Shown here: positions 1 to 64,000 of the stretch, piece after piece
Numbering within the stretch: the first letter of the stretch is position 1
How the letters are laid out: the number at the start of each line of letters is the position of its first letter
From: Thalassovita autumnalis
GTDB lineage: Bacteria; Pseudomonadota; Alphaproteobacteria; Rhodobacterales; Rhodobacteraceae
Assembly (NCBI RefSeq): GCF_001458255.1
Contig: NZ_CYSB01000039.1
Location: forward strand, 1-64,000
Length of the DNA stretch: 64,000 nt
Reading direction: 5' to 3'
The notes under the pieces: generated by a model
Seen by the model: only the letters and a program-made list of their open reading frames with translations
Databases searched by the model: none
What the model was told of the DNA's origin: nothing
Position numbers and translations under genes: made by a program

Positions 1-55
1 CGATGGTGCCGATGTTAACGTGCGGTTTGGAACGCTCAAACTTTTCCTTTGCCAT
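1..55 (-). CDS. tuf: Elongation factor Tu, N-terminal end (partial)
   Basis: The minus strand begins a protein with MAKEKFERSKPHVNIGTI, the strongly conserved N terminus of EF-Tu, just before the first GTP-binding loop. EF-Tu delivers aminoacyl-tRNA to the ribosome in the cytoplasm. Only 18 codons are inside the window and the rest lies beyond base 1. The start is the ATG ending at base 55. The 78 bases upstream separate it from the stop of a lipoprotein gene on the same strand and should hold its promoter, since a tuf gene is normally very highly expressed. Whether this is the only tuf copy cannot be told here. Confidence 0.93.
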   Translation of the reverse strand, partial: MAKEKFERSKPHVNIGTI

Positions 56-133
56 TCTAAAGGCGCCTCGTGTTTAGGGGGCCCTCGCCCCGATTGATCA
101 TCGCGGGCCGTTTATTGGGTTCGGAGAGGAAAA

Positions 134-835
134 TCAAGCGTCTGTTGCATCCTCAGTGGCCTCATCGGCCCCCTGTTGCGACGTTTCGGTCGCGGTTTCT
201 TCCGCAGCTGCCGCCTCGGTGGCATTTTCTGCCTCTTGTTCAGGGGCTTCGCCCTCCACAGCAGCATCTGCTGTCGCCGCATCCGCAGCGTCACCTTCAG
301 GCACAAACCAGCCTTCTTCGGCATGTTGACGCTCAAGGTAGTTCTTGATCAGCCGAGCCGCATTTTCGCTGAGATTCTTGATCTGCACCTCTTTGGATTG
401 GGTGAGGCCAGATCCGATGAAGGTTTCCCCCGACATCCGTTCCAAAACGGTGATCTGCTTGGGCTCTGCGTTCATTTTGACACCCTTGGCGTCATCCCAG
501 ACATCGAGGTTGAGGATCAACACTGATTTCGGGGAGGCCACAACGGGCAGACCGGGCTGGGCCAGCACAAACCCCTGTACTGAAACGCCAAAGTGATAGA
601 GGCGATCGCCTTCATAGCGGTCGAATCGGGTGCCAATGGCCTGTTTCAAGGCGGTGACCCATTCTTCCTGTTCAGCGTCTCGTGACACTGGGCCTTTGAC
701 CATGTTGTTGGCCACCACGATGTTGTGACCAAAGGCGAAGTCCCCCAGCGGTTCTGGTTTTTCTTCCAGATCACCGGTGGACGAACAGGCCACCAATCCA
801 AAAAGCGCCAGCCCCGCCAGAATTCGCATCAGCAT
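134..835 (-). CDS. Hypothetical lipoprotein
   Basis: This 233-residue protein opens with a type II signal peptide ending in a lipobox (LVAC followed by SSTG), so it should be lipid-anchored in the envelope. The start at 835 is chosen because GGGAGAGG lies six bases before it; an upstream extension would bury the signal peptide. The middle (about residues 25-175) is a compact mixed domain I do not recognise. The C-terminal 55 residues are almost only Ala, Glu, Thr, Asp and Gln, an acidic low-complexity tail that is probably disordered. It lies upstream of tuf on the same strand, with no evident functional link. I assign no function. Confidence 0.8.
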   Translation of the reverse strand: MLMRILAGLALFGLVACSSTGDLEEKPEPLGDFAFGHNIVVANNMVKGPVSRDAEQEEWVTALKQAIGTRFDRYEGDRLYHFGVSVQGFVLAQPGLPVVASPKSVLILNLDVWDDAKGVKMNAEPKQITVLERMSGETFIGSGLTQSKEVQIKNLSENAARLIKNYLERQHAEEGWFVPEGDAADAATADAAVEGEAPEQEAENATEAAAAEETATETSQQGADEATEDATDA

Positions 836-988
836 CCCAAACCTCTCCCTTGATCCTGCAGTGCCCTCTTTGTCGAAGGCTTTCCCTGCCATACCGCAGC
901 CACTGCGCGCAGGCAAATTGCCTCACGCGGCGCGGATGGATTGCCGTGGCAAACGTTGCACATATATCCTGATAGAGGAGGAGTGAGG

Positions 989-2371
989 ATGCCCTATATC
1001 CCAGAGATCACCGGTGCCCCCAGCCATGTTGCCCTACCCGCCCATGTGCCATTGGTGCGCGAACCCTGGGGCATGTTGAAATCCCTGCGTGCGGCGCGGC
1101 AGAACCTGCTGTCGATCATCCCTGAAGTGGCGACCCGCCAACCGATGGTCAGCGGCAAAACCGGCCGGCGCTGGCATATGGTGATGGATCCCGATGCCAT
1201 CCGCCGGGTGCTGCTGGAACGGGTAGAGGACTATCCCAAATCCCTGGTCACCAAGAACCTGCTGCGGCCGGCCATTGGCGAATCGTTGTTCATTGCCGAA
1301 GGCGCCCATTGGCGCTGGCAGCGCCGGGCCGCCGCGCCGGTGTTTTCGCACCGCAACGTCACCAACCTCACCCCGGTGATGAGCGCCGCAGCCGAGGCGG
1401 CCTGCGCCCGGGTCGAGGCCGCCGGCCCAAGGGCCATCAACTTGGCGGATGAAATGGTGCGCGCCACCTTTGATGTGATCAGCGATGTGACCTTTTCCGG
1501 CGATGAAGGCTTTGACCGCGCCGCCATTCACCGCGCGATTGACGCGTATATCGCTGAGGCTGGGAAGATTTCGCTCTTTGATATGCTGGGCCTGCCCGAT
1601 TGGGTGCCGCGGCCGGGACGGATGGTCTCAGGCCAAGCGCTTAAAGAGATGAAGCGGGTCGCCGATGCCTCCATCGAGGGGCGGCGACAGGGTGGAGCAC
1701 GGAAGGTGCCGGATCTGCTGGACCTGCTGCTGGCCGGTGAAGACCCGGAAACCAATCGACAGATGAACACCGGCGAATTGCGCGACAACCTGTTGACCTT
1801 CATCGTGGCGGGGCATGAAACCACTGCGCTGACATTGGGCTGGGCGCTTTACCTGATGGGGTTTGATCAGGCCGCCCAAGACAGGGCGCGGGCGGAGGCG
1901 CAGGCAGCCTTTGGCAAGGGGACCGCCACCGCGGCGCATCTGGAACAACTGCCGTTCCTGCGCCAGATCGTGGAGGAAACCCTGCGGCTATACCCGCCGG
2001 CGGCGATCCTGTCGCGAACTGCGCAGAAGGAGGATACGCTCGGTGGGCGTGACGTCTACCCGGGTGACACAGTGATGATCCCGATCTATGCGCTGCATCG
2101 CAATCAGCTGCTGTGGCAGGACCCGGATCAGTTTCGCCCCGAGCGGTTTGAGAACCGCAAAGCGATCCAGCGTTATGCCTACCTGCCCTTTGGCGACGGG
2201 CCACGGATCTGCATCGGCGCCTCTTTCGCGCTGCAAGAGGCGGTGATCATCCTCGCCACCTTGCTGGCGCGCTACCGGTTTACCCCGGTGCCCGGCCATA
2301 CACCGAAACCCGTGATGATCCTGACCCTGCGCCCCGAAGGCGGCGTCTGGCTGCAGGCAGAGGCGGTTTAG
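989..2371 (+). CDS. Cytochrome P450
   Basis: This 460-residue cytoplasmic haem monooxygenase has all the P450 landmarks: the I-helix AGHETT at residues 274-279 for oxygen activation, the ExxR pair in EETLRLYPP (about 330-333), and the haem loop FGDGPRICIG at 401-410 with Cys408 as the iron ligand. It is a single-domain enzyme that needs separate redox partners, and no ferredoxin or reductase gene is adjacent. The sequence style resembles the fatty-acid hydroxylase-like bacterial P450s (CYP4/CYP102-like), but the substrate cannot be read from it. The start at 989 has GAGGAG at good spacing; a longer upstream frame lacks a site. It converges on parC. Confidence 0.93.
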   Translation: MPYIPEITGAPSHVALPAHVPLVREPWGMLKSLRAARQNLLSIIPEVATRQPMVSGKTGRRWHMVMDPDAIRRVLLERVEDYPKSLVTKNLLRPAIGESLFIAEGAHWRWQRRAAAPVFSHRNVTNLTPVMSAAAEAACARVEAAGPRAINLADEMVRATFDVISDVTFSGDEGFDRAAIHRAIDAYIAEAGKISLFDMLGLPDWVPRPGRMVSGQALKEMKRVADASIEGRRQGGARKVPDLLDLLLAGEDPETNRQMNTGELRDNLLTFIVAGHETTALTLGWALYLMGFDQAAQDRARAEAQAAFGKGTATAAHLEQLPFLRQIVEETLRLYPPAAILSRTAQKEDTLGGRDVYPGDTVMIPIYALHRNQLLWQDPDQFRPERFENRKAIQRYAYLPFGDGPRICIGASFALQEAVIILATLLARYRFTPVPGHTPKPVMILTLRPEGGVWLQAEAV

Positions 2372-2386
2372 ATCGCGGAGGTATAT

Positions 2387-2436
2387 GGGGCGTTGCCCCC
2401 TTGGCCTGCGGCCAATTCCCCCAGAGTATTTGGGAA
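2387..2436. repeat. REP-like triple hairpin between P450 and parC
   Basis: Three short inverted repeats sit head to tail: GGGGC/GCCCC (2387-2399), TTGGCC/GGCCAA (2401-2415) and TTCCC/GGGAA (2416-2436). They are followed by an AACGTTGAAA-like tail. From memory, similar blocks ending in a CCCC-GAGTATTT stretch recur after stop codons in Rhodobacterales genomes. It lies between two convergent genes, as expected of an extragenic palindromic element. Confidence 0.5.
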
Positions 2437-2472
2437 ACGTTGAAAGCGATTTGGCAGCCCGCCGAAGGCGCC

Positions 2473-2501
2473 AAAAATAGAGCGGGCCCCGCGAGGGACC
2501 C
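2473..2501 (-). terminator. Intrinsic terminator of parC
   Basis: Read on the minus strand, GGGTCCC-TCGC-GGGGCCC forms a 7-bp stem (one G-U pair) with a four-base loop. A T-rich stretch follows a few bases later. It begins ten bases past the parC stop. Confidence 0.65.
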
Positions 2502-2510
2502 ACATTTGAA

Positions 2511-4856
2511 TTAGGTAAATTTCATATCACGGGGGAAGCCATACGGGGGCTTCTTGCCAACGCCGGCGCGTTTGCCCAGCCATTCGGACATATCCGGCTC
2601 ATGGCGGGTTTTGCCGCCGCCCATTTCCCAGCTGAGCCCCTGTTCCCAGGTGAAGGTGGTGATGTCCGACAGGCCGCCGTCCAGCTCCAACGTGCCCTGC
2701 CGGCCGCGCGCCATGTTGTATTTCTGCAGGCGCACCCCTTTGCCGCGAGTCATCTCTGGCAGTTCTTCCACCGGGAAGACCAGGAATTTTCCGTTCTGGC
2801 TGACAATGGCGACGTGATCGCCCGCGATGGGGCGAACCAACTGGGCCTTCACATCGTCTTTGACGTTCAGCACCTGTTTGCCGGTCCGGGTCTGGGCCAG
2901 GATCTCATCCTCGGGCACCATGAAACCGTTGCCTTCGGTGGAGGCGACCAGCAGTTTCTGACCGGGGCGGTGAATGAAGAGATCAATGATCTCCGCCTCA
3001 TTCGGGATATCCACCATCAGGCGCAGCGGTTCCCCCATGCCACGGCCACCCGGCAGGTTCGACGATTGCAGGGTATAGAAACGCCCGTTGCTGGCAAAGA
3101 CCAGCAGGCGATCGGTGGTTTCGGCGTGGAAGATGAAACGCGCGCCGTCGCCGTCTTTGAACTTCAGCTCACGCTTCAGATCGATATGGCCGGTCATGGC
3201 GCGGATCCAGCCCATCTGCGAGCAGACGATGGTGATCGGTTCGCGGTCGATCATCGCCTCCAGCGGCACCTCTTCGGCTTCCACGGCTTCGGCGAAATCG
3301 GACCGGCGTTTGCCCCCTTCGGAACTGCGGCCAAACTGTTTGCGGGTCTCTTTCAGCTCTTCGCTGATACGGATCCATTGCAGGTCTTCACTGCCCAAGA
3401 GTTCCAGCAGGCCGGCGCGTTCTTCCAGCAGGGCGTCGCGTTCGCGGGTCAGCTCGATCTCTTCCAGGCGGCGCAGGGAGCGCAGGCGCATGTTGAGGAT
3501 CGCCTCGGCCTGAACCTCGGTCAGTTCGCCCACACCTTCGCCCGCAGGCAATGGGGAGCGGTAATCGCTCTCATCCGTGGCGCGCGGTTTCTTGTCGGCC
3601 CAGTTTTCCGCCATCAGCGCCTGTTTCGGCGCATCGTCATAGCGGATGATGTCAATCACCCGGTCGAGGTTGAGGAAGGCAATGATCAGGCCTTCCAGCA
3701 CCTCAAGACGGTGATCGATCTTATCCAACCGATGTCTGGACCGGCGTTGCAGCACATCCCGACGATGATCCAGGAAGGCGCGCAGCACCTCTTTCAGCGA
3801 ACACACTTTGGGTGTCACGCCATCAATCAACACGTTCATGTTGAGCGAGAATTTGATTTCCAGATCCGAGTTGCGGAACATCAGGTTCATCAGAACCGCC
3901 GGATCTACGTTCTTGGACTTGGGTTCCAGAATCAGGCGGATGTCATCGGCGGATTCGTCACGTACATCGGCCAGAATCGGGATCTTCTTGGTCTGGATCA
4001 GCTCAGCGATCTTTTCGATCAGCTTGGACTTCTGCACCTGATAGGGGATCTCGGTGATCACGATCTGCCAGGTGCCACGGCCCAGATCCTCAACCTCCCA
4101 CTTACAGCGCAGGCGGAAGCTACCGCGCCCGGTGGCATAGGCTTTGGCGATGTTTTCGCGCGGCTCCACGATCACGCCGCCAGTTGGGAAATCCGGCCCC
4201 GGCACATAGTTCAGCAGGGTCTCATCCCGGGCATCGGGTGTCTTGATCAGATGCAGGCAGGCGCCAATCAGCTCTTCGATGTTATGGGGCGGAATATTCG
4301 TCGCCATGCCCACGGCGATCCCTGCGGCGCCATTGGCCAGAAGGTTCGGGAAGGCGGCGGGCAGAACCACAGGTTCGTTGAGCGTGCCATCGTAGTTTTC
4401 GCGGAAATCAACGGCGTTTTCATTGAGGCCTTCCAGCAGCGCCTCAGCCGCGGCGGTCATCCGCGCCTCAGTATAGCGCGAGGCCGCGGGGTTATCACCG
4501 TCAATGTTGCCGAAGTTGCCCTGACCGTCGACCAGCGGGTAGCGTACGTTGAAGTCCTGCGCCAGACGCGCCATGGCGTCATAGATCGCGGCGTCCCCGT
4601 GCGGGTGATAGTTGCCCATCACGTCGCCCGAGATTTTGGCAGACTTCCGGAAACCCCCACTTGCCGAGAGTTTCAGCTCACGCATGGCGTAAAGGATTCG
4701 CCGATGCACCGGCTTCAGCCCGTCACGCGCATCCGGAAGCGCCCGGTGCATAATCGTGCTGAGTGCATAGGTGAGATAGCGTTCGCCAATGGCCCGGCGC
4801 AGAGGCTCGGCCACTTCCAGCTGGTCCATATTGGGGTCGTCGGTCACGTCAGTCAT
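2511..4856 (-). CDS. parC: DNA topoisomerase IV subunit A
   Basis: The 781-residue protein is the breakage-reunion subunit of topoisomerase IV, which unlinks daughter chromosomes together with ParE. The N-terminal half holds the winged-helix and tower domains, with the catalytic tyrosine in [10 protein letters not shown] (Tyr128). The C-terminal half has the degenerate beta-propeller repeats. It is ParC rather than GyrA because the GyrA-box typical of gyrase is absent and the length and N terminus match alphaproteobacterial ParC. In the quinolone-determining region [10 protein letters not shown], Ala89 and Asp93 replace the Ser80 and Glu84 of E. coli. The start at 4856 (MTDVTDD) is preferred over a longer frame that lacks homology; its ribosome site is weak. 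Confidence 0.95.
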
Positions 4857-5058
4857 AGATGCTGTGTAGCCGCGCAGGCTGACCCCGACAAGCCTTGCGC
4901 CGTTGAATTTGCTGCTTGCACACGCCGCCGTGCCAGATTCGCAGCACCCCACCACCTAGGGGGGAAGTTTATCAGCAGAGTCCCCATGAGGGGCACTGAT
5001 ATGGTAAGATACTTGCATTGATATCATTTCCTTTTACTCCCCCCGAAGGAGGTGCGGC

Positions 5059-5781
5059 ATGTCGCGCTTCGTTTTTCTATCTTTGATCTTTATGGCGCTG
5101 GCTTTTTATGAGTTGAGCGGCGGCGATAGTTTTGACCCCGAGGCTGAGGGCGCGTTGCGTCAGGCCGCACGTGGCGCGGACTCCGCACCACCAACCGCCG
5201 GCCAGCCCACGCCCGAAGTGGCCCGTCAGGCCGTCGACATCAGCCTGAGCATTCCAGCAACGGACCGGGCCGCGCCCGCCCCAAAACCCGTGCCACAGCG
5301 GGAGCGTTTCGCGCAGATGCCGCTGCCCCGGTTTGAGGTCGCGCGCCTGCCGCTGGTGCGGGCCACAGATGTGCCCGTGCAGGTTTCCGTCGCCAACCCG
5401 CAGCCATCCGCAGGACCCGCCACCCTGACCGATGATGCCACCAGCGCCGACATCGTCGCAGCGATTGCAGCCGAGGTTGTGGCTGAGCGTCAGGCGGGAT
5501 TTGATCCCCAGCGCACGCAGGTGATTGACGCCGTGCCAGAGGTCGACCTGCGCCAAGTCATCGTCAGCCGCGCCAATATGCGCAACGGCCCCGGCACCCG
5601 GTACAATGTCCTGCTCAGCCTGCCCCGCGGCACCGCCGTGAAGGTTCTGCAAGATCCCAGCACCGGCTGGCTGAAGCTGCAGGTGCGTGATGGGGTGGCA
5701 GAAGCAGGACGCATCGGCTGGATCTCCGCCAAGTTGCTCAGCGCCAAGGTCACGCCGCCGGAAACCGCGCCCCCCCGCTGA
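5059..5781 (+). CDS. SH3b-domain envelope protein
   Basis: This 240-residue protein has an N-terminal hydrophobic segment (residues 1-19) that acts as a signal or membrane anchor. A Pro/Ala-rich low-complexity linker covers about residues 30-165. A bacterial SH3 domain follows at about 170-230, with the typical pattern VSRANMRNGPGTRYNVL and a closing GWISAKLL. SH3b domains bind peptidoglycan or peptide ligands, so a periplasmic wall-associated role is likely, though the ligand is not shown. The start has a near-perfect AAGGAGGT seven bases upstream. It is divergent from parC across about 200 bases that must hold both promoters. Confidence 0.85.
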   Translation: MSRFVFLSLIFMALAFYELSGGDSFDPEAEGALRQAARGADSAPPTAGQPTPEVARQAVDISLSIPATDRAAPAPKPVPQRERFAQMPLPRFEVARLPLVRATDVPVQVSVANPQPSAGPATLTDDATSADIVAAIAAEVVAERQAGFDPQRTQVIDAVPEVDLRQVIVSRANMRNGPGTRYNVLLSLPRGTAVKVLQDPSTGWLKLQVRDGVAEAGRIGWISAKLLSAKVTPPETAPPR

Positions 5782-5862
5782 CAGTGCAGAGATTGCGTCA
5801 GCCAACTGAATGCCCTAGCCCTTTTGCCAGCAGTGCAAACAGGGAAGAGGCGCATCACGGCC

Positions 5863-6696
5863 ATGGCACAAAAAACCATTTTGATCACCGGCTGCTCTTC
5901 AGGCATCGGCTATGACGCCGCGCATGGGCTAAAGGCCGAGGGCTGGCGCGTCTTTGCCGCCTGCCGTCAACAGAAAGACTGTGACCGGCTTGCGGCGGAA
6001 GGTCTGGAAACCGTGCAGCTGGATTACAGCGATGAGGCTTCGATCACCGCAGCCCTCACCCATGTGCTGGACCAGACCGGTGGCACGCTGGATGCGCTGT
6101 TTAACAACGGGGCCTATGCCTGCCCCGGCGCCAACGAGGATCTGCCGCGCGGCGCCCTGCGGGAGGTTTTTGAGGCCAATGTCTTTGGCTGGCACGATCT
6201 GACCCGGCAGGTGATCCCGGTGATGCGGGCGCAGGGGCATGGCCATATCGTCAACTGCTCATCTGTACTCGGGCTGGTGGTTGCGCCCTGGCGATCGGCC
6301 TATAACAGCAGCAAATTTGCACTGGAGGCGCTGACCGATACGCTGCGCATCGAAATGCGCGACACCGGTATCAAGGTGGTGTTGATCGAACCCGGCCCGG
6401 TCACCTCCAACATTCGCAAAAACGCCATTCCGCATTTTGAAAAATGGATCGATTGGGAAAACTCACCGCGGGCGGATCAATACCGGGCGACGCTGAACAA
6501 GCGGCTGTATAAGGACAGCGACAAGAAAGACACCTTTGAGCTGCCGCCCTCTGCTGTGACCGCCAAGCTGCTGCGCGCATTGAACAGCGCCAATCCGCGG
6601 CCCCGTTATTATGTCACCACGCCGACCTATATCATGGGCACATTGCGCCGCCTCCTGCCGACACGGGCGCTGGATTGGCTGCTGGCCAAAGGCTGA
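5863..6696 (+). CDS. Short-chain dehydrogenase/reductase (SDR family)
   Basis: This 277-residue classical SDR oxidoreductase carries the NAD(P)-binding TGCSSGIG near the N terminus, an NNG motif (LFNNGAYACPG) and the catalytic YNSSK preceded by the conserved serine (NCSSVLG). It probably interconverts an alcohol and a ketone or aldehyde, but the substrate is unknown. The C-terminal third (residues 190-277) is longer than in minimal SDRs and resembles retinol dehydrogenase-like members. The start at 5863 (MAQKTILITG) has GAAGAGG upstream; the longer frame adds 13 unlikely residues. It stands alone between the SH3 gene and the HIG1-type gene, both on the same strand. Confidence 0.9.
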   Translation: MAQKTILITGCSSGIGYDAAHGLKAEGWRVFAACRQQKDCDRLAAEGLETVQLDYSDEASITAALTHVLDQTGGTLDALFNNGAYACPGANEDLPRGALREVFEANVFGWHDLTRQVIPVMRAQGHGHIVNCSSVLGLVVAPWRSAYNSSKFALEALTDTLRIEMRDTGIKVVLIEPGPVTSNIRKNAIPHFEKWIDWENSPRADQYRATLNKRLYKDSDKKDTFELPPSAVTAKLLRALNSANPRPRYYVTTPTYIMGTLRRLLPTRALDWLLAKG

Positions 6697-6794
6697 CCTG
6701 CCCCTCCGCGCAGCAGCCCGCGACGAATTAGGGGCTTGCACGATGCGCCCGCACCTCTACATCAGGGAAAACCGAAAAAAGGGAATTGGGGATA

Positions 6795-6998
6795 ATGGCT
6801 GACGATCCGCTGTTTTACGTTGTGGCCTTTGCCTGTCTGGGCGTGCTGGTGATCCTGATGTTTGGGATCGGCGGCTTTGCCAAAGGGGGCGAGTTTAACA
6901 AGAAATACGCCAACAAGCTGATGCGCTGGCGCATCGCGGCCCAGTTCATCGCTGTTGTGCTGATCCTTGGGTTTGTCTGGCTGCGCGGGGGTTTCTGA
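6795..6998 (+). CDS. HIG1-type twin transmembrane protein
   Basis: This 67-residue inner-membrane protein has two hydrophobic helices (about residues 8-26 and 46-64) joined by a basic loop. The loop has the RxRxxxQ pattern (RWRIAAQ) seen in HIG1-domain proteins. In mitochondria, HIG1 proteins bind cytochrome c oxidase and respiratory supercomplexes, so a role near the terminal oxidase is plausible but inferred. The ATG at 6795 is preferred to an in-frame TTG at 6786, because a purine-rich site lies just before it. The stop is one base from the start of the cobalamin adenosyltransferase gene, so the two are surely co-transcribed. Confidence 0.8.
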   Translation: MADDPLFYVVAFACLGVLVILMFGIGGFAKGGEFNKKYANKLMRWRIAAQFIAVVLILGFVWLRGGF

Positions 6999-6999
6999 T

Positions 7000-7572
7000 A
7001 TGGTGGTCCTGAACAAGATCTACACCCGCACCGGCGACAAGGGTGACACAGCACTTGGCAACGGCACCCGTGTGGCGAAACATTCGGCGCGGGTGAACGC
7101 CTATGGCACCGTGGATGAGTTGAACGCGACGCTGGGTGTGGCGCGGCTGCAGGCCGAGGGTGAGATGGACGCAGCGCTGGGGCGGATGCAGAACGATCTG
7201 TTCGATCTGGGCGCCGACATGTGCCGCCCCGACATGGACAAAGACGCCGAGGCCGAATACCCGCCGCTGCGTGTCTCCGACGCACAGGTCGAACGGCTGG
7301 AAGCCGAGATCGATGCGATGAACAAGGACCTGAGCCCGCTGCGCAGTTTCATCCTGCCCGGTGGCACCGCCCTGTCCGCCCATTTGCATGTCTGCCGCAC
7401 CGTGGCGCGCCGCGCCGAACGTCTGGCGGTGGAACTGGCGGCGGATGAGCTGGTGAACCCGGCAGCGATCAAATACCTGAACCGTCTGAGCGATTGGTTC
7501 TTTGTCGGCGCCCGCGTCGCCAACGAAAATGGCGCCGACGATGTGCTCTGGGTGCCGGGCGCGAACCGGTAA
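7000..7572 (+). CDS. Cob(I)yrinic acid a,c-diamide / cob(I)alamin adenosyltransferase, PduO type
   Basis: The 190-residue enzyme transfers the adenosyl group of ATP to reduced corrinoid, making coenzyme B12. PduO-type signatures are present: the N-terminal ATP loop YTRTGDKGDTAL, a central ILPGGTALSAHLH, RRAER, and the C-terminal NRLSDWFFVGAR. The length is usual for the bacterial family, which works as a cytoplasmic trimer. Translation starts one base after the HIG1-type gene. Adenosylcobalamin would serve methylmalonyl-CoA mutase, ethylmalonyl-CoA mutase or ribonucleotide reductase in this group, but none of these is in the window. It converges with the SpoIIAA-like gene. Confidence 0.92.
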   Translation: MVVLNKIYTRTGDKGDTALGNGTRVAKHSARVNAYGTVDELNATLGVARLQAEGEMDAALGRMQNDLFDLGADMCRPDMDKDAEAEYPPLRVSDAQVERLEAEIDAMNKDLSPLRSFILPGGTALSAHLHVCRTVARRAERLAVELAADELVNPAAIKYLNRLSDWFFVGARVANENGADDVLWVPGANR

Positions 7573-7586
7573 TCGGCTTAGCAGGC

Positions 7587-7973
7587 CTAGGCAGGGGCGC
7601 TTGCAGGCGCCTCTGCCAGCCAGGCTTCAGCGGCCTTTTCCTGATCCAGATCGAAGGCTTTGATGTCGATGCCACCGAACAGGCTGCCTTTCATCTCGGC
7701 GGCAGATTGCAGCCAGCTGGCATCGGTTAGAACGGCACAGCGATCGTAGCAGCTGAGCAGACCAAAAAGCGCAGGCAAGCGCGTCATCTCCACCCCGATG
7801 GCTGCGAAGCTGGGCATCGCAAAGTCTGGGATCCGGTAAAGCATGACGCCGCCGGTAATGCCTTCGGAAAGGCTAATCAGGTCATCCAGTCCTTTGCGCA
7901 TTTCTTCAGCGTCGACCTTCCCGCTCAGGGTCAAGTCTACTCGGTTCGGGGCAATCTTGGTCACAGCTAACAT
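7587..7973 (-). CDS. SpoIIAA-like (STAS-related) protein
   Basis: This 128-residue cytoplasmic protein matches the SpoIIAA-like family (PF11964) in pattern: an N-terminal strand pair with VDLTLSGKVDAEEM, a central RIPDFAMPSF and a helical C terminus with WLAEA. Family members are small STAS-fold proteins of unclear function, sometimes linked to lipid or membrane binding. The start at 7973 (MLAVTK) follows AAGGAG at ideal spacing and is preferred to an upstream frame. Its last codons lie within an inverted repeat (about 7590-7617) which may also act as a transcription stop for the convergent adenosyltransferase gene. Confidence 0.75.
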   Translation of the reverse strand: MLAVTKIAPNRVDLTLSGKVDAEEMRKGLDDLISLSEGITGGVMLYRIPDFAMPSFAAIGVEMTRLPALFGLLSCYDRCAVLTDASWLQSAAEMKGSLFGGIDIKAFDLDQEKAAEAWLAEAPASAPA

Positions 7974-8341
7974 GGCGGTCACTCCTTTCCCCAATAGGAT
8001 AGCAGCCGCCCGCACGACATACCCTGATCGAGGTCAAGGCTGACAGCCCCTCCGCAATGACCGGGTGATTCCTTTTGTGGCGCTCAACGCGCGCGAGGAG
8101 CCTACGGCCAGAACACGGATTCGCGCTGATATACAGCCGCGACACTCAGTTTCACCCTTCCCCAGGGGAAGCTGCAAAATTTCAGCAACTTTTCTGTCGC
8201 AAAAAATGCGGAACGCGGCGTCCTTTGGCGCTAACGTGACGATTTTGCCCTGTTTTGCCATCGCGCAAGAATATAACAAAGGCACATAGCATTTCGGCAC
8301 TGCAGCAATTGTGGCGCCAAGCACTGAAGGGAGACCACGAA
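7974..8341. other. Intergenic region upstream of etfBA
   Basis: The 368 bases separate the divergent SpoIIAA-like gene and etfB. The left end holds the AAGGAG site of the SpoIIAA-like gene and the right end the GGGAGACC site of etfB. Open frames on both strands show no family resemblance. The promoters of both genes must lie here, but I cannot pick a convincing -35/-10 pair or operator. Confidence 0.5.
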
Positions 8342-9100
8342 ATGAAGGTACTCGTACCTGTCAAACGTGTGATCGACTATAACGTGAAAGTTCGCGTGAA
8401 AGCGGACGGCAGCGGCGTCGATCTCGCCAACGTCAAGATGTCAATGAACCCATTCGACGAGATCGCCGTCGAAGAGGCCATTCGCCTGAAAGAAGCAGGC
8501 AAAGCCGATGAGGTCGTTGTGGTCTCGATCGGTGTGAAGCAAAGCCAGGAAACCCTGCGCACTGCACTGGCCATGGGCGCCGACCGCGCCATCCTGGTGA
8601 ACGCGGCTGACGATGTACATCAGGACATCGAACCGCTGGCCGTTGCCAAGATCCTGAAAGCCGTTGTCGACGAAGAGCAGCCGCAGCTGGTCATCGCCGG
8701 TAAACAGGCGATCGACAACGACATGAACGCGACCGGCCAGATGCTGGCGGCGCTGTTGGGTTGGGGTCAGGCGACCTTTGCGTCCGAAGTGGACGTGGAT
8801 GGCGATGCTGCCACCGTGACCCGCGAAGTGGACGGCGGTCTGCAGACCATCAAGGTGAACCTGCCGGCGATCATCACCGCCGACCTGCGCCTGAACGAGC
8901 CGCGCTACGCCTCGCTGCCGAACATCATGAAAGCCAAGAAAAAGCCGCTGGATGAGAAAACCGCCGCCGACTACGGCGTCGACACCACCCCGCGTCTTGA
9001 GGTCGTGAAAACCGGTGAGCCGGCAGAACGTGCCGCAGGCATCATGGTTGGCTCGGTTGATGAGCTGGTTGCGAAACTGAAAGAAGCGGGGGCTGTATAA
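8342..9100 (+). CDS. etfB: Electron transfer flavoprotein subunit beta
   Basis: The 252-residue protein starts [16 protein letters not shown], the hallmark of EtfB. It holds the AMP-binding region and the family signature near its C-terminal third ([30 protein letters not shown], shown here only to locate it at about residues 178-207). With EtfA it forms the soluble FAD heterodimer. This carries electrons from acyl-CoA and other dehydrogenases to ETF:ubiquinone oxidoreductase. Its TAA stop overlaps the etfA start in TAATG, which couples translation and keeps the subunits equimolar. The codon choice is strongly biased, as in highly expressed genes. Confidence 0.97.
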
Positions 9101-10029
9101 TGGCTGTTCTTCTGATTGCTGAAGTTGCAAACGGTGCACTGGCCGTTGATGCGACCGCCAAAGCCCTGACCGCCGCCAAGGCCCTGGGTGACGTAACCGT
9201 TCTGTGCGCTGGCGCAGGCTGCAACGGCGCCGCCGAAGCCGCCGCCAAGCTGGATGGCGTTTCCAAAGTGCTTTGCGCCGATGACGCGGCCTATGGCAAC
9301 GGTCTGGCCGAACCGATTGGTGATCTGGTTGTGTCGCTGGCTGGCGATTATAGCCACATCGTTGCGCCCTCGACCGCGGCTGCGAAAAACCTGCTGCCGC
9401 GCGTGGCTGCCCTGCTGGACGTGATGGTCCTGTCGGACGTCACCGCCGTTGTGGACGCGGACACGTTTGAGCGCCCGATCTACGCTGGCAACGCGATCCA
9501 GACCGTCAAATCCTCGGATGCGACCAAGGTTCTGACCGTGCGGACCTCGACCTTTGATGCCGCTGGCGAAGGTGGTTCGGCTGCTGTCGAATCCATCGCT
9601 GCAGCTGGCAACCCCGGCCTGTCCGAATGGGTTGAAGACAAGGTTGCCGAAAGCGACCGTCCCGAGTTGACCTCGGCCGGTGTGGTTGTTTCCGGTGGTC
9701 GTGGCGTTGGTTCCGAAGAGGACTTCGCCCTGATCGAGAAACTGGCTGACAAGCTGGGCGCCGCTGTTGGCGCATCGCGTGCCGCAGTCGACTCGGGCTA
9801 TGCCCCGAACGACTGGCAGGTGGGCCAGACCGGCAAGGTGGTGGCACCGGATCTCTATATCGCTGTGGGTATCTCGGGCGCGATCCAGCACCTGGCAGGT
9901 ATGAAAGACTCCAAGATCATCGTTGCGATCAACAAAGATGAAGAAGCACCGATCTTCCAGGTTGCTGACTTTGGTCTGGTCGCCGACCTCTTCGCGGCTG
10001 TGCCTGAACTGACCGAGAAACTCGGTTAA
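9100..10029 (+). CDS. etfA: Electron transfer flavoprotein subunit alpha
   Basis: This 309-residue partner of EtfB carries the FAD. The C-terminal FAD domain shows the ETF alpha signature around residues 253-295, with [26 protein letters not shown] and [16 protein letters not shown]. The complex shuttles electrons from beta-oxidation and amino-acid dehydrogenases to the quinone pool. The start shares one base with the etfB stop. A strong terminator follows about 50 bases after the stop, so etfBA is a two-gene unit. In many relatives a 3-hydroxybutyryl-CoA dehydrogenase gene follows; here a lipoprotein gene does. Confidence 0.97.
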
Positions 10030-10081
10030 GTCGCACGACTTGCGAACGTTCTGGCCTGATGCCGGAACGGAATAGATCCCG

Positions 10082-10113
10082 AAACGCCCCGCATCCTCAT
10101 GCGGGGCGTTTTG
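10082..10113 (+). terminator. Intrinsic terminator of etfBA
   Basis: AAACGCCCCGCAT and ATGCGGGGCGTTT form a perfect 13-bp stem with a four-base loop (CCTC), followed by TTGTTT. It is the strongest hairpin in this part of the window. Confidence 0.92.
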
Positions 10114-10256
10114 TTTCAACACTTCACGTGATGGCGAATTTCCCTCACATGCCAGTGATATGCGCTGTAACGCCGCAGCCCACTGCCTATTTGCGCTACA
10201 CTCAAGGCGCGCTCTGCCGTTCCTGAGTACATGATTTAAGTGTGAGGAGAATTCGA

Positions 10257-10601
10257 ATGAAAGCTGTATTGATCGCCGCCCCTGCCCTTTTTCTGGTCGC
10301 AGGATGTATGACCACCGAAGGGGCCGATAGCCGACCGCAGGGCCACTCAAACGGGGTGACCATTGTCGGGGCAACGCCGCCGAATGCTCAGGCAACCGGC
10401 GCGCAGCCACGGGTCATTTCGGAACAGGAACTGCTGACATCTGCCGGGTCCGGCACCGGGACGACGGGGTCGACTGGCACGTCATCCAGCTCAACCGGTA
10501 TCTCCCGCGACAATATCGTCGGGACCGTGTCCATCCCCACCACAAACCCTGCTGGCACCGTTACCGCTGGCGATCGGGTGTTTAACCCGGCAAACCTCTA
10601 A
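10257..10601 (+). CDS. Small hypothetical lipoprotein
   Basis: This 114-residue protein has a short signal peptide with the lipobox LVAGC, so lipidation at the Cys near residue 17 is expected. The mature part is low in complexity: a Gly/Ser/Thr-rich stretch (about residues 63-82) between two short conserved-looking parts, the last being GTVTAGDRVFNPANL. GAGGAG lies eight bases before the ATG. No function is recognisable. It stands alone between the etfBA terminator and the convergent DMT transporter gene. Confidence 0.75.
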   Translation: MKAVLIAAPALFLVAGCMTTEGADSRPQGHSNGVTIVGATPPNAQATGAQPRVISEQELLTSAGSGTGTTGSTGTSSSSTGISRDNIVGTVSIPTTNPAGTVTAGDRVFNPANL

Positions 10602-10658
10602 TCCAGCTTAAGGGCGGCCCGTATTGGCAGGTCCTCCCGGGTCTTTCCAATCGGGCCG

Positions 10659-11486
10659 CTAGCCGCGTTTGGCCGCCAGGGCCACGCCCAGCAGCACAAT
10701 GCCGGTGGCCAGCAGGAATTCGAAATCCGGCCACTCCGCCAGCAATAGCGCGCCGCCTAGAATGGCCAAAACGGGCACGCTCAACTGTGCCACGGCCGCG
10801 CGTCCTGCCCCCAGTTGCGGCAGTAGCGCATACCACAGCGCATAGCCCAGCCCCGATGTCACCGCGCCCGAGGTGATCGCCAAGACAAGCGCGGGCGTGG
10901 ACATATGCCAATCCGCCCAGATCAGCGCCACCATGCCAAAGGGCACCGCCAGCACGAAGTTTGCCGCCGTATCACCCAGAGGATCCTTCGCGCCCCGGCC
11001 GATCAGCGAATACACCCCCCAGCCAACCCCCGCGAGGGCCATCATGCCAGCGGCACCGCTGGACAGTTGCGCCCCCTCCCCCGGCCACAGCAGCCAACAG
11101 AGCCCGGTCATCGCAACGCCCACGCCCAGCCAACGGGTGACCGGGATTACCTCACGCAGGACCAGTGCACCAAGGAACATCGTGACCTGCACCATCCCAA
11201 ACAACACCAGCGCCCCGGCCCCGGCATCCAGTGCCTGATAAGCCAGTGAAAACCCAAAAAGGTAGAGCAGCAGGCTCGCCACCCCAAAGGCACGGGACGG
11301 CTGCAGCCATTGCACCGTACGCGGCCGCAGCAGCACCAACAGGCCAAGCATCCCGGCCCCAGAAAGCAGACGCACAACGGCAAAGCCCAGAGCATCCGCA
11401 CCCGCCTGCACAATGCCTGCCCGGTTCAGCAATGAATTGGCCGCAAAGGCTGCCATTGTCAGGGCGACAAGCAGGAACAGCCGCAT
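10659..11486 (-). CDS. EamA-family (DMT) inner-membrane transporter
   Basis: The 275-residue protein is almost wholly hydrophobic with about ten predicted helices. They are arranged as two five-helix EamA repeats, each ending in an aromatic/Gly-rich helix (for example YLFGFSLAYQALDAG and GLGYALWYALLPQLG). EamA proteins export metabolites or amino acids using an ion gradient, and the substrate cannot be read here. Its ATG overlaps the TGA of tag by one base, so the two are co-translated, although a functional link to DNA repair is not obvious. The 58 bases after its stop separate it from the convergent lipoprotein gene. Confidence 0.88.
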   Translation of the reverse strand: MRLFLLVALTMAAFAANSLLNRAGIVQAGADALGFAVVRLLSGAGMLGLLVLLRPRTVQWLQPSRAFGVASLLLYLFGFSLAYQALDAGAGALVLFGMVQVTMFLGALVLREVIPVTRWLGVGVAMTGLCWLLWPGEGAQLSSGAAGMMALAGVGWGVYSLIGRGAKDPLGDTAANFVLAVPFGMVALIWADWHMSTPALVLAITSGAVTSGLGYALWYALLPQLGAGRAAVAQLSVPVLAILGGALLLAEWPDFEFLLATGIVLLGVALAAKRG

Positions 11487-12094
11487 CAGACGGGTTTCAC
11501 AAACTTGCGCCGCGCCTCGGCAGCTTTTTCGCGCATCGCGCAGCCTTCGGCATGGTCATTGATCAGCCCCATCGCCTGCATGAAGGCAAAAACCGTGGTT
11601 GGGCCAACGAATTTCCAACCGCGTTTTTTCAACGCTTTGGATAAAGCAACCGAGGCCGGTGAAGTGGATTGCGTCTGCGGTTCGCCCAGCTCTTCGGGGG
11701 CGGGCTCAAAGCTCCAGACAAAGGCGGCGATGGATCCGGCCTCGGCCACCAGCTCCTGCGCCCGGGCCGCGTTGTTGATCACCGCTTCGATTTTGCCACG
11801 ATGGCGTACGATGCCAGCATTGCCCAACAGACGCTCCACATCCTGCGGGCCATATCGGGCCATCTTGTTGAAATCAAACCCATCAAACGCCGCGCGGAAG
11901 TTTTCGCGCTTGTCCAAAATGGTGCGCCAGCTGAGGCCTGACTGAAAGCTTTCCAGACAAAGCTTTTCAAACAGCCGAATATCATCGCCCACCGGATAGC
12001 CCCATTCGGTGTCATGGTAGGGCAAGAACGCCTCCACCGTGCCTGCCCAGGCACAGCGATGGCGCCCATCGGGACCTTCGATCAATCGGCTCAT
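11486..12094 (-). CDS. tag: DNA-3-methyladenine glycosylase I
   Basis: The 202-residue enzyme excises 3-methyladenine from alkylated DNA in base-excision repair. Tag signatures are clear: N-terminal RCAWAG and YHDTEWGYPVGDD, then FEKLCLESFQSGLSW, and the C-terminal INDHAEGC. The Cys and His pairs in these segments are the structural zinc ligands known in E. coli Tag. The start at 12094 (MSRLIEG) has GGAGAG upstream; an 18-residue longer frame is not supported. It is the first gene of a two-gene unit with the EamA transporter. Confidence 0.94.
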   Translation of the reverse strand: MSRLIEGPDGRHRCAWAGTVEAFLPYHDTEWGYPVGDDIRLFEKLCLESFQSGLSWRTILDKRENFRAAFDGFDFNKMARYGPQDVERLLGNAGIVRHRGKIEAVINNAARAQELVAEAGSIAAFVWSFEPAPEELGEPQTQSTSPASVALSKALKKRGWKFVGPTTVFAFMQAMGLINDHAEGCAMREKAAEARRKFVKPV

Positions 12095-12172
12095 CTGTCT
12101 CTCCGTCAAACAATGACGGAACATTAACAGAACATCCGGTGAGGGCAATTCACCAATCTGTCATTCCAAACG

Positions 12173-12198
12173 AAAAGGGGCCGCCCAAAGGCGACCCC
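12173..12198 (-). terminator. Intrinsic terminator of groESL
   Basis: On the minus strand GGGGTCGCC-TTTG-GGCGGCCCC forms a 9-bp stem with one G-U pair, followed by TTTTCGTTT. It begins about 25 bases after the groEL stop. Confidence 0.85.
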
Positions 12199-12223
12199 AA
12201 TTCTTCCGGATGGAAGGCGTGAC

Positions 12224-13894
<1,671 letters not shown>

Positions 13895-13914
13895 TTAAAT
13901 TCTGTCGTCGACAA

Positions 13915-14202
13915 TCAGGCAATGATGCCCATGATGTCGGATTCTTTCATGATCAGCAGCTCTTCACCGTCGACGGTGACTTCGGTGCCGGACCATTTGC
14001 CGAACAGGATTTTGTCGCCTTCTGCAACGTCCATGGCAACGCGGTTGCCCGCATCGTCCTTGGCGCCTGCGCCAACTGCAACAACCAGGCCTTCCGCCGG
14101 CTTTTCCTTGGCGCTGTCGGGGATGATCAGCCCACCTGCGGTTTTCTCATCGCTCTCTACGCGGCGAACCAGCACGCGGTCATGAAGCGGTTTAAATGCC
14201 AT
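13915..14202 (-). CDS. groS: 10 kDa co-chaperonin GroES
   Basis: The 95-residue lid of the GroEL chamber begins [22 protein letters not shown] and contains the mobile loop around residues 16-32 that docks to GroEL. It ends in the [14 protein letters not shown] beta-barrel strand typical of the family. The ATG at 14202 follows GAGGAG at good spacing. It is first in the groES-groEL operon, behind a sigma-70-type promoter and a perfect CIRCE repeat. Confidence 0.98.
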
Positions 14203-14259
14203 CTCTGAGGCTCCTCAGCTCAAAGTTTGTCCCGGTCCCCTTCTCATGAAGCAGGACCG

Positions 14260-14286
14260 TTAGCACTCACCAGTGTCGAGTGCTAA
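14260..14286 (-). promoter_or_regulatory. CIRCE operator (HrcA site) of groESL
   Basis: TTAGCACTC, nine bases, GAGTGCTAA: a perfect match to the CIRCE consensus, and one extra pair (G/C) extends it on both sides. It lies eight bases downstream of the -10 hexamer, within the expected transcribed leader. HrcA bound here would block groESL transcription until heat or folding stress releases it. No hrcA gene is in the window. Confidence 0.97.
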
Positions 14287-14294
14287 CGGAGGCA

Positions 14295-14323
14295 TAGTTA
14301 GGAATGGGTCCAAGGGGAGTCAA
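14295..14323 (-). promoter_or_regulatory. Sigma-70-type promoter of groESL
   Basis: On the minus strand TTGACT (14323-14318) and TAACTA (14300-14295) are separated by exactly 17 bases, directly upstream of the CIRCE repeat. This is the usual arrangement for a housekeeping promoter repressed by HrcA; I do not see a sigma-32 motif as good as this one. Confidence 0.8.
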
Positions 14324-14361
14324 CAGTTTGTGAGGCGATTTTTTTGACAGGGCTGAGGCGA

Positions 14362-14841
14362 ATGGTTTACTTAAAACCAAGCCGCATTTGCGTTGACAGT
14401 TTGTCTTTGGTGAAAGTTAGAACTTTGTCTCAGCGAGACGACCTCCCCTTCACTCCGGGCCAAGCCCACAGCTACCGATGGTTCATCGATGAGCTTGCCG
14501 CAGTCGCGAGAAACTCAGTTCTATCTCGCCGCATCCAAAGAAATGGCCATCCGGTGCGGAATGCAGATCCCGAAGGCTTACCCCTCTCTGAGGGTGAAAC
14601 AGCACTGCGCGATCTCTTTTTATCGCTCACACCTGCGCAACGCCGAATTCTAACCGCGTTGATCGAACAATCTCGCCAATCTGCGGCACATGACCTCGCC
14701 GTATTTTTGGAAGATCAGATTGAATCGGGAAAGGTTGCTCTGTCCATAGATGGCGCTCCGCTAGCAGAAAGCCCATACAGCGGCTATGCCTTTGATCTGA
14801 CGTGCAGGCTAGCCGGTGATGATTGGCCGGAGCTGCCCTGA
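14362..14841 (+). CDS. DUF6547-like hypothetical protein
   Basis: The frame encodes up to 159 residues. The core from about residue 38 (YRWFIDELAAVARNSVLSRRIQRN) through TPAQRRILTALIEQSRQSAAHDLAVFLED to the final CRLAGDDWPELP resembles, from memory, the DUF6547 family, whose function is unknown. The true start is uncertain: the ATG at 14362 has only a weak GAGG, and the first 35 residues look unlike the rest, so a later start is possible. The gene is visibly more AT-rich than its neighbours, which suggests later acquisition. Its stop is one base from the stop of the convergent DUF2161 gene. Confidence 0.65.
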   Translation: MVYLKPSRICVDSLSLVKVRTLSQRDDLPFTPGQAHSYRWFIDELAAVARNSVLSRRIQRNGHPVRNADPEGLPLSEGETALRDLFLSLTPAQRRILTALIEQSRQSAAHDLAVFLEDQIESGKVALSIDGAPLAESPYSGYAFDLTCRLAGDDWPELP

Positions 14842-14842
14842 A

Positions 14843-15493
14843 CTACCCCACAACTTCCCGCCCCGCCTCTGTCAACGCATAGATGCCTTTTTCCACCCGT
14901 TCGAACCAGCCGTAGTGATTATCGGCCATGATCCGGGTGGCGCGGGTCACCTCGGCGCCTTTGGCAACCAGCGCGCCTTTGGTCGGGCCGTGTTCGGCCA
15001 GATAGGCGGCGCAACGCAGCGCCTCTTGCCGGTAGGAGGTCACAAGGCCAGCTCGGGTAGCACCGCCTTGGTTTGGGTCCCCTTCGCGGCGCTCAAATTC
15101 CGCCATCAGCGTAGTTTTACGCCGTTTCACTTTGCGCGGCTGAAACGGGGCTGGATCGTGATGCACCTGCACTGCGCCCTCGGGTGAGATGCTGATCACC
15201 CCAAGCCCCAGACGTTTGCAAAGCCCCAGATTGCCCTTGAACGCCTTATAGCCGGGCCGCCCCTTCCAGCGCGGCACCGCCAGATAGACCTGATCCGTCA
15301 CCCGCTGCCGGGCAACGCCTTGCTGCAGCAAGGTCAGCGAAAACCCTGTTTTCAGTTCAACAATCACTGGGGGTTCATCGCCGCGCAGGGCAACCACATC
15401 CGCCGCGCCAATCTCAGCCTTAACCTTATAGCCCAACGCCTCAAAAAACGCTTTGACGGGCGGGTACAGGTCGGTCTCGGAGATTTTGCTCAT
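14843..15493 (-). CDS. DUF2161 family protein, PD-(D/E)XK nuclease-like
   Basis: The 216-residue protein matches the DUF2161 family (PF09929). In its first third it has a glutamate (YKVKAEIGAADVVAL), an aspartate and then VIVELKTG, which together form a PD-(D/E)XK nuclease core (E...D...ExK). The second half is basic (RKVKRRKT) and ends in a winged-helix-like region. A role in DNA or RNA cleavage is a prediction for the family, not shown. The start at 15493 (MSKISETDLYPP) is preferred over a frame 25 residues longer. It is single in its unit, convergent with the DUF6547-like gene and divergent from the TraB/GumN gene. Confidence 0.8.
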   Translation of the reverse strand: MSKISETDLYPPVKAFFEALGYKVKAEIGAADVVALRGDEPPVIVELKTGFSLTLLQQGVARQRVTDQVYLAVPRWKGRPGYKAFKGNLGLCKRLGLGVISISPEGAVQVHHDPAPFQPRKVKRRKTTLMAEFERREGDPNQGGATRAGLVTSYRQEALRCAAYLAEHGPTKGALVAKGAEVTRATRIMADNHYGWFERVEKGIYALTEAGREVVG

Positions 15494-15592
15494 GTGGATT
15501 TCTAGATCGGTTTGACGCGGTGACCAACCCCTGCTTGCACGCGCGATTGGATCGGCTATCGTGACCACAATTAGTTAACCTAAAGGTGTGTC

Positions 15593-16594
15593 GTGATCCG
15601 CATTTTCCTCTCCACCCTGTTGGTCTGCTTTGCCAATCTGGCCCATGCACTCTGCAACGAAGAGGCCACCCTGCCGGCAGATGTATTGCAACGGTTGCGC
15701 GCAGAAGCGGCGCAGCATCCGTTCCATCAGGGCAACCTGTGGCAGGTCGAAAAGGACGGCATCACCTCATACCTCTTTGGCACCATGCACCTTCATGATC
15801 CCCGCCACGCGGGCTCGATGGCGCGGTTGAAACCGCTGATCGCGGCCTCAGACACCGTATTGGTTGAGATCACCAAAGCGGGGGAAGCGGAGCTGCAGAA
15901 AGAACTGATCGGCGATCCCAACCGCTACCTGATCACCGAAGGCGACAGTTTGATGGACCGTCTGGGCCCGGAAGCCTGGGACAAGCTGACCGTACAGCTG
16001 GATGGCCGCGGTATCCCGCCCTTTATGGCGGCGAAGTTCCAGCCCTGGTTCCTGGGCTTTTCCATGATGCTGCCGAAATGCGCGATGGAGGATCTGCAGG
16101 CGGGACGTTTTGGCATCGATAAGGCGATTGAGGCTGAAGCGGTCGCAATCGGGAGGCCGGTGGGCGGCCTTGATGATGTGGCGGCGCTGATCGCCTATTT
16201 TGCCAAAGATCCGCTGGATCAGCAGGTTGAGGAACTGCGTTGGAGCCTGATGCTGGATCTGCCGATGGATCCCGGCAGCGCAGGGCTGAGCAATTTCTAT
16301 TTCGCCGAGGAAACGCAGCTGGCTTGGCACTATAGCCTTTATGAGGTTGAGCGCGTGACCGCGGACCTTGCCCAAGCGGATCAGGACAGGCTGACGGCGC
16401 TGGTATCCGAAATGCTGGACGACCTGATATCAGGTCGCAATCAGCAATGGATGGAGCAGCTGTTGCCAACGCTCAACCAGACCCGCAGCTTCGTGGCCGT
16501 CGGCGCGCTGCACCTGCCGGGGGAACAGGGGCTGTTGAACCTGTTGCATCAAGAGGGGTTCTCGGTGACCGCGCTGTCGATGGATCAGCGCTAA
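15593..16594 (+). CDS. TraB/GumN family protein
   Basis: The 333-residue protein has an N-terminal signal peptide (about residues 1-19, ending AHA) and so is exported. The mature part fits the TraB/GumN family (PF01963): SYLFGTMHLHDPR near the N terminus, the paired glutamate motif in DTVLVEITKAGEAE, and a C-terminal RSFVAVGALHLPGEQGLLNLL. Related TIKI proteins are metalloproteases, so the GTMH and GALH motifs may hold a metal site. The bacterial substrate is unknown. Translation starts at a GTG preceded by AAAGGTG. It is followed by a weak stem-loop and then ppaC. Confidence 0.87.
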   Translation: MIRIFLSTLLVCFANLAHALCNEEATLPADVLQRLRAEAAQHPFHQGNLWQVEKDGITSYLFGTMHLHDPRHAGSMARLKPLIAASDTVLVEITKAGEAELQKELIGDPNRYLITEGDSLMDRLGPEAWDKLTVQLDGRGIPPFMAAKFQPWFLGFSMMLPKCAMEDLQAGRFGIDKAIEAEAVAIGRPVGGLDDVAALIAYFAKDPLDQQVEELRWSLMLDLPMDPGSAGLSNFYFAEETQLAWHYSLYEVERVTADLAQADQDRLTALVSEMLDDLISGRNQQWMEQLLPTLNQTRSFVAVGALHLPGEQGLLNLLHQEGFSVTALSMDQR

Positions 16595-16623
16595 TGCCAC
16601 AGCCCCAATGGAGCGGCATTTTG
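16593..16623 (+). terminator. Possible weak terminator after the TraB/GumN gene
   Basis: AATGCC and GGCATT pair across 16 bases and are followed by TTTT. The stem is short and the loop long, so efficiency is doubtful; it starts inside the stop codon. Confidence 0.35.
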
Positions 16624-16699
16624 GATTGGTGACAAACCTAATGGTCGCGCCTATAAGCCCGGCCAAGCCTCTGATATTTAGATTCTCAAGGATCCTCCT

Positions 16700-17620
16700 A
16701 TGACCACCCAGGTTTTTGGCCACAAATCCCCCGACACTGACTCCACCGGCTCGCCCATCGTTTGGGCCTGGTATCTGAACGAAGTCAAAGGCGTTGCTGC
16801 CGCCCCGAAACTGCTGGGCGAACCCAACACCGAAGCGCTGTTCATGCTGGACCGCTGGAACCTCGACAAACCGGAAATCATCGACGGTGTTGAAGCTGGC
16901 GCCCCGGTTGTCATCGTGGACACCAACAACCCCGCTGAACTGCCCGAGGGCATCAATGACGCGGACATCACCGCGATCATCGACCACCACAAGCTGGTGG
17001 GCGGTCTGGAAACCAAAGGCCCGATCGATATCACCATCCGCCCGCTGGCTTGCACCGCAACCATCATGTACGATCTGATGGGCGAAGATGCCGCCAAGAT
17101 GCCCGAAGCCGTCAAAGGCGCAGCCCTGACATGCATCCTGTCGGACACGCTGGAATTCCGTTCGCCCACCACCACCGACCGGGACCGCGAAGTTGTTGCC
17201 GCACTGGCCGCAGATCTGGGCGTGGACGTTCCGGCCTACGCGGCTGAGATGTTCGCCGCTAAGTCCGATGTTTCGGCCTTCTCGGATGCCGAGCTGATCC
17301 GCATGGACTCGAAAGAATACGAAGTTGACGGCACCAAGTTCCGCGTCTCGGTTCTGGAAACCACCGCACCGGAAATCCCGCTGGGCCGCAAAGACAGCCT
17401 GATGGAGACCTACAAAACCGTTCAGGCCGAAGATGGCGTGGATGAGGTTCTTCTGTTTGTTGTCGATATCCTGAAAGAAGAAGCCACCCTTCTGGTGCCG
17501 AACGATCTGGTCAAAGGTGTTGCCGAGAAGAGCTTCGGCGCCACCGTGGAGGGCGATCTGGTTGTCCTGCCCGGCATCATGAGCCGCAAAAAGCAGATCA
17601 TCCCGAACCTCAAGGTCTGA
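16700..17620 (+). CDS. ppaC: Manganese-dependent inorganic pyrophosphatase (family II)
   Basis: The 306-residue cytoplasmic enzyme splits pyrophosphate to phosphate and so pulls biosynthetic reactions forward. It belongs to the DHH superfamily: the metal ligands are seen in GHKSPDTDS (His8, Asp12, Asp14), VDTNN (about 74) and DHHK (about 96). The C-terminal DHHA2 domain carries the substrate-binding SRKKQ near the end. This is the Mn/Co-activated family II, unrelated to the family I enzyme (Ppa) of most proteobacteria. Codon use is strongly biased, as in highly expressed genes, so it is likely the main pyrophosphatase. It is a single-gene unit ending in a clear terminator. Confidence 0.95.
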   Translation: MTTQVFGHKSPDTDSTGSPIVWAWYLNEVKGVAAAPKLLGEPNTEALFMLDRWNLDKPEIIDGVEAGAPVVIVDTNNPAELPEGINDADITAIIDHHKLVGGLETKGPIDITIRPLACTATIMYDLMGEDAAKMPEAVKGAALTCILSDTLEFRSPTTTDRDREVVAALAADLGVDVPAYAAEMFAAKSDVSAFSDAELIRMDSKEYEVDGTKFRVSVLETTAPEIPLGRKDSLMETYKTVQAEDGVDEVLLFVVDILKEEATLLVPNDLVKGVAEKSFGATVEGDLVVLPGIMSRKKQIIPNLKV

Positions 17621-17653
17621 TCACCTGCCTCAGCAGAGATACAGTAAAAATAC

Positions 17654-17677
17654 GGGCGCCCTTCGGGGCGCCTTTTT
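17654..17677 (+). terminator. Intrinsic terminator of ppaC
   Basis: GGCGCCC-TTCG-GGGCGCC, a 7-bp stem closed by a stable UUCG tetraloop, followed by TTTTT. It lies 34 bases after the ppaC stop. Confidence 0.92.
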
Positions 17678-17800
17678 CTTTTGTTTTCAGCTGGATAAAT
17701 CACATCACTGCGCGGACATGTAATCGCTTACACAGCTTATTTCTATAGTTCTGCGCCCTGCTGCCGTTAGCGAACGAAAGAACGTCCAACAGCATCGGTG

Positions 17801-18631
17801 ATGATTATGACCCCCAAATCTGTCCTCCTCGCATTGGCCATCTCCTCGATCGCCACCTTCGGTCACACCCAGGAAACCGTCACTTTCCAAGCCTCGCCCA
17901 TTGAGCCCACTGCCTTCAAAGTGAAGCGCGCCAAGGCAACAGGGATTGAACTGAAGGCCACCCCCGGGATCGAACTGTCGGGCCAGTTTTTTGCCTCCTC
18001 CGCGGGTGGAAAATCCCCGGCGGTGGTGATCTTGGTAAGCGGTGACGGGCTGCAGGACTCGCATCTGAATTGGGCCGCGCATCTGGCCGAACAGGGCTAC
18101 GCGGCGCTGGTGGTTGATAGCTTTGGGTCCCGCGGCGGGTTCAACGCGATGGACACCGCAGGCGTCGACTACAACGACGATGCCGTCAGCGGCTACCGTT
18201 ACCTCAGCAACCGCGATGATGTAGACGCCAGCCGGATCGCCGTGCTTGGCTTCTCCACCGGTGGGGCGCAGGTGATGTCTGTCACCAATGAGGCCACGGC
18301 GCGCATCCCGGACAGCTTCACCCCCTATGCAGCCGTCTCGCTTTACCCGATCTGCCCGCCCGATGGCGTCAACAAATGGCCGCTGCTGATTGTGGCCGGT
18401 GACGCGGATCAGATGATTTCCCTCTCCAGTTGTACCGCCCATGTGGAAAACAGCCAGTCGCAAAATCACCCGGCCCAGCTGGAAGTCTACCCCGGCGCAA
18501 CGCATTTCTTTGACAACCCGATGTATGCCGCTGACGGCGATCTGGGCATGCTGGGCTTTGACTACAGCGAAGCCGGCCATCAGGAAGCACTGGCACGGGT
18601 GGTCGACTACCTGAACACCGTGGGCAGCTAA
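17801..18631 (+). CDS. Dienelactone hydrolase-like alpha/beta hydrolase, exported
   Basis: The 276-residue protein starts with a signal peptide (to about residue 24, GHTQ). It has the alpha/beta-hydrolase layout: a strand with VVILVSGDGLQD, the nucleophile elbow GFSTGG, an acid in VAGDADQM, and the catalytic His in YPGATHFFDNP. The order and spacing fit the dienelactone hydrolase family, but the classical DLH cysteine is a serine here. It is therefore probably a periplasmic esterase or peptidase of unknown substrate. The start may be at 17801 or 17807, and neither has a strong ribosome site. It ends in a good terminator. Confidence 0.83.
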   Translation: MIMTPKSVLLALAISSIATFGHTQETVTFQASPIEPTAFKVKRAKATGIELKATPGIELSGQFFASSAGGKSPAVVILVSGDGLQDSHLNWAAHLAEQGYAALVVDSFGSRGGFNAMDTAGVDYNDDAVSGYRYLSNRDDVDASRIAVLGFSTGGAQVMSVTNEATARIPDSFTPYAAVSLYPICPPDGVNKWPLLIVAGDADQMISLSSCTAHVENSQSQNHPAQLEVYPGATHFFDNPMYAADGDLGMLGFDYSEAGHQEALARVVDYLNTVGS

Positions 18632-18653
18632 CAACCGCCACCGCAACACACCA

Positions 18654-18678
18654 AGGGCGCCGGATCGGCGCCCTTTTT
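18654..18678 (+). terminator. Intrinsic terminator after the dienelactone hydrolase-like gene
   Basis: GGGCGCCG-GAT-CGGCGCCC, an 8-bp stem with a three-base loop, followed by TTTTTCTTT. It starts about 23 bases after the stop. Confidence 0.92.
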
Positions 18679-18691
18679 CTTTGCGCCACCG

Positions 18692-19093
18692 TCAACCCAG
18701 CGGCGGCAGCCCCTCAAATTGCGGCAGATCTTCGGGGATTTGGTGAAACGGTTGTTTCTCCCCCACAAAGATTGCCGCGCGGGGCGCTTTGAAATCCTCA
18801 GGCGCGTCCAATGTGCCCACCTTGATCATCACCAGCGCCATCCCCTTGCGGCGGCTGACCAACTGGGTGCCACAGGTGGCGCAGAAATCCCGCGTGGCCT
18901 TAGCATCCACATCGCGGGTGAACTGGGCGGGTGTGCCAGCTGTGTAGCGAAACCCAGCCTCGGGCACAGCCATGAACAGGTTTGGTGCGCCCCCGGCATA
19001 ATGTGTACAGGCCCGGCAATGGCATTGTGCCTTAAAAACCGGTTTGCCCGAAACCTCATAGCGCAGCGCGCCGCAATAACATCCACCTTGCAT
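18692..19093 (-). CDS. GFA family zinc protein
   Basis: The 133-residue protein belongs to the GFA (Mss4-like fold) family named after glutathione-dependent formaldehyde-activating enzyme. The zinc-binding cysteines are all present: CYCGALRYEV at residues 5-14, CHCRACTH at about 24-31 and FCATCGTQL near 73. Most family members lack proven activity on formaldehyde-glutathione adducts, so the function is open. It is divergent from the GlxA-type regulator, with a 111-base gap holding an inverted repeat, which makes regulation by that neighbour plausible. Its 3' end faces the terminator of the dienelactone hydrolase-like gene. Confidence 0.88.
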   Translation of the reverse strand: MQGGCYCGALRYEVSGKPVFKAQCHCRACTHYAGGAPNLFMAVPEAGFRYTAGTPAQFTRDVDAKATRDFCATCGTQLVSRRKGMALVMIKVGTLDAPEDFKAPRAAIFVGEKQPFHQIPEDLPQFEGLPPLG

Positions 19094-19153
19094 TTCTGCC
19101 TCCTGTCTTTGGATTCAGCGGCAGGCTGGACGGGCGGCAGGCAAAACGATAGC

Positions 19154-19186
19154 GTCACATATGACATTATCCTGACCGTATGTGAC
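19154..19186. promoter_or_regulatory. Inverted repeat between GFA gene and GlxA-type regulator
   Basis: GTCACATA (19154-19161) and TATGTGAC (19179-19186) are perfect inverse complements spaced by 17 bases, so the arm centres are 25 bases apart. The repeat lies 18 bases before the regulator ATG. It is a likely operator for the divergent pair, perhaps bound by the regulator itself, although AraC-type proteins more often use direct repeats. Confidence 0.5.
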
Positions 19187-19204
19187 AAATATCCTGGCTT
19201 TGAC

Positions 19205-20119
19205 ATGACCGCCCCCCTGAACGTGACCCTCCTGCGCCCTGATCCACATCAGGCGTCCAGCTTTGCGATCTGTGTTGAGATGGTTGAAACGGCAAACCGT
19301 GTCGCCCGGATGCATGGGCAATTTGATCGCTTCAAACTGACCATCACGGCCCCGCCCGAGGTCCCACAGGGCACTCAGCTGGTGCTGGTGCCAGGGCTTG
19401 GGCTGGCCACCGTGGGTGAGTTACGGCGCACCATGGTGCAGCCGGGGTTTGAGGCACTGATCACCGCATTGCGGCAGATCCCAAATGAGACGCCCATCGC
19501 CGCTGCCTGTTCCGCCACATTTGCCCTTGGCGCTGCCGGGTTGCTGGACGGGCAGCACACAACGGGCCCCTGGTGGCTGATGCCGCATCTTGCGCATCTG
19601 TTTCCCCGCGCCAAACTGCGCCAGGGCGACCTGATTGTTGAGGACGGGCGGATCACCACCGCCGGGGCTGCCTTTGGCCAAATCGATCTGATGCTGCACC
19701 TGATCACCCGCTATGCCGGTGCCGCAATTGCCGAGGATTGCCGGCGATTCCTCATGGCGGACAGTCGGCCCAGCCAGCAGCCTTATGTTTCAGTCGCAAC
19801 GCTGGTGGCGGGGGATCCGGCCCTGCAACAGGCCGAGCTTTACCTGCGCCAGAACCTCGCCCAGCCAATCACCGTTGCCGATATGGCAGCGGCTGCAGGT
19901 CTGGGCCAACGCAGCTTTGCCCGGCGCCTGCAGAAACACGCGGCGCTGACGCCGACAGAGCTGCTGCAAAGTCTGCGGATCAGCGAAGCGATCCGGCTGG
20001 CCCGCAGCACCCGCCTGCCACAGGAGGAAATTGCACATCGGGTTGGCTACGGCGATGCCACCGCACTGCGCCGCCTGATGCGCAAACGCGGCATGGGCAC
20101 CCTCGACAGCTACCGTTAA
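19205..20119 (+). CDS. GlxA-type transcriptional regulator (DJ-1/PfpI plus AraC domains)
   Basis: The 304-residue protein combines an N-terminal DJ-1/PfpI-like domain (about residues 1-170) with a C-terminal AraC/XylS double helix-turn-helix (about 205-300). The first domain has the nucleophile-elbow cysteine in AAACSATFALGAAGLL. The second has TVADMAAAAGLGQRSFARRL and EEIAHRVGYGDATALRRLMRK. Such regulators sense amino compounds or other small metabolites and usually activate a neighbouring operon. The start at 19205 follows the divergent intergenic inverted repeat; upstream frames run through the opposite GFA gene and are rejected. The likely target is the GFA gene or its own promoter. Confidence 0.9.
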   Translation: MTAPLNVTLLRPDPHQASSFAICVEMVETANRVARMHGQFDRFKLTITAPPEVPQGTQLVLVPGLGLATVGELRRTMVQPGFEALITALRQIPNETPIAAACSATFALGAAGLLDGQHTTGPWWLMPHLAHLFPRAKLRQGDLIVEDGRITTAGAAFGQIDLMLHLITRYAGAAIAEDCRRFLMADSRPSQQPYVSVATLVAGDPALQQAELYLRQNLAQPITVADMAAAAGLGQRSFARRLQKHAALTPTELLQSLRISEAIRLARSTRLPQEEIAHRVGYGDATALRRLMRKRGMGTLDSYR

Positions 20120-20214
20120 TCGCCCTGTTGCCACCCTGCGCTTTGGCATGGGATAGCCATTTCCCCACAGCTGTGGCATGCAAGCCCCAACGCTTTTTGC
20201 AAAGAGACGCACCC

Positions 20215-21090
20215 ATGACCCAGATCATCACCGCCCTGTCCGAGGTTTCCAGCCAATATGACGCCCTGTTCGTCGATCTCTGGGGCTGTGTTCACAACGG
20301 CGTCACCGCCTACCCTGAGGCCGTGGCCGCCCTGCAGGACTACCGCCGCAAGGGTGGGATTGTGGTTCTGGTCACCAATTCCCCCAAACCACGTGCGGGC
20401 GTTGCGGACCAGCTATCGCAATTTGGTGTGCCAGATGATGCCTATGACACCATCGCCACCAGCGGTGACAGCGCACGGTCCGCTATGTTCTGTGGTGCGG
20501 TGGGCGAAAAGGTCTATTTCATGGGCGAATGGCAGCGGGACGCCGGCTTCTTTGAACCGCTGAAGCTGCTGGACAACCCGGTTGAGATCACCCGCGTGCC
20601 CCTGGCGGAGGCCGAGGGCATCGTCTGCTGCGGCCCGTTTGACACCATGGCCGACCCGGATGTGAACCGTGCCGATTTCCTTTTGGCCAAACAAAAGGGC
20701 CTGAAGCTGCTGTGTGCCAACCCTGACATTGTGGTGGACCGGGGTGAGGTGCGCGAATGGTGCGCCGGGGCGCTGGCCAAGCTTTACACCGAAATGGGCG
20801 GCGAAAGCCTCTACTTCGGTAAGCCGCATCCGCCGATCTATGATCTGGCGCGGCGCCGCCTGAACGCGATCGACAAGGACATCGAAGACAGCCAGATTCT
20901 GGCCATTGGTGACGGTCCGCACACTGATATCTCGGGCGGTATGGGTGAAGGCATCGACACCCTGTTCATCACCGGCGGTTTGGCACGTGCAGAAACCAAG
21001 ACCACCGACCAACCTGATCCTCAGGCGTTGTCAGACTATATTGCCCGCGAAGCGGTGGCGCCGACCTACAGCATCGGTCAGCTGCGGTAA
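20215..21090 (+). CDS. HAD-superfamily hydrolase, TIGR01459 type
   Basis: The 291-residue cytoplasmic protein is a class IIA HAD phosphatase. The nucleophile motif is DALFVDLWGCVHNG, the second motif VVLVTNSPKPR, and the last acidic motif ILAIGDGPHTDISGG. The DxWG form of motif I and the length match the TIGR01459 group, which is common in alphaproteobacteria and of unknown substrate. A distant likeness to p-nitrophenyl phosphatase and NagD is expected from the cap type. The ATG at 20215 has AAAGAGA upstream. It lies alone between the GlxA-type gene and maoC on the same strand. Confidence 0.9.
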   Translation: MTQIITALSEVSSQYDALFVDLWGCVHNGVTAYPEAVAALQDYRRKGGIVVLVTNSPKPRAGVADQLSQFGVPDDAYDTIATSGDSARSAMFCGAVGEKVYFMGEWQRDAGFFEPLKLLDNPVEITRVPLAEAEGIVCCGPFDTMADPDVNRADFLLAKQKGLKLLCANPDIVVDRGEVREWCAGALAKLYTEMGGESLYFGKPHPPIYDLARRRLNAIDKDIEDSQILAIGDGPHTDISGGMGEGIDTLFITGGLARAETKTTDQPDPQALSDYIAREAVAPTYSIGQLR

Positions 21091-21199
21091 GTTTTCGTTA
21101 CATTAGGGCTTGATTTTCTGCAGCTGCGAAGTAATAAAGTTGCAACTTTTCGCACCCTGAGGTCCGAAAATTACGCACTCGATTCTTATGGAGGGTCAA

Positions 21200-21643
21200 A
21201 TGTTGGATAACATGCCACGCGGCACCATCTACATCGAAGATCTGGAAGTGGGCATGAGCCGTTCACTGCGCAAGGTCGTCACCGATGAAGATATTGAGAT
21301 GTTCGCCCAAGTCTCGACCGACCATAATCCGGTTCATATGGATGAGGCCTATGCCAAAGACACCATCTTTGGCGGCCGCATCGCCCATGGCATGCTGACT
21401 GCGGGGCTGATCTCGGCCGTGATTGGCGAACAACTGCCCGGTCATGGCACCATCTACATGGGCCAATCGCTGAAGTTCATGGCCCCGGTGCGCCCCAATG
21501 ATATGGTGCTGGCCGAGGTGGAAGTCACCGAAATTGACCTGAAAAAACGCCGGGTCGAATTGGACTGTCGCTGCCTTGTGGGTGGCAAGCCGGTGCTGAA
21601 GGGCCACGCGACCGTTCTGGCCCCCTCCAAGAAACTGGATTAA
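21200..21643 (+). CDS. MaoC-like (R)-specific enoyl-CoA hydratase
   Basis: The 147-residue hot-dog-fold enzyme has the hydratase-2 motif FAQVSTDHNPVHMDEAYAK, with the catalytic Asp and His, and then FGGRIAHGML. It should hydrate trans-2-enoyl-CoA to (R)-3-hydroxyacyl-CoA, as PhaJ does, feeding polyhydroxyalkanoate or a related pathway. The substrate range is not shown. The start at 21200 is chosen because GGAGGG lies five bases before it, whereas the in-frame ATG at 21188 has no site. It is followed by ribF after 88 bases on the same strand. Confidence 0.9.
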   Translation: MLDNMPRGTIYIEDLEVGMSRSLRKVVTDEDIEMFAQVSTDHNPVHMDEAYAKDTIFGGRIAHGMLTAGLISAVIGEQLPGHGTIYMGQSLKFMAPVRPNDMVLAEVEVTEIDLKKRRVELDCRCLVGGKPVLKGHATVLAPSKKLD

Positions 21644-21731
21644 GGCATCGGGCACCTAGGTGCCCGACAGTGCGATCCTGCACAAAACATCACGCTTGAT
21701 CCCGGCGCAGAGGGCAGATACCCCATGCCCC

Positions 21732-22670
21732 ATGCGTATCATCCGAGACTACAGCTTTGTCACCGAAGAGGACCGCGGCGCTGCTGCGGCCATTGGGAAT
21801 TTCGACGGGGTCCATCTGGGCCACCAGTCGGTGATTGACCTCACCCGCGCCATTGCTGCGGACAGCGGTGTGCCGCTGGGGGTGATGAGTTTTGAACCAC
21901 ACCCGCGCCAGTTCTTTGCCCCGAAGGCCCCCGCCTTCCGCCTGATGAGCCCCGAAGCGCGCGCCCATCGGTTGGACAAGCTGGGGGTGGAGCGCCTCTA
22001 TGAACTGCCGTTCAACGCCACGCTTTCAGCCCTGACACCTGAGGAGTTTGCCAGCAAGGTCATCGTGGATGGTCTGGGCCTGACTCACGTGGTGGTGGGC
22101 GCGGATTTCTGTTTTGGCAAAGGTCGCGCCGGGTCCGTCGAAGATCTGAAACGCTTTGGCGCGGACATGGGCTTTGGCGTCACCGTGGCCGAACTGTTGC
22201 ATGGCCATAAGGGCGAAGTCTCCTCCACTGCGATCCGCGACGCCCTGACCGACGGGCGGCCGCGTGATGCGCAGGCCATGCTGGGTCACTGGCACCGGAT
22301 GGACGGTGAGGTGATCGGCGGCGATCAACGCGGCCGCGAGCTGGGCTACCCCACCGCAAACATGTCGATCGACGGGCTTCACCGGCCCAAACTGGGGGTC
22401 TATGCCGTGCTGATCGACGTGTTGGATGGCCCACACGCCGGCAGCTACCACGGTGCCGCGTCGCTGGGCGTGCGGCCGATGTTTGGCGAGAACAAACCCA
22501 ACCTTGAAACTTTCATCTTCGATTTCTCCGGCGACCTTTACGGCGCGCAGATCTCGGTCGGTCTGGTCGACTACCTGCGCCCCGAGGAAAAGTTCGATAG
22601 TCTTGAGGCGCTGATTGCGCAAATGGACGCGGACTGCGCCAAAGCACGCGACATTCTGGCGGCGCTGTGA
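21732..22670 (+). CDS. ribF: Bifunctional riboflavin kinase / FAD synthetase
   Basis: The 312-residue enzyme makes FMN and then FAD from riboflavin. The N-terminal nucleotidyltransferase domain shows AAIGNFDGVHLGHQ and FCFGKGRAGS with STAIRDAL. The C-terminal flavokinase domain (about residues 190-305) shows GRELGYPTANM and KLGVYAV, then GMRP-like GVRPMFGE. Length and order fit the family. The start at 21732 (MRIIRDYSF) is chosen by homology. Its TGA overlaps the ATG of ycgN by one base, so the two are coupled. FAD made here would supply the many flavoenzymes, including ETF. Confidence 0.95.
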   Translation: MRIIRDYSFVTEEDRGAAAAIGNFDGVHLGHQSVIDLTRAIAADSGVPLGVMSFEPHPRQFFAPKAPAFRLMSPEARAHRLDKLGVERLYELPFNATLSALTPEEFASKVIVDGLGLTHVVVGADFCFGKGRAGSVEDLKRFGADMGFGVTVAELLHGHKGEVSSTAIRDALTDGRPRDAQAMLGHWHRMDGEVIGGDQRGRELGYPTANMSIDGLHRPKLGVYAVLIDVLDGPHAGSYHGAASLGVRPMFGENKPNLETFIFDFSGDLYGAQISVGLVDYLRPEEKFDSLEALIAQMDADCAKARDILAAL

Positions 22671-23125
22671 TGCCGCTGAACCTGCGCAAAAACTTCTGGG
22701 AGAAAGTCCCCCTCACCAAGATGAGCCGCCCCGAGTGGGAGGCGCTGTGTGATGGCTGTGGCAAATGCTGCCTGAACAAACTGGAGGATGAGGACACCGG
22801 ACAGGTGGCGCTGACCAATGTGGCCTGTCGCCTGCTGGACGATCAGACCTGCCAGTGCAGCCAATACCCGATCCGCCATAACTTCGTGCCGGAATGCATC
22901 GTTCTCAGCCCCGACAACATGGAGCAGAACCTCTACTGGATGCCGGAAACCTGCGCCTACAAGCTGATGTGGAACGGCCAGCCGTTGCCCGATTGGCACC
23001 CGCTGAAAACCGGTGACCCTGAGAGTGTGCACAAAGCAGGGGTTTCCATGCGGGGGCGAACGGTGCCAGAGTTCGAGGTCGATGATGACGAGTGGGAAGA
23101 CCACATAATTGAGGAACCAATCTGA
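22670..23125 (+). CDS. YcgN-family cysteine cluster protein (UPF0260)
   Basis: The 151-residue cytoplasmic protein carries the family cysteine cluster: CDGCGKCCLNKL near residue 28, then C in VACRLLDD, CQCSQYP, and PECIVLS. These are probably ligands for an Fe-S cluster or zinc (YkgJ/YcgN-like). The biochemical role is unknown. It is embedded in a coupled run: its ATG overlaps the ribF stop by one base, and its TGA overlaps the ltaE start in the same way. The C-terminal tail is acidic (DDDEWEDHIIEE). Confidence 0.88.
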   Translation: MPLNLRKNFWEKVPLTKMSRPEWEALCDGCGKCCLNKLEDEDTGQVALTNVACRLLDDQTCQCSQYPIRHNFVPECIVLSPDNMEQNLYWMPETCAYKLMWNGQPLPDWHPLKTGDPESVHKAGVSMRGRTVPEFEVDDDEWEDHIIEEPI

Positions 23126-24171
23126 TGTTTTTTGCGTCCGATAACGGGGGACCGGTCCACCCGCAGATCATGCAGGCCCTGGCAGCTGCGAACGAAGGCT
23201 ACCGCGTCGGCTATGGTGCTGACGCTGAGATGGATCGCGTGCGCGACATGGTGCGCGAGATCTTTGAAGCGCCTGAGGCCGCCGTTTATCTGGTGTCCAC
23301 GGGCACGGCCGCCAATTCGCTGGCGCTGGCGACCATGTGCAAACCCTGGGAGACGATTTTTTGCTCGACCCGCGCGCATATCCATGAGGATGAATGCAAC
23401 GCGCCAGAGTTCTATTCCGGCGGTGCCAAGCTGACGCTGGTGGGCAAAGGGGACAAGATGACGCCTGAGGCGCTGCGCACCTCCATCCTGCTGGAAGAAA
23501 ACCGCGGCGTGCATGGCCCGCAGCGCGGCCCCCTGTCGATCACTCAGGTGACAGAACTGGGCCATGTCTACACACTGGACGAAATCAAGGCGCTGACCGC
23601 AGTTGCCAAGGAATACGGCATGTCCAGTCATCTGGACGGGGCCCGTTTCACCAACGCGATGATCACGCTGGGCTGCTCGGCCGCTGAAATGACCTGGAAA
23701 GCAGGCATTGATGCCGTCAGCTTTGGCGGCACCAAAAACGGCTGCATGGGTGTTGAAGCTGTGGTCTTCTTTGACCCGTCGCTGGCCTGGGAATTCGAAC
23801 TGCGCCGCAAACGGGGCGCGCATCTGTTTTCCAAACACCGTTATCTGTCGGCCCAGATGCTGGGCTATCTGGAGGGCGATCTGTGGCTGGAAACCGCACG
23901 GCAGGCCAATGACAGCTGCGCCCGTCTGGCCGAAGGGATGCGGGCGATTGACGGCGTGAATTTCACCACCACGCCAGAGGCCAACCTGTTCTTCGCCGAA
24001 CTGCCGCGCCGCCTGCACAAGAAGGCGTTTGAGGCCGGCGCCTACTACTACATCATGTCCGGCGAGCTGGAAGGCGACGACCCTGAGGAGATGCTGCTGG
24101 CCCGCTTTGTGGCCGATTGGTCCATCGGTGCCGAGGGCGTGGATGCCCTGCTAGCCGCATACAACGCCTAA
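23125..24171 (+). CDS. ltaE: Low-specificity L-threonine aldolase
   Basis: The 348-residue PLP enzyme of fold type I cleaves L-threonine or L-allo-threonine to glycine and acetaldehyde. The N-terminal FFASDNGGPVHPQI matches the family. The aspartate that holds the pyridine nitrogen lies in SSHLDGARFTNA, and the Schiff-base lysine in SFGGTKNG. Length and motif order are normal for the beta-eliminating lyase family. It is the last gene of the maoC-ribF-ycgN-ltaE run, coupled to ycgN by a TGATG overlap. An inverted repeat without a T-run follows. Confidence 0.93.
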   Translation: MFFASDNGGPVHPQIMQALAAANEGYRVGYGADAEMDRVRDMVREIFEAPEAAVYLVSTGTAANSLALATMCKPWETIFCSTRAHIHEDECNAPEFYSGGAKLTLVGKGDKMTPEALRTSILLEENRGVHGPQRGPLSITQVTELGHVYTLDEIKALTAVAKEYGMSSHLDGARFTNAMITLGCSAAEMTWKAGIDAVSFGGTKNGCMGVEAVVFFDPSLAWEFELRRKRGAHLFSKHRYLSAQMLGYLEGDLWLETARQANDSCARLAEGMRAIDGVNFTTTPEANLFFAELPRRLHKKAFEAGAYYYIMSGELEGDDPEEMLLARFVADWSIGAEGVDALLAAYNA

Positions 24172-24178
24172 GCCAAGC

Positions 24179-24200
24179 TGGTGGGCCGCATGGCCCACCA
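24179..24200. other. Stem-loop between convergent ltaE and hydrolase genes
   Basis: TGGTGGGCC-GCAT-GGCCCACCA is a perfect 9-bp stem with a four-base loop, placed between two convergent genes. No T-run follows on either strand, so it may slow transcription both ways or protect the 3' ends rather than be a classical terminator. Confidence 0.5.
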
Positions 24201-24210
24201 AATGCTGCAC

Positions 24211-25032
24211 CTAGCCCTGTGCTGCCAGAAACGGCCGCATCACCGCTGCCACTTGCGGCGCGTGGGAAATGGCCACCATATGGCCAGCCCCATCGATTAC
24301 TTCGCTTATCGCCCCGTCAATACGGCGGGCCAGCGCTGTGTTGATCTTCTCCACATAATGCGGTGAGTTTGCGCCGGCGATCATCAGGGTTGGCACCTTC
24401 AACCGGTCCACCGCGCCAGAGGACAGCACACCAGCGCTATCCAGCCCAATCTCATCATGGGCCGCAGTGATCAGATGGATCTGCTCCATCGCTTTCTGGC
24501 GCATCTGTTCAGGCAGATCGGCCCATCGCATACCGTTGCCCCATTCGCGCAGGAACAACCGCGCGGCGGTTTCGCGATCCCCCGCTTCAATGGCATCGGC
24601 CACCGCGCCCATCTCGGCGCCATGCTGCTCCAGAAGGCCGGGATGATCGGCATAGGCGGCCGCAAAGAACACCGGCTCAATCAAGGTGAGCGAGCGCACA
24701 AGATCCGGCCGCTCACAGGCCAGTCGCAGGGCCACAGTACCGCCAAAGGAATGACCGATCAGATCCGTCGGCCCGTCCAAGAAATCCAGCGCCATATCGA
24801 CCGTCTGGCGCTGCAAGGGAACGCTGCCGTCCCAATCTCCGCTGCGCCCATGCCCGGGCAGGTCAAAGGCCGTCATCGACAGCATGTCCGCCAGCCCGGC
24901 CGCCAGACCGGCCATTGCGCCAGAATGCGCCATCGAACAATGAATCATCAACGCCTGACGCGCGCCCGGTTCTGACAAACCAAAATGGCGCGCGAAGGTG
25001 GGGAACCCGCCCCGCAAAACTGTAGAGGTCAC
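24211..25032 (-). CDS. Alpha/beta hydrolase
   Basis: The 273-residue cytoplasmic protein has the alpha/beta-hydrolase order: oxyanion-side region with LMIHCSMAHSG, the nucleophile elbow in DLIGHSFGGTVALRLA, and the catalytic His in VIDGAGHMVAISHAPQV near the C terminus. The acid probably lies in the strand PTLMIAGANSP. Esterase, lactonase or C-C hydrolase activity is possible, and the substrate is unknown. It starts with GTG directly after the TAA of the DsbA-like isomerase gene, with no base between, so the two are co-translated. This may mean they act in one aromatic-compound pathway. Confidence 0.87.
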   Translation of the reverse strand: MTSTVLRGGFPTFARHFGLSEPGARQALMIHCSMAHSGAMAGLAAGLADMLSMTAFDLPGHGRSGDWDGSVPLQRQTVDMALDFLDGPTDLIGHSFGGTVALRLACERPDLVRSLTLIEPVFFAAAYADHPGLLEQHGAEMGAVADAIEAGDRETAARLFLREWGNGMRWADLPEQMRQKAMEQIHLITAAHDEIGLDSAGVLSSGAVDRLKVPTLMIAGANSPHYVEKINTALARRIDGAISEVIDGAGHMVAISHAPQVAAVMRPFLAAQG

Positions 25033-25632
25033 TTAGATGTCGCCCCCAAGATGGGCGTCCAGATCATCAAGACGGTCCTGGCCCCAGAATTTCTGTCCGC
25101 TGTCGCAGATAAAGAAGGGGGAACCAAAGACGCCAGCCGCAACCGCCTCTTCCAGATTGGCGGCGTAGATCTCGGCCCCGGTCAAGAGGCCACTGTCCGC
25201 AAGACCCGGATCAAAATCTGCCTCAGCCAGACAGGCCTTGATCACATCATCCTGCGAGACGTCCTTTTCCTCAGCCCAGCAGCTGGCCAGCAGGCGGTGC
25301 ACCAGCAGCGGCAGGTTGCCGCCACCTGCCTTTTGTGCGGCGATAATGGCGTAGGCCGACGGCGCAGGGTTGACCGGCCAATGGGCGGGCTTCAGATTGA
25401 AAGGCATGTTCAATCGACGCGCCTGCCGGGGCAGCTCCTGCGCGCGGTATTCTACGCGCGCTGGGTGGCGTTCCGGCAACGGCACACCGCCGGTGCGGCC
25501 AAAGGTGGAGATCAGATCGACGGGTTTATAGGTCACGGTGGCGCCGCGGCGCTGCGCGATCTCTTCCAGACGGGGGCCCACAAGGTACGCATACGGTGAA
25601 ACGGTTGTGAAATAGTAATCAATGTGCGGCAT
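25033..25632 (-). CDS. 2-hydroxychromene-2-carboxylate isomerase-like protein (DsbA family)
   Basis: The 199-residue protein has the thioredoxin-like fold of kappa-class glutathione transferases. It begins IDYYFTTVSPYAYLVGPRLEEI, where the SPY replaces the CxxC of DsbA, and ends with GVFGSPFFICDSGQKFWGQDRLDDL, as in NahD-type isomerases. Those enzymes isomerise a naphthalene breakdown intermediate with glutathione. The true substrate here is unknown, because no other aromatic-degradation gene is near. It leads the coupled pair with the alpha/beta hydrolase and is divergent from prs. Confidence 0.88.
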   Translation of the reverse strand: MPHIDYYFTTVSPYAYLVGPRLEEIAQRRGATVTYKPVDLISTFGRTGGVPLPERHPARVEYRAQELPRQARRLNMPFNLKPAHWPVNPAPSAYAIIAAQKAGGGNLPLLVHRLLASCWAEEKDVSQDDVIKACLAEADFDPGLADSGLLTGAEIYAANLEEAVAAGVFGSPFFICDSGQKFWGQDRLDDLDAHLGGDI

Positions 25633-25738
25633 CTGTGCGCCCTTTCGTCGGCATAGCTTTGATTGAGCGTATCGAAGTGCTAAGCGGTGTCAACGTTACG
25701 AATCTGTCATCTCGACCAAATCTTGGGGAACTGTCGAT

Positions 25739-26755
25739 ATGCCCTCCATCACCGAACCGAAACTGATTTCTGGCAACGCAAACCTGCCGCTGGCCAAATC
25801 CATCGCACGCCGTATGTCAATGCACCGCGGCACCAACTTGGGTCTGGTAGACGCCCGGGTAGAGCGCTTCAACGACGGCGAAATCTTCGTCGAAGTGTTC
25901 GAAAATGTCCGCGGTGAAGACATGTTCATCATCCAGCCAACGTCAAACCCGGCCAACGACAACCTGATGGAGCTGCTGATCATGGCCGATGCGCTGCGCC
26001 GCTCCTCGGCCAGCCGGATCACCGCTGTGATCCCTTACTTCGGCTATGCCCGTCAGGACCGCCGCACCAAGGCGCGTACGCCGATCTCGGCCAAGCTGGT
26101 CGCCAACATGCTGGTCGAAGCTGGCATCGAACGGATCCTGACGCTGGACCTGCACGCCGCGCAGATCCAGGGCTTCTTCGATATCCCCGTGGACAACCTC
26201 TATGCCTCGCCGATCTTTGCGCTGGACATCAAAGAGAAGTTCGCAGGCAGCCTGAGCGACGTGATGGTCGTATCCCCCGATGTGGGTGGCGTGGCCCGTG
26301 CACGCGAACTGGCCAAACGAATCAACGCGCCGCTGTCGATCGTCGACAAACGCCGCGAGAAACCCGGTGAAGTTGCTGAGATGACAGTCATCGGTGATGT
26401 GACCGGCAAGAAATGTATCATCGTCGACGATATGTGCGACACCGCCGGCACCCTGTGCAAAGCGGCTGAGGTTCTGCTGGAGCACGGCGCAACCGAAGTC
26501 CACGCCTATATCTCACACGGTGTGATGTCCGGCCCTGCGGTTGAGCGCGTGACCAACTCGGTCATGAAATCGCTGGTGATCACCGACTCGATCCAGCCGA
26601 CCGAAGCTGTGAAAGCCTGCCCCAACATCCGCATCCTGCCGACCGCGCCGATGTTTGCGCAGTCGATCCTCAACATCTGGAGCGGCACCTCGGTCTCCTC
26701 GCTGTTTGAGACCGAAACGCTGGAGCCGATCTACGAAGGTCAGTTCCCAGACTGA
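25739..26755 (+). CDS. prs: Ribose-phosphate pyrophosphokinase (PRPP synthetase)
   Basis: The 338-residue cytoplasmic enzyme makes PRPP from ribose 5-phosphate and ATP for nucleotide, histidine and tryptophan synthesis. The family landmarks are present: [11 protein letters not shown] near the N terminus, the ATP-contact YFGYARQDR, the flexible-loop DKRREKPGE, and the PRPP-binding [12 protein letters not shown] near residue 225. The length is slightly above the usual 310-320 because of an N-terminal stretch of about ten residues and a long C terminus. The start at 25739 is the only suitable ATG. It ends in a clear terminator shared with the convergent lectin gene region. Confidence 0.96.
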
Positions 26756-26780
26756 TCGGGTGAACAGTTTGACACAACGA

Positions 26781-26804
26781 AGGGCGCCCCTCAGGCGCCC
26801 TTTT
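26781..26804 (+). terminator. Intrinsic terminator of prs
   Basis: GGGCGCC-CCTCA-GGCGCCC, a 7-bp stem, followed by TTTTC. It starts 26 bases after the prs stop; the mirror strand has AAGGG only, so it serves prs mainly. Confidence 0.87.
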
Positions 26805-26831
26805 CATTTCCGCAGCGGCCACAAGGGTAGC

Positions 26832-27182
26832 TTAGGGGATGTCCCAGTGATCGTCGTCATCCACAGCACCTATGGCCATCCAGCTGACGCGGGCGCGGGC
26901 CATGCGGGTGTTGCCCCAGGTGCGGAAAACAATGTCAAACTGGCCTTTTGAAATGCTTTCGGCCTCAACATCCGCACGAATGTTGGTGGAATAATCCACG
27001 TCCCACAGTGAGACAGAGACCATCACATTGGGTGGTTCGCGAAACCGTTCTGAAAACCGGACGGTGGCGCGACGTTCGCGGCTGCCTTCCCCGGTCCACA
27101 TATCACCGCCATTTTCAAAGTCGGAGAAAAGCGTTTCCTCCCCCTGATCGATGCCGATGACGTTGCTGTTAATCTTTTTCAT
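26832..27182 (-). CDS. H-type lectin domain protein
   Basis: The 116-residue protein is essentially one H-type lectin domain (PF09458). The pattern is clear: VRFSERFREPPNVMVSVSLWDVDY, IRADVEAESISKGQFDIVFRTWGNTRMARARVSWMAIG is spread over residues 40-108, and the final W-A-I-G strand closes the sandwich. H-type lectins of snails and Dictyostelium discoidin bind GalNAc as trimers. No signal peptide or membrane segment is visible, so it is either cytoplasmic or leaves by a leaderless route. It lies between the prs and atpC terminators as a single-gene unit. Confidence 0.85.
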   Translation of the reverse strand: MKKINSNVIGIDQGEETLFSDFENGGDMWTGEGSRERRATVRFSERFREPPNVMVSVSLWDVDYSTNIRADVEAESISKGQFDIVFRTWGNTRMARARVSWMAIGAVDDDDHWDIP

Positions 27183-27230
27183 GCCCCTTTGATAGCGCAG
27201 CCCCCTCCCCTCAGGTCAACCAAAACACGA

Positions 27231-27263
27231 AAAAAGGCCCCGTTCCGGAGAACAGGGCCTTTT
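27231..27263 (-). terminator. Intrinsic terminator of the ATP synthase operon
   Basis: On the minus strand GGCCCTGTTC-TCCG-GAACGGGGCC forms a 10-bp stem with one mismatch, flanked by AAAA before and TTTTTT after. It begins 23 bases after the atpC stop. Confidence 0.88.
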
Positions 27264-27285
27264 GAATGTGTCTCATCCTGCGCGT

Positions 27286-27696
27286 TTACAGGTTGGTGTG
27301 GAACCCGAGATCTTCGGCGATGTGCATCAGGTCCGCCACAAGCTTGTGGGTTTCGTGATGGTTATCGACCTCAGCCGCGTCATGCGCCGCCTGAGCCTTG
27401 CCCAGAAGATCCGACACGATTTCCTGTGTCACCTCTGCCTTCGGAACAGCCATTTCGGCCAGGACCGAAATCGACTCCGACGACAGCTCTGCGAAACCGC
27501 CGGTGACGAAATAGACTTCCTCACCCGATGCGCCAGTCGCGGTCACCAGACCGGGACGCAGGGTAAGGATGGTCGGCTCATGGCCGGCCATCGCTGTTAG
27601 GTCACCACTTGCACCCGGGATCTGCACCTGCTCCGCAACCAGAGACGCAAGTTTGCGCTCAGGAGAGACGAGATCGAATTGGACTGTATCAGCCAT
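27286..27696 (-). CDS. atpC: ATP synthase F1 subunit epsilon
   Basis: The 136-residue subunit of the central stalk links gamma to the c-ring and can inhibit ATP hydrolysis. The N-terminal beta-sandwich has [37 protein letters not shown] (located at residues 6-42) and the C-terminal part forms the helical hairpin. It is the last gene of atpHAGDC, with a 24-base gap after atpD. The length is normal for alphaproteobacteria, where the C-terminal helices are often shorter. Confidence 0.95.
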
Positions 27697-27720
27697 GAAT
27701 GGCCTCCTTCCGGGTTACGA

Positions 27721-29163
<1,443 letters not shown>

Positions 29164-30039
29164 TTAGAGCGCCTCAGCGCCCGAGATAATTTCGATAAGT
29201 TCGCTGGTGATGACGGCCTGACGCGAGCGGTTATACTCGATGGTCAGCTTGTCGATCATCTCACCCGCGTTCCGGGTTGCGTTGTCCATTGCAGACATCC
29301 GCGCGCCCTGTTCGGATGCACCGTTTTCAAGCAGCGCCGAGAAGATCTGCGTGGCTACGCCGCGCGGCAGAAGGTCAGCCAGGATGGCCTCTTCGTCCGG
29401 CTCGTAGTCATACAGGCTACCTTCACCAGCATCTTCCTGATCCTCAAACGAGGCCGGGATGACTTGCTGCGCGGTCGGGATCTGAGAGATCACCGACTGG
29501 AAGCGGTTGTAGAAGATGGTCGCCACGTCAAACTCACCGGCATCAAAGCGCGTCAGCAGATCGCGTGCGATATCCTGTGCGTTGACGTAACCGATGTGTT
29601 TCACCTCGGACAGATCGACATGGCCGATGAAATAGTCGCCCAGGTCACGTTTCATCTGCTCACGGCCTTTTTTACCAACGGTCAGGATCTTGACCGTCTT
29701 GCCCTGAGCGATCAGCTCATCGGCTTTGGCGCGTGCCAGTTTGGCGATCGAGCTGTTGAAGCCACCGCAGAGACCACGCTCTGCTGTCATGACCACCAAG
29801 AGCTGCACCTGGTCGGAACCGGTGCCCGCCAGCAGCTTAGGAGCGCTGCCGGAGGTGCCAACCGAAGCTGCCAGCCCACCCAGAACGGCGTTGAACCGTT
29901 CTGCGTAGGGACGCGCGGCTTCTGCAGCATCCTGCGCGCGGCGAAGTTTCGCCGCGGCAACCATCTGCATGGCCTTGGTGATCTTACGAGTGTTCTTCAC
30001 ACTCTCGATCCGAATTTTTAGGTCCTTGAGACTCGGCAT
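29164..30039 (-). CDS. atpG: ATP synthase F1 subunit gamma
   Basis: The 291-residue rotor shaft starts [36 protein letters not shown], with the N-terminal coiled-coil helix at residues 1-50. It ends with [41 protein letters not shown], the C-terminal partner helix at about 250-291. Both helices form the asymmetric shaft inside the alpha/beta ring, and the middle Rossmann-like part contacts epsilon and the c-ring. It lies 18 bases before atpD and 14 bases after atpA. Confidence 0.97.
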
Positions 30040-30053
30040 TGCCTTATCTCCCC

Positions 30054-31592
30054 TTAAGCGAAGTCAGCTGCGAATTCGTCCAGCGCGGCTTTGACTTTGT
30101 CGGCCAGCTCACCCTTAACCTTACGGTCGTTGTCGGTGATGTCGGCCAGCAGGTCGGCGTGCTTGCCGCGCAGATGCGCCAGCAGGCCCGCTTCGTAGCG
30201 TGCAACGTCGCTTACTTCGATTTTGTCCAGGTAGCCGTTGGTGCCTGCGAAGATCATGCAAACAATCTCGGCGTTGGTCAGCGGCGAGTACTGCGGCTGT
30301 TTCATCAGCTCGGTCAGACGGGCACCACGGGCCAGCAGCTGCTGGGTCGAGGCATCCAGGTCGGAACCAAACTGAGCAAAGGCCGCCATTTCGCGGTACT
30401 GAGCCAGCGACAGTTTAACCGGACCGGCAACCGACGACATCGCTTTGGTCTGAGCCGAGGAGCCCACACGCGATACCGACAGACCGGTGTTCACTGCAGG
30501 ACGGATACCCTGGTAGAACAGTTCGGTTTCCAGGAAGATCTGACCGTCTGTGATCGAGATCACGTTGGTCGGAATAAACGCCGAAACGTCGCCGCCCTGG
30601 GTTTCAATGATCGGCAGCGCGGTCAGTGAGCCTGCGCCGTGATCTTCGTTCAGCTTTGCCGAACGCTCCAGCAGACGCGAGTGGAGGTAGAAAACGTCAC
30701 CCGGGTACGCTTCACGGCCCGGCGGACGACGCAGCAGCAGCGACATCTGACGATAGGACACAGCCTGTTTGGACAGGTCATCATAGATGATCAGCGCGTG
30801 CTTGCCGTTGTCACGGAAGTATTCGGCCATCGCGGTTGCGGCATAGGGTGCCAGGAACTGCATCGGCGCAGGGTCCGAAGCGGTTGCAGCAACAACGATC
30901 GAGTATTCAATCGCACCGGTTTCTTCCAGCTTCTTCACCAGCTGAGCAACGGTCGAGCGTTTCTGACCAACTGCAACGTAAACGCAGTACAGTTTCTTGC
31001 TCTCATCGTCGCCGGCGGCGTCGTTGTAGGATTTCTGGTTCAGGATCGCGTCCAGAGCAACGGCAGTTTTACCGGTCTGACGGTCACCAATGATCAGCTC
31101 ACGCTGGCCACGGCCAATCGGGATCATCGCGTCAACCGATTTCAGGCCGGTTGCCATCGGCTCGTGAACCGATTTACGCGGGATGATGCCCGGGGCTTTC
31201 TGGTCGGCGATGCGACGCTCAACCGCTTCGATCGGACCTTTGCCGTCCAGCGGGTTGCCCAGACCGTCAACAACGCGGCCCAGCAGACCTTCACCGGCAG
31301 GCACGTCAACGATCGAGTTGGTGCGCTTAACGGTGTCGCCTTCTTTAATGTCACGGTCGGTACCGAAGATAACGACACCAACGTTGTCGGCTTCCAGGTT
31401 CAGCGCCATCCCGCGGATACCACCGGGGAATTCAACCATTTCACCAGCCTGGATGTTGTCGAGGCCATAGACGCGGGCAATACCGTCACCGACGGAGAGC
31501 ACGCGACCAACCTCAGCAACTTCGGCTTCCTGACCGAAGTTTTTGATCTGGTCCTTCAGGATCGCAGAAATCTCTGCAGCTTGGATACCCAT
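30054..31592 (-). CDS. atpA: ATP synthase F1 subunit alpha
   Basis: The 512-residue non-catalytic nucleotide-binding subunit has the P-loop GDRQTGKTA, the arginine-finger region with GYLDKIEV and the signature [17 protein letters not shown]. It alternates with beta in the F1 head and supplies residues to the catalytic sites. The ATG follows the atpH stop directly with no gap. The N terminus ([20 protein letters not shown]) matches the crown-binding helix that contacts delta. Confidence 0.98.
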
Positions 31593-32153
31593 TTATCCGA
31601 CCTCTTTCATTGCATTCTGGAGGGAGTTGAGCTTGGAGCGGATCGAGGTGTCGATCATCTTCGAGCCCACTTTAACGACAAGACCGCCGATGAGTTCTTC
31701 ATCAACGGTCGCATTGATTTTCACGGTTTTGCCAACACGCGCAGCCAGAGTTTTTGACAGTTTCTCAGACTGGGTCTTGGTCAGTGCTTTCGCCGAAGCC
31801 ACCTCTGCGGTCACTTCACCCTTCTCTTCCGAGATCAGGGCAGCCAGCTGAGCCAGCAGCTGCGGCAGCACGAACAGACGGCGCTTCTGCGCCATCAGAG
31901 CCAGACCGTTGGACAGAGCGGCCTCAAGACCCATTTTCTGTGCGACGGAGGCGATTGCTTTTTCTTGGTCGTCACGCGACACCAGCGGCGAACTGATCAG
32001 CGCCGACAGGTCTTCGCTTGCCTCAAGGGCAGCAGCAAGTTCGGTGACATTGGAATCGAGATTACCAAGAGCGTTGCTCTCTTTGGCAATCTCAAAGATC
32101 GCGGTGGCATAGCGCGCGGCGATGCCTGAGGAGATCGAAGCTGGTTCGGACAC
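31593..32153 (-). CDS. atpH: ATP synthase F1 subunit delta
   Basis: The 186-residue subunit joins F1 to the peripheral stalk. It shows the N-terminal helix bundle (SISSGIAARYATAIFEIAKE) and the C-terminal VKINATVDEELIGGLVVKVGSKMIDTSIRSKLNSL around residues 147-181. I choose the GTG at 32153 because GGAAGGG lies just upstream and the usual family N terminus SEPASISSGIA begins there. A longer frame would add 13 unlike residues. It is first in the atpHAGDC operon; the Fo genes must lie elsewhere, as is usual in alphaproteobacteria. Confidence 0.93.
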   Translation of the reverse strand: MSEPASISSGIAARYATAIFEIAKESNALGNLDSNVTELAAALEASEDLSALISSPLVSRDDQEKAIASVAQKMGLEAALSNGLALMAQKRRLFVLPQLLAQLAALISEEKGEVTAEVASAKALTKTQSEKLSKTLAARVGKTVKINATVDEELIGGLVVKVGSKMIDTSIRSKLNSLQNAMKEVG

Positions 32154-32503
32154 GTCCACCCTTCCGACATTTATGGCCCCGCTCCGGCGCATACGGAACC
32201 GACACGGGGGCGTTTAGACCTTAGACTCCCGCCTAAGTATCGAAATCGGCGTGGGTGTAGCAGAGCAACCGCATCCTATCAACCTGTTGTGAAAACTCTG
32301 CATGCAAAAGAATACCACATGTTTTCATGCGGTTACCCATGGTGCGACGCTTTGCGGCGCAAATCGGTCACAAAAAGCGACCACTTCTCCGCATGTTTTT
32401 CGATTCCCCAGCGGAAATCGACAGGCTGAAACCCAATCGGCACAGACATAAAACCGTGGCACGGGTGCAACAATTGCTGCGGGCCCAGCCAATCCGATTG
32501 GTC
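32154..32503. other. Intergenic region upstream of the ATP synthase operon
   Basis: The 350 bases hold the atpHAGDC promoter, which I cannot place with confidence. Two inverted repeats are visible: an imperfect one, GCATGCAAAA (32300-32309) with TTTTCATGC (32322-32330), and the palindrome CCAATC-C-GATTGG (32489-32501) right behind the methyltransferase stop. No coding potential is recognisable; open frames on the plus strand overlap the methyltransferase and lack homology. Confidence 0.5.
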
Positions 32504-33250
32504 TCAGATCGGCTTTACCTCTTTAGATGGGTTCGGCGTCAGGATGCGCAAGGGGCGGCTGACGGCCTCTTTCAGGCCCGGGCCCATTGGCGCGGGTGTG
32601 CGTTTGGACACCTCCACCATGATCACGCCGCCCGCAGCGATCATGGAGACCGAATGCCCCAACTGTTCCAGCATCTGGCCGGTTTTGCGCCAGAACCGGC
32701 GTTGTGACGGCGGCTGGTAGAGGCCGAATTCATGCCGTTCAATGCTGAACTGGTGATACTTCAGCTGTGCCTCCAGCTGGCTGAGCGTGTAAGGACGGCC
32801 ATAACCAAAGGGGGTGCGATCGCTGCGCGACCACATGCCACCGCGATTCGGGACGATGAACATCGCCTTGCCGCCCGGCCCCAGCACACGGAAACATTCT
32901 TCGAGCAGACTGGAGGGTTGTTCACTGGTTTCCAACCCGTGCATCACCACCAGCTTGTCAACATGGCCTGTGTCCACCGGCCAGTTCACCTCTTCACATA
33001 GCACCGCCATATTCGGCATGCCCGTTGGCCAGGGCATCACCCCCTGCGGCCCCGGCATCAACCCCGTGACCCGGCGCGCCTCAGCGATATAAGGCCTGAG
33101 CAGCGGAACGGCGAAGCCAAAGCCGACCACAGTCTGCCCTTTGGCTTCAGGCCAAAGACGGACCAATTGATCACGCACCGCTTTCTGCGCCGCACGGCCC
33201 AGCGTGCTGCGGTAATAGAAATTGCGCAGATCCTGTACATCAAGATGCAT
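32504..33250 (-). CDS. Class I SAM-dependent methyltransferase
   Basis: The 248-residue cytoplasmic protein has a methyltransferase-11-like fold. The SAM-binding first strand is [14 protein letters not shown], with the middle [40 protein letters not shown] as the post-motif region at about residues 108-147. The family glycine motif is unusual (GFGFA in place of GxGxG). The substrate is unknown; quinone or lipid head groups are possible. The start at 33250 ([13 protein letters not shown]) is the family-like N terminus. It is divergent from gloB, 61 bases away, an adjacency I recall as frequent in Rhodobacterales. Confidence 0.85.
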
Positions 33251-33311
33251 TGCAGCCGGCCCTCTGATCCGCCACTCTGGTCTCACCATAGCGATCACCG
33301 AAGGAAACGCC

Positions 33312-34079
33312 ATGCCTCTTGAGCTTGTGACCATCCCCTGCCTTGCCGACAACTATGCCTACCTCATCCATGATGCGGAAAGCGGTGAGACCGCGCTGGT
33401 GGATGTGCCCGAGCCGGGACCGATCGATGCGGCGCTGAAAGAACGGGGCTGGCACCTGTCACATGTGTTGCTGACCCATCACCACTGGGATCATGTCGAC
33501 GGGCTGGAGCCCTTGTTGTGCGATCATCCCGCAAAAGTGATCGGCGCCGAAGCTGACAGCCATCGCCTGCCCAAACTGGATGTCTCCGTCGCCGAAGGGG
33601 ACCGGATGGTGCTGTGCGGTGAAGAGATGCAGGTGATGGATGTCTCGGGGCACACGATTGGCCATCTGGCCTTTTATTTTGCAGGCTCCAAGCTGGTCTT
33701 CACCGCTGACAGCCTGATGGCGCTGGGATGTGGCCGCCTGTTTGAGGGCACGCCGGATCAGATGTATGATAGCCTGTCAAAGCTGGCCGATCTGCCGGGC
33801 GATACGGTGGTTTGTTCAGGCCATGAGTACACGCAATCCAACGGCAAATTCGCGGCAACCATTGACCCTGACAATCCAGCCCTTATCTCTCGTTTAGAGC
33901 AAGTTGAACAGGCCCGTGCGAAGGGTGAACCAACCGTTCCCAGCCTGTTGTCAGAAGAATTGTCAACAAACCCTTTCCTGCGCTGCAATGATCCGGCAGT
34001 TCGGGCTTCGGTTGGCATGATCGATGCAGAGCCTAGTGCAGTATTTGCGGAGATCAGAAAACGTAAAGACACCTTCTGA
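33312..34079 (+). CDS. gloB: Hydroxyacylglutathione hydrolase (glyoxalase II)
   Basis: The 255-residue metallo-beta-lactamase-fold enzyme hydrolyses S-D-lactoylglutathione to D-lactate and glutathione, the last step of methylglyoxal detoxification. Metal ligands are seen in THHHWDH (residues 55-61), in SGHTIGH, in the bridging Asp of FTADSL and in CSGHEYT. The C-terminal lid domain (about 165-255) with STNPFLRC recognises glutathione. GAAGGAAA precedes the ATG at 33312. No glyoxalase I gene is in the window. Confidence 0.95.
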
Positions 34080-34249
34080 ATTCCTGCCCTGCGGATCGGC
34101 AAAAGACGAATAACTAAGGTTTACCGGTAGAAAAGACTTGAAGCCCCAGCCATATCGACCAAACTTTAACAGTATAGAGTTATGGTCGTTAGAGTAGAGG
34201 ACACCGCACTTCACGGTCTTTCGACCCAAATCAGGAAGGAGCGCTAACT

Positions 34250-36586
34250 GTGCCTTCATTCTCGAACACGCTGGAACAGGCGATTCACGCAGCCCTGGCC
34301 CTGGCCAACGCGCGCAAACACGAATTCGCAACGCTGGAGCATCTGCTGTTAGCGTTGATCGATGAGCCGGACGCGATGCGTGTTCTCAAAGCTTGCTCGG
34401 TAGACACCGAAGACCTGCGCAGCACGCTGGTCGAATTCATTGACGATGATCTCAGCAACCTGGTCACCGACGTCGAAGGGTCTGAGGCTGTGCCGACCGC
34501 CGCCTTCCAGCGGGTGATCCAGCGCGCCGCGATCCACGTCCAAAGCTCGGGCCGCACCGAAGTGACCGGCGCCAATGTGCTGGTTGCGATCTTTGCCGAA
34601 CGTGAATCCAACGCCGCCTACTTCCTGCAGGAACAGGACATGACACGCTATGATGCGGTGAACTTCATCGCCCATGGCGTTGCCAAAGATCCCTCTTACG
34701 GTGAAGCACGCCCAGTCAGCGGTGCCGAAGAAAGCACTGAGGAAAGCCTGCATGGCGATATGGGCAGCGCGGAAACCGTGGATCCGAAAGAATCCGCGCT
34801 TGGCAAATACTGTGTGAACCTCAATGAGAAGTCGCAGAAGGGTGACATCGATCCGCTGATCGGCCGCACCCATGAGGTGGAACGCTGCATTCAGGTGCTG
34901 TGCCGCCGCCGTAAGAACAATCCGCTGCTGGTGGGCGATCCCGGTGTTGGCAAAACCGCCATCGCAGAAGGTCTGGCGCGCAAGGTTGTGGCCGGCGAAA
35001 CCCCTGAGGTTCTGTCAAACACCACCATCTATTCGCTCGACATGGGCGCCTTGTTGGCCGGCACCCGCTATCGCGGTGACTTTGAGGAACGCCTGAAGGC
35101 CGTGATGACGGAACTGGAAGAGCATCCCGACGCCGTGCTGTTCATTGACGAAATTCATACCGTGATTGGGGCTGGCGCCACCTCGGGTGGGGCAATGGAT
35201 GCCTCGAACCTGCTGAAGCCTGCGCTGCAAGGCGGCAAGCTGCGCTGCATGGGCTCCACCACCTATAAAGAGTTCCGTCAGCACTTTGAAAAAGACCGCG
35301 CGCTCAGCCGTCGTTTCCAGAAAATCGACGTGAATGAGCCGTCGGTCGAGGATTCGATCAAGATCCTGAAGGGCCTAAAGCCTTACTTTGAGGATCACCA
35401 CGGCATCAAATTCACCAATGATGCGATCAAAAGCGCTGTCGAACTGTCCTCGCGCTATATCAATGACCGCAAACTGCCGGATAAGGCGATTGACGTCATT
35501 GACGAAGCGGGCGCCGCCCAGCATCTGGTGGCGGAAAGCAAGCGCCGCAAAACCATCGGCGTGAAAGAGATCGAAGGCGTTGTGGCCAAGATCGCCCGTA
35601 TCCCACCAAAGAACGTCTCCAAGGACGATGCTGAGGTGCTGAAAGATCTGGAGAAATCGCTGAAACGCGTTGTCTTCGGTCAGGATCCGGCCATCGAAGC
35701 GCTGTCGAGCGCCATCAAACTGGCCCGTGCCGGTCTGCGTGAGCCTGAAAAACCCATCGGCAACTACCTCTTCGCCGGTCCGACCGGTGTGGGTAAAACC
35801 GAGGTGGCGAAACAGCTGGCCGATCAGCTGGGTGTGGAACTGCTGCGCTTTGACATGTCCGAGTACATGGAGAAACACGCGGTATCGCGCCTGATCGGTG
35901 CCCCTCCGGGCTATGTTGGCTTTGATCAGGGCGGCATGCTGACCGACGGTGTGGACCAGCATCCGCATTGTGTGCTGCTGCTCGATGAAATCGAAAAAGC
36001 CCACCCGGATGTCTACAACATCCTGTTGCAGGTGATGGACCACGGCAAGCTGACCGATCACAACGGCCGCACTGTGGACTTCCGCAATGTGATCCTGATC
36101 ATGACCTCCAACGCGGGTGCTGCGGAAATGTCAAAAGCGGCCATCGGCTTTGGTCGTGACCGCCGTGAGGGTGAGGATACCGCCGCGATTGAACGGACCT
36201 TCACCCCGGAATTCCGCAACCGTCTGGATGCAGTTGTCAGCTTCGGCGCGCTGCCGAAAGAGGTGATCCTGCAGATCGTTGAGAAGTTTGTGCTACAGCT
36301 TGAGGCCCAGCTGATGGACCGCAACGTGCAGATCGAACTGACCCGTCCCGCCGCCGAATGGCTGGGGGACAAAGGGTATGACGATAAAATGGGCGCCCGC
36401 CCGCTGGGCCGTGTCATTCAGGAACACCTGAAGAAGCCGCTGGCCGAGGAGCTGCTGTTTGGCAAGCTGACCAAAGGCGGCGTCGTCAAGGTCGGCATCA
36501 AAGATGGCGAGCTGGATCTGCGGATCGAAGGGCCGAAAAAGGCGCAGATCGCGGGCGACAAGCCACCGCTGCTGACCGCCGACTGA
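34250..36586 (+). CDS. clpA: ATP-dependent Clp protease ATP-binding subunit ClpA
   Basis: The 778-residue AAA+ unfoldase has an N-terminal Clp repeat domain (residues 1-145) that binds ClpS. It has two ATPase modules with Walker A loops GDPGVGKT (229-236) and GPTGVGKT (510-517), and the ClpP-docking loop IGFG (632-635). It feeds unfolded proteins, including N-end-rule substrates, to ClpP. Absence of the long middle coiled coil separates it from ClpB. Translation starts at a GTG with AGGAAGGAG upstream. Unlike in many bacteria, no clpS gene lies directly upstream. It ends in a strong terminator. Confidence 0.96.
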
Positions 36587-36608
36587 TCCGCACATCATAG
36601 ACAATTGG

Positions 36609-36640
36609 AAACCGGCCCATTCGCGGGCCGGTTTTCTTTT
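36609..36640 (+). terminator. Intrinsic terminator of clpA
   Basis: AAACCGGCCC-ATTCGC-GGGCCGGTTT forms a 10-bp perfect stem followed by TCTTTT. It starts 22 bases after the clpA stop and lies before the convergent MFS gene. Confidence 0.9.
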
Positions 36641-36657
36641 GCGCGGGTCTGATCAGA

Positions 36658-37872
36658 TCACGCCTGCGCGGTTTGGCGTTCCCGGCGTGCCGAGAGGAAG
36701 ATGTAGGTGATGATGAAGATGTTGCCGAGGTTCCAGACAATGCCGTTCCAGAACGCCAGTTGGTAACTGCCGCTGATGTCATAGATCACCCCGGACAGCC
36801 AACCGCCGAAGGCCATACCAACGATGGTCGACATCATCACAAAGCCCACCCAGCGCCCGGCCTCTTTCGCGGGCATCAACTCCCGCACGATCACGGCGTA
36901 GGAGGGCACAATGCCGCCCTGCGCCAGGCCAAAGATCGTCGACACCACGTAAAGGGACACCAACCCGTCAAACGGCAGGTAGAGAAACAGCGCCAGCATT
37001 TGCAGCGCCGAACCGATCAGCAAGGTGGGGATCCCCCCCAGCTGGTCCGCCAACAGGCCCGAAATCAATCGCGAGGCCACGCCACCCAGCAACATCAGAG
37101 ACAGCATTTCTGCCCCGACCGCCGGTCCAAACCCGAGATCCACACAAAGCGCCACGATATGCACCTGAGGCATCGCCATCGCGACGCAACAGGCAATCCC
37201 GGCAACGCCAAGGATCAGCGCGATTTGGCGCGGGCTCAGGCCACCGATCCCGCCGGCAGCGGCACCTTGGGCCACAGCGGCAGACATTTCTGACAGGGGT
37301 AGACGGCGGCGCAACAGCAGCGTCAGCGGCGGGACGGAGACGGCGATGATCAGCGCCAGCACCATATAGACACCACGCCAGCCGTCACTGGCCAAATGCC
37401 CCGACAGCACCACCGGCCAGAAGGCACCCGACAGGTAGTTGGCACTGGCGATGATCGCGATCGCAATGCCGCGCCGACGCTCAAACCAAAGTGAGATATC
37501 TGCGATCAACGGGCCAAAGCTGGCCGCCGTGCCCAAGCCGATCAACAAATGCAGCACCGAGACGATGAAAAAAGTTGGGGTCACGGCGGCAAGGGCAAAG
37601 CCCGCGGCCATCACAAGGCTCATCCCCGAAAGGACCCGTACGATCCCGTATCGATCCACCAACAGACCAATCAGGTAATTGCCAAGGGCAAACCCGACCA
37701 TGGTCCAGACATAGGGGTAGGATGCTTCGGCGCGTTCCAGATCAAACTCAGCCTGAATGTCGGGCATCACCATGATGACCACCCACATCCCCACATTGCC
37801 AATCAAACCGATCAGCAGGGACAGGGCCAAACGCCCCCAGGAATAACGACTGTCGAGTACGGATGTTTGCAT
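36658..37872 (-). CDS. MFS transporter
   Basis: The 404-residue inner-membrane protein has twelve hydrophobic helices in two six-helix halves. The loop after helix 2 has LVDRYGIVRVLSG, an MFS signature A variant (DRxG), and the matching place in the second half is LLADQLGG. The likeness is to the oxalate/formate or monocarboxylate branch of MFS carriers, but the substrate is unknown. The start at 37872 (MQTSVLD) is an ATG; an in-frame TTG nine codons earlier is less likely. It stands alone between the convergent clpA and the upstream arfB gene on the same strand. Confidence 0.9.
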   Translation of the reverse strand: MQTSVLDSRYSWGRLALSLLIGLIGNVGMWVVIMVMPDIQAEFDLERAEASYPYVWTMVGFALGNYLIGLLVDRYGIVRVLSGMSLVMAAGFALAAVTPTFFIVSVLHLLIGLGTAASFGPLIADISLWFERRRGIAIAIIASANYLSGAFWPVVLSGHLASDGWRGVYMVLALIIAVSVPPLTLLLRRRLPLSEMSAAVAQGAAAGGIGGLSPRQIALILGVAGIACCVAMAMPQVHIVALCVDLGFGPAVGAEMLSLMLLGGVASRLISGLLADQLGGIPTLLIGSALQMLALFLYLPFDGLVSLYVVSTIFGLAQGGIVPSYAVIVRELMPAKEAGRWVGFVMMSTIVGMAFGGWLSGVIYDISGSYQLAFWNGIVWNLGNIFIITYIFLSARRERQTAQA

Positions 37873-37946
37873 CCCGGCACTATGCGCCTGTGACGACAAC
37901 AGGAACAGACCGTAGATTTACCTACGGGCTGCGGCCCAAGCCGTGA

Positions 37947-38369
37947 TCAATCGCTGCCAGACACCTTGCCGCGCAGGGCTTTAACCTCACCGCGTTGTTT
38001 CTTGGCCTCAATCCGGCGGCGTTGGCTGCCCTTGGTGGGTTTGGTGGGAATGCGGCGTTTCGGGCGATGGGTGGCTTTTTCGATCAGCTCCACCAGCCGT
38101 TCCCGCACCAGATCGCGATTGCGGGCCTGACTGCGGGTTTCATCACAAAACAGGATCACCGCACCGTCTTTGGTCCAGCGCCGCCCGGCCAGTCGCTTCA
38201 GACGTGCCTTCACAGGACCGGGCAGATTGGGCGACCGCTCAGCCTCAAAGCGCAATTCGACCGCGGTGGAGACCTTATTGACGTTCTGTCCACCGGGGCC
38301 CGAGGCCCGGATGAACTGTTCGCTCAACTCCCAGTCGGCGATGCTGATTTCGTCGGTGACACGTAACAT
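37947..38369 (-). CDS. arfB: Alternative ribosome-rescue factor B (peptidyl-tRNA hydrolase ArfB/YaeJ)
   Basis: The 140-residue protein has a release-factor-like catalytic domain with the GGQ motif in ASGPGGQNVNKVST. A basic C-terminal tail rich in Lys and Arg (residues 105-140) enters the empty mRNA channel of stalled ribosomes, and the GGQ then cleaves the peptidyl-tRNA. It serves as backup to tmRNA trans-translation. The start at 38369 (MLRVTDEIS) matches the family N terminus. About 40 bases upstream on the same strand ends a structured, terminator-tipped transcript (38411-38590) that could control this gene. Confidence 0.92.
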   Translation of the reverse strand: MLRVTDEISIADWELSEQFIRASGPGGQNVNKVSTAVELRFEAERSPNLPGPVKARLKRLAGRRWTKDGAVILFCDETRSQARNRDLVRERLVELIEKATHRPKRRIPTKPTKGSQRRRIEAKKQRGEVKALRGKVSGSD

Positions 38370-38410
38370 GAGCCCTAAATCGTCGATCCAGCCGCAAAAA
38401 GAAAGGGAGG

Positions 38411-38449
38411 CAAAAGAAAAGGGCCGCACCTGATGACAGGCCCGACCCC
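38411..38449 (-). terminator. Terminator upstream of arfB
   Basis: On the minus strand GGGTCGGGCCTG-TCAT-CAGGTGCGGCCC forms a 12-bp stem with one mismatch and two G-U pairs, followed by TTTTCTTTT. It ends 42 bases before the arfB start, so it closes either a separate small RNA or an attenuated arfB leader. Confidence 0.75.
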
Positions 38450-38516
38450 AAGGGTTGAAGGAGGTGGTCCGGTTAGGTTCCTACCAACTCCAGCGGCTCA
38501 TGAGCCAAGGGTTGCC

Positions 38517-38573
38517 TCAGCTCCGATCCTCCAGAATTGTCCCGATACCGTTCTCCATGATCCCATTAGACAC
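38517..38573 (-). CDS. Possible 18-residue leader peptide
   Basis: A GTG at 38573 lies seven bases after GGAGG of an excellent Shine-Dalgarno sequence and opens an 18-codon frame (MSNGIMENGIGTILEDRS) ending in TGA. The ribosome site is the best support; there is no homology. Two other tiny frames overlap it: an ATG at 38567 opening 22 codons, and an ATG at 38502 giving MSRWSW, the two sharing an ATGA. The whole frame lies within the candidate structured RNA, so it may be a regulatory leader peptide, or chance. Confidence 0.3.
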   Translation of the reverse strand: MSNGIMENGIGTILEDRS

Positions 38574-38643
38574 TAGAGCACCTCCTTTCTGAAGTTTTGG
38601 ATAACCTCAGCGTGACACAGATTTGCTCAATGTCAAAACAAAA

Positions 38644-39276
38644 TCATGTGGTGCGTGCAGTAAGCGACCCCACGATGATGCGAAATGGCACAAGTGCCAA
38701 CAAAGCCAGCGACAGTTTCACCAACCAGTCCGCGAAACCCAGCGACACCCAGAGCGGTGCAACCGGACCTGCGCCCAGCAGCGGCAGCATTTCACCGGCC
38801 CAGGACACATCATTGCCCGGCTCGATGAAGGTCAGCGCGCCCGAGAATGCAATGGTGAAGAAGATCGCGGTGTCGAGCGACGACCCAATCAAGGTCGAGG
38901 CCAGAGGCGCCCGCCACCATGCGCCTTCACGCAGGCGGTTGAAGACCGCAACGTCGGTCAGTTGCGCCACCAGGAAGGCGGTGCCAGATCCAATAGCGAT
39001 ACGCAGCGTGACCGCCGGATAGGTGTAGCCATCGCCCTGCAGCATAATCTGCGTGCCGATGAGCGAGCAGATCACACCAACGATGAAACCGGCGACAACA
39101 ACGCGACGGGCCGGGCCCACGCCATAGACGCGGTTCATCACGTCAGTGACGAGGAATGCGATCGGATAGGTAAAGGCGCCCCAGGTCAGCCATTGGCCGT
39201 ACAGGAATTGCACCAGGATGTTTGAGGCGACAACAACGGCCGCCATGGCAAGAATGCCAGGGAGATATTTGTTCAT
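38644..39276 (-). CDS. yhhQ: Queuosine precursor transporter YhhQ
   Basis: The 210-residue inner-membrane protein of the VUT/ECF-like family has about six hydrophobic helices. It shows the family stretch TYPIAFLVTDVMNRVYG, with the acid-Asn pair, and IGSSLDTAIFFTIAF. YhhQ imports queuine or preQ bases used to modify tRNA wobble guanine. The ATG at 39276 is preferred to an in-frame TTG seven codons earlier; the ribosome site is weak. It lies upstream of the candidate structured RNA and arfB on the same strand, which adds a translation-related neighbourhood. Confidence 0.9.
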   Translation of the reverse strand: MNKYLPGILAMAAVVVASNILVQFLYGQWLTWGAFTYPIAFLVTDVMNRVYGVGPARRVVVAGFIVGVICSLIGTQIMLQGDGYTYPAVTLRIAIGSGTAFLVAQLTDVAVFNRLREGAWWRAPLASTLIGSSLDTAIFFTIAFSGALTFIEPGNDVSWAGEMLPLLGAGPVAPLWVSLGFADWLVKLSLALLALVPFRIIVGSLTARTT

Positions 39277-39342
39277 GTCAGTTTTCCGTTTTGACAAGGT
39301 AGCGGCGACTTGGCCCCTTTTTCATAAAGGGACGGGCGGCGT

Positions 39343-40281
39343 TTAAAGGCTCGCAACCATCTTGGCAAGGGGTTTGACGGCGCTTTGGGCCTTGGGTTCC
39401 GTCAGGACATATTCGACGATTTCGCTGGTCTGAAAGAACTTGAAGTTATCATCAGCCACCATCGTCAGACGGATTTGCCCGGTGTCATCGCGCCAGACGG
39501 ACAGGCCTTCGAGGTTGTCATGCCGCCCCACCGCCGTGGTCAGCAGGCGCTCACCCACCGGGTCAAAGGCGCCAAGATCAAATCGGCGCAACTGGCTGCG
39601 AAAGCCGATGCCGCTGAACTTACGCTCCAGCAGGTAAAACTTGCCATCCGGGCCAAAGTCCGCCGCGACAGGGTCGAAGCCATCCACCGGCGCGATGAAA
39701 AAAAGGATCTGCCATCCCTTTGACGTCAAACGGTAAAGCGGCAGGCCATCGCGGTTCTTCGGGCTGGATTCAGGCACGGTGTAGATCTGACCGCGCCGAT
39801 CAATCGCCAGTGCCTCCATCCCGGCATTGCCATAAAACGTGCGAAAATCGGGATGCTGCGGCAGCTGTTTTGCGGCCCCAAAGGCGCGATCATATCGCCA
39901 GACTTGGTTCAATCGTTCGGTGCTGACAAATAACGTCCCGTCCGGGCGCAGCGCCAGGCCTTCGGAATCCCTATGTCGCGCTTTCAGGGTCATGCCCTTG
40001 GGCAGTTTCAACGGCTCATGGCGCAGCAGTTCCACACCAGAGATCCGGCCATTTTCGCGGCTCAGACGTCCCTGCAACAGGATCATCCGATCGGTCAGCG
40101 CAAGAAAATCACGACCGTTATCTGCCAGTTCCAGCGCGGACAGCCCGCCGAAACCAGCAAACTGTTCTTTCCAGACAACACGCGATTCGAACTGCAGCTT
40201 GGAAAAGGTCTGTGCGCTACCCGCAAACGTGAAGGCCAGCCCGATCAGCGCCGCTAGCGCGATTGCAAAACGTTTACGCAT
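39343..40281 (-). CDS. Esterase-like activity of phytase family protein, exported
   Basis: The 312-residue protein has a signal peptide (residues 1-23, ending GSAQ) and a beta-propeller-like body. The pattern matches the phytase-like esterase family (PF13449): FGGLSALELADNGRDFLALTDR, RDSEGLALRPDGTLFVSTER, GMEALAIDRRGQIYTVPE and DNLEGLSVWRDDTGQIRLTMVADDN at regular spacing. It is presumably periplasmic. A phosphoesterase activity is suggested by the family name only. Its first 28 bases overlap the 3' end of mepA, so the two are translated in close sequence. Confidence 0.88.
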   Translation of the reverse strand: MRKRFAIALAALIGLAFTFAGSAQTFSKLQFESRVVWKEQFAGFGGLSALELADNGRDFLALTDRMILLQGRLSRENGRISGVELLRHEPLKLPKGMTLKARHRDSEGLALRPDGTLFVSTERLNQVWRYDRAFGAAKQLPQHPDFRTFYGNAGMEALAIDRRGQIYTVPESSPKNRDGLPLYRLTSKGWQILFFIAPVDGFDPVAADFGPDGKFYLLERKFSGIGFRSQLRRFDLGAFDPVGERLLTTAVGRHDNLEGLSVWRDDTGQIRLTMVADDNFKFFQTSEIVEYVLTEPKAQSAVKPLAKMVASL

Positions 40282-41201
40282 TGGGCAGGCAAGCTCGCCA
40301 TTGTGAGTTCTTTTCTGGGTTTGGGTTTCGGCGCGTTGGGATCAACCGGCGGCGGTGGCGGCGGGTTCAAAATGTCCTGCACCCAGCTTTCTGCCGCTTC
40401 ACAGCCGTCGCCCGCAGGAATGGGCGCCTGATCTTTACAGCCTTTCACACCCTTCGGGCAGGAGAGGCGCACGTGGAAATGATAGTGATGTCCCCACCAG
40501 GGCCGGATTTTGCGCAGCCAACTGCGATCGCCTTTGGCGTCTTTGCACATCTGCACCTTGGCCCCCGGGAAGACAAAGATCCGGGCAACCCGCGGATCAG
40601 AGGCCGCGGCTTTCAGCACCTCTTGATGTTGCGCAGTCCAGAAACCGTTCACATAGGCGCCCTTGGCCCGGCGCAGCGAGATGGATGAGATGTTTTCCCG
40701 CTCCGCCTCTGTCAGGTCCAGACGGGTGGGCGGCAGCATCCAGATATCAGCATCCAGCCCCAATTGGTGACTGCGATGCCCGCTGAGCATCGGACCACCA
40801 CGCGGTTGGCTGATGTCACCGATATAAAGCCCCTCCCACCCCGGCAGGGTGGCGGCCTTGGCCGAAAGGTCTTTCAGAAAATCGATGGTGTCAGGATGGC
40901 CCCAATTGCGGTTGCGGCTGAGCCGCATTGCCTGCCAAGTGGGCCCAGTTTCCGGCAGTTCCTCTGCCCCGGCGATACAGCCATTGGCGTAGCTGCCATG
41001 GGGCTTTGGCGCCTGCTGCGATCCTTGTGCCTTTGCCCCAAACAGCTGTTTGGCGGGCACTTTTCGCATTTCGGCGGGGATTTCCTGCTGGCTGGCAAGG
41101 GTCACCTGGCGGTCCTCGCCGCCCATACAGGCGGTGAGCACTGCGGTCAGTGCGATCAGCCCCGTGATCAGCCCGGCGCGTTTTCTGACTGGTCTTGCCA
41201 T
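40254..41201 (-). CDS. mepA: Penicillin-insensitive murein DD-endopeptidase
   Basis: The 315-residue LAS-type metallopeptidase cuts D-Ala to meso-DAP cross-links in peptidoglycan. Zinc ligands appear in LSGHRSHQLGLDADIW (His and Asp) and in WWGHHYHFHVRLSCP. The N terminus has a signal with LTAC, so it should be a lipoprotein, unlike the soluble E. coli MepA. Four cysteines (NGC, MC, SC, GC) probably form disulfides. A Pro-rich segment (PPPPPPVDP) follows the catalytic part. Its 5' end overlaps the upstream MFS gene by 34 bases and its 3' end overlaps the phytase-like gene by 28. Confidence 0.92.
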   Translation of the reverse strand: MARPVRKRAGLITGLIALTAVLTACMGGEDRQVTLASQQEIPAEMRKVPAKQLFGAKAQGSQQAPKPHGSYANGCIAGAEELPETGPTWQAMRLSRNRNWGHPDTIDFLKDLSAKAATLPGWEGLYIGDISQPRGGPMLSGHRSHQLGLDADIWMLPPTRLDLTEAERENISSISLRRAKGAYVNGFWTAQHQEVLKAAASDPRVARIFVFPGAKVQMCKDAKGDRSWLRKIRPWWGHHYHFHVRLSCPKGVKGCKDQAPIPAGDGCEAAESWVQDILNPPPPPPVDPNAPKPKPRKELTMASLPAQCVNVLQSR

Positions 41202-42520
41202 GCGGGTTGGTCCCCTTCTGGTTTCACCCAGCGTAGCAAGATCAGACCCAAAAGGAAAAGCGCGATAAGCGGAGAAACGCCAAGTTGCTGGCTGCCCGTC
41301 GCTGCCGTTGCCACACCAATGAGCGCAGGTGCCAGGAACGAGGTCGCTTTGCCCGCCAAAGCATAGAGGCCGAAGCTTTCCGCCATCTTTTCGGGATTGG
41401 CCTGACGCACCATCATGGTCCGGCTGGCCGATTGGATCACGCCACCCGCGGCACCGATCAGCGCGCCCAGAACATAAAAGGCGATGTCAGGCAGTTTTGA
41501 GCCCTCCGCAACCGGGACGCCATAGACGCTGTCGCGAGACACAAAAACGATTGAGATCGCAACGAAGCTCAGCACCAGAATACAGAGCGTGATCACTGGC
41601 TTGGGACCAAAGCGCGCGTCAGCACGCCCCCCAACCCAGGCAAAAATCGCGCCCGAGATGATCGCCAGAATGCCGAAGATACCGGTGTCCACGACGCTCC
41701 ACTTCAGCACACCGGCCGCGTAGATGCCGCCGAAGGTGTACATGCCGTTCAGCGCATCGCGGTAGAACATCGAACTGCCCAGATAAGCAAAAAGCGATGG
41801 CGTCTGTGGCAGGCCTTTCAGCGTTCCGGCCAGGCTGGTCAGCGCGCCTTTGACGGCCCCTTTTGCCGCTTTGGCTGGTTTAGGATCGCGCACCCAAAGG
41901 AAGAAGGGGACCATAAAGACGATGTACCAGATCGCGGTCAGCGGCCCGACAAAACGCGTGCCTTCACGCGCTTCGGCGTCCAGTCCCAGCGCGGGGGACA
42001 GGCCGACAAAGGTTTTGCCAGTTGCTGCGCTTTCGGCAAAGAACACCAGCATCACCACCAGCGCAACCAAGCCACCCAGATAGCCAAAGGCCCAGCCGTT
42101 GCCCGAGATTTTGCCGATCTCTTCTTTGCTGCCCAGATCCGGCAGCATGGAGTTGGTGAAAATCGTCGCGAATTCCATCCCGATCATGCCAATGGCAAAC
42201 AGGAACAGGGTTGTGGTCAGATCAAAACTGTCCGGCGCGGCGAACCACAGCCCGAAGGAGCCGATCACATACATCAGCGAAAAGCCCCAGATCCAGCGCA
42301 GGCGGTTGCCCCCCGCATCCGCAAGGGCCCCAAGGATCGGTGCCAGCAGTGCAATGACAAAACCGGCGGCGGCAATGCCAAAGGCCCAGGCCGCCTGTGC
42401 CTCTGCCCCATCACCGATCAATTCCTGAACGTATGGTGCAAAAATGAAAGTAATCAGAAGTGTGTTGTAAGGCTGTGACGCCCAGTCAAAGAAAAACCAT
42501 CCCCAGATGCGCTTGCGCAT
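41168..42520 (-). CDS. MFS transporter of the UMF1 (Atg22-like) family
   Basis: The 450-residue inner-membrane protein has twelve hydrophobic helices and the family start WGWFFFDWASQPYNTLLITFIFAPY at residues 5-29. It also shows PILGALADAGGNRLRWIW after helix 2 and a large central loop (DPKPAKAAKGAVKG). The eukaryotic relative Atg22 exports amino acids from the vacuole; bacterial substrates are unknown. The start at 42520 has GAGGGGCGAG upstream. Its end overlaps mepA by 34 bases, so MFS, mepA and the phytase-like gene form one unit. Confidence 0.9.
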   Translation of the reverse strand: MRKRIWGWFFFDWASQPYNTLLITFIFAPYVQELIGDGAEAQAAWAFGIAAAGFVIALLAPILGALADAGGNRLRWIWGFSLMYVIGSFGLWFAAPDSFDLTTTLFLFAIGMIGMEFATIFTNSMLPDLGSKEEIGKISGNGWAFGYLGGLVALVVMLVFFAESAATGKTFVGLSPALGLDAEAREGTRFVGPLTAIWYIVFMVPFFLWVRDPKPAKAAKGAVKGALTSLAGTLKGLPQTPSLFAYLGSSMFYRDALNGMYTFGGIYAAGVLKWSVVDTGIFGILAIISGAIFAWVGGRADARFGPKPVITLCILVLSFVAISIVFVSRDSVYGVPVAEGSKLPDIAFYVLGALIGAAGGVIQSASRTMMVRQANPEKMAESFGLYALAGKATSFLAPALIGVATAATGSQQLGVSPLIALFLLGLILLRWVKPEGDQPAWQDQSENAPG

Positions 42521-42602
42521 GTCTCGCCCCTCAAAAATTCTCTCTTCCCCAGTGGGGTTATGGCAGGCGAAATGTAACGCTGGCAAGTCTATCTTGGACT
42601 GA

Positions 42603-42636
42603 ACCGCCCTGCCCTTAGGGGAAGGGGGCGGGCGGT
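42603..42636. other. Stem-loop downstream of the thioesterase gene
   Basis: ACCGCCC and GGGCGGT (7 bp) enclose CCC-TTAG-GGG. It lies ten bases past the minus-strand thioesterase stop; the T-run that would make a classical terminator is missing. Confidence 0.45.
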
Positions 42637-42646
42637 GCCAGCAGCC

Positions 42647-43177
42647 TTATTGCGGCGGCCAGGGGCGGTTGTCTTCGGCGGCAAGCCACTGTTTGACCCA
42701 ACCCGGCAGTTCCTGATTGGCGGCCTCAGATCCGACATCCAGCCGCACCACCTCGGGGGAGATCATGCCATTGCGATCGGTAACCGCCGTGCGAAAGACC
42801 GCGTGGTTGGCGCATTCGCCATTTGCCTTCCAGATCTGCTGATCGATGTAGAAAAACCGATCATCCCAGCCCAGCCCCTTGGTGCGCATCTCAAACCGTT
42901 CAAACGGGCGCAACCGGCGGCGATAGCGCACACATACACCGGCCACGGCCAAGCCCCAACCATTGCGGCGCAGCGACTTCATCAAACCCGCGCGCATCCC
43001 CATGGTGAAACGACCCAGATCATAAAGCATCAGGGTGCGGCCATTGTTCAGCTCCATGAACTGATCGATGTCCCAGGGCCAGACCCGGTGGTGCGAGATA
43101 TGGGTATCGTTGAAGTCCAGCGGGGCGGCGTTGCGGAATTTCACGAATTCTTTGAGCAGGCGCAGAAAGGGGTACAT
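42647..43177 (-). CDS. Acyl-CoA thioesterase-like hot-dog protein
   Basis: The 176-residue cytoplasmic protein resembles the THEM6/4HBT-like thioesterase family. HHRVWPWDIDQFMELNNGRTLMLYDLGR at residues 29-56 is the family start, with the DID and NNGR pair at the active site. It is followed by VCVRYRRRLRPFERFEMRTKGLGWDDRFFYIDQQIW in the second hot-dog strand set. It probably hydrolyses an acyl-CoA or modifies a fatty-acid chain; the substrate is unknown. The gene is a single unit, divergent from yggT. Confidence 0.86.
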   Translation of the reverse strand: MYPFLRLLKEFVKFRNAAPLDFNDTHISHHRVWPWDIDQFMELNNGRTLMLYDLGRFTMGMRAGLMKSLRRNGWGLAVAGVCVRYRRRLRPFERFEMRTKGLGWDDRFFYIDQQIWKANGECANHAVFRTAVTDRNGMISPEVVRLDVGSEAANQELPGWVKQWLAAEDNRPWPPQ

Positions 43178-43339
43178 GCGGCAGGTCCTGTTACGACGAG
43201 AGGAGGTTTTCTGAACCGCTCAGTTTAATTTTACCCCACCAAGGTCAACCAAAACCCCGCGTCAACATGCGCTGCAGACTTGCGCCAGAGGCTTCTGGCG
43301 CTTACCTCTTGTCGGAACGTTCAATTTGAGGTCCTGCCT

Positions 43340-43627
43340 ATGCTGTCCCTGATCCAGATCCTTCTGCTGGTGCTTGATATTCTTTGGTTCTTCCTGATCG
43401 CCCATGTGATCATGTCCTGGCTGATCAACTTTCAGGTTCTCAACGTCCGGCAGCAGCTGGTGGGCCAGATCTGGTACATGTTGAACCGCATTCTGGAACC
43501 CATCTACACCCCCGTGCGCCGCATTCTGCCCCCGATGAGCGGCATCGATCTGGCGCCGCTGGTGGTTCTGGTCGGCATCTACGCCATCCGCATCATCCTG
43601 ATGAACAACATCTCGGCCTTCTATTAA
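43340..43627 (+). CDS. YggT family membrane protein
   Basis: The 95-residue inner-membrane protein has two hydrophobic segments (residues 4-27 and 68-90) around a conserved amphipathic loop with WYMLNRILEPIYTPVRRILPPMSGIDLAPLV at about 45-75, the YggT signature. YggT proteins are linked to osmotic stress in E. coli and to cell division or chloroplast nucleoid organisation in relatives, without a proven mechanism. The start at 43340 (MLSLIQ) has GAGG upstream. recQ follows on the same strand after 134 bases. Confidence 0.88.
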   Translation: MLSLIQILLLVLDILWFFLIAHVIMSWLINFQVLNVRQQLVGQIWYMLNRILEPIYTPVRRILPPMSGIDLAPLVVLVGIYAIRIILMNNISAFY

Positions 43628-43761
43628 GCCGACGCGCGACGGGCATCTGCGCCAACACGTGACGGATGAATTTGACAGGTCCGGTCTTCCGGGCTTGTCC
43701 CCCTAGCCTTGGTATGGGAAAACTGCTGCAAGAGCAGATATAGACAATCTTGCAGGAAACC

Positions 43762-45801
43762 ATGCCAAGCGCTGCCACGCTTCTGAGCGATTATTTTGGC
43801 TTTGACGCCTTCCGCCCCGGGCAGGAAGAGGTTGTTGAAGCTGTTGCCAATGGCCAGAACACCCTGGCCATTATGCCCACGGGTGGGGGCAAATCCCTGT
43901 GTTTCCAATTGCCTGCCCTGATGCGCGACGGCGTCACTGTTGTGATCTCCCCGCTGATTGCTTTGATGCGCGATCAGGTGCGGGGCCTGCGCGAAGCCGG
44001 GATTGAAGCTGGCGCGCTGACCTCTGGCAACACGCAGGAAGAAACCGATCAGGTCTGGCAGGCGCTGGAAGAAGAGCGGTTGAAGCTGCTCTATATCGCG
44101 CCGGAACGGCTGAGCGCCGGGTCGGCCCTGGGAATGCTGCGGCGGATCAACGTCAATCTAATCGCCGTGGATGAGGCACATTGTGTCAGCCAATGGGGGC
44201 ATGATTTCCGCCCCGACTATCTGCGCATTGGCGAATTGCGCCGTACGCTTGGCGTGCCTCTGGCGGCCTTCACCGCCACCGCAGATGCCGAAACCCAGGC
44301 TGAGATCGTCAATCGCCTGTTTGATGGCGAACAGCCCGCCACCTTCCTACGCGGCTTTGACCGGCCCAACATCCATCTGGCCTTTGCTGCCAAGAACAAC
44401 CCGCGCACCCAGATTTTGAACTTTGCCGCCGCCCGCAAAGGCCAGTCCGGCATTGTTTATTGTGGCACCCGTTCGAAAACCGAAAAGCTGGCCGCCGCCC
44501 TGCGCGAAAACGGCCATGCCGCCGCGCATTATCACGGCGGGATGGAGGCCGAGGATCGCCGCATCACCGAAGCGCGGTTCCAGAAAGAGGATGGGCTGAT
44601 CGTGGTGGCCACCGTGGCCTTTGGTATGGGGGTGGATAAGCCCGATATCCGCTGGGTCGCCCACGCGGATCTGCCGAAATCCATCGAAGCCTATTATCAG
44701 GAAATCGGTCGCGCAGGCCGCGATGGTGGACCAGCGGAAACACTGACGCTGTTCGGCCCCGATGACATCCGCCTGCGCCGCAACCAGATTGACGAAGGCC
44801 TTGCTCCACCCGAACGCCGCATGGCCGATCACGCACGGCTGAACGCATTGCTGGGTCTGGCCGAGGCCTTGGAATGTCGGCGCAATAATCTGCTGGGGTA
44901 TTTTGGTGAGACCGAAGTGACCTGCGGTAAATGCGACCTCTGTGATACTCCGCCGGAGCTGTTTGACGGCACCCAACCGGTGCGTATGGCGCTGTCAGCG
45001 ATCCTGCGCACGGAGGAATGGTATGGTTCCGGTCACCTGATTGAGATCCTGCTGGGCAACACCAACGACCGCATCCGCGCCCGTGGGCATGACGACCTGC
45101 CGACCTTTGGGGTGGGCAAGGCCTATACCCGACCGCAATGGCAGGCGATTTTCAGGCAGATGATGGGGCATGACCTGATCCGCCCTGATCCCGAACGCCA
45201 CGGTGCCCTGCGCATGACAGACACCGCGCTGCCGATCCTGCGCGATCAGGAAAAGATCACCCTGCGCAAGGACAGCATCACCTCAGCCAAACGCCGTCCC
45301 GCCGTGAAGGCGCTGGTCAGCGAAGAAGACGCGCCGCTGCTCTCGGCGCTGAAGGCCAAACGTCGGGCGCTGGCCGAGGCCGGCAACGTGCCACCCTATG
45401 TGATCTTCAACGACCGCACCCTGATCGAAATGGCCGAGACGCGTCCGACCAATCTGGACGGCATGGCACGGATCAACGGGGTGGGCGCCAAGAAGCTGGA
45501 ACGCTATGGCGCCGATTTCCTGGCCATCATCACCGGCACGGTTGAGGACGTGCACCCGCAACGGCGCAAACTGGCGGGCCGTGAGGCCGGGTCGCTTTAT
45601 GATCGTCTGCTGGAAGTGCAGGCCGATCTGAGCCGCGGACCGGAAGGGCTGGATAAGCCGCTCAGCTGTTCCGCGTCGCTGCTGGCGAAGGTCGCGCAGA
45701 TGAAACCGCAGGACCCTTCTGCGATGGAACGATTGCTGGGGGACAAACGCGCCGAAAGATTTGCTGCGGCTTTTCTGGACGTTGTGCTTGAAGCCGGTTA
45801 G
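43762..45801 (+). CDS. recQ: ATP-dependent DNA helicase RecQ
   Basis: The 679-residue 3'-5' helicase has the full RecQ plan. The helicase core has Walker A MPTGGGKS (residues 38-45), DEAH (137-140) and GRAGRDG motif VI. A zinc site is formed by cysteines in ALECRRNN and TCGKCDLC. A winged-helix domain (about 410-500) and a C-terminal HRDC domain (about 525-600) with VIFNDRTLIEMAETRP follow. It unwinds recombination and fork intermediates in the RecF pathway. The start at 43762 has AGGAAAC upstream. The C-terminal 80 residues after HRDC have no clear family match. Confidence 0.95.
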   Translation: MPSAATLLSDYFGFDAFRPGQEEVVEAVANGQNTLAIMPTGGGKSLCFQLPALMRDGVTVVISPLIALMRDQVRGLREAGIEAGALTSGNTQEETDQVWQALEEERLKLLYIAPERLSAGSALGMLRRINVNLIAVDEAHCVSQWGHDFRPDYLRIGELRRTLGVPLAAFTATADAETQAEIVNRLFDGEQPATFLRGFDRPNIHLAFAAKNNPRTQILNFAAARKGQSGIVYCGTRSKTEKLAAALRENGHAAAHYHGGMEAEDRRITEARFQKEDGLIVVATVAFGMGVDKPDIRWVAHADLPKSIEAYYQEIGRAGRDGGPAETLTLFGPDDIRLRRNQIDEGLAPPERRMADHARLNALLGLAEALECRRNNLLGYFGETEVTCGKCDLCDTPPELFDGTQPVRMALSAILRTEEWYGSGHLIEILLGNTNDRIRARGHDDLPTFGVGKAYTRPQWQAIFRQMMGHDLIRPDPERHGALRMTDTALPILRDQEKITLRKDSITSAKRRPAVKALVSEEDAPLLSALKAKRRALAEAGNVPPYVIFNDRTLIEMAETRPTNLDGMARINGVGAKKLERYGADFLAIITGTVEDVHPQRRKLAGREAGSLYDRLLEVQADLSRGPEGLDKPLSCSASLLAKVAQMKPQDPSAMERLLGDKRAERFAAAFLDVVLEAG

Positions 45802-45855
45802 AACGATTCTAAGTTAGAGACAGACCAGACCAAACCGCAAGGATCCAACGCTGCC

Positions 45856-46632
45856 ATGCTGATCACCGTTTCGCCCGCCAAAAAGATGGACATGACCCCG
45901 GTTGAGGGCATCAAGACCACCAAAATGCGGTTTCCTGAACGGGCGGCAGAGCTGGCAGAAGTGGCGCGCGATCTATCCGTCGCGGACCTGATGAAGCTGA
46001 TGAAAATTTCTGAAGCTCTGGGCAAGCTGAACGCCGAACGCTTTGCCAACTATGGCGCGCAGGAAACGAAGGCAGCGGCACTGGCTTTTGCCGGCGACAC
46101 CTATCAGGGACTTGAAGCCTCCTCGCTTGAGGCCGAAGAACTGGCTTGGGCACAGGACCATTTCTGCATTCTGTCCGGTCTTTACGGTCTGCTGCGCCCG
46201 CTGGACGCGATTGAGCCCTACCGTCTGGAAATGGGCAGCCGCCTGGAGAACCCGCGCGGCAAGAACCTCTATGAATATTGGGGCAGCGATATCGCCGAGG
46301 CGCTGAACGCGCAGGCTGAGGTGATTGACACCGACACGCTGATCAACTGTGCCAGCCAGGAATACTTTGGCGCAGTGGATCTGAAAGCGCTGAAACCGCA
46401 GGTGATCACGCCTGTGTTCATGGAAGAGAAGGCCGGCGTGCCGAAAATCGTCAGCTTCTACGCCAAACGGGCGCGTGGGTCGATGGCGCGGTTCATCATC
46501 CAGAACCGTCTGGTCGATCCGCAGGCGATCAAGGATTTTGACCTTGGCGGTTACCAGTTCCAGCCGGATCTGACCGAGGGCAACAACTGGGTCTTCCTGC
46601 GGGATGAGGCCGCTCAGGCCAAAGCCGCCTGA
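45856..46632 (+). CDS. yaaA: Peroxide stress protein YaaA (DUF328/UPF0246)
   Basis: The 258-residue cytoplasmic protein begins MLITVSPAKKMDM and has the family blocks QGLEASSLEAEELAWAQDHFCILSGLYGLLRPLDAIEPYRLEMGSRL over residues 78-124 and SFYAKRARGSMARFII further on. In E. coli, YaaA lowers free intracellular iron during peroxide stress and binds DNA with a helix-hairpin-helix fold; the OxyR link is not visible here. It follows recQ by 54 bases on the same strand, so the two may be co-transcribed as genome-protection genes. Confidence 0.93.
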   Translation: MLITVSPAKKMDMTPVEGIKTTKMRFPERAAELAEVARDLSVADLMKLMKISEALGKLNAERFANYGAQETKAAALAFAGDTYQGLEASSLEAEELAWAQDHFCILSGLYGLLRPLDAIEPYRLEMGSRLENPRGKNLYEYWGSDIAEALNAQAEVIDTDTLINCASQEYFGAVDLKALKPQVITPVFMEEKAGVPKIVSFYAKRARGSMARFIIQNRLVDPQAIKDFDLGGYQFQPDLTEGNNWVFLRDEAAQAKAA

Positions 46633-46783
46633 TCCCCGGACAGATTAATCGAAAATATCAGCGGGGGTCTGAGCCGGATTCCGCGCCCCGGCATCGACCG
46701 GTGGAAACCCCACCTTGCTGATTCGGCCTGTGGCTGGCAGCATTCTCTTCATATTCAGGGCATTGGATTTGAGGAGGATCTTC

Positions 46784-49700
46784 ATGAAACCGGTCATTGC
46801 GGCACTTTTGAGTGCGCTTTCACTCACCTTATCCATTCCCAGCCCGACCCTTGCCGAGGGGGAACTGCCAGAACGCCGCCTGCTGCTGTCGCGTGATACG
46901 GATTTCTATGGCTCAGACCTGCAGGCGCTGTTTGATACGGAATATGGCGCTTGTGAACGGCTGTGCCTGAACGATCCCAGCTGCAAGGCCTTTACCTTCA
47001 ACCAGAAATCCAATGCCTGTTTCCCAAAATCCCAGATCACCGATCGCCAACCCTATGAAGGTGCCTGGTCCGGGGAATTTCTGGCCACCCTACCCGCACT
47101 GAAAGCCATCGCCGCAGCGCGTGCGGCCGCCGCAACCGCCTTCCTTGGCCCCAATGATATCAGCCAGGCCCGCGCGCAGGCTCAGAAACTGGGCTGGACC
47201 CATCCCGGCGGGCATTACCCGGTTGAAACACTGCTGAGCAGCGCCGCCTCGCGCCGCCAGGCGGGCGATTGGGTCAACGCAATGCGTTGGGCCGGCGCCG
47301 CGCTGTCGCACACGGATGCTGCCGATCAATGGGTGGAATACGCCCGCCTGTCCTTGCGCGCTGCGAATGTCAGCAATGACACCCGCAGCCGCTATGAACG
47401 CCGGGGCCTCTGGGCGGCGATGAACGGCTACCTGCGCGCAACCAACACCGCCACCGCCGCGGATGCGCTGATGGTTCTGGCCGATGCCTTCCAAATCCGC
47501 GATCGCGGCCGCGATATGGTGCCAGCACTGCGGTTGGCCAAGGATCTGGAACCCGGCTGGCAAGAGATTGACGAACGTCTGGACGATGCGATCGGCAAAT
47601 ATGGCTTCCGCATCACGGAACACGACGCTGAAAGTGACAATGCCTCGCCCCGGGTCTGCGCCGAGTTTTCGGAGAAGCTGAAAACCGCAGGCTTTGACTA
47701 CACCCCCTATCTGAAACTGCCCAGTGAGGATCTGGCGGTCAGTGCCAGCGGCAAACGCCTGTGTGTGGAGGGATTCACCCATGGCGAACGGGTGCAGATT
47801 ACCTACCGCGCCGGTCTGCCTGCCGACAATGGCGAGGTGACAGCCAAAGATGTGACATTGGCCCAGTATATCCGTGACCGCTCGCCCAGCGCCCGCTTCC
47901 CCAGCCGCGCCTATGTGCTGCCCAAATCGCCCGATGCTGGCCTGCCGATTGAAACCCTTAATCTGGACCGGCTGGACCTGAAACTCAGCCGGGTCAGCGA
48001 CCGCAACCTGCTGCGGGCTGTTCAGGAACAGTATTTCGGTCGTCCGCTTTCCTACTGGGAGACACAGGATTTCAGCGCCAATATCGCGGAAACCGTCTGG
48101 GAAGGCGAAGGGGAGGTTCAAAATGAACTGAACCGCGAAATGACCACCCGCCTGCCGATGGGTGAGGTGATCGCCGATCTGCCCGCTGGCATCTATGTGC
48201 TGCAGGCGCAGGTGCCCGGTGCTGACCCCTATGATGAACCGGACGCGATGCAATGGTTCGTGCTGTCCGATCTGGGCGTCACCACATTCGCGGGCACCGA
48301 TGGCCTGCATGTTTTTGCCCGCGCGCTCAGCTCCGCGGAGGCGCTGGCCGGGGTGGAGGCGACGCTGATCTCACGCTCCAACCGGGTGCTGGGCAAAGTG
48401 ACCTTGGATGACGCAGGTCATGGGCTGTTTTCCCCCGGTCTGACCATGGGCCAGGGATCTGCCGCACCTGCCCTGTTGGTGGTGGAAAACGGCGATGCGG
48501 ATGTGACCTTTCTGTCGTTGAAAGATGCTGCTTTCGATCTGTCGGACCGTGGCGTTGAAGGCCGCGCGCCCAGCCCGGCAATTGATGTTTTTGTCAGCAC
48601 GGATCGCGGCGCCTACCGCGCCGGTGAAACCATCCATGCCACCGTTCTGACCCGCAGCAACCTGGCCGAGGCGCTGGAGGATCTGCCGATCACCGCCATC
48701 CTGACCCGTCCGGACGGCGTGGAACACAGCCGCCACCTGTCACAGGGTGCAGTGGCGGGCGGTCATGTCTTTGCCCTACCGCTCAGCCCCACCGTGCCGC
48801 GCGGCAGTTGGCGGCTGGAGGTGAAAGCCGATGTCGACGCCCCTGCCTTGGCCAACGCCAATGTTCTGGTGGAGGATTTCCTGCCGGAACGGATCGATTT
48901 CGACCTGAGCCTGCCCAAGGGTACCATCCGCCCGGGGGACAGCCCGCTGATGACGGTGGAGGCACGCTATCTCTTCGGGGCCCCCGCTGCCGGATTGACG
49001 CCGCAAGGCACGGTCATTCTGCGCGACGCGGGTGAGGTGCAGGACTATCCCGGCTACCGCTTTGGCCGTCAGGATGTCCGCTTTGCCCCCCGGACCGAGT
49101 TTTTTGGCGGTGCTGACACCGACGCGGATGGACGCTCCACCGTGCCCGTTGCCCTGCCCGAATCCAGCAATGCCGATCGCCCCCTGCAGGCTGAGGTGAT
49201 CGTTACATTGGCCGAAGGGTCTGGCCGCCCCGTGGAACGTAGGCTCAGCCGTGATCTGGCGCCCGCGGGCCCGATCATCGGCATCAAACAGATGTTTGAA
49301 GATGTGGTTCCAGAGGGCACAACCGCCGACCTGCAGGTCATTGCGCTTGGCCCGCAGATGGAGCCGGTGAACATGCCCGTGCGCTGGACGCTCAACCGCG
49401 TTACCACCCGTTACCAGTGGTATCAGCAATGGGGCAGCTGGGAATGGGAACCGATCACCACCCGCAAGCCGGTGACATCAGGTATCGCAACGCTGGGGGC
49501 ACAGCCCCTGACGGTCACCGTACCGGTTGATTGGGGCAATTACGAATTGGTGGTGGAAAGCACCGAAGGCGATCCGATCTCCGCCTCCAGCAGTTTCTAC
49601 GCCGGTTGGTACGCACCGGCTGATACCTCCAAAACGCCAGATACGCTGGAGCTGTCGCTGGACAAACCCGCCTATCGCCCCGGCGATACAGCGCAGTTGC

Positions 49701-52234
49701 GACTGGTGCCGCGCTATGCGGGCAAGGCCCTGGTCACCGTCATGTCCAACCGCGTCATCGCCATGCAGGCGGTGGAGGTTGAGGCCGGTGAAAACCTGAT
49801 CCCGGTGCCTGTCACCGATGACTGGGGCGCCGGGGCCTATGTGACCGCGCAGGTGATCCGCCCGATGGATGTGGCCGCCGGGCACAACCCGGCCCGCGCC
49901 CTTGGCCTGTCCTACGCGCGGGTGGATCCCGGCGACAAACAGCTGCGCGTCAGCATCGACACCCCCGCCGAGGCCAGCCCACGTGGACCATTGAACGCAG
50001 CCATCAAGGTGGCTGGCGTGCCCCCCGGTGAAACCGCCTATGTGACGGTAGCTGCGGTGGATCTGGGTATTCTGAACATCACCGGTTTTGACAGCCCCGA
50101 TCCCTCCACCCACTATTTCGGTCAACGCCGTCTGGGGGTTGAGATCCGCGATCTTTATGGCCGGTTGATCAACGGCATGGATGGGGCGATGGGGCAGATC
50201 CGCTCGGGCGGGGATGCCAGCAGCAGCAACGCCTTCCAGTCCCCACCCCCGACCGAGGAGCTGGTGGCCTATTTCACCGGTCCGGTGACTGTTGGCGCTG
50301 ACGGACGGGCAGAGGTGCAGTTTGACCTGCCGGCCTTCAACGGCACGGTGCGGCTGATGGCAATAGCCTGGTCCAAAACCGGTGTCGGTCAGGCCGAGGC
50401 CGATGTGCTGGTGCGTGATCCCGTTGTGGTGACCGCCAGCCTGCCGCGATTCCTGGCCCCCGGGGATCGGTCCCGCCTGTTGTTGGAAGTGGTGCATGCC
50501 ACCGGCCCTGCAGGTGAGATGCGGCTGGATCTATCCGCTAGCGGGCTGCAACTTGACACCAGCGGCGTGCCGCAGACCGTGTCGCTGGCCGCTCAGGGCA
50601 AGGCGGTGTTTGAGGTGCCCGTCATCGCGGCAGATGTGGGCGATCACAGCCTGCGGGTTGCCCTGACCACACCCGATGGCAAACAGCTGATCAAGGACTT
50701 GACCCTTGGCGTGCGCAACAATGATCCGGTCACCGCCACCACCCGACGGTTTGATCTGGCCGCCGGGCAAAGCTTCACGCTGGATCAGAACGTCTTTGCC
50801 AATCTGCGGCGCGGCAGTGGCGCGGCAGTTCTGTCCGCCGGCCCGCTGGCCAAACTGAATGCCCCGGCCCTGCTGGCGCGTCTGGATCGCTACCCCTATG
50901 GCTGCACCGAACAGGTCACCAGTCAGGCGATGCCGCTCCTTTACCTCAGCTCCGTGAACGAAGCCTTGGGCTTGGGCGGTCAGGACCGGATCCAGCTGCG
51001 CATCGATCAAGCGATTGAGAAGGTGCTCACCCGGCAAAGCCGCAATGGCGCCTTTGGCCTGTGGCGACCGGACAGTGGTGATCTGTGGCTGGACGCCTAT
51101 GTCAGCGATTTCCTCAGCCGGGCAAGGGCTGCCGGATATCAGGTGCCTGATCTGGCCTTCCGCATGGCGATGGACAATCTGCGCAACCGAGTGAACTACG
51201 CCGCTGATTTCGACGAAGGCGGCGAGGCATTGGCCTATGCGCTGATGGTCCTGGCCCGCGAAGGCGCTGCCTCGATGGGGGATCTGCGCTACTATGCAGA
51301 TGTGAAAGGTCAGGCCTTCACCACCCCAATGGGGGCGGCACAGCTGGGGGCGGCGCTGGCGCAATATGGCGATCAGACCCGTTCTGACGCGATGTTTGCC
51401 TTGGCCGCGGCCCAGATCCGCGCCGAAGCCGGGCCCGAGCGCAACATCTGGCGTGCCGACTATGGCACCCGACTGCGCGACAGCGCCGCGGTTTTGTCGC
51501 TGGCGGTTGAGGCAGGGAGCACCGCCGTGGATCAGCCCCGGCTGATGCAACGCCTAGGTGCTGCCGGGCCCGAAATGTCGACACAGGAAACCGTCTGGTC
51601 CCTGATGGCGGCGCAGGCCTTGGTGCAGCAGCCCAGCCTCAGCGGGCTGACTTTGAACGGCGCCACGGTCGAAGGACCATTTGTGCGCATGGTTGAGGAT
51701 GGTCTGGACCTGCAGCCGCTGACCGTGACCAACACCAGCAGCCAACCCACGCAGATCACCCTCACGACCGAGGGCGTGCCCGCAGGCGCGACCGAGGCGC
51801 GCGGTTATGGCTACCGGATGAAGCGCAGCTACTACACGGTGGAGGGTGAAAAGGTTGATCTGTCATCGGTGAAAACCGGCGACCGGCTGGTCACGGTGCT
51901 GTCGATCTACCCGGCCGAAAAAGGCGGGGCACGGCTGATGGTCAATGATCCCTTGCCAGCCGGATTTGAGATCGACAATCCCAACCTGCTGCGACAGGGC
52001 GATATTCGCGGCATGGAATGGCTGGACCCGGTGGAGGGCGAACATAGTGAGTTCCGTGCCGATCGCTTCCTGACCGCGGTGAACTGGCGGTCGGACCAAC
52101 CCTTTGATCTGGCCTATATCGTGCGGGCGATCTCACCGGGTGAGTTCCACCATCCAGCAGCAGTGGTTGAGGATATGTACCGGCCAGAATATCGCGCCAA
52201 CACGGCCTCTGGCCGTTTGGTCATCGCGCAGTGA
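46784..52234 (+). CDS. Bacterial alpha-2-macroglobulin with N-terminal PAN domain
   Basis: The 1816-residue periplasmic protease trap has a signal peptide (to about residue 25) and then an apple/PAN-like domain with paired cysteines (ACERLCLNDPSCKAF and ACFPKS, about 39-95). A helical region and a series of macroglobulin beta-sandwich domains follow. The thioester motif GCTEQ has Cys1374 and Gln1377. The alpha-alpha toroid and the receptor-binding-like end complete the fold. On cleavage by a foreign protease the thioester would bond it covalently. No lipobox is seen, so it is soluble or N-terminally anchored, unlike E. coli YfhM. GAGGAGG precedes the ATG. Its stop overlaps pbpC. Confidence 0.93.
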   Translation: MKPVIAALLSALSLTLSIPSPTLAEGELPERRLLLSRDTDFYGSDLQALFDTEYGACERLCLNDPSCKAFTFNQKSNACFPKSQITDRQPYEGAWSGEFLATLPALKAIAAARAAAATAFLGPNDISQARAQAQKLGWTHPGGHYPVETLLSSAASRRQAGDWVNAMRWAGAALSHTDAADQWVEYARLSLRAANVSNDTRSRYERRGLWAAMNGYLRATNTATAADALMVLADAFQIRDRGRDMVPALRLAKDLEPGWQEIDERLDDAIGKYGFRITEHDAESDNASPRVCAEFSEKLKTAGFDYTPYLKLPSEDLAVSASGKRLCVEGFTHGERVQITYRAGLPADNGEVTAKDVTLAQYIRDRSPSARFPSRAYVLPKSPDAGLPIETLNLDRLDLKLSRVSDRNLLRAVQEQYFGRPLSYWETQDFSANIAETVWEGEGEVQNELNREMTTRLPMGEVIADLPAGIYVLQAQVPGADPYDEPDAMQWFVLSDLGVTTFAGTDGLHVFARALSSAEALAGVEATLISRSNRVLGKVTLDDAGHGLFSPGLTMGQGSAAPALLVVENGDADVTFLSLKDAAFDLSDRGVEGRAPSPAIDVFVSTDRGAYRAGETIHATVLTRSNLAEALEDLPITAILTRPDGVEHSRHLSQGAVAGGHVFALPLSPTVPRGSWRLEVKADVDAPALANANVLVEDFLPERIDFDLSLPKGTIRPGDSPLMTVEARYLFGAPAAGLTPQGTVILRDAGEVQDYPGYRFGRQDVRFAPRTEFFGGADTDADGRSTVPVALPESSNADRPLQAEVIVTLAEGSGRPVERRLSRDLAPAGPIIGIKQMFEDVVPEGTTADLQVIALGPQMEPVNMPVRWTLNRVTTRYQWYQQWGSWEWEPITTRKPVTSGIATLGAQPLTVTVPVDWGNYELVVESTEGDPISASSSFYAGWYAPADTSKTPDTLELSLDKPAYRPGDTAQLRLVPRYAGKALVTVMSNRVIAMQAVEVEAGENLIPVPVTDDWGAGAYVTAQVIRPMDVAAGHNPARALGLSYARVDPGDKQLRVSIDTPAEASPRGPLNAAIKVAGVPPGETAYVTVAAVDLGILNITGFDSPDPSTHYFGQRRLGVEIRDLYGRLINGMDGAMGQIRSGGDASSSNAFQSPPPTEELVAYFTGPVTVGADGRAEVQFDLPAFNGTVRLMAIAWSKTGVGQAEADVLVRDPVVVTASLPRFLAPGDRSRLLLEVVHATGPAGEMRLDLSASGLQLDTSGVPQTVSLAAQGKAVFEVPVIAADVGDHSLRVALTTPDGKQLIKDLTLGVRNNDPVTATTRRFDLAAGQSFTLDQNVFANLRRGSGAAVLSAGPLAKLNAPALLARLDRYPYGCTEQVTSQAMPLLYLSSVNEALGLGGQDRIQLRIDQAIEKVLTRQSRNGAFGLWRPDSGDLWLDAYVSDFLSRARAAGYQVPDLAFRMAMDNLRNRVNYAADFDEGGEALAYALMVLAREGAASMGDLRYYADVKGQAFTTPMGAAQLGAALAQYGDQTRSDAMFALAAAQIRAEAGPERNIWRADYGTRLRDSAAVLSLAVEAGSTAVDQPRLMQRLGAAGPEMSTQETVWSLMAAQALVQQPSLSGLTLNGATVEGPFVRMVEDGLDLQPLTVTNTSSQPTQITLTTEGVPAGATEARGYGYRMKRSYYTVEGEKVDLSSVKTGDRLVTVLSIYPAEKGGARLMVNDPLPAGFEIDNPNLLRQGDIRGMEWLDPVEGEHSEFRADRFLTAVNWRSDQPFDLAYIVRAISPGEFHHPAAVVEDMYRPEYRANTASGRLVIAQ

Positions 52235-54273
52235 TGCGCCGCACCGCCCCTTTTGTGCTGGTCGCGCTCCTCTGGGGGGGCGCGGCTCTACGCGATATCG
52301 GGGCGGACTGGATCGCAGCAACTGTGGTGCCGCCACTGGCGCTGGAACAGTCAGTCGAGGTGCGTGATCGCAACGGCGCCTTGCTGCGCGCCTATACAGT
52401 TGCTGATGGCCGTTGGCGTCTGCCCGTCACACTGTCGGATGTGGACCCCAGCTTTGTCACCCTGCTCACCACCTATGAGGATCGCCGGTTCTGGCAGCAT
52501 CAGGGCATCGATCCGCGCGCCATGCTGCGGGCGGCGTGGCAGGGGCTGAGACATGGCCGGGTGGTGTCAGGCGCCTCAACCCTGACAATGCAGGTGGCCC
52601 GCCTGCTGGAGGGCGGCCCCACCGGGCGCTGGTCTGGCAAGATCCGGCAGATCCGGCTGGCACTGGCGCTGGAACAACGGCTCAGCAAGGCTGAGATCCT
52701 GACGCTCTACCTGAACCTCGCCCCCTATGGTGGCAATCTGGAGGGGATCCGCGCCGCAACGCTGGCCTATTTTGGCAAGGAGCCGCTGCGCCTCACCCCG
52801 GCGGAGGCCGCGCTGCTGGTCGCCCTGCCGCAATCGCCGGAACGCCGCCGGCCTGACCGCCATCCCATCCGGGCAGAGGCCGCCCGTGACCGGGTGTTGG
52901 AGCGGGGCAAAACCTTTGACCAGCTAAGCGACGAAGATCTGGCGGTGGCGCGATTTGATCCGGTGCCGACCATCCGCCATGCCTTCCCGGTGCTGGCACC
53001 TCATGCGGCCGATCTGGCACGCACCGCTGCACCTGACAGGCAACGCCATGACCTGACCCTGGACGCGGGGCTACAGGCAGAAATCGCCCGGCTTGCCGCT
53101 CAGGCGCTGCGGGGTAGGCAAGACAGCCTGTCCATCGCCGTGTTGGCGGCCGATCACCACAGCGGTGCCGTTCTGGCCTCTGTCGGGTCGGCGGGCTACA
53201 GGGACGGTCGCGGGCAGGGCTATGTGGATATGACCCGCGCGCTTCGCTCCCCCGGATCCACGCTGAAACCGCTTGTTTACGCCATGGCCTTTGATCAAGG
53301 TCTAGCACATCCCGAAACCCTGATCGATGACCGTCCCGTGGCCTTTGACGGCTATGCGCCGCAAAACTTTGACGGTGCCTTCCGGGGCGAGATCCCGGTC
53401 CGTGAGGCGCTGCGCCAATCGCTGAACATCCCGGTGGTTCTGCTCACTCATGAGCTGGGGCCGACCCGGTTGATGGCGCGGCTGCGGGCCTCAGGCGCCG
53501 CGCCGAAACTACCCGGCGGCAAGCCCGGTCTGGCATTGGCTCTGGGGGGCGTTGGCATCAGCCTGTGGGATCTGGTGCAGCTTTACGCCGGTCTGGCCAA
53601 TGGTGGTCAATCGATACAGCTGCATCAACAGGCCCTCAATGATCCGGCTGCGCCACAGTCCCTGACCAGCCGCGCCGCCGCCTGGCAGGTGGGCCATATC
53701 CTCGCCGATCTGCCGCCGCCCGCAGGCGCCGCGCCCTGGCGGATCGCCTATAAGACTGGCACGTCCTACGGCCACCGTGATGCCTGGGCCATCGGCTATG
53801 ACGGCGATCATGTGATTGGCGTTTGGATTGGCCGCCCCGATGGCACACCGGTGCCCGGGGCCTTTGGCGGCGATCTGGCAGCACCGGTGCTGTTTCAGGC
53901 GTTTCAGCGGCTGAAACCCAAGGCGACCCCCCTGCCGCCACCGCCCCCCGAAACACTGATCCTGACCACCGCAGACCTGCCGCAGGCGCTGCAACGGTTC
54001 CGCGGCCGCAAAGCGGTTTTTCAGGCGGAGGCTGACGCGCCCAAGATCGCCTTCCCCCCGGATGGGGCCCGGTTGGCGTCGGGGGATTTTGGGCTGGTCA
54101 CCAAGCTGCGTGATGGCGCGCCGCCTTTCACCTTCCTTGCCAATGGCACCCCGGTTCTGACCGGCGCGCGGCTGCGGGAGGTGGCACTGCCCACACCCGG
54201 GCCGGGCTTTGTCACGCTTACCGTGATTGACGCCAAGGGCCGGTCTGACCGGGTTCAGTTGCAACTTGAGTGA
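52234..54273 (+). CDS. pbpC: Penicillin-binding protein 1C
   Basis: The 679-residue class A enzyme has an N-terminal membrane anchor and a glycosyltransferase domain (about residues 40-215) with the catalytic glutamate in TYEDRRFWQHQGID and SGASTLTMQVARLL. The transpeptidase domain (about 260-560) has the serine in STLK (Ser342, Lys345), SLN (396-398) and KTG (507-509). The C-terminal BiPBP-type domain starts near FPPDGARL. It polymerises peptidoglycan on the periplasmic side. Start ATG and the alpha-2-macroglobulin stop share one base, the classical yfhM-pbpC pairing, in which the trap may guard a cell-wall breach under repair. Confidence 0.95.
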   Translation: MRRTAPFVLVALLWGGAALRDIGADWIAATVVPPLALEQSVEVRDRNGALLRAYTVADGRWRLPVTLSDVDPSFVTLLTTYEDRRFWQHQGIDPRAMLRAAWQGLRHGRVVSGASTLTMQVARLLEGGPTGRWSGKIRQIRLALALEQRLSKAEILTLYLNLAPYGGNLEGIRAATLAYFGKEPLRLTPAEAALLVALPQSPERRRPDRHPIRAEAARDRVLERGKTFDQLSDEDLAVARFDPVPTIRHAFPVLAPHAADLARTAAPDRQRHDLTLDAGLQAEIARLAAQALRGRQDSLSIAVLAADHHSGAVLASVGSAGYRDGRGQGYVDMTRALRSPGSTLKPLVYAMAFDQGLAHPETLIDDRPVAFDGYAPQNFDGAFRGEIPVREALRQSLNIPVVLLTHELGPTRLMARLRASGAAPKLPGGKPGLALALGGVGISLWDLVQLYAGLANGGQSIQLHQQALNDPAAPQSLTSRAAAWQVGHILADLPPPAGAAPWRIAYKTGTSYGHRDAWAIGYDGDHVIGVWIGRPDGTPVPGAFGGDLAAPVLFQAFQRLKPKATPLPPPPPETLILTTADLPQALQRFRGRKAVFQAEADAPKIAFPPDGARLASGDFGLVTKLRDGAPPFTFLANGTPVLTGARLREVALPTPGPGFVTLTVIDAKGRSDRVQLQLE

Positions 54274-54346
54274 TCCAGCAGACCGCAATGACTGGACCCC
54301 ATTAAACCATGCTGCCACTTTATGCCCCACACCACCGGAGACCCTT

Positions 54347-55357
54347 ATGCGCCGCCGCATGACCGCCGCCTGTTTGACCACTGCCTGTCTGACCGCTGCC
54401 TTTCTGACCTGCCTGCCCTCAATGATGCTGGCGGATCCGGTCATGGTGCAACCAATCGACTGCACCTTGGGTGAGGACTGTTACATCCAGTATTACGTGG
54501 ACCGCGACGCCAGCGACGGGGTGCAGGATTTTGGCTGCGGCGCCCTCAGCTACAATGGGCACAAGGGCACCGATTTCGCGCTGATCTCATTGGATCAGAT
54601 GGCGCAAGGGGTTGATGTCCTCTCGGCCGCGCCGGGTGTTGTGCGGGGCACGCGTGATGGCATGGCGGATCAGCTTTACAGCAAGGAAACCGCCGGGGCG
54701 ATTGCTGGCCGGGAATGCGGCAATGGCGTTGCGATTGACCACGGGGGCGGCTGGGTCACCCAATATTGCCACATGAAAAAGGGATCACTTCAGGTGAAAA
54801 CCGGGCAGCGCGTGGCGGCCAATGCTGTGCTGGGTCAGGTTGGATTGTCAGGCAAAACGCAATTCCCGCATCTGCATATTTCGGTGCGCCAACAAGATCA
54901 GGTCGTGGATCCCTTCGCCCCCTATGCCACCAGCTGCAACGCCGGTCTGGACGCAGCGCTGTGGCGCGACGTGCCCGCCTATCTGCCCGGCGGGCTGATC
55001 GATCTGGGCTTTGCACTGAAAGTGCCCGAGTATTCTGAGATCAAGGCAGGCCGCGCACACACCCATCAACTGGATCAAAGTGCGCCGGCGCTGGTGACCT
55101 GGGCCTATGCCTACGGCAGTCAACCCGGCGATATCTTGCACCTCAGCCTGTTTGGCCCGTCTGACGGCGATGCCCCCGGCCCACGTGTGCTGGAGAAACG
55201 GATCTTACTCGACAAAGCCCAACCGCTGTTTTTCCGCGCCATTGGCCGAAAACGTCCCGCAACCGGTTGGGCACCAGGGCGCTATCAGGCCACTGCAAAA
55301 CTGATCCGCAACAGCGCGGTTTTGGCCGAAAGGCAGGTCTGGGTGAAGCTGCGTTAA
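54347..55357 (+). CDS. M23 (LytM-type) metallopeptidase, exported
   Basis: The 336-residue protein has a long signal peptide with imperfect triplet repeats (AACLT, TACLT, AAFLT) and then a LytM domain. The motif NGHKGTDFA gives the first zinc His and Asp, and FPHLHISV the last His, and a further His lies in QYCHMKKGS. Such domains either cut peptidoglycan cross-bridges or, if degenerate, activate amidases; the zinc ligands look intact here. The C-terminal 150 residues (from about 190) are a beta-rich part I do not recognise. GGAG precedes the ATG at 54347. It follows pbpC by 73 bases, so it likely joins the same wall-repair unit. Confidence 0.9.
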   Translation: MRRRMTAACLTTACLTAAFLTCLPSMMLADPVMVQPIDCTLGEDCYIQYYVDRDASDGVQDFGCGALSYNGHKGTDFALISLDQMAQGVDVLSAAPGVVRGTRDGMADQLYSKETAGAIAGRECGNGVAIDHGGGWVTQYCHMKKGSLQVKTGQRVAANAVLGQVGLSGKTQFPHLHISVRQQDQVVDPFAPYATSCNAGLDAALWRDVPAYLPGGLIDLGFALKVPEYSEIKAGRAHTHQLDQSAPALVTWAYAYGSQPGDILHLSLFGPSDGDAPGPRVLEKRILLDKAQPLFFRAIGRKRPATGWAPGRYQATAKLIRNSAVLAERQVWVKLR

Positions 55358-57630
55358 CGCTCAGTCAGTTTCAGCTCAATCCGACGGTTCTGGGCGCGCG
55401 CCTCAGCGGTATTGGCCGGGTTCACTGGCTGGAATTCCCCAAAGCCATTTGCGCTGACGCGGTTTGGCGGGATGCCCAAACGCTCCACCAGGAAACGCAC
55501 CACCGACAGCGCCCGGGCTTGGCTCAGTTCCCAGTTGTCAGCAAAGACGCCACCAACCCCAAGCGGCTGATTGTCGGTATGGCCATCAACACGGATGATC
55601 CAGTCAATCTCGGCCGGGATGTCACCGATCACGCCGCGCAGGATTGAGGCGACTTTTGCAATTTCCTGCGCGCCTTCCAGCGACAGATCGGCACTGCCCG
55701 AGGCAAAGAGCACCTCGGAGGAGAAGACAAAACGGTCACCGACGATCCGCACACCTTCCTGATTGCCTAGGAGGTCACGCAGACGGCCAAAGAAGTCAGA
55801 ACGGTATTTTTCCAGATCCTGTTTTTCGGCTTCCAGCTGGCGTTTCTCTTCCTCCAGACGCAAGCGCTCAGCCTCTTCCAGCTGGCGGCGCTTGCGTTCC
55901 TCGGCGGCGGCGCGGGCCAGGGCAGCGTTCAGATCCGCGCCCAGCGTTTCCAGTTGCACCTTGGCAGCGGCGTCGCGGGCTTTGTAATCATCAATGATTG
56001 CCTGCAGGCTGGACAGTTGGGTGCGCAGGGCGGCCAACTGCTGGTTCAGCAGGGCCTGTTGTTTCTGCGCCTCTGACGCCAGTTCTTCCTGTGCGGCCAG
56101 GGTGGTTTTGGCGGCGGCCAACAGGGTTTCCTGCCGTTCAGCTTCACTCAACGCGTCGCGTGCTTGTTGCTGCGCTGCCAGTTTTTCGGCCAGAGCTTTG
56201 GCCAAAACGTCCTGCAATTCCGCTTCGGTCAGGGACATGGCATCGCGGGCTTCCTGTGCCTGCGCTTCGGCAGCCTGTTGCGCCAATTTCGCCGCTTCAA
56301 TAGATTTCTCAGCCGCCAGTTTGGCAGCCAAGGCTTCGGCCAAAGCCGCTTCGGCGTCTTTTACACCGGCCTCCGCCTCCAGCTTGGCGGCCAGGGCTTG
56401 CGCCAAACGCTCCTCGAGACTGGCGCGTTCAGCGGCCAACTGGGCCTCCAACTCCTCCGCACGGCCGTTGGAGGAGGCCAGCTGCGCCTCAGCCTCAGAA
56501 AGGCGGGTGCGCAGGTTGGCGATTTCCAGCGTGCCCTCATCAATCTCAGCCAGGGCGGCAGCCAGTTGGTTTTCCAGATCCGACAGGCGTGATGCCGTGG
56601 CTTCAGCGCCACCACGAGCGGCCTCCAGATCCTTGCGGGCGCGATCCAGTTCGGCGGCAACATTGTCCTGCGCCAGCAGCGCTGCGGCCAGTTTTTGGGT
56701 CAGATCCGCGCTTGCGGCCTCCGCTGCGGCAAGCAGGGTCAAGGTCTCCTCCGCCTCACGCCGCTGCTGTTCCAACGCCAGCGTCAGCGAGGTCAGTTCC
56801 GCATCCGCATTCTGCAGCCTATCGCGCAGCGCCTCGGCCGCAGCCGCTTCGGCGAGCCGGGCCTTTTCTTCTTCGTTCAGGGCCTGTTCCAGATCCGCCA
56901 GAGCTTTCTCCAGCTCGGCTTTATTGGTGATCAGGTTGGCATTGTCACCTTCAAGCCGTTCCAGCTGCGATAGCAGGGCGGCGTTCTGATCAGCGGCGGC
57001 GGCGTTGTCAGATTGCAGATCGGCAATCAGGGCTTCCATCGCCTCACGTTTGGCTGCGGCCAGTCGCGCCGCCTCAGCGTGGGCGTCAATTTCACTGCGC
57101 GCTTGAGCCAGCGCCAGGTTCAGCGCGTCACGCTCCCCTTCCAGTGTCTCAATGGTCGCCTGATTGTCAGCACGTTGCTGTTCCAGATCCGTGATGGTGG
57201 CCAGATTGCGCGCCTGACTCGCCAGCAGCGTTGCCACCTGCGCCTCAAATTCGGTGATCTGGCTCCGCGCCGCGGCAAGGGCCGCAACCTGCGCATCCCG
57301 GTCCGCGGTGAGCGATGCGATCAAAGCCTGCTGCGCCGCTGCGGTGTCACGTGCCTCTGCCAGCGTTGCGTCCAGCTCACCAACCTGCGCGGTCAGATCT
57401 GCGGTCTTCTTCTGCTCCAACCCCAGCGCATCGGCCAATGCGGCGATTTCCAGCGACAGGTTATCTAGCTGCGCCTCCTGACCGGTGATGGTTTCGCGCA
57501 GCACAAACTGCACCACCATGAAAATGGTCAGCACAAACATCAACACCAGCAAAAGGCCGGTCATCGCATCCACGAAACCCGGCCAGATAGAGTTCTGGAA
57601 TCGTTGCCCGGTGCGGCGCGACAGGGCCAT
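55354..57630 (-). CDS. MotB/OmpA-like protein with very long coiled coil
   Basis: The 758-residue protein has one N-terminal membrane helix (residues 19-44) with an Asp21 at the place of the proton-binding aspartate of MotB (PGFVDAMTGLLL). A coiled coil of about 555 residues follows (about 50-605), almost all Ala, Glu, Leu, Gln and Lys in heptad-like order. A C-terminal OmpA peptidoglycan-binding domain (620-758) has VDGHTDNQP and NRRIELKLTE. It pairs with the upstream MotA-like protein, two bases away. The length of the coil is far above that of ordinary MotB. Its stop shares TTAA with the convergent M23 gene. Confidence 0.9.
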   Translation of the reverse strand: MALSRRTGQRFQNSIWPGFVDAMTGLLLVLMFVLTIFMVVQFVLRETITGQEAQLDNLSLEIAALADALGLEQKKTADLTAQVGELDATLAEARDTAAAQQALIASLTADRDAQVAALAAARSQITEFEAQVATLLASQARNLATITDLEQQRADNQATIETLEGERDALNLALAQARSEIDAHAEAARLAAAKREAMEALIADLQSDNAAAADQNAALLSQLERLEGDNANLITNKAELEKALADLEQALNEEEKARLAEAAAAEALRDRLQNADAELTSLTLALEQQRREAEETLTLLAAAEAASADLTQKLAAALLAQDNVAAELDRARKDLEAARGGAEATASRLSDLENQLAAALAEIDEGTLEIANLRTRLSEAEAQLASSNGRAEELEAQLAAERASLEERLAQALAAKLEAEAGVKDAEAALAEALAAKLAAEKSIEAAKLAQQAAEAQAQEARDAMSLTEAELQDVLAKALAEKLAAQQQARDALSEAERQETLLAAAKTTLAAQEELASEAQKQQALLNQQLAALRTQLSSLQAIIDDYKARDAAAKVQLETLGADLNAALARAAAEERKRRQLEEAERLRLEEEKRQLEAEKQDLEKYRSDFFGRLRDLLGNQEGVRIVGDRFVFSSEVLFASGSADLSLEGAQEIAKVASILRGVIGDIPAEIDWIIRVDGHTDNQPLGVGGVFADNWELSQARALSVVRFLVERLGIPPNRVSANGFGEFQPVNPANTAEARAQNRRIELKLTER

Positions 57631-57632
57631 GT

Positions 57633-58841
57633 TTAGCCCTCCTTGCCCTTAATGCGGGGGCTGCGCAGGTTAGGTTGATCATGTTCGGCGATGCGGCCCT
57701 GCGCCACCAGACGGGTGAGCGAGGCGATATCCATCCGCAATTCGGCCATGGTTTCCTGCCGGCCCGCGCTGATTTCTTCCAAGATCCGCAGCAGCTGCAC
57801 ATCAATCGACCGCAGGCGCATCCGGCTTTCGGCATCCATCCCTTCACCAGCGGTCTGGCTGAGGGTTTCAACCATCTTCTCCTGCCCGTCCGCGACCCGT
57901 TCCAAGGCGGAGTTCACCGAACGGTCATCGGCCATGCGATCGGTCAGCCGTTCAATCGAATGAGCCAGCGCGCCAAGCTGCGCATCCACCTGGCTGCGCC
58001 CGGCCTCTGACTGCTCAAACATTTGCCGCATCCGGTCCATCTGTTCCAGCATGTGATCCAAAATCTGCACCGCCGCGCCATATTCGCCCGAGGTTTCGCC
58101 CTCACCCGATGAGAAAGTCACGCGCGTGATCGTGGACAGCCATTCCTCCAGCTCGCGGTAGAACCGGTTCTGGCCGTGACCGGCGAACAGTTCCAACAGG
58201 CCCACAACCAAAGATCCTGCCAGCCCCAAAAGGGAGGAGCCAAAGGCAACGCCCATGCCCGAAAGCTGTTGATCCAGACCGCTCATCAGGCGGCCAAATA
58301 CCTCCACACCGCTTTCGCCTTCAGCCGGGGCCAGACCGCGAATGGTATCAACCAGCGCCGGAACGGTGGTGGCCAGACCATAAAACGTGCCCAGAAGACC
58401 AAGGAAGATCAGCAGGTTAACGATGTACCGGGTGATCTCACGCGCCTCATCGATCCGGGTCGCCACGGAATCGAGGATTGAGCTGGTCGAGCTTGCGTTA
58501 ATTTCCATCCGGGCCGAGTGTTTACCCAAAAGCGCCGCCAGAGGCGCCAGCAGCCGCGGCGCACGGCGATGTTCCAACTGCTCACGCTCTGAAACGAAGC
58601 CTTCGATCCAGCGCACCGAATTGAACAGCTGCGCCACCTGCCAGAAACAGGACAGCACCCCGACGCCAAAGACGAACAGAATGAACCCGTTTAGATAGGG
58701 GTTGGCCTCAAACACGGGCAAGATGCGCGGTAGCGCCAGAAACACCACACCCGCCGACAACCCAAGGACCAGAACCATCGAAATGATCTGGCGCACGGGC
58801 GGTGAGAATTGCGGCTCGACCTCATGGTCTGTCTGTACCAT
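57633..58841 (-). CDS. MotA/TolQ/ExbB-family proton channel protein
   Basis: The 402-residue inner-membrane protein has four helices (about residues 18-40, 50-72, 138-160 and 196-220) and the MotA/ExbB core stretch GLLGTFYGLATTVPAL and GVAFGSSLLGLAGSLVVGLLE. The cytoplasmic part after helix 4 (about 180 residues) is helical and charged (LDHMLEQMDRMRQMFEQSEAG), longer than in ExbB. It probably forms a proton-driven rotary stator with the MotB-like protein encoded downstream. No flagellar, Tol or Ton gene is near, so the driven partner is unknown. The start at 58841 is an ATG. Confidence 0.88.
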   Translation of the reverse strand: MVQTDHEVEPQFSPPVRQIISMVLVLGLSAGVVFLALPRILPVFEANPYLNGFILFVFGVGVLSCFWQVAQLFNSVRWIEGFVSEREQLEHRRAPRLLAPLAALLGKHSARMEINASSTSSILDSVATRIDEAREITRYIVNLLIFLGLLGTFYGLATTVPALVDTIRGLAPAEGESGVEVFGRLMSGLDQQLSGMGVAFGSSLLGLAGSLVVGLLELFAGHGQNRFYRELEEWLSTITRVTFSSGEGETSGEYGAAVQILDHMLEQMDRMRQMFEQSEAGRSQVDAQLGALAHSIERLTDRMADDRSVNSALERVADGQEKMVETLSQTAGEGMDAESRMRLRSIDVQLLRILEEISAGRQETMAELRMDIASLTRLVAQGRIAEHDQPNLRSPRIKGKEG

Positions 58842-58908
58842 CCGGACAGATCCCGACTTGTTATTCCTTGGCCAAACTCTATGCCGAAGCCATCAGCAAG
58901 CCAAGGAC

Positions 58909-59439
58909 TTATGCGATCAAGCCACGCACACGTTCCGTCAGCCAGTCCAGCTCTGCGTCCTGAATGCCCAATTCGTGCAAATGCGCGGAGGTATTGAACA
59001 AATATTCCGGGTTCGGGCCACGGCCGCCGACCGCATGCGCAATGATATGGGCCTGTTCTTCCAGCTCCAGACCGCCGCAATACTGCACATGATCGGGGTC
59101 GATCACATAGGTCACCGCCTCCACCCGGCGGCCATCGGCCAGATCGACCTCCAGCACCTTTTCCAGATAGGCGGAGCTGACTAATTCACGTTCGCGCAGG
59201 TAATCAAGGACCTTGGCCTCTTCCCCCGCTTTCACCGCAAAGGCCAGACCGTCACAGGAGGCGCCGGTCAACTCATCCAGCGCCAAGACCAGCCCCGGTT
59301 TTTCTTCGGTACCGCGATGGTGGATGGAGCGCATGCAGAAGCTGCGGTGATATTCCGGCAGTGATGCCAAGGACTGCGCCGCCGGGGCAAACCCGGGGTT
59401 CCACAGCAGTGATCCATATCCAAACACCCACATCGTCAT
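58909..59439 (-). CDS. Gamma-glutamylcyclotransferase (ChaC-like)
   Basis: The 176-residue cytoplasmic enzyme starts WVFGYGSLLWNPGFAPA, the ChaC glycine motif, and has the conserved SSAYLEKVLEVDL and DPDHVQYCGGLELEEQAHIIAHAVGGRGPNPEYLFNT at about residues 115-150. ChaC enzymes degrade glutathione to 5-oxoproline and Cys-Gly. The start at 59439 has AGGG upstream; the ATG two codons later is possible. It lies just upstream of the MotA-like gene on the same strand, 67 bases apart, without a clear functional link. Confidence 0.92.
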   Translation of the reverse strand: MTMWVFGYGSLLWNPGFAPAAQSLASLPEYHRSFCMRSIHHRGTEEKPGLVLALDELTGASCDGLAFAVKAGEEAKVLDYLRERELVSSAYLEKVLEVDLADGRRVEAVTYVIDPDHVQYCGGLELEEQAHIIAHAVGGRGPNPEYLFNTSAHLHELGIQDAELDWLTERVRGLIA

Positions 59440-59506
59440 GTTACTGGCCCTTTTTCCTTTGCCCCTGTAAACACCACTCACCCCGGTTAGGAAAGGCCCC
59501 AGCCCC

Positions 59507-60499
59507 GTGAAACGTCTGCTGATCCTCATTGTTGCTGCCGCCACCCTATGGGGGGCCTATTGGTTCATCGGTGCCCGCAGTGTTCAGGCCGGATTTGAGG
59601 CATGGTTTGACGCCCGTCGGGTTGAGGGCTGGGTGGCCGAAACCTCAGATCTGAGAGTGCGCGGTTTCCCCAATCGGTTTGACACCACGCTCAGCGATAT
59701 TGCGCTGGCGGACCCAAACAGTGGCTGGGCCTGGGAGGCGCCGTTTTTCCAGATCTTTGCGCTGTCCTATAAGCCCAATCACATCATCGCCACCTGGCCG
59801 AATGAGCAGCTGCTGGCCACGCCTTTTGCCAAATATGACATCAGCAGCGCGCAGATGCAGGCCTCGGTCGTGACCGAAGGCACCGCGCTGGCGCTGGCCC
59901 GGACTAATCTGGCGGCTGACACGCTGCAGATCACCGGCCCTTCGGGCGATGGCACCAATATGACGGCGTTCCGCGCAGGTCTGGTCCATGAGGGCGAGAA
60001 CCTCTACCGGTTTGCGCTGACCGCGCAAGATCTGGCCCCGGCCCGCGCCTTCCGCGCGCTGGTCGATCAGACGGGGAAACTGCCGCGCACGCTTTCGGCC
60101 TTTTCCGCTGACATCACCATGCAATTTGATGCCGCTTGGGATCGCCATGCCTTGGAAGATGCCCGGCCGCAGCCGCAGGCGCTGAACGTCAATCTGGCCG
60201 AGGCGAAATGGGGTGAATTGGAATTGGCTTTGGCCGGTGATCTGGTGATCGATACCCAAGGCTGGGCCGAGGGCAAACTGACCGTCAAAGCCCGCAACTG
60301 GCGGGAGATTGTGCAAATGGCCGTTGCGGCGGGCGTGCTGCCAGACGGCTGGGCGGAAACGCTGACGGGGGGGCTGCAGATGGTGGCCGGCATGTCGGGC
60401 AATCCAAACACGCTGGACCTGCCCCTGACCTTTTCCGGTGAAACGCTTTACTTCGGGCCGATCCCGCTGGGCCCTGCCCCCAATTTCACCCTGCGCTAA
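59507..60499 (+). CDS. DUF2125 domain protein
   Basis: The 330-residue protein has an N-terminal hydrophobic helix (residues 3-21) that anchors it in the inner membrane or is a signal. The body matches DUF2125 (PF09898): WVAETSDLRVRGFPNRFDTTLSDIALADP near the start and later VNLAEAKWGELELALAGDLVIDTQGWAEGKLTVKARNWREIV around residues 226-268. Such proteins look like asmA/AsmA-related beta-rich periplasmic folds, without known function. Translation starts at GTG 59507. It is divergent from the ChaC-like gene and convergent with the extensin-like gene. Confidence 0.88.
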   Translation: MKRLLILIVAAATLWGAYWFIGARSVQAGFEAWFDARRVEGWVAETSDLRVRGFPNRFDTTLSDIALADPNSGWAWEAPFFQIFALSYKPNHIIATWPNEQLLATPFAKYDISSAQMQASVVTEGTALALARTNLAADTLQITGPSGDGTNMTAFRAGLVHEGENLYRFALTAQDLAPARAFRALVDQTGKLPRTLSAFSADITMQFDAAWDRHALEDARPQPQALNVNLAEAKWGELELALAGDLVIDTQGWAEGKLTVKARNWREIVQMAVAAGVLPDGWAETLTGGLQMVAGMSGNPNTLDLPLTFSGETLYFGPIPLGPAPNFTLR

Positions 60500-60505
60500 G
60501 CGGCG

Positions 60506-61258
60506 TTACCGGCAATAGCTGCCGCCTCGATGGCGCGCGGTGTCAAAGTGGAAGTGATCCTTGTGGAACCGGTCACTTTCCGGCCCCAGAACGGTGCCAA
60601 AGGGGCCACAAGCGGCCCGATGGGCCTTGCGTAGGATTTTTCCCTCTCGCCGTTGGTTCCAGCCCTGCAGCACGGTGATCGTTGAGCCGTCTTCAAGGAA
60701 AATGGCGCTGATATCGATCGCTTTACCTTTGCCGTGCTCCGAGATTTTGGCGCCTTTGCGGTTGTTGCGGGTGCGGCAGGAATAATGCGCTGCTACGCGC
60801 AGCCCTTTGACCCCGCCCCTGGTGCGCCCGACCGCAGGCTTCAGCCCCTTCTCAATCCAGCTTTTCAACGCTTTGGCTGTTGTGCAATCCATGATCGAGG
60901 GCTGGCTGAGCGTCACCCCTGCCACCTCGCGCAGACGGATCGCATCTTTCACACCACAGCCGGACAGTTTACCGGGCACCCGGCCAACCTCTTCGCCGCG
61001 CAGGCTGCGATCACGACAGACCGAACCGCGCTTGGGCAAGCGTTTGGCCGCTTTGGCTTGGGTGACTGCCGTCGAGGCCGCGACGGCTGCAGCAGGCCGC
61101 GCCACCGGGCGCAGGCTGCGGGACAGTCCGGCGGTCTTGGGCTGCAGGATGGCAACCGATCCCGGTCGGGCCACCGGCCGCAGGCTTTCGTCCACGGGTT
61201 TGGCGCTGGCGCTTGTTGTGGCCATGATCAGCCCAAGTATCGCCAGCATGCCCCTCAT
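60506..61258 (-). CDS. Extensin-like family protein (putative exported peptidase fold)
   Basis: The 250-residue protein has a signal peptide (residues 1-19, ending SASA) and a linker with two copies of SLRPVARP. The extensin-like domain (PF06904, about 85-250) has AAHYSCRTRNNRKGAKISEHGKGKAIDISAI and later FHKDHFHFDTARHRGG. The His/Asp/His pattern resembles that of zinc D,D-peptidases of the LAS group, which suggests a wall-cleaving role; this is an inference. Six cysteines probably pair. Its ATG overlaps the tyrA stop in ATGA, so it belongs to the hisC-tyrA unit, though the functions look unrelated. Confidence 0.85.
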   Translation of the reverse strand: MRGMLAILGLIMATTSASAKPVDESLRPVARPGSVAILQPKTAGLSRSLRPVARPAAAVAASTAVTQAKAAKRLPKRGSVCRDRSLRGEEVGRVPGKLSGCGVKDAIRLREVAGVTLSQPSIMDCTTAKALKSWIEKGLKPAVGRTRGGVKGLRVAAHYSCRTRNNRKGAKISEHGKGKAIDISAIFLEDGSTITVLQGWNQRREGKILRKAHRAACGPFGTVLGPESDRFHKDHFHFDTARHRGGSYCR

Positions 61259-62172
61259 GACTGCGGCACACCACGCCCGAAATCGGGCGCTTCGGTATCT
61301 TGGCCCGCTTCGATAATGCCGCGACGAATCTCACGGGTGCGGGTGAAGTAATCAAACAGCTGATCGCCGTCACCCGTCCGGATTGAACGCTGCAAGGCAA
61401 ACAGCTCTTCGGTAAAACGGCCAAGGATTTCCAGTGTCGCGTCTTTGTTGGTCAGGAAAACATCGCGCCACATGGTCGGGTCCGAGGCCGCAATCCGGGT
61501 GAAATCACGAAAGCCTGCGGCCGAAAACTTGATGACTTCGCGCTCAGACACCCGGCGCAGATCATCCGCCACACCCACCATCGTGTAGGCGATCAGGTGC
61601 GGGATATGGCTGACCACGGCGCAGACCTGATCGTGGTGACCAACCTCCATCCGTTCGCAGTTGGCGCCCAGGGCTTGCCAATAGGCCTCCAGCTGCTGGG
61701 TTGCCCCCTCATCCGCGCCATTGGGCACGATCAGGCACCAGCGATTGTCAAACAACGTGTCAAAGCCGGATTCTGGCCCCGAATGCTCGGTCCCGGCCAT
61801 CGGGTGGGCGGGCACGAAATGCACACCTTGCGGCAGATGCGGTTCAATCGCTTCAATCACCGATTTCTTCACCGATCCCACGTCGCTGACGGTGCAGCCG
61901 GGTTTCAGATGCGGTGAAATCTCTTCAGCAATGCGCCCCATGGCGCCAACCGGCACGCAGAGCACCACCAGATCAGCGTCTTTCACCGCCTCAATCGCGC
62001 TGTCGCAAACCTGATCACATAGGCCAATGCGCCGCGCGGTGTCGCGTGTCTGTTCCGAACGCGCATAGCCCGAAACCTCAGCCGCCACGCCTGCGCGTTT
62101 CATCGCCCAATACATGGACGAGGCAATCAACCCCAAGCCGATCAAGGCAACACGGTTGTAGATCACGCTCAC
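61255..62172 (-). CDS. Prephenate/arogenate dehydrogenase
   Basis: The 305-residue cytoplasmic enzyme oxidises prephenate or arogenate with NAD(P) in tyrosine synthesis. The N-terminal Rossmann fold has [18 protein letters not shown], then [18 protein letters not shown] and [14 protein letters not shown] with the catalytic His, and the helical C-terminal dimer domain has [17 protein letters not shown]. The substrate preference cannot be read safely. It starts with GTG that overlaps the hisC stop (GTGA), and its stop overlaps the extensin-like start (ATGA). The order hisC-tyrA suits a common aromatic and histidine aminotransferase pathway. Confidence 0.92.
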
Positions 62173-63254
62173 GCCGCGCCCTCCTTGAACTGGCCGATGG
62201 CATGGGCCACGCGGCGGCAGGACGGCTCATCCCCGACAGTGATCCGCAGGCAGTTGGGCAGGCCGTAGCCCGCCACTTTGCGCACGATCAGACCCTGCGA
62301 TTTCAAATAGGCGTCGGCGGCGTTTGCCTCTTTCTCATCCGCAAAGCGGGCCAGAATGAAGTTTGTGAACGACTCGTCCGCCTGCACTCCATGGCCAGCC
62401 AGCGCCTCGATCAGCCAGCTGCGCATGCGGGCATTTTCAAGCCGGCATTTTACAGTGTATTCGCGATCGCGCAGCGCTGCCTCAGCGACCTGCAGCTGCA
62501 GATTGTTCAGGTTGAACGGCTGACGCACCCGGTTCAGAACATCGATCAGCTCTTTGGGGGCATAGCCCCAACCAACCCGCAGCCCGCCCAGACCAAAGAT
62601 CTTGGAAAAGGTGCGCGTCATGATCACGTTGTCACGGCTTTCCACCATGCCCGCGCCGCCATCATAGCCCTCAACAAATTCGGCATAGGCGCCGTCCAGC
62701 ACCAAAATGGCCTGTGGCGGCAACCCTTCGGCCAAGCGCTTGCAATCCTCCATCGGGATCATTGTGCCGGTCGGGTTGGCCGGGTTGGCAATGAAAACGA
62801 TACGGGTTTTGTCGGTGCAGGCGGCCAGGATCTTGTCCACATCCACCACACGGTCGGTTTCATCCACCTTGACCGGCTTGGCGCCACAGGCATGGGCCAG
62901 GATCGGATACATGGAAAACCCGTGTTCGGTATAGATCACCTCATCCCCGGGTCCGGCAAAGGACTGCGCGATGAACTGCAACACCTCATCCGATCCAACG
63001 CCGCAGATGATGTTTTCAGGATCCAGCCCGTAGACCTCACCAATGGCTTTGCGCAGCCCGGCGTGATCGGTGCCCGGATACCGATGCAGGTCCAGCCCCG
63101 CCTTGCGCAGCGCGTCAGTCGCTTTGGGGCTGGGCCCGAACGGGTTTTCGTTCGAGCTGAGCTTTACCACATCGGTGACGCCAACCACATGGGCCGCACC
63201 ACCTTGGTAGAGGGCGATTTCCATGATGCCTGGCTGTGGCGTGATCTTGGTCAT
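62169..63254 (-). CDS. hisC: Histidinol-phosphate aminotransferase (aromatic amino-acid aminotransferase)
   Basis: The 361-residue fold-type I PLP enzyme has the family start [19 protein letters not shown] in [11 protein letters not shown], the pyridine-holding Asp in [10 protein letters not shown], and the Schiff-base lysine in [17 protein letters not shown]. HisC enzymes act in histidine synthesis. When next to tyrA they often also transaminate phenylalanine or tyrosine precursors, so this copy may serve the aromatic pathway. It heads the overlapping unit hisC-tyrA-extensin. The ATG at 63254 follows AAGGAGTCCC; the class V aminotransferase gene lies 60 bases upstream on the same strand. Confidence 0.92.
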
Positions 63255-63314
63255 AACGGGACTCCTTCGTCGCCCCCTAATACCGCCCCCCCCCCAAGAG
63301 GAAAAGCGACAAGA

Positions 63315-64000
63315 TCACGCGGCCTTCACAACACGCGAAGGCTGTCCCGTTTGTGCATCAATACGGTAGTGGCCGATGTGATCGCCCAGACCCAAGCTGA
63401 GGTCATTTACCGCCTTCACGATGCGGTGCACGGTCTCTTCATCCATCATGTAGGAGAAATTCAACCGCACCCAGCCCGGTTTCTCACGGGTGTCCCCCGC
63501 CCGGATGCTATCACGCATCTGATGTGACATTTCTTCGCCAATCCCCAGCAAACGATGGCCATACGGCCCGGCACAGGAACAGCCGCCGCGCACCTGAACG
63601 CCGTGAATATCGCTGAGCATCATGGTGTACAGCAGCGGGCTGACCACCGCCATCTGATCGTCCCGCACAAGGAAGGAAAAAATCGGCAAGCGATGTTCAA
63701 CCTGCGTGCCCAGAAGCTGAATACGGGGGTTGTCCTTCCAACCTTCCAGCCCGATGGCCGCATATCGCGCCTCACGGCGTGCGATTTCTTCGGTGCCGAT
63801 CACGTCTTTCACGATGAAGGCCAGCGCCGCGCGGATGTCACCGATGATGTTTGGCGTGCCCGCCTCTTCGCGCGCCTCAAGGTTCTGCGAATAGTCATGC
63901 CCCCAGGAGGACACGTAGGTCACAGTGCCCCCGCCCGGCCAGCTGGGCTTCTGTGTGGTGACGGCGTCCTTGTTGACGATCAGCAGGCCCGACGCCCCCG
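63315..64000 (-). CDS. Class V aminotransferase, cysteine desulfurase-like (partial)
   Basis: The frame runs from the window edge and gives about 228 C-terminal residues; the start and the PLP lysine lie outside. The visible part has the post-lysine GASGLLIVNK, PGGGTVTYVSSWGH, and the RGGCSCAGPYGHRLLGIGE loop, which corresponds to the catalytic-cysteine loop of NifS-like enzymes. The final part is the small C-terminal domain. It is therefore a class V PLP aminotransferase or cysteine desulfurase-like enzyme; the exact reaction cannot be told. A shorter reading from a GTG at 63923 is an artefact of the window edge. Confidence 0.85.
   Translation of the reverse strand, partial: GASGLLIVNKDAVTTQKPSWPGGGTVTYVSSWGHDYSQNLEAREEAGTPNIIGDIRAALAFIVKDVIGTEEIARREARYAAIGLEGWKDNPRIQLLGTQVEHRLPIFSFLVRDDQMAVVSPLLYTMMLSDIHGVQVRGGCSCAGPYGHRLLGIGEEMSHQMRDSIRAGDTREKPGWVRLNFSYMMDEETVHRIVKAVNDLSLGLGDHIGHYRIDAQTGQPSRVVKAA

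Follow-up and report, generated by a model that had tools for sequence, protein, structure and literature searches.

The Caulobacter small RNAs, of which Landt 2008 is reportedly the source, include the family that is catalogued in Rfam as CC2171 (RF01867). Our search of the literature on CC2171/RF01867 by title has returned, among the matches listed, just two papers that concern this family, i.e. the Rfam 15 paper and a paper whose list of predictions in Mesorhizobium includes a CC2171-family copy (PMC5596092); in the accessible parts of the literature found among these matches, no open reading frame (ORF), no complementarity to 16S rRNA and no spread in the Rhodobacteraceae are described for CC2171. 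In Caulobacter crescentus, according to the accessible part of the report, ribosome profiling has found most of the non-coding RNA regions to be untranslated and two earlier "ncRNAs" to be translated (PMC4117421). Further small RNAs are described as follows in the available portions of the respective papers: SprF1 of Staphylococcus aureus binds the ribosome with its purine-rich 5' end, competes with the loading of mRNA and attenuates translation (PMC8938821); SisA-D, i.e. the alphaR8 (MmgR) family, are class-wide alphaproteobacterial small RNAs that carry a 10-mer resembling an anti-Shine-Dalgarno (anti-SD) sequence (PMC12559287); and Spot 42 and rnTrpL are dual-function small RNAs, with ORFs of 15 and 14 codons (PMC10339803, PMC10117765). 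The sigma-T-controlled small RNA GsrN, which the available portion of its paper equates with ccna_R0081 (PMC5869019), has been rejected as the identity of the RNA that is described here, since CC2171 lies elsewhere on the Caulobacter chromosome, as judged from the gene number.

Here, we have analysed an element on the minus strand of a 64,000-nucleotide stretch of DNA from Thalassovita autumnalis (the window), located between the genes yhhQ and arfB. The whole RNA gene is predicted to span about 190 nt (38412..38602, minus strand) and to be a divergent relative of RF01867; a blastn search has found one copy of the element in the window's own genome. The original prediction had called this element unrecognised, and at the gathering level this description stands, with zero Rfam matches in the window; it does not stand against a permissive Rfam search, in which RF01867 matches across the full length of the model, at 30.4 bits and an E-value of 6e-5, i.e. 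short of the gathering cut-off of 75 bits. The candidates ctRNA_p42d, H19_3, CRISPR-DR47, mir-553, suhB, Atu_Ti3 and BjrC68, with E-values of 0.18 or worse, have been judged to be chance matches.

Relatives of the element have been found by blastn in 27 of 61 genomes, every one in the window's family, the Rhodobacteraceae. The covariance model R1, which we have trained on 27 family sequences only, matches 225 of 246 family genomes, and the conservation beyond close relatives on which the original prediction depended is therefore present; in an order-level draw, R1 matches 60 of 61 genomes, all members of the window's family, and in a class-wide draw, it matches 35 of 289 genomes, 30 of which lie outside the family. 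R1 gives only low scores, of 20-40 bits, in non-family genomes; in 29 of the 30 non-family genomes, a match of RF01867, each at an E-value of 0.0019 or lower, coincides with that of R1, while RF01867 reaches its own cut-off in 10 of the 289 genomes. Two models that come from different groups converge on the same loci, which argues for a common CC2171 lineage; their agreement rests partly on a conserved 5' block that is common to both models, and is supported by the ORF, the closing stem and the terminator that have later been found at those loci. In our alignments, this 5' block of CC2171, GAAAGGAGGUG.UC.AGUGUCU, is conserved in the lineage of the window. These comparisons place the window RNA in the CC2171 lineage, as a divergent branch of it, even though it falls short of the cut-off.

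Weak matches of RF01867 by themselves have not been used as evidence, since some of them are antisense 16S sites: four weak sites in genome G105 are copies of 16S by their position, and one of these has been confirmed as SSU rRNA. The loci L072 and L095 have been left out where the start pattern did not fit. No R1 match has been found in 21 of the 246 family genomes, and a lax search of 20 of these has given a best E-value of 0.0235; the copyless family genomes (about one in twelve; G022, G061, G090 and others) are at least 90% complete, and are candidates for loss or for strong divergence.

Of 397 genomes of the phylum, 75 contain a 21-nt start motif, which the window copy does not carry exactly; all 75 belong to the window's class, and none of the 236 genomes of other classes has the motif. 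A reversed control pattern of the motif has given no matches in the 397 genomes. The scan of a named collection with the same motif has yielded at least 120 stretches and, going by their names, we take 119 of the 120 that are listed to be alphaproteobacterial or unclassified proteobacterial. The sole stretch among the 120 listed whose title lies outside the Proteobacteria, L263, is titled as a metagenome-assembled genome of the Acidobacteriaceae and has an ORF of 104 codons; the motif there probably belongs to an extended Shine-Dalgarno (SD) sequence of some unrelated gene, unless the contig is misbinned. Genome G048, from another family, carries two copies of the start motif (C1:805112 and C1:2922049), which suggests paralogues.

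The 16S rRNA 3' end has its reverse complement in GAAAGGAGGTGATCCAG, the most conserved segment of the RNA. In the window, the corresponding extended SD, AGAAAGGAGGTGCTCTAG, is located at 38573..38590 (minus strand) and has two mismatches with respect to GAAAGGAGGTGATCCAG, which is exact in many relatives; expressed as complementarity to the 16S 3' end, the family consensus extends over 17 nt, of which the window copy, GAAAGGAGGTGCTCTAG, mismatches two. The window's own draft genome holds no exact 16S site; in the congener L148, the 16S gene (RF00177) runs into CTGGATCACCTCCTTTCT, with the Rfam match spanning 16 of the 17 complementary bases and the 16S end being taken from the gene sequence. 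The computed duplex between the SD of the window and the 16S tail has an energy of -26.6 kcal/mol, compared with -25.2 for the best of 46 gene starts in the window, and the duplex of the family consensus reaches -32.4 kcal/mol. The RNA thus has a purine-rich, SD-like 5' sequence that is complementary to the 16S 3' end, as is seen in ribosome-binding small RNAs. Elsewhere in the window's genome, at locus L117 (G000:C4 near 77370), another long 16S complement, GAAAGGAGGTGAGCCATG, stands as the SD in front of a 79-codon ORF that begins MRVLVLLLLIPTSLFA.

The extended SD is followed, at normal spacing, by a mini-ORF of 18 codons, MSNGIMENGIGTILEDRS (38517..38573, minus strand), with a GTG start and a TGA stop, which lies between the arms of the closing stem and is missing from the original prediction. 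The boundaries of this ORF are strikingly uniform among relatives: of 71 unique ORFs of the Rhodobacteraceae type, 68 have exactly 18 codons, with loci from the named scan having been assigned to the type by a peptide motif. Among the 18-codon ORFs of this type, the stop is TGA in 32, TAG in 23 and TAA in 13, and TGG is observed at the stop position in none, compared with 11.0 expected if the positions varied independently; premature stops occur in frame in one of the 71 ORFs, compared with 39 and 43 of the 71 in the other two frames. In 42 unique non-family loci that have been found by the models, the mean length is 24.5 codons (sd 3.1), and 41 of the 42 fall within 18-30 codons, compared with 7.6 on average and 18 at most over 1000 sets of shuffled bodies. 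The loci that have been selected with the 21-nt motif fall within 14-30 codons in 76 of the first 80 and in 38 of the other 40, i.e. in 114 of the 120 listed. From the first 80, we have kept 65 loci (two are too short, and the remainder are near-duplicates), of which 62 lie within 14-30 codons in frame 0; the other two frames have 16 and 13 such loci, and resampling gives a mean of 15.5 and a maximum of 27. As judged from this pattern of starts, stops and lengths, the RNA is very probably translated.

Six loci depart from the range of 14-30 codons, namely three of Azospirillum with 57-59 codons and three others with 31, 33 and 104 codons. In the Azospirillum loci (L192, L216 and L225), the 5' block leads to an ORF with a hydrophobic N-terminus that resembles a signal peptide; this ORF may be an unrelated gene that has a perfect SD, or else a mini-ORF that has been extended into a small secreted protein. 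At the opposite end of the range, ten loci titled as Bradyrhizobium or Bradyrhizobiaceae (L173, L179, L183, L184, L196, L205, L207, L220, L235 and L236) have an ORF of 14 codons, the last ten of which (KRCHLAGIAR) look nearly invariant; this ORF holds CACCTCGCTGG, which is matched downstream by CCAGCGAG, and the variant seems to form a subfamily of its own, in which the anti-SD-like segment comes very early.

The fold of the window RNA brings the two ends of the element together. The 5' arm of the closing stem P1, AAGGAGGTG (38579..38587, minus strand), is the SD, while the 3' arm, CACCTCCTT (38458..38466, minus strand), lies within a segment that resembles the 16S tail, CCGGACCACCTCCTT; the arms are exact complements at a distance of 112 nt, and, as originally predicted, they close a stable fold. 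The inner palindrome that had been noticed within this fold is also present, as a strong hairpin (approximately 38485..38539, minus strand) that holds the last part of the ORF, stop codon included. The minus strand folds with an energy of -76.1 kcal/mol (z -2.84), and none of 200 shuffles is as good; the plus strand, folded as a control, is ordinary (z -0.97).

The conservation of these helices has been followed in alignments. In the alignment of the 27 family sequences (A1), helix 1 is paired in 100% of the cells, and five of its seven pairs never vary, i.e. P1 in the Rhodobacteraceae is nearly invariant and thus nearly uninformative on covariation; helix 4 of the consensus, which corresponds to the inner hairpin, shows changes on both sides in five of five pairs, with 80.7% of the cells paired, and A1 overall has 34 cells that are changed on both sides, compared with 14.2 when shuffled. 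Outside the window's family, the closing stem has 7 bp and is formed by codons 3-5 and the segment directly before the terminator; within the family, the SD itself takes the place of codons 3-5. Counted on 32 of 61 distinct sequences, a diverse subset of our own choosing, the stem of codons 3-5 has 48 cells that are changed on both sides (17.0 when shuffled), 83.9% paired cells (62.0 when shuffled) and a covariation score of 0.537, compared with 0.194 for shuffled alignments and at most 0.115 for slid ones, where the slid control leans towards the register, as the register has been taken from RNAalifold and the alignment itself. Two other measures do not rise above the shuffles, i.e. the pairs that show double changes (5, compared with 5.0) and the further pair types (12, compared with 11.7). 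A duplex test of own against swapped partners is weak, the own partner being preferred, at the 10% level, in 18 of 79 non-family sequences and, for codons 2-7, in 2 of 54 family sequences. The covarying stems that the original prediction called for are therefore found in the inner helix within the family and in the closing stem outside it.

The segment that resembles the 16S tail is placed differently across the lineage: in the window's family, it is CCGGACCACCUCC, located 3' of the ORF, while elsewhere it is GGAGCAGCCUCC, located inside the ORF, as seen in a consensus fold of 18 sequences. An alternative segment inside the ORF, CUGGAUC..GCCUC, has been recognised by eye only, and RNAalifold has not found this SD pairing in a larger non-family group of 43 sequences. 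The pairing of the SD with the body of the RNA ranks, against shuffles of the same RNA, in the best 5% for 20 of 41 RNAs of the Rhodobacteraceae type and for 34 of 71 others, and the best site for this pairing lies inside the ORF in none of the 41 and in 65 of the 71. According to these models, the 16S-like segment can mask the SD, as is individually clear in about half of the RNAs, which supports the earlier claim of a near-perfect ribosome site that is masked by a structured element. When the initiation region of the window RNA is held open, the fold is less stable (-62.4 instead of -76.1 kcal/mol), and four of the nine bases of the anti-SD arm are unpaired while five pair elsewhere; the opened fold, as modelled, is at best weak support for the release of this arm as a seed.

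Both ends of the gene carry predicted signals for transcription, which a simple strict consensus scan at the locus has not reported, either as a promoter or as a terminator; we have assigned the promoter by its conservation in 71 relatives, and the terminator by its fold and by comparison with relatives. The predicted -35 element, TTGACA (38631..38636, minus strand), is conserved in 71 aligned upstream regions of the Rhodobacteraceae type (T 71, T 70, G 71, A 59, C 61, A 57). The predicted -10-like element, CACGCT (38609..38614, minus strand), follows at 16 nt, with its A conserved in 71 of 71 loci, its T in 67 of 71 and a preceding TG in 71 of 71, so that the arrangement common to the 71 loci is TTGACA, 16 nt and CAnnCT with TGN before it. 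From the position of this promoter, transcription is predicted to start at about 38602. At the other end, an interrupted G+C-rich stem that is followed by TTTTCTTTT (38412..38449, minus strand) is predicted to be an intrinsic terminator, and it agrees with the terminator that had been placed 42 nt ahead of arfB; a simple finder has located terminators in 159 of 194 members, at a median of 124 nt past the start codon.

The genes that flank the element bear on the main proposal of the original prediction, namely that the element acts in cis as a translation-sensing leader that governs termination ahead of arfB. The upstream neighbour yhhQ (38644..39297, minus strand), which we take to be a queuosine-precursor transporter gene, has a homologue, likewise upstream and on the same strand, in 60 of the 61 family loci, and is a stricter neighbour than the downstream gene (37947..38369, minus strand), presumably arfB, which has one in 54 of the 61; the arfB start at ATG 38369 is our choice, as the mechanical ORF begins at GTG 38429. 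These neighbours have been counted in fetched flanks of about 1.3-1.5 kb per locus, and the counts of loci, for neighbours as for ORFs, are not independent, since several genomes occur twice and the named and other genome sets overlap; unique counts are stated where duplicate genomes matter. The frequent presence of arfB in the family, and a terminator so close to it that there is little space for a separate arfB promoter, speak for a leader; against it, arfB is missing from seven of the 61 family loci, is sometimes located hundreds of bases away (739 nt in L041) and, like yhhQ, occurs in none of the flanks of 53 non-family loci, where the neighbours are mostly unrelated (51 single proteins, and groups that mostly come from one genome or genus). 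The element does not, then, always precede arfB, and since the link with arfB is lost outside the family and the element has its own promoter-like region and terminators, it looks like an autonomous gene rather than an arfB leader, as judged from its sequence context. We consider a leader for arfB improbable as the main function, though a lineage-specific effect on arfB in cis, through read-through of the terminator, is possible; the independent small RNA, which the original prediction had offered as its alternative, has proved to be the better half of that guess. Such an RNA could act in trans, with the anti-SD-like segment CCGGACCACCUCC pairing with the ribosome sites of mRNAs and the mini-ORF having a secondary role, i.e. 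protecting or timing the RNA. The autonomy of the gene, its filing as a small RNA in Rfam and the likeness of its conserved C/U-rich segment to the anti-SD 10-mer of the alphaR8 SisA-D RNAs, as described in the available part of their paper (PMC12559287), are in keeping with this explanation; nevertheless, it leaves the strict length of the ORF without a reason, and in 65 of the 71 RNAs outside the Rhodobacteraceae type the SD-pairing segment lies within the ORF, where translation would cross it. We regard a trans-acting small RNA of this kind as rather unlikely.

The mini-ORF itself could be the purpose of the gene, if the RNA were the messenger of a functional micropeptide (MS..L E..VGTV.. 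in the Rhodobacteraceae), as its open frame, fixed start and stop and strong SD would permit. We have tested this reading twice, and no purifying selection on the peptide has been detected either in the family tree or in 18 pairs from other groups. In a family tree of 50 members, which has been built from about 660 nt of upstream sequence, mostly yhhQ, and for which two of the 52 unique ORFs (L010, of 17 codons, and L028, of 24) have been left out of the codon test, the changes by codon position are 127/138/133 and the synonymous changes are 118, compared with 117.8 expected; the 18 pairs from other groups, which are close and independent, give 35/48/33 and 31, compared with 33.9 expected. The one sign in favour of selection is found at codon 2, which encodes Ser in 50 of the 52 unique family ORFs and has changed ten times at the third position and once at each of the others, a signal that nucleotide constraint could alternatively produce. 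As there is no synonymous excess in either data set, and as the peptides look unrelated between groups (MSH..., MSN..., MSS...), we have rejected the functional peptide as the main reading and hold it to be distinctly improbable. The converse explanation, that the RNA is purely structural and non-coding, with an ORF that arises incidentally from conserved RNA motifs, draws on the conservation of the start region as RNA, on its pairing with the 3' end and on the treatment of the family as a small RNA in Rfam; it conflicts with a constraint on length that holds across groups with unrelated bodies, with the interchange of the three stops to the exclusion of TGG, and with the lack of any such pattern in frames +1 and +2, and we find it highly improbable. 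A start, a stop and a length that are fixed, together with a peptide that is free to change, form the pattern that would be expected if the passage of the ribosome were selected and its product were not; this suggests that it is the act of translation that matters, and not the peptide.

We therefore favour, at somewhat better than even chances, a reading in which the element is an autonomous RNA gene of the CC2171 lineage that acts as a ribosome-gated mini-mRNA, where translation itself is the function. This reading is built on what sequence comparison establishes, i.e. the homology, the conservation of the promoter, the structure, the boundaries and the length of the ORF, and a peptide on which selection is not detectable; transcription as drawn, the loading of the ribosome and translation are what we infer from these sequences. 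The transcript would start at its own promoter and stop at its own terminator and, when no ribosome is bound, its SD and start region would be folded away by the 16S-like segment and by the stem that closes the 5' and 3' ends. The anti-SD tail of the 30S subunit, almost fully complementary to the SD, would compete with the internal segment, so that the fold would open and the extended SD would pair with the 16S 3' tail, feeding the mini-ORF (of 18 codons in the window). The ribosome would then make a throw-away peptide and, in most groups, would also traverse the masking segment. The function would lie in this occupancy, with the RNA being a decoy for free 30S subunits or a gauge of them; alternatively, the occupancy might gate the stability of the RNA, or might free the anti-SD-like segment as a seed that acts in trans. 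The output would presumably be that of a decoy, a sensor or a trans-acting small RNA. Against this reading speak the filing of CC2171 as a small RNA in Rfam, the mostly untranslated non-coding RNA regions of C. crescentus (PMC4117421), the two mismatches of the window copy to 16S and an SD masking that, in about half of the RNAs, is no better than in shuffles. More tentatively, and as a proposal that may well prove wrong, the 16S tail and its internal mimic would compete for the SD in such a way that the fold, the lifetime and the activity of the RNA report on free ribosomes, while the RNA sequesters initiating 30S subunits.

If this reading were true, a molecular gauge of ribosomes, or a decoy for them, would be hidden in a family that is filed as a small RNA, and a dedicated transcript would be kept for ribosomes to bind and read, offering a handle on how free ribosomes are measured or buffered. 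Micro-ORFs of fixed length that evolve fast would not need to encode functional peptides, which matters for the annotation of small proteins. The spread of the lineage adds to this interest, as a family catalogued as a Caulobacter small RNA is now found in 225 of the 246 Rhodobacteraceae genomes and in many other alphaproteobacterial groups.

Among the described systems, SprF1 is the nearest functional parallel, as it has a purine-rich 5' end; the binding of the ribosome by the window RNA is a prediction from its sequence. SprF1, in the available part of its description, is also antisense to a toxin mRNA; no toxin partner is apparent next to the window RNA, which does have a mini-ORF whose length is fixed and, internally, a 16S-like segment. 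SisA-D differ from the window RNA in sequence (the suhB/mmgR match has an E-value of 1.5), and the accessible text on them describes no extended SD or mini-ORF. Spot 42 and rnTrpL resemble the window RNA in having a very short ORF but, going by the parts of the papers at hand, their peptide is functional, while here no selection is detected; of the features by which dual-function small RNAs are recognised, the window RNA has the conserved short ORF with a start, a stop and an SD, and shows no detectable purifying selection on the peptide. With CC2171 itself (RF01867), the window RNA shares the 5' block GAAAGGAGGUG.UC.AGUGUCU, the organisation as a single gene that ends in a terminator, and the places of occurrence in 29 of the 30 non-family genomes; the two differ in the 3' half, in the closing stem, where the window RNA uses the SD instead of codons 3-5, and in the 16S-like segment, which follows the ORF in the window RNA and lies inside the ORF in CC2171. 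The Rfam output for RF01867 makes no mention of an ORF or of 16S complementarity. The gene family is thus a known one, CC2171, and what is new here is its ORF, its complementarity to 16S rRNA and its very probable translation.
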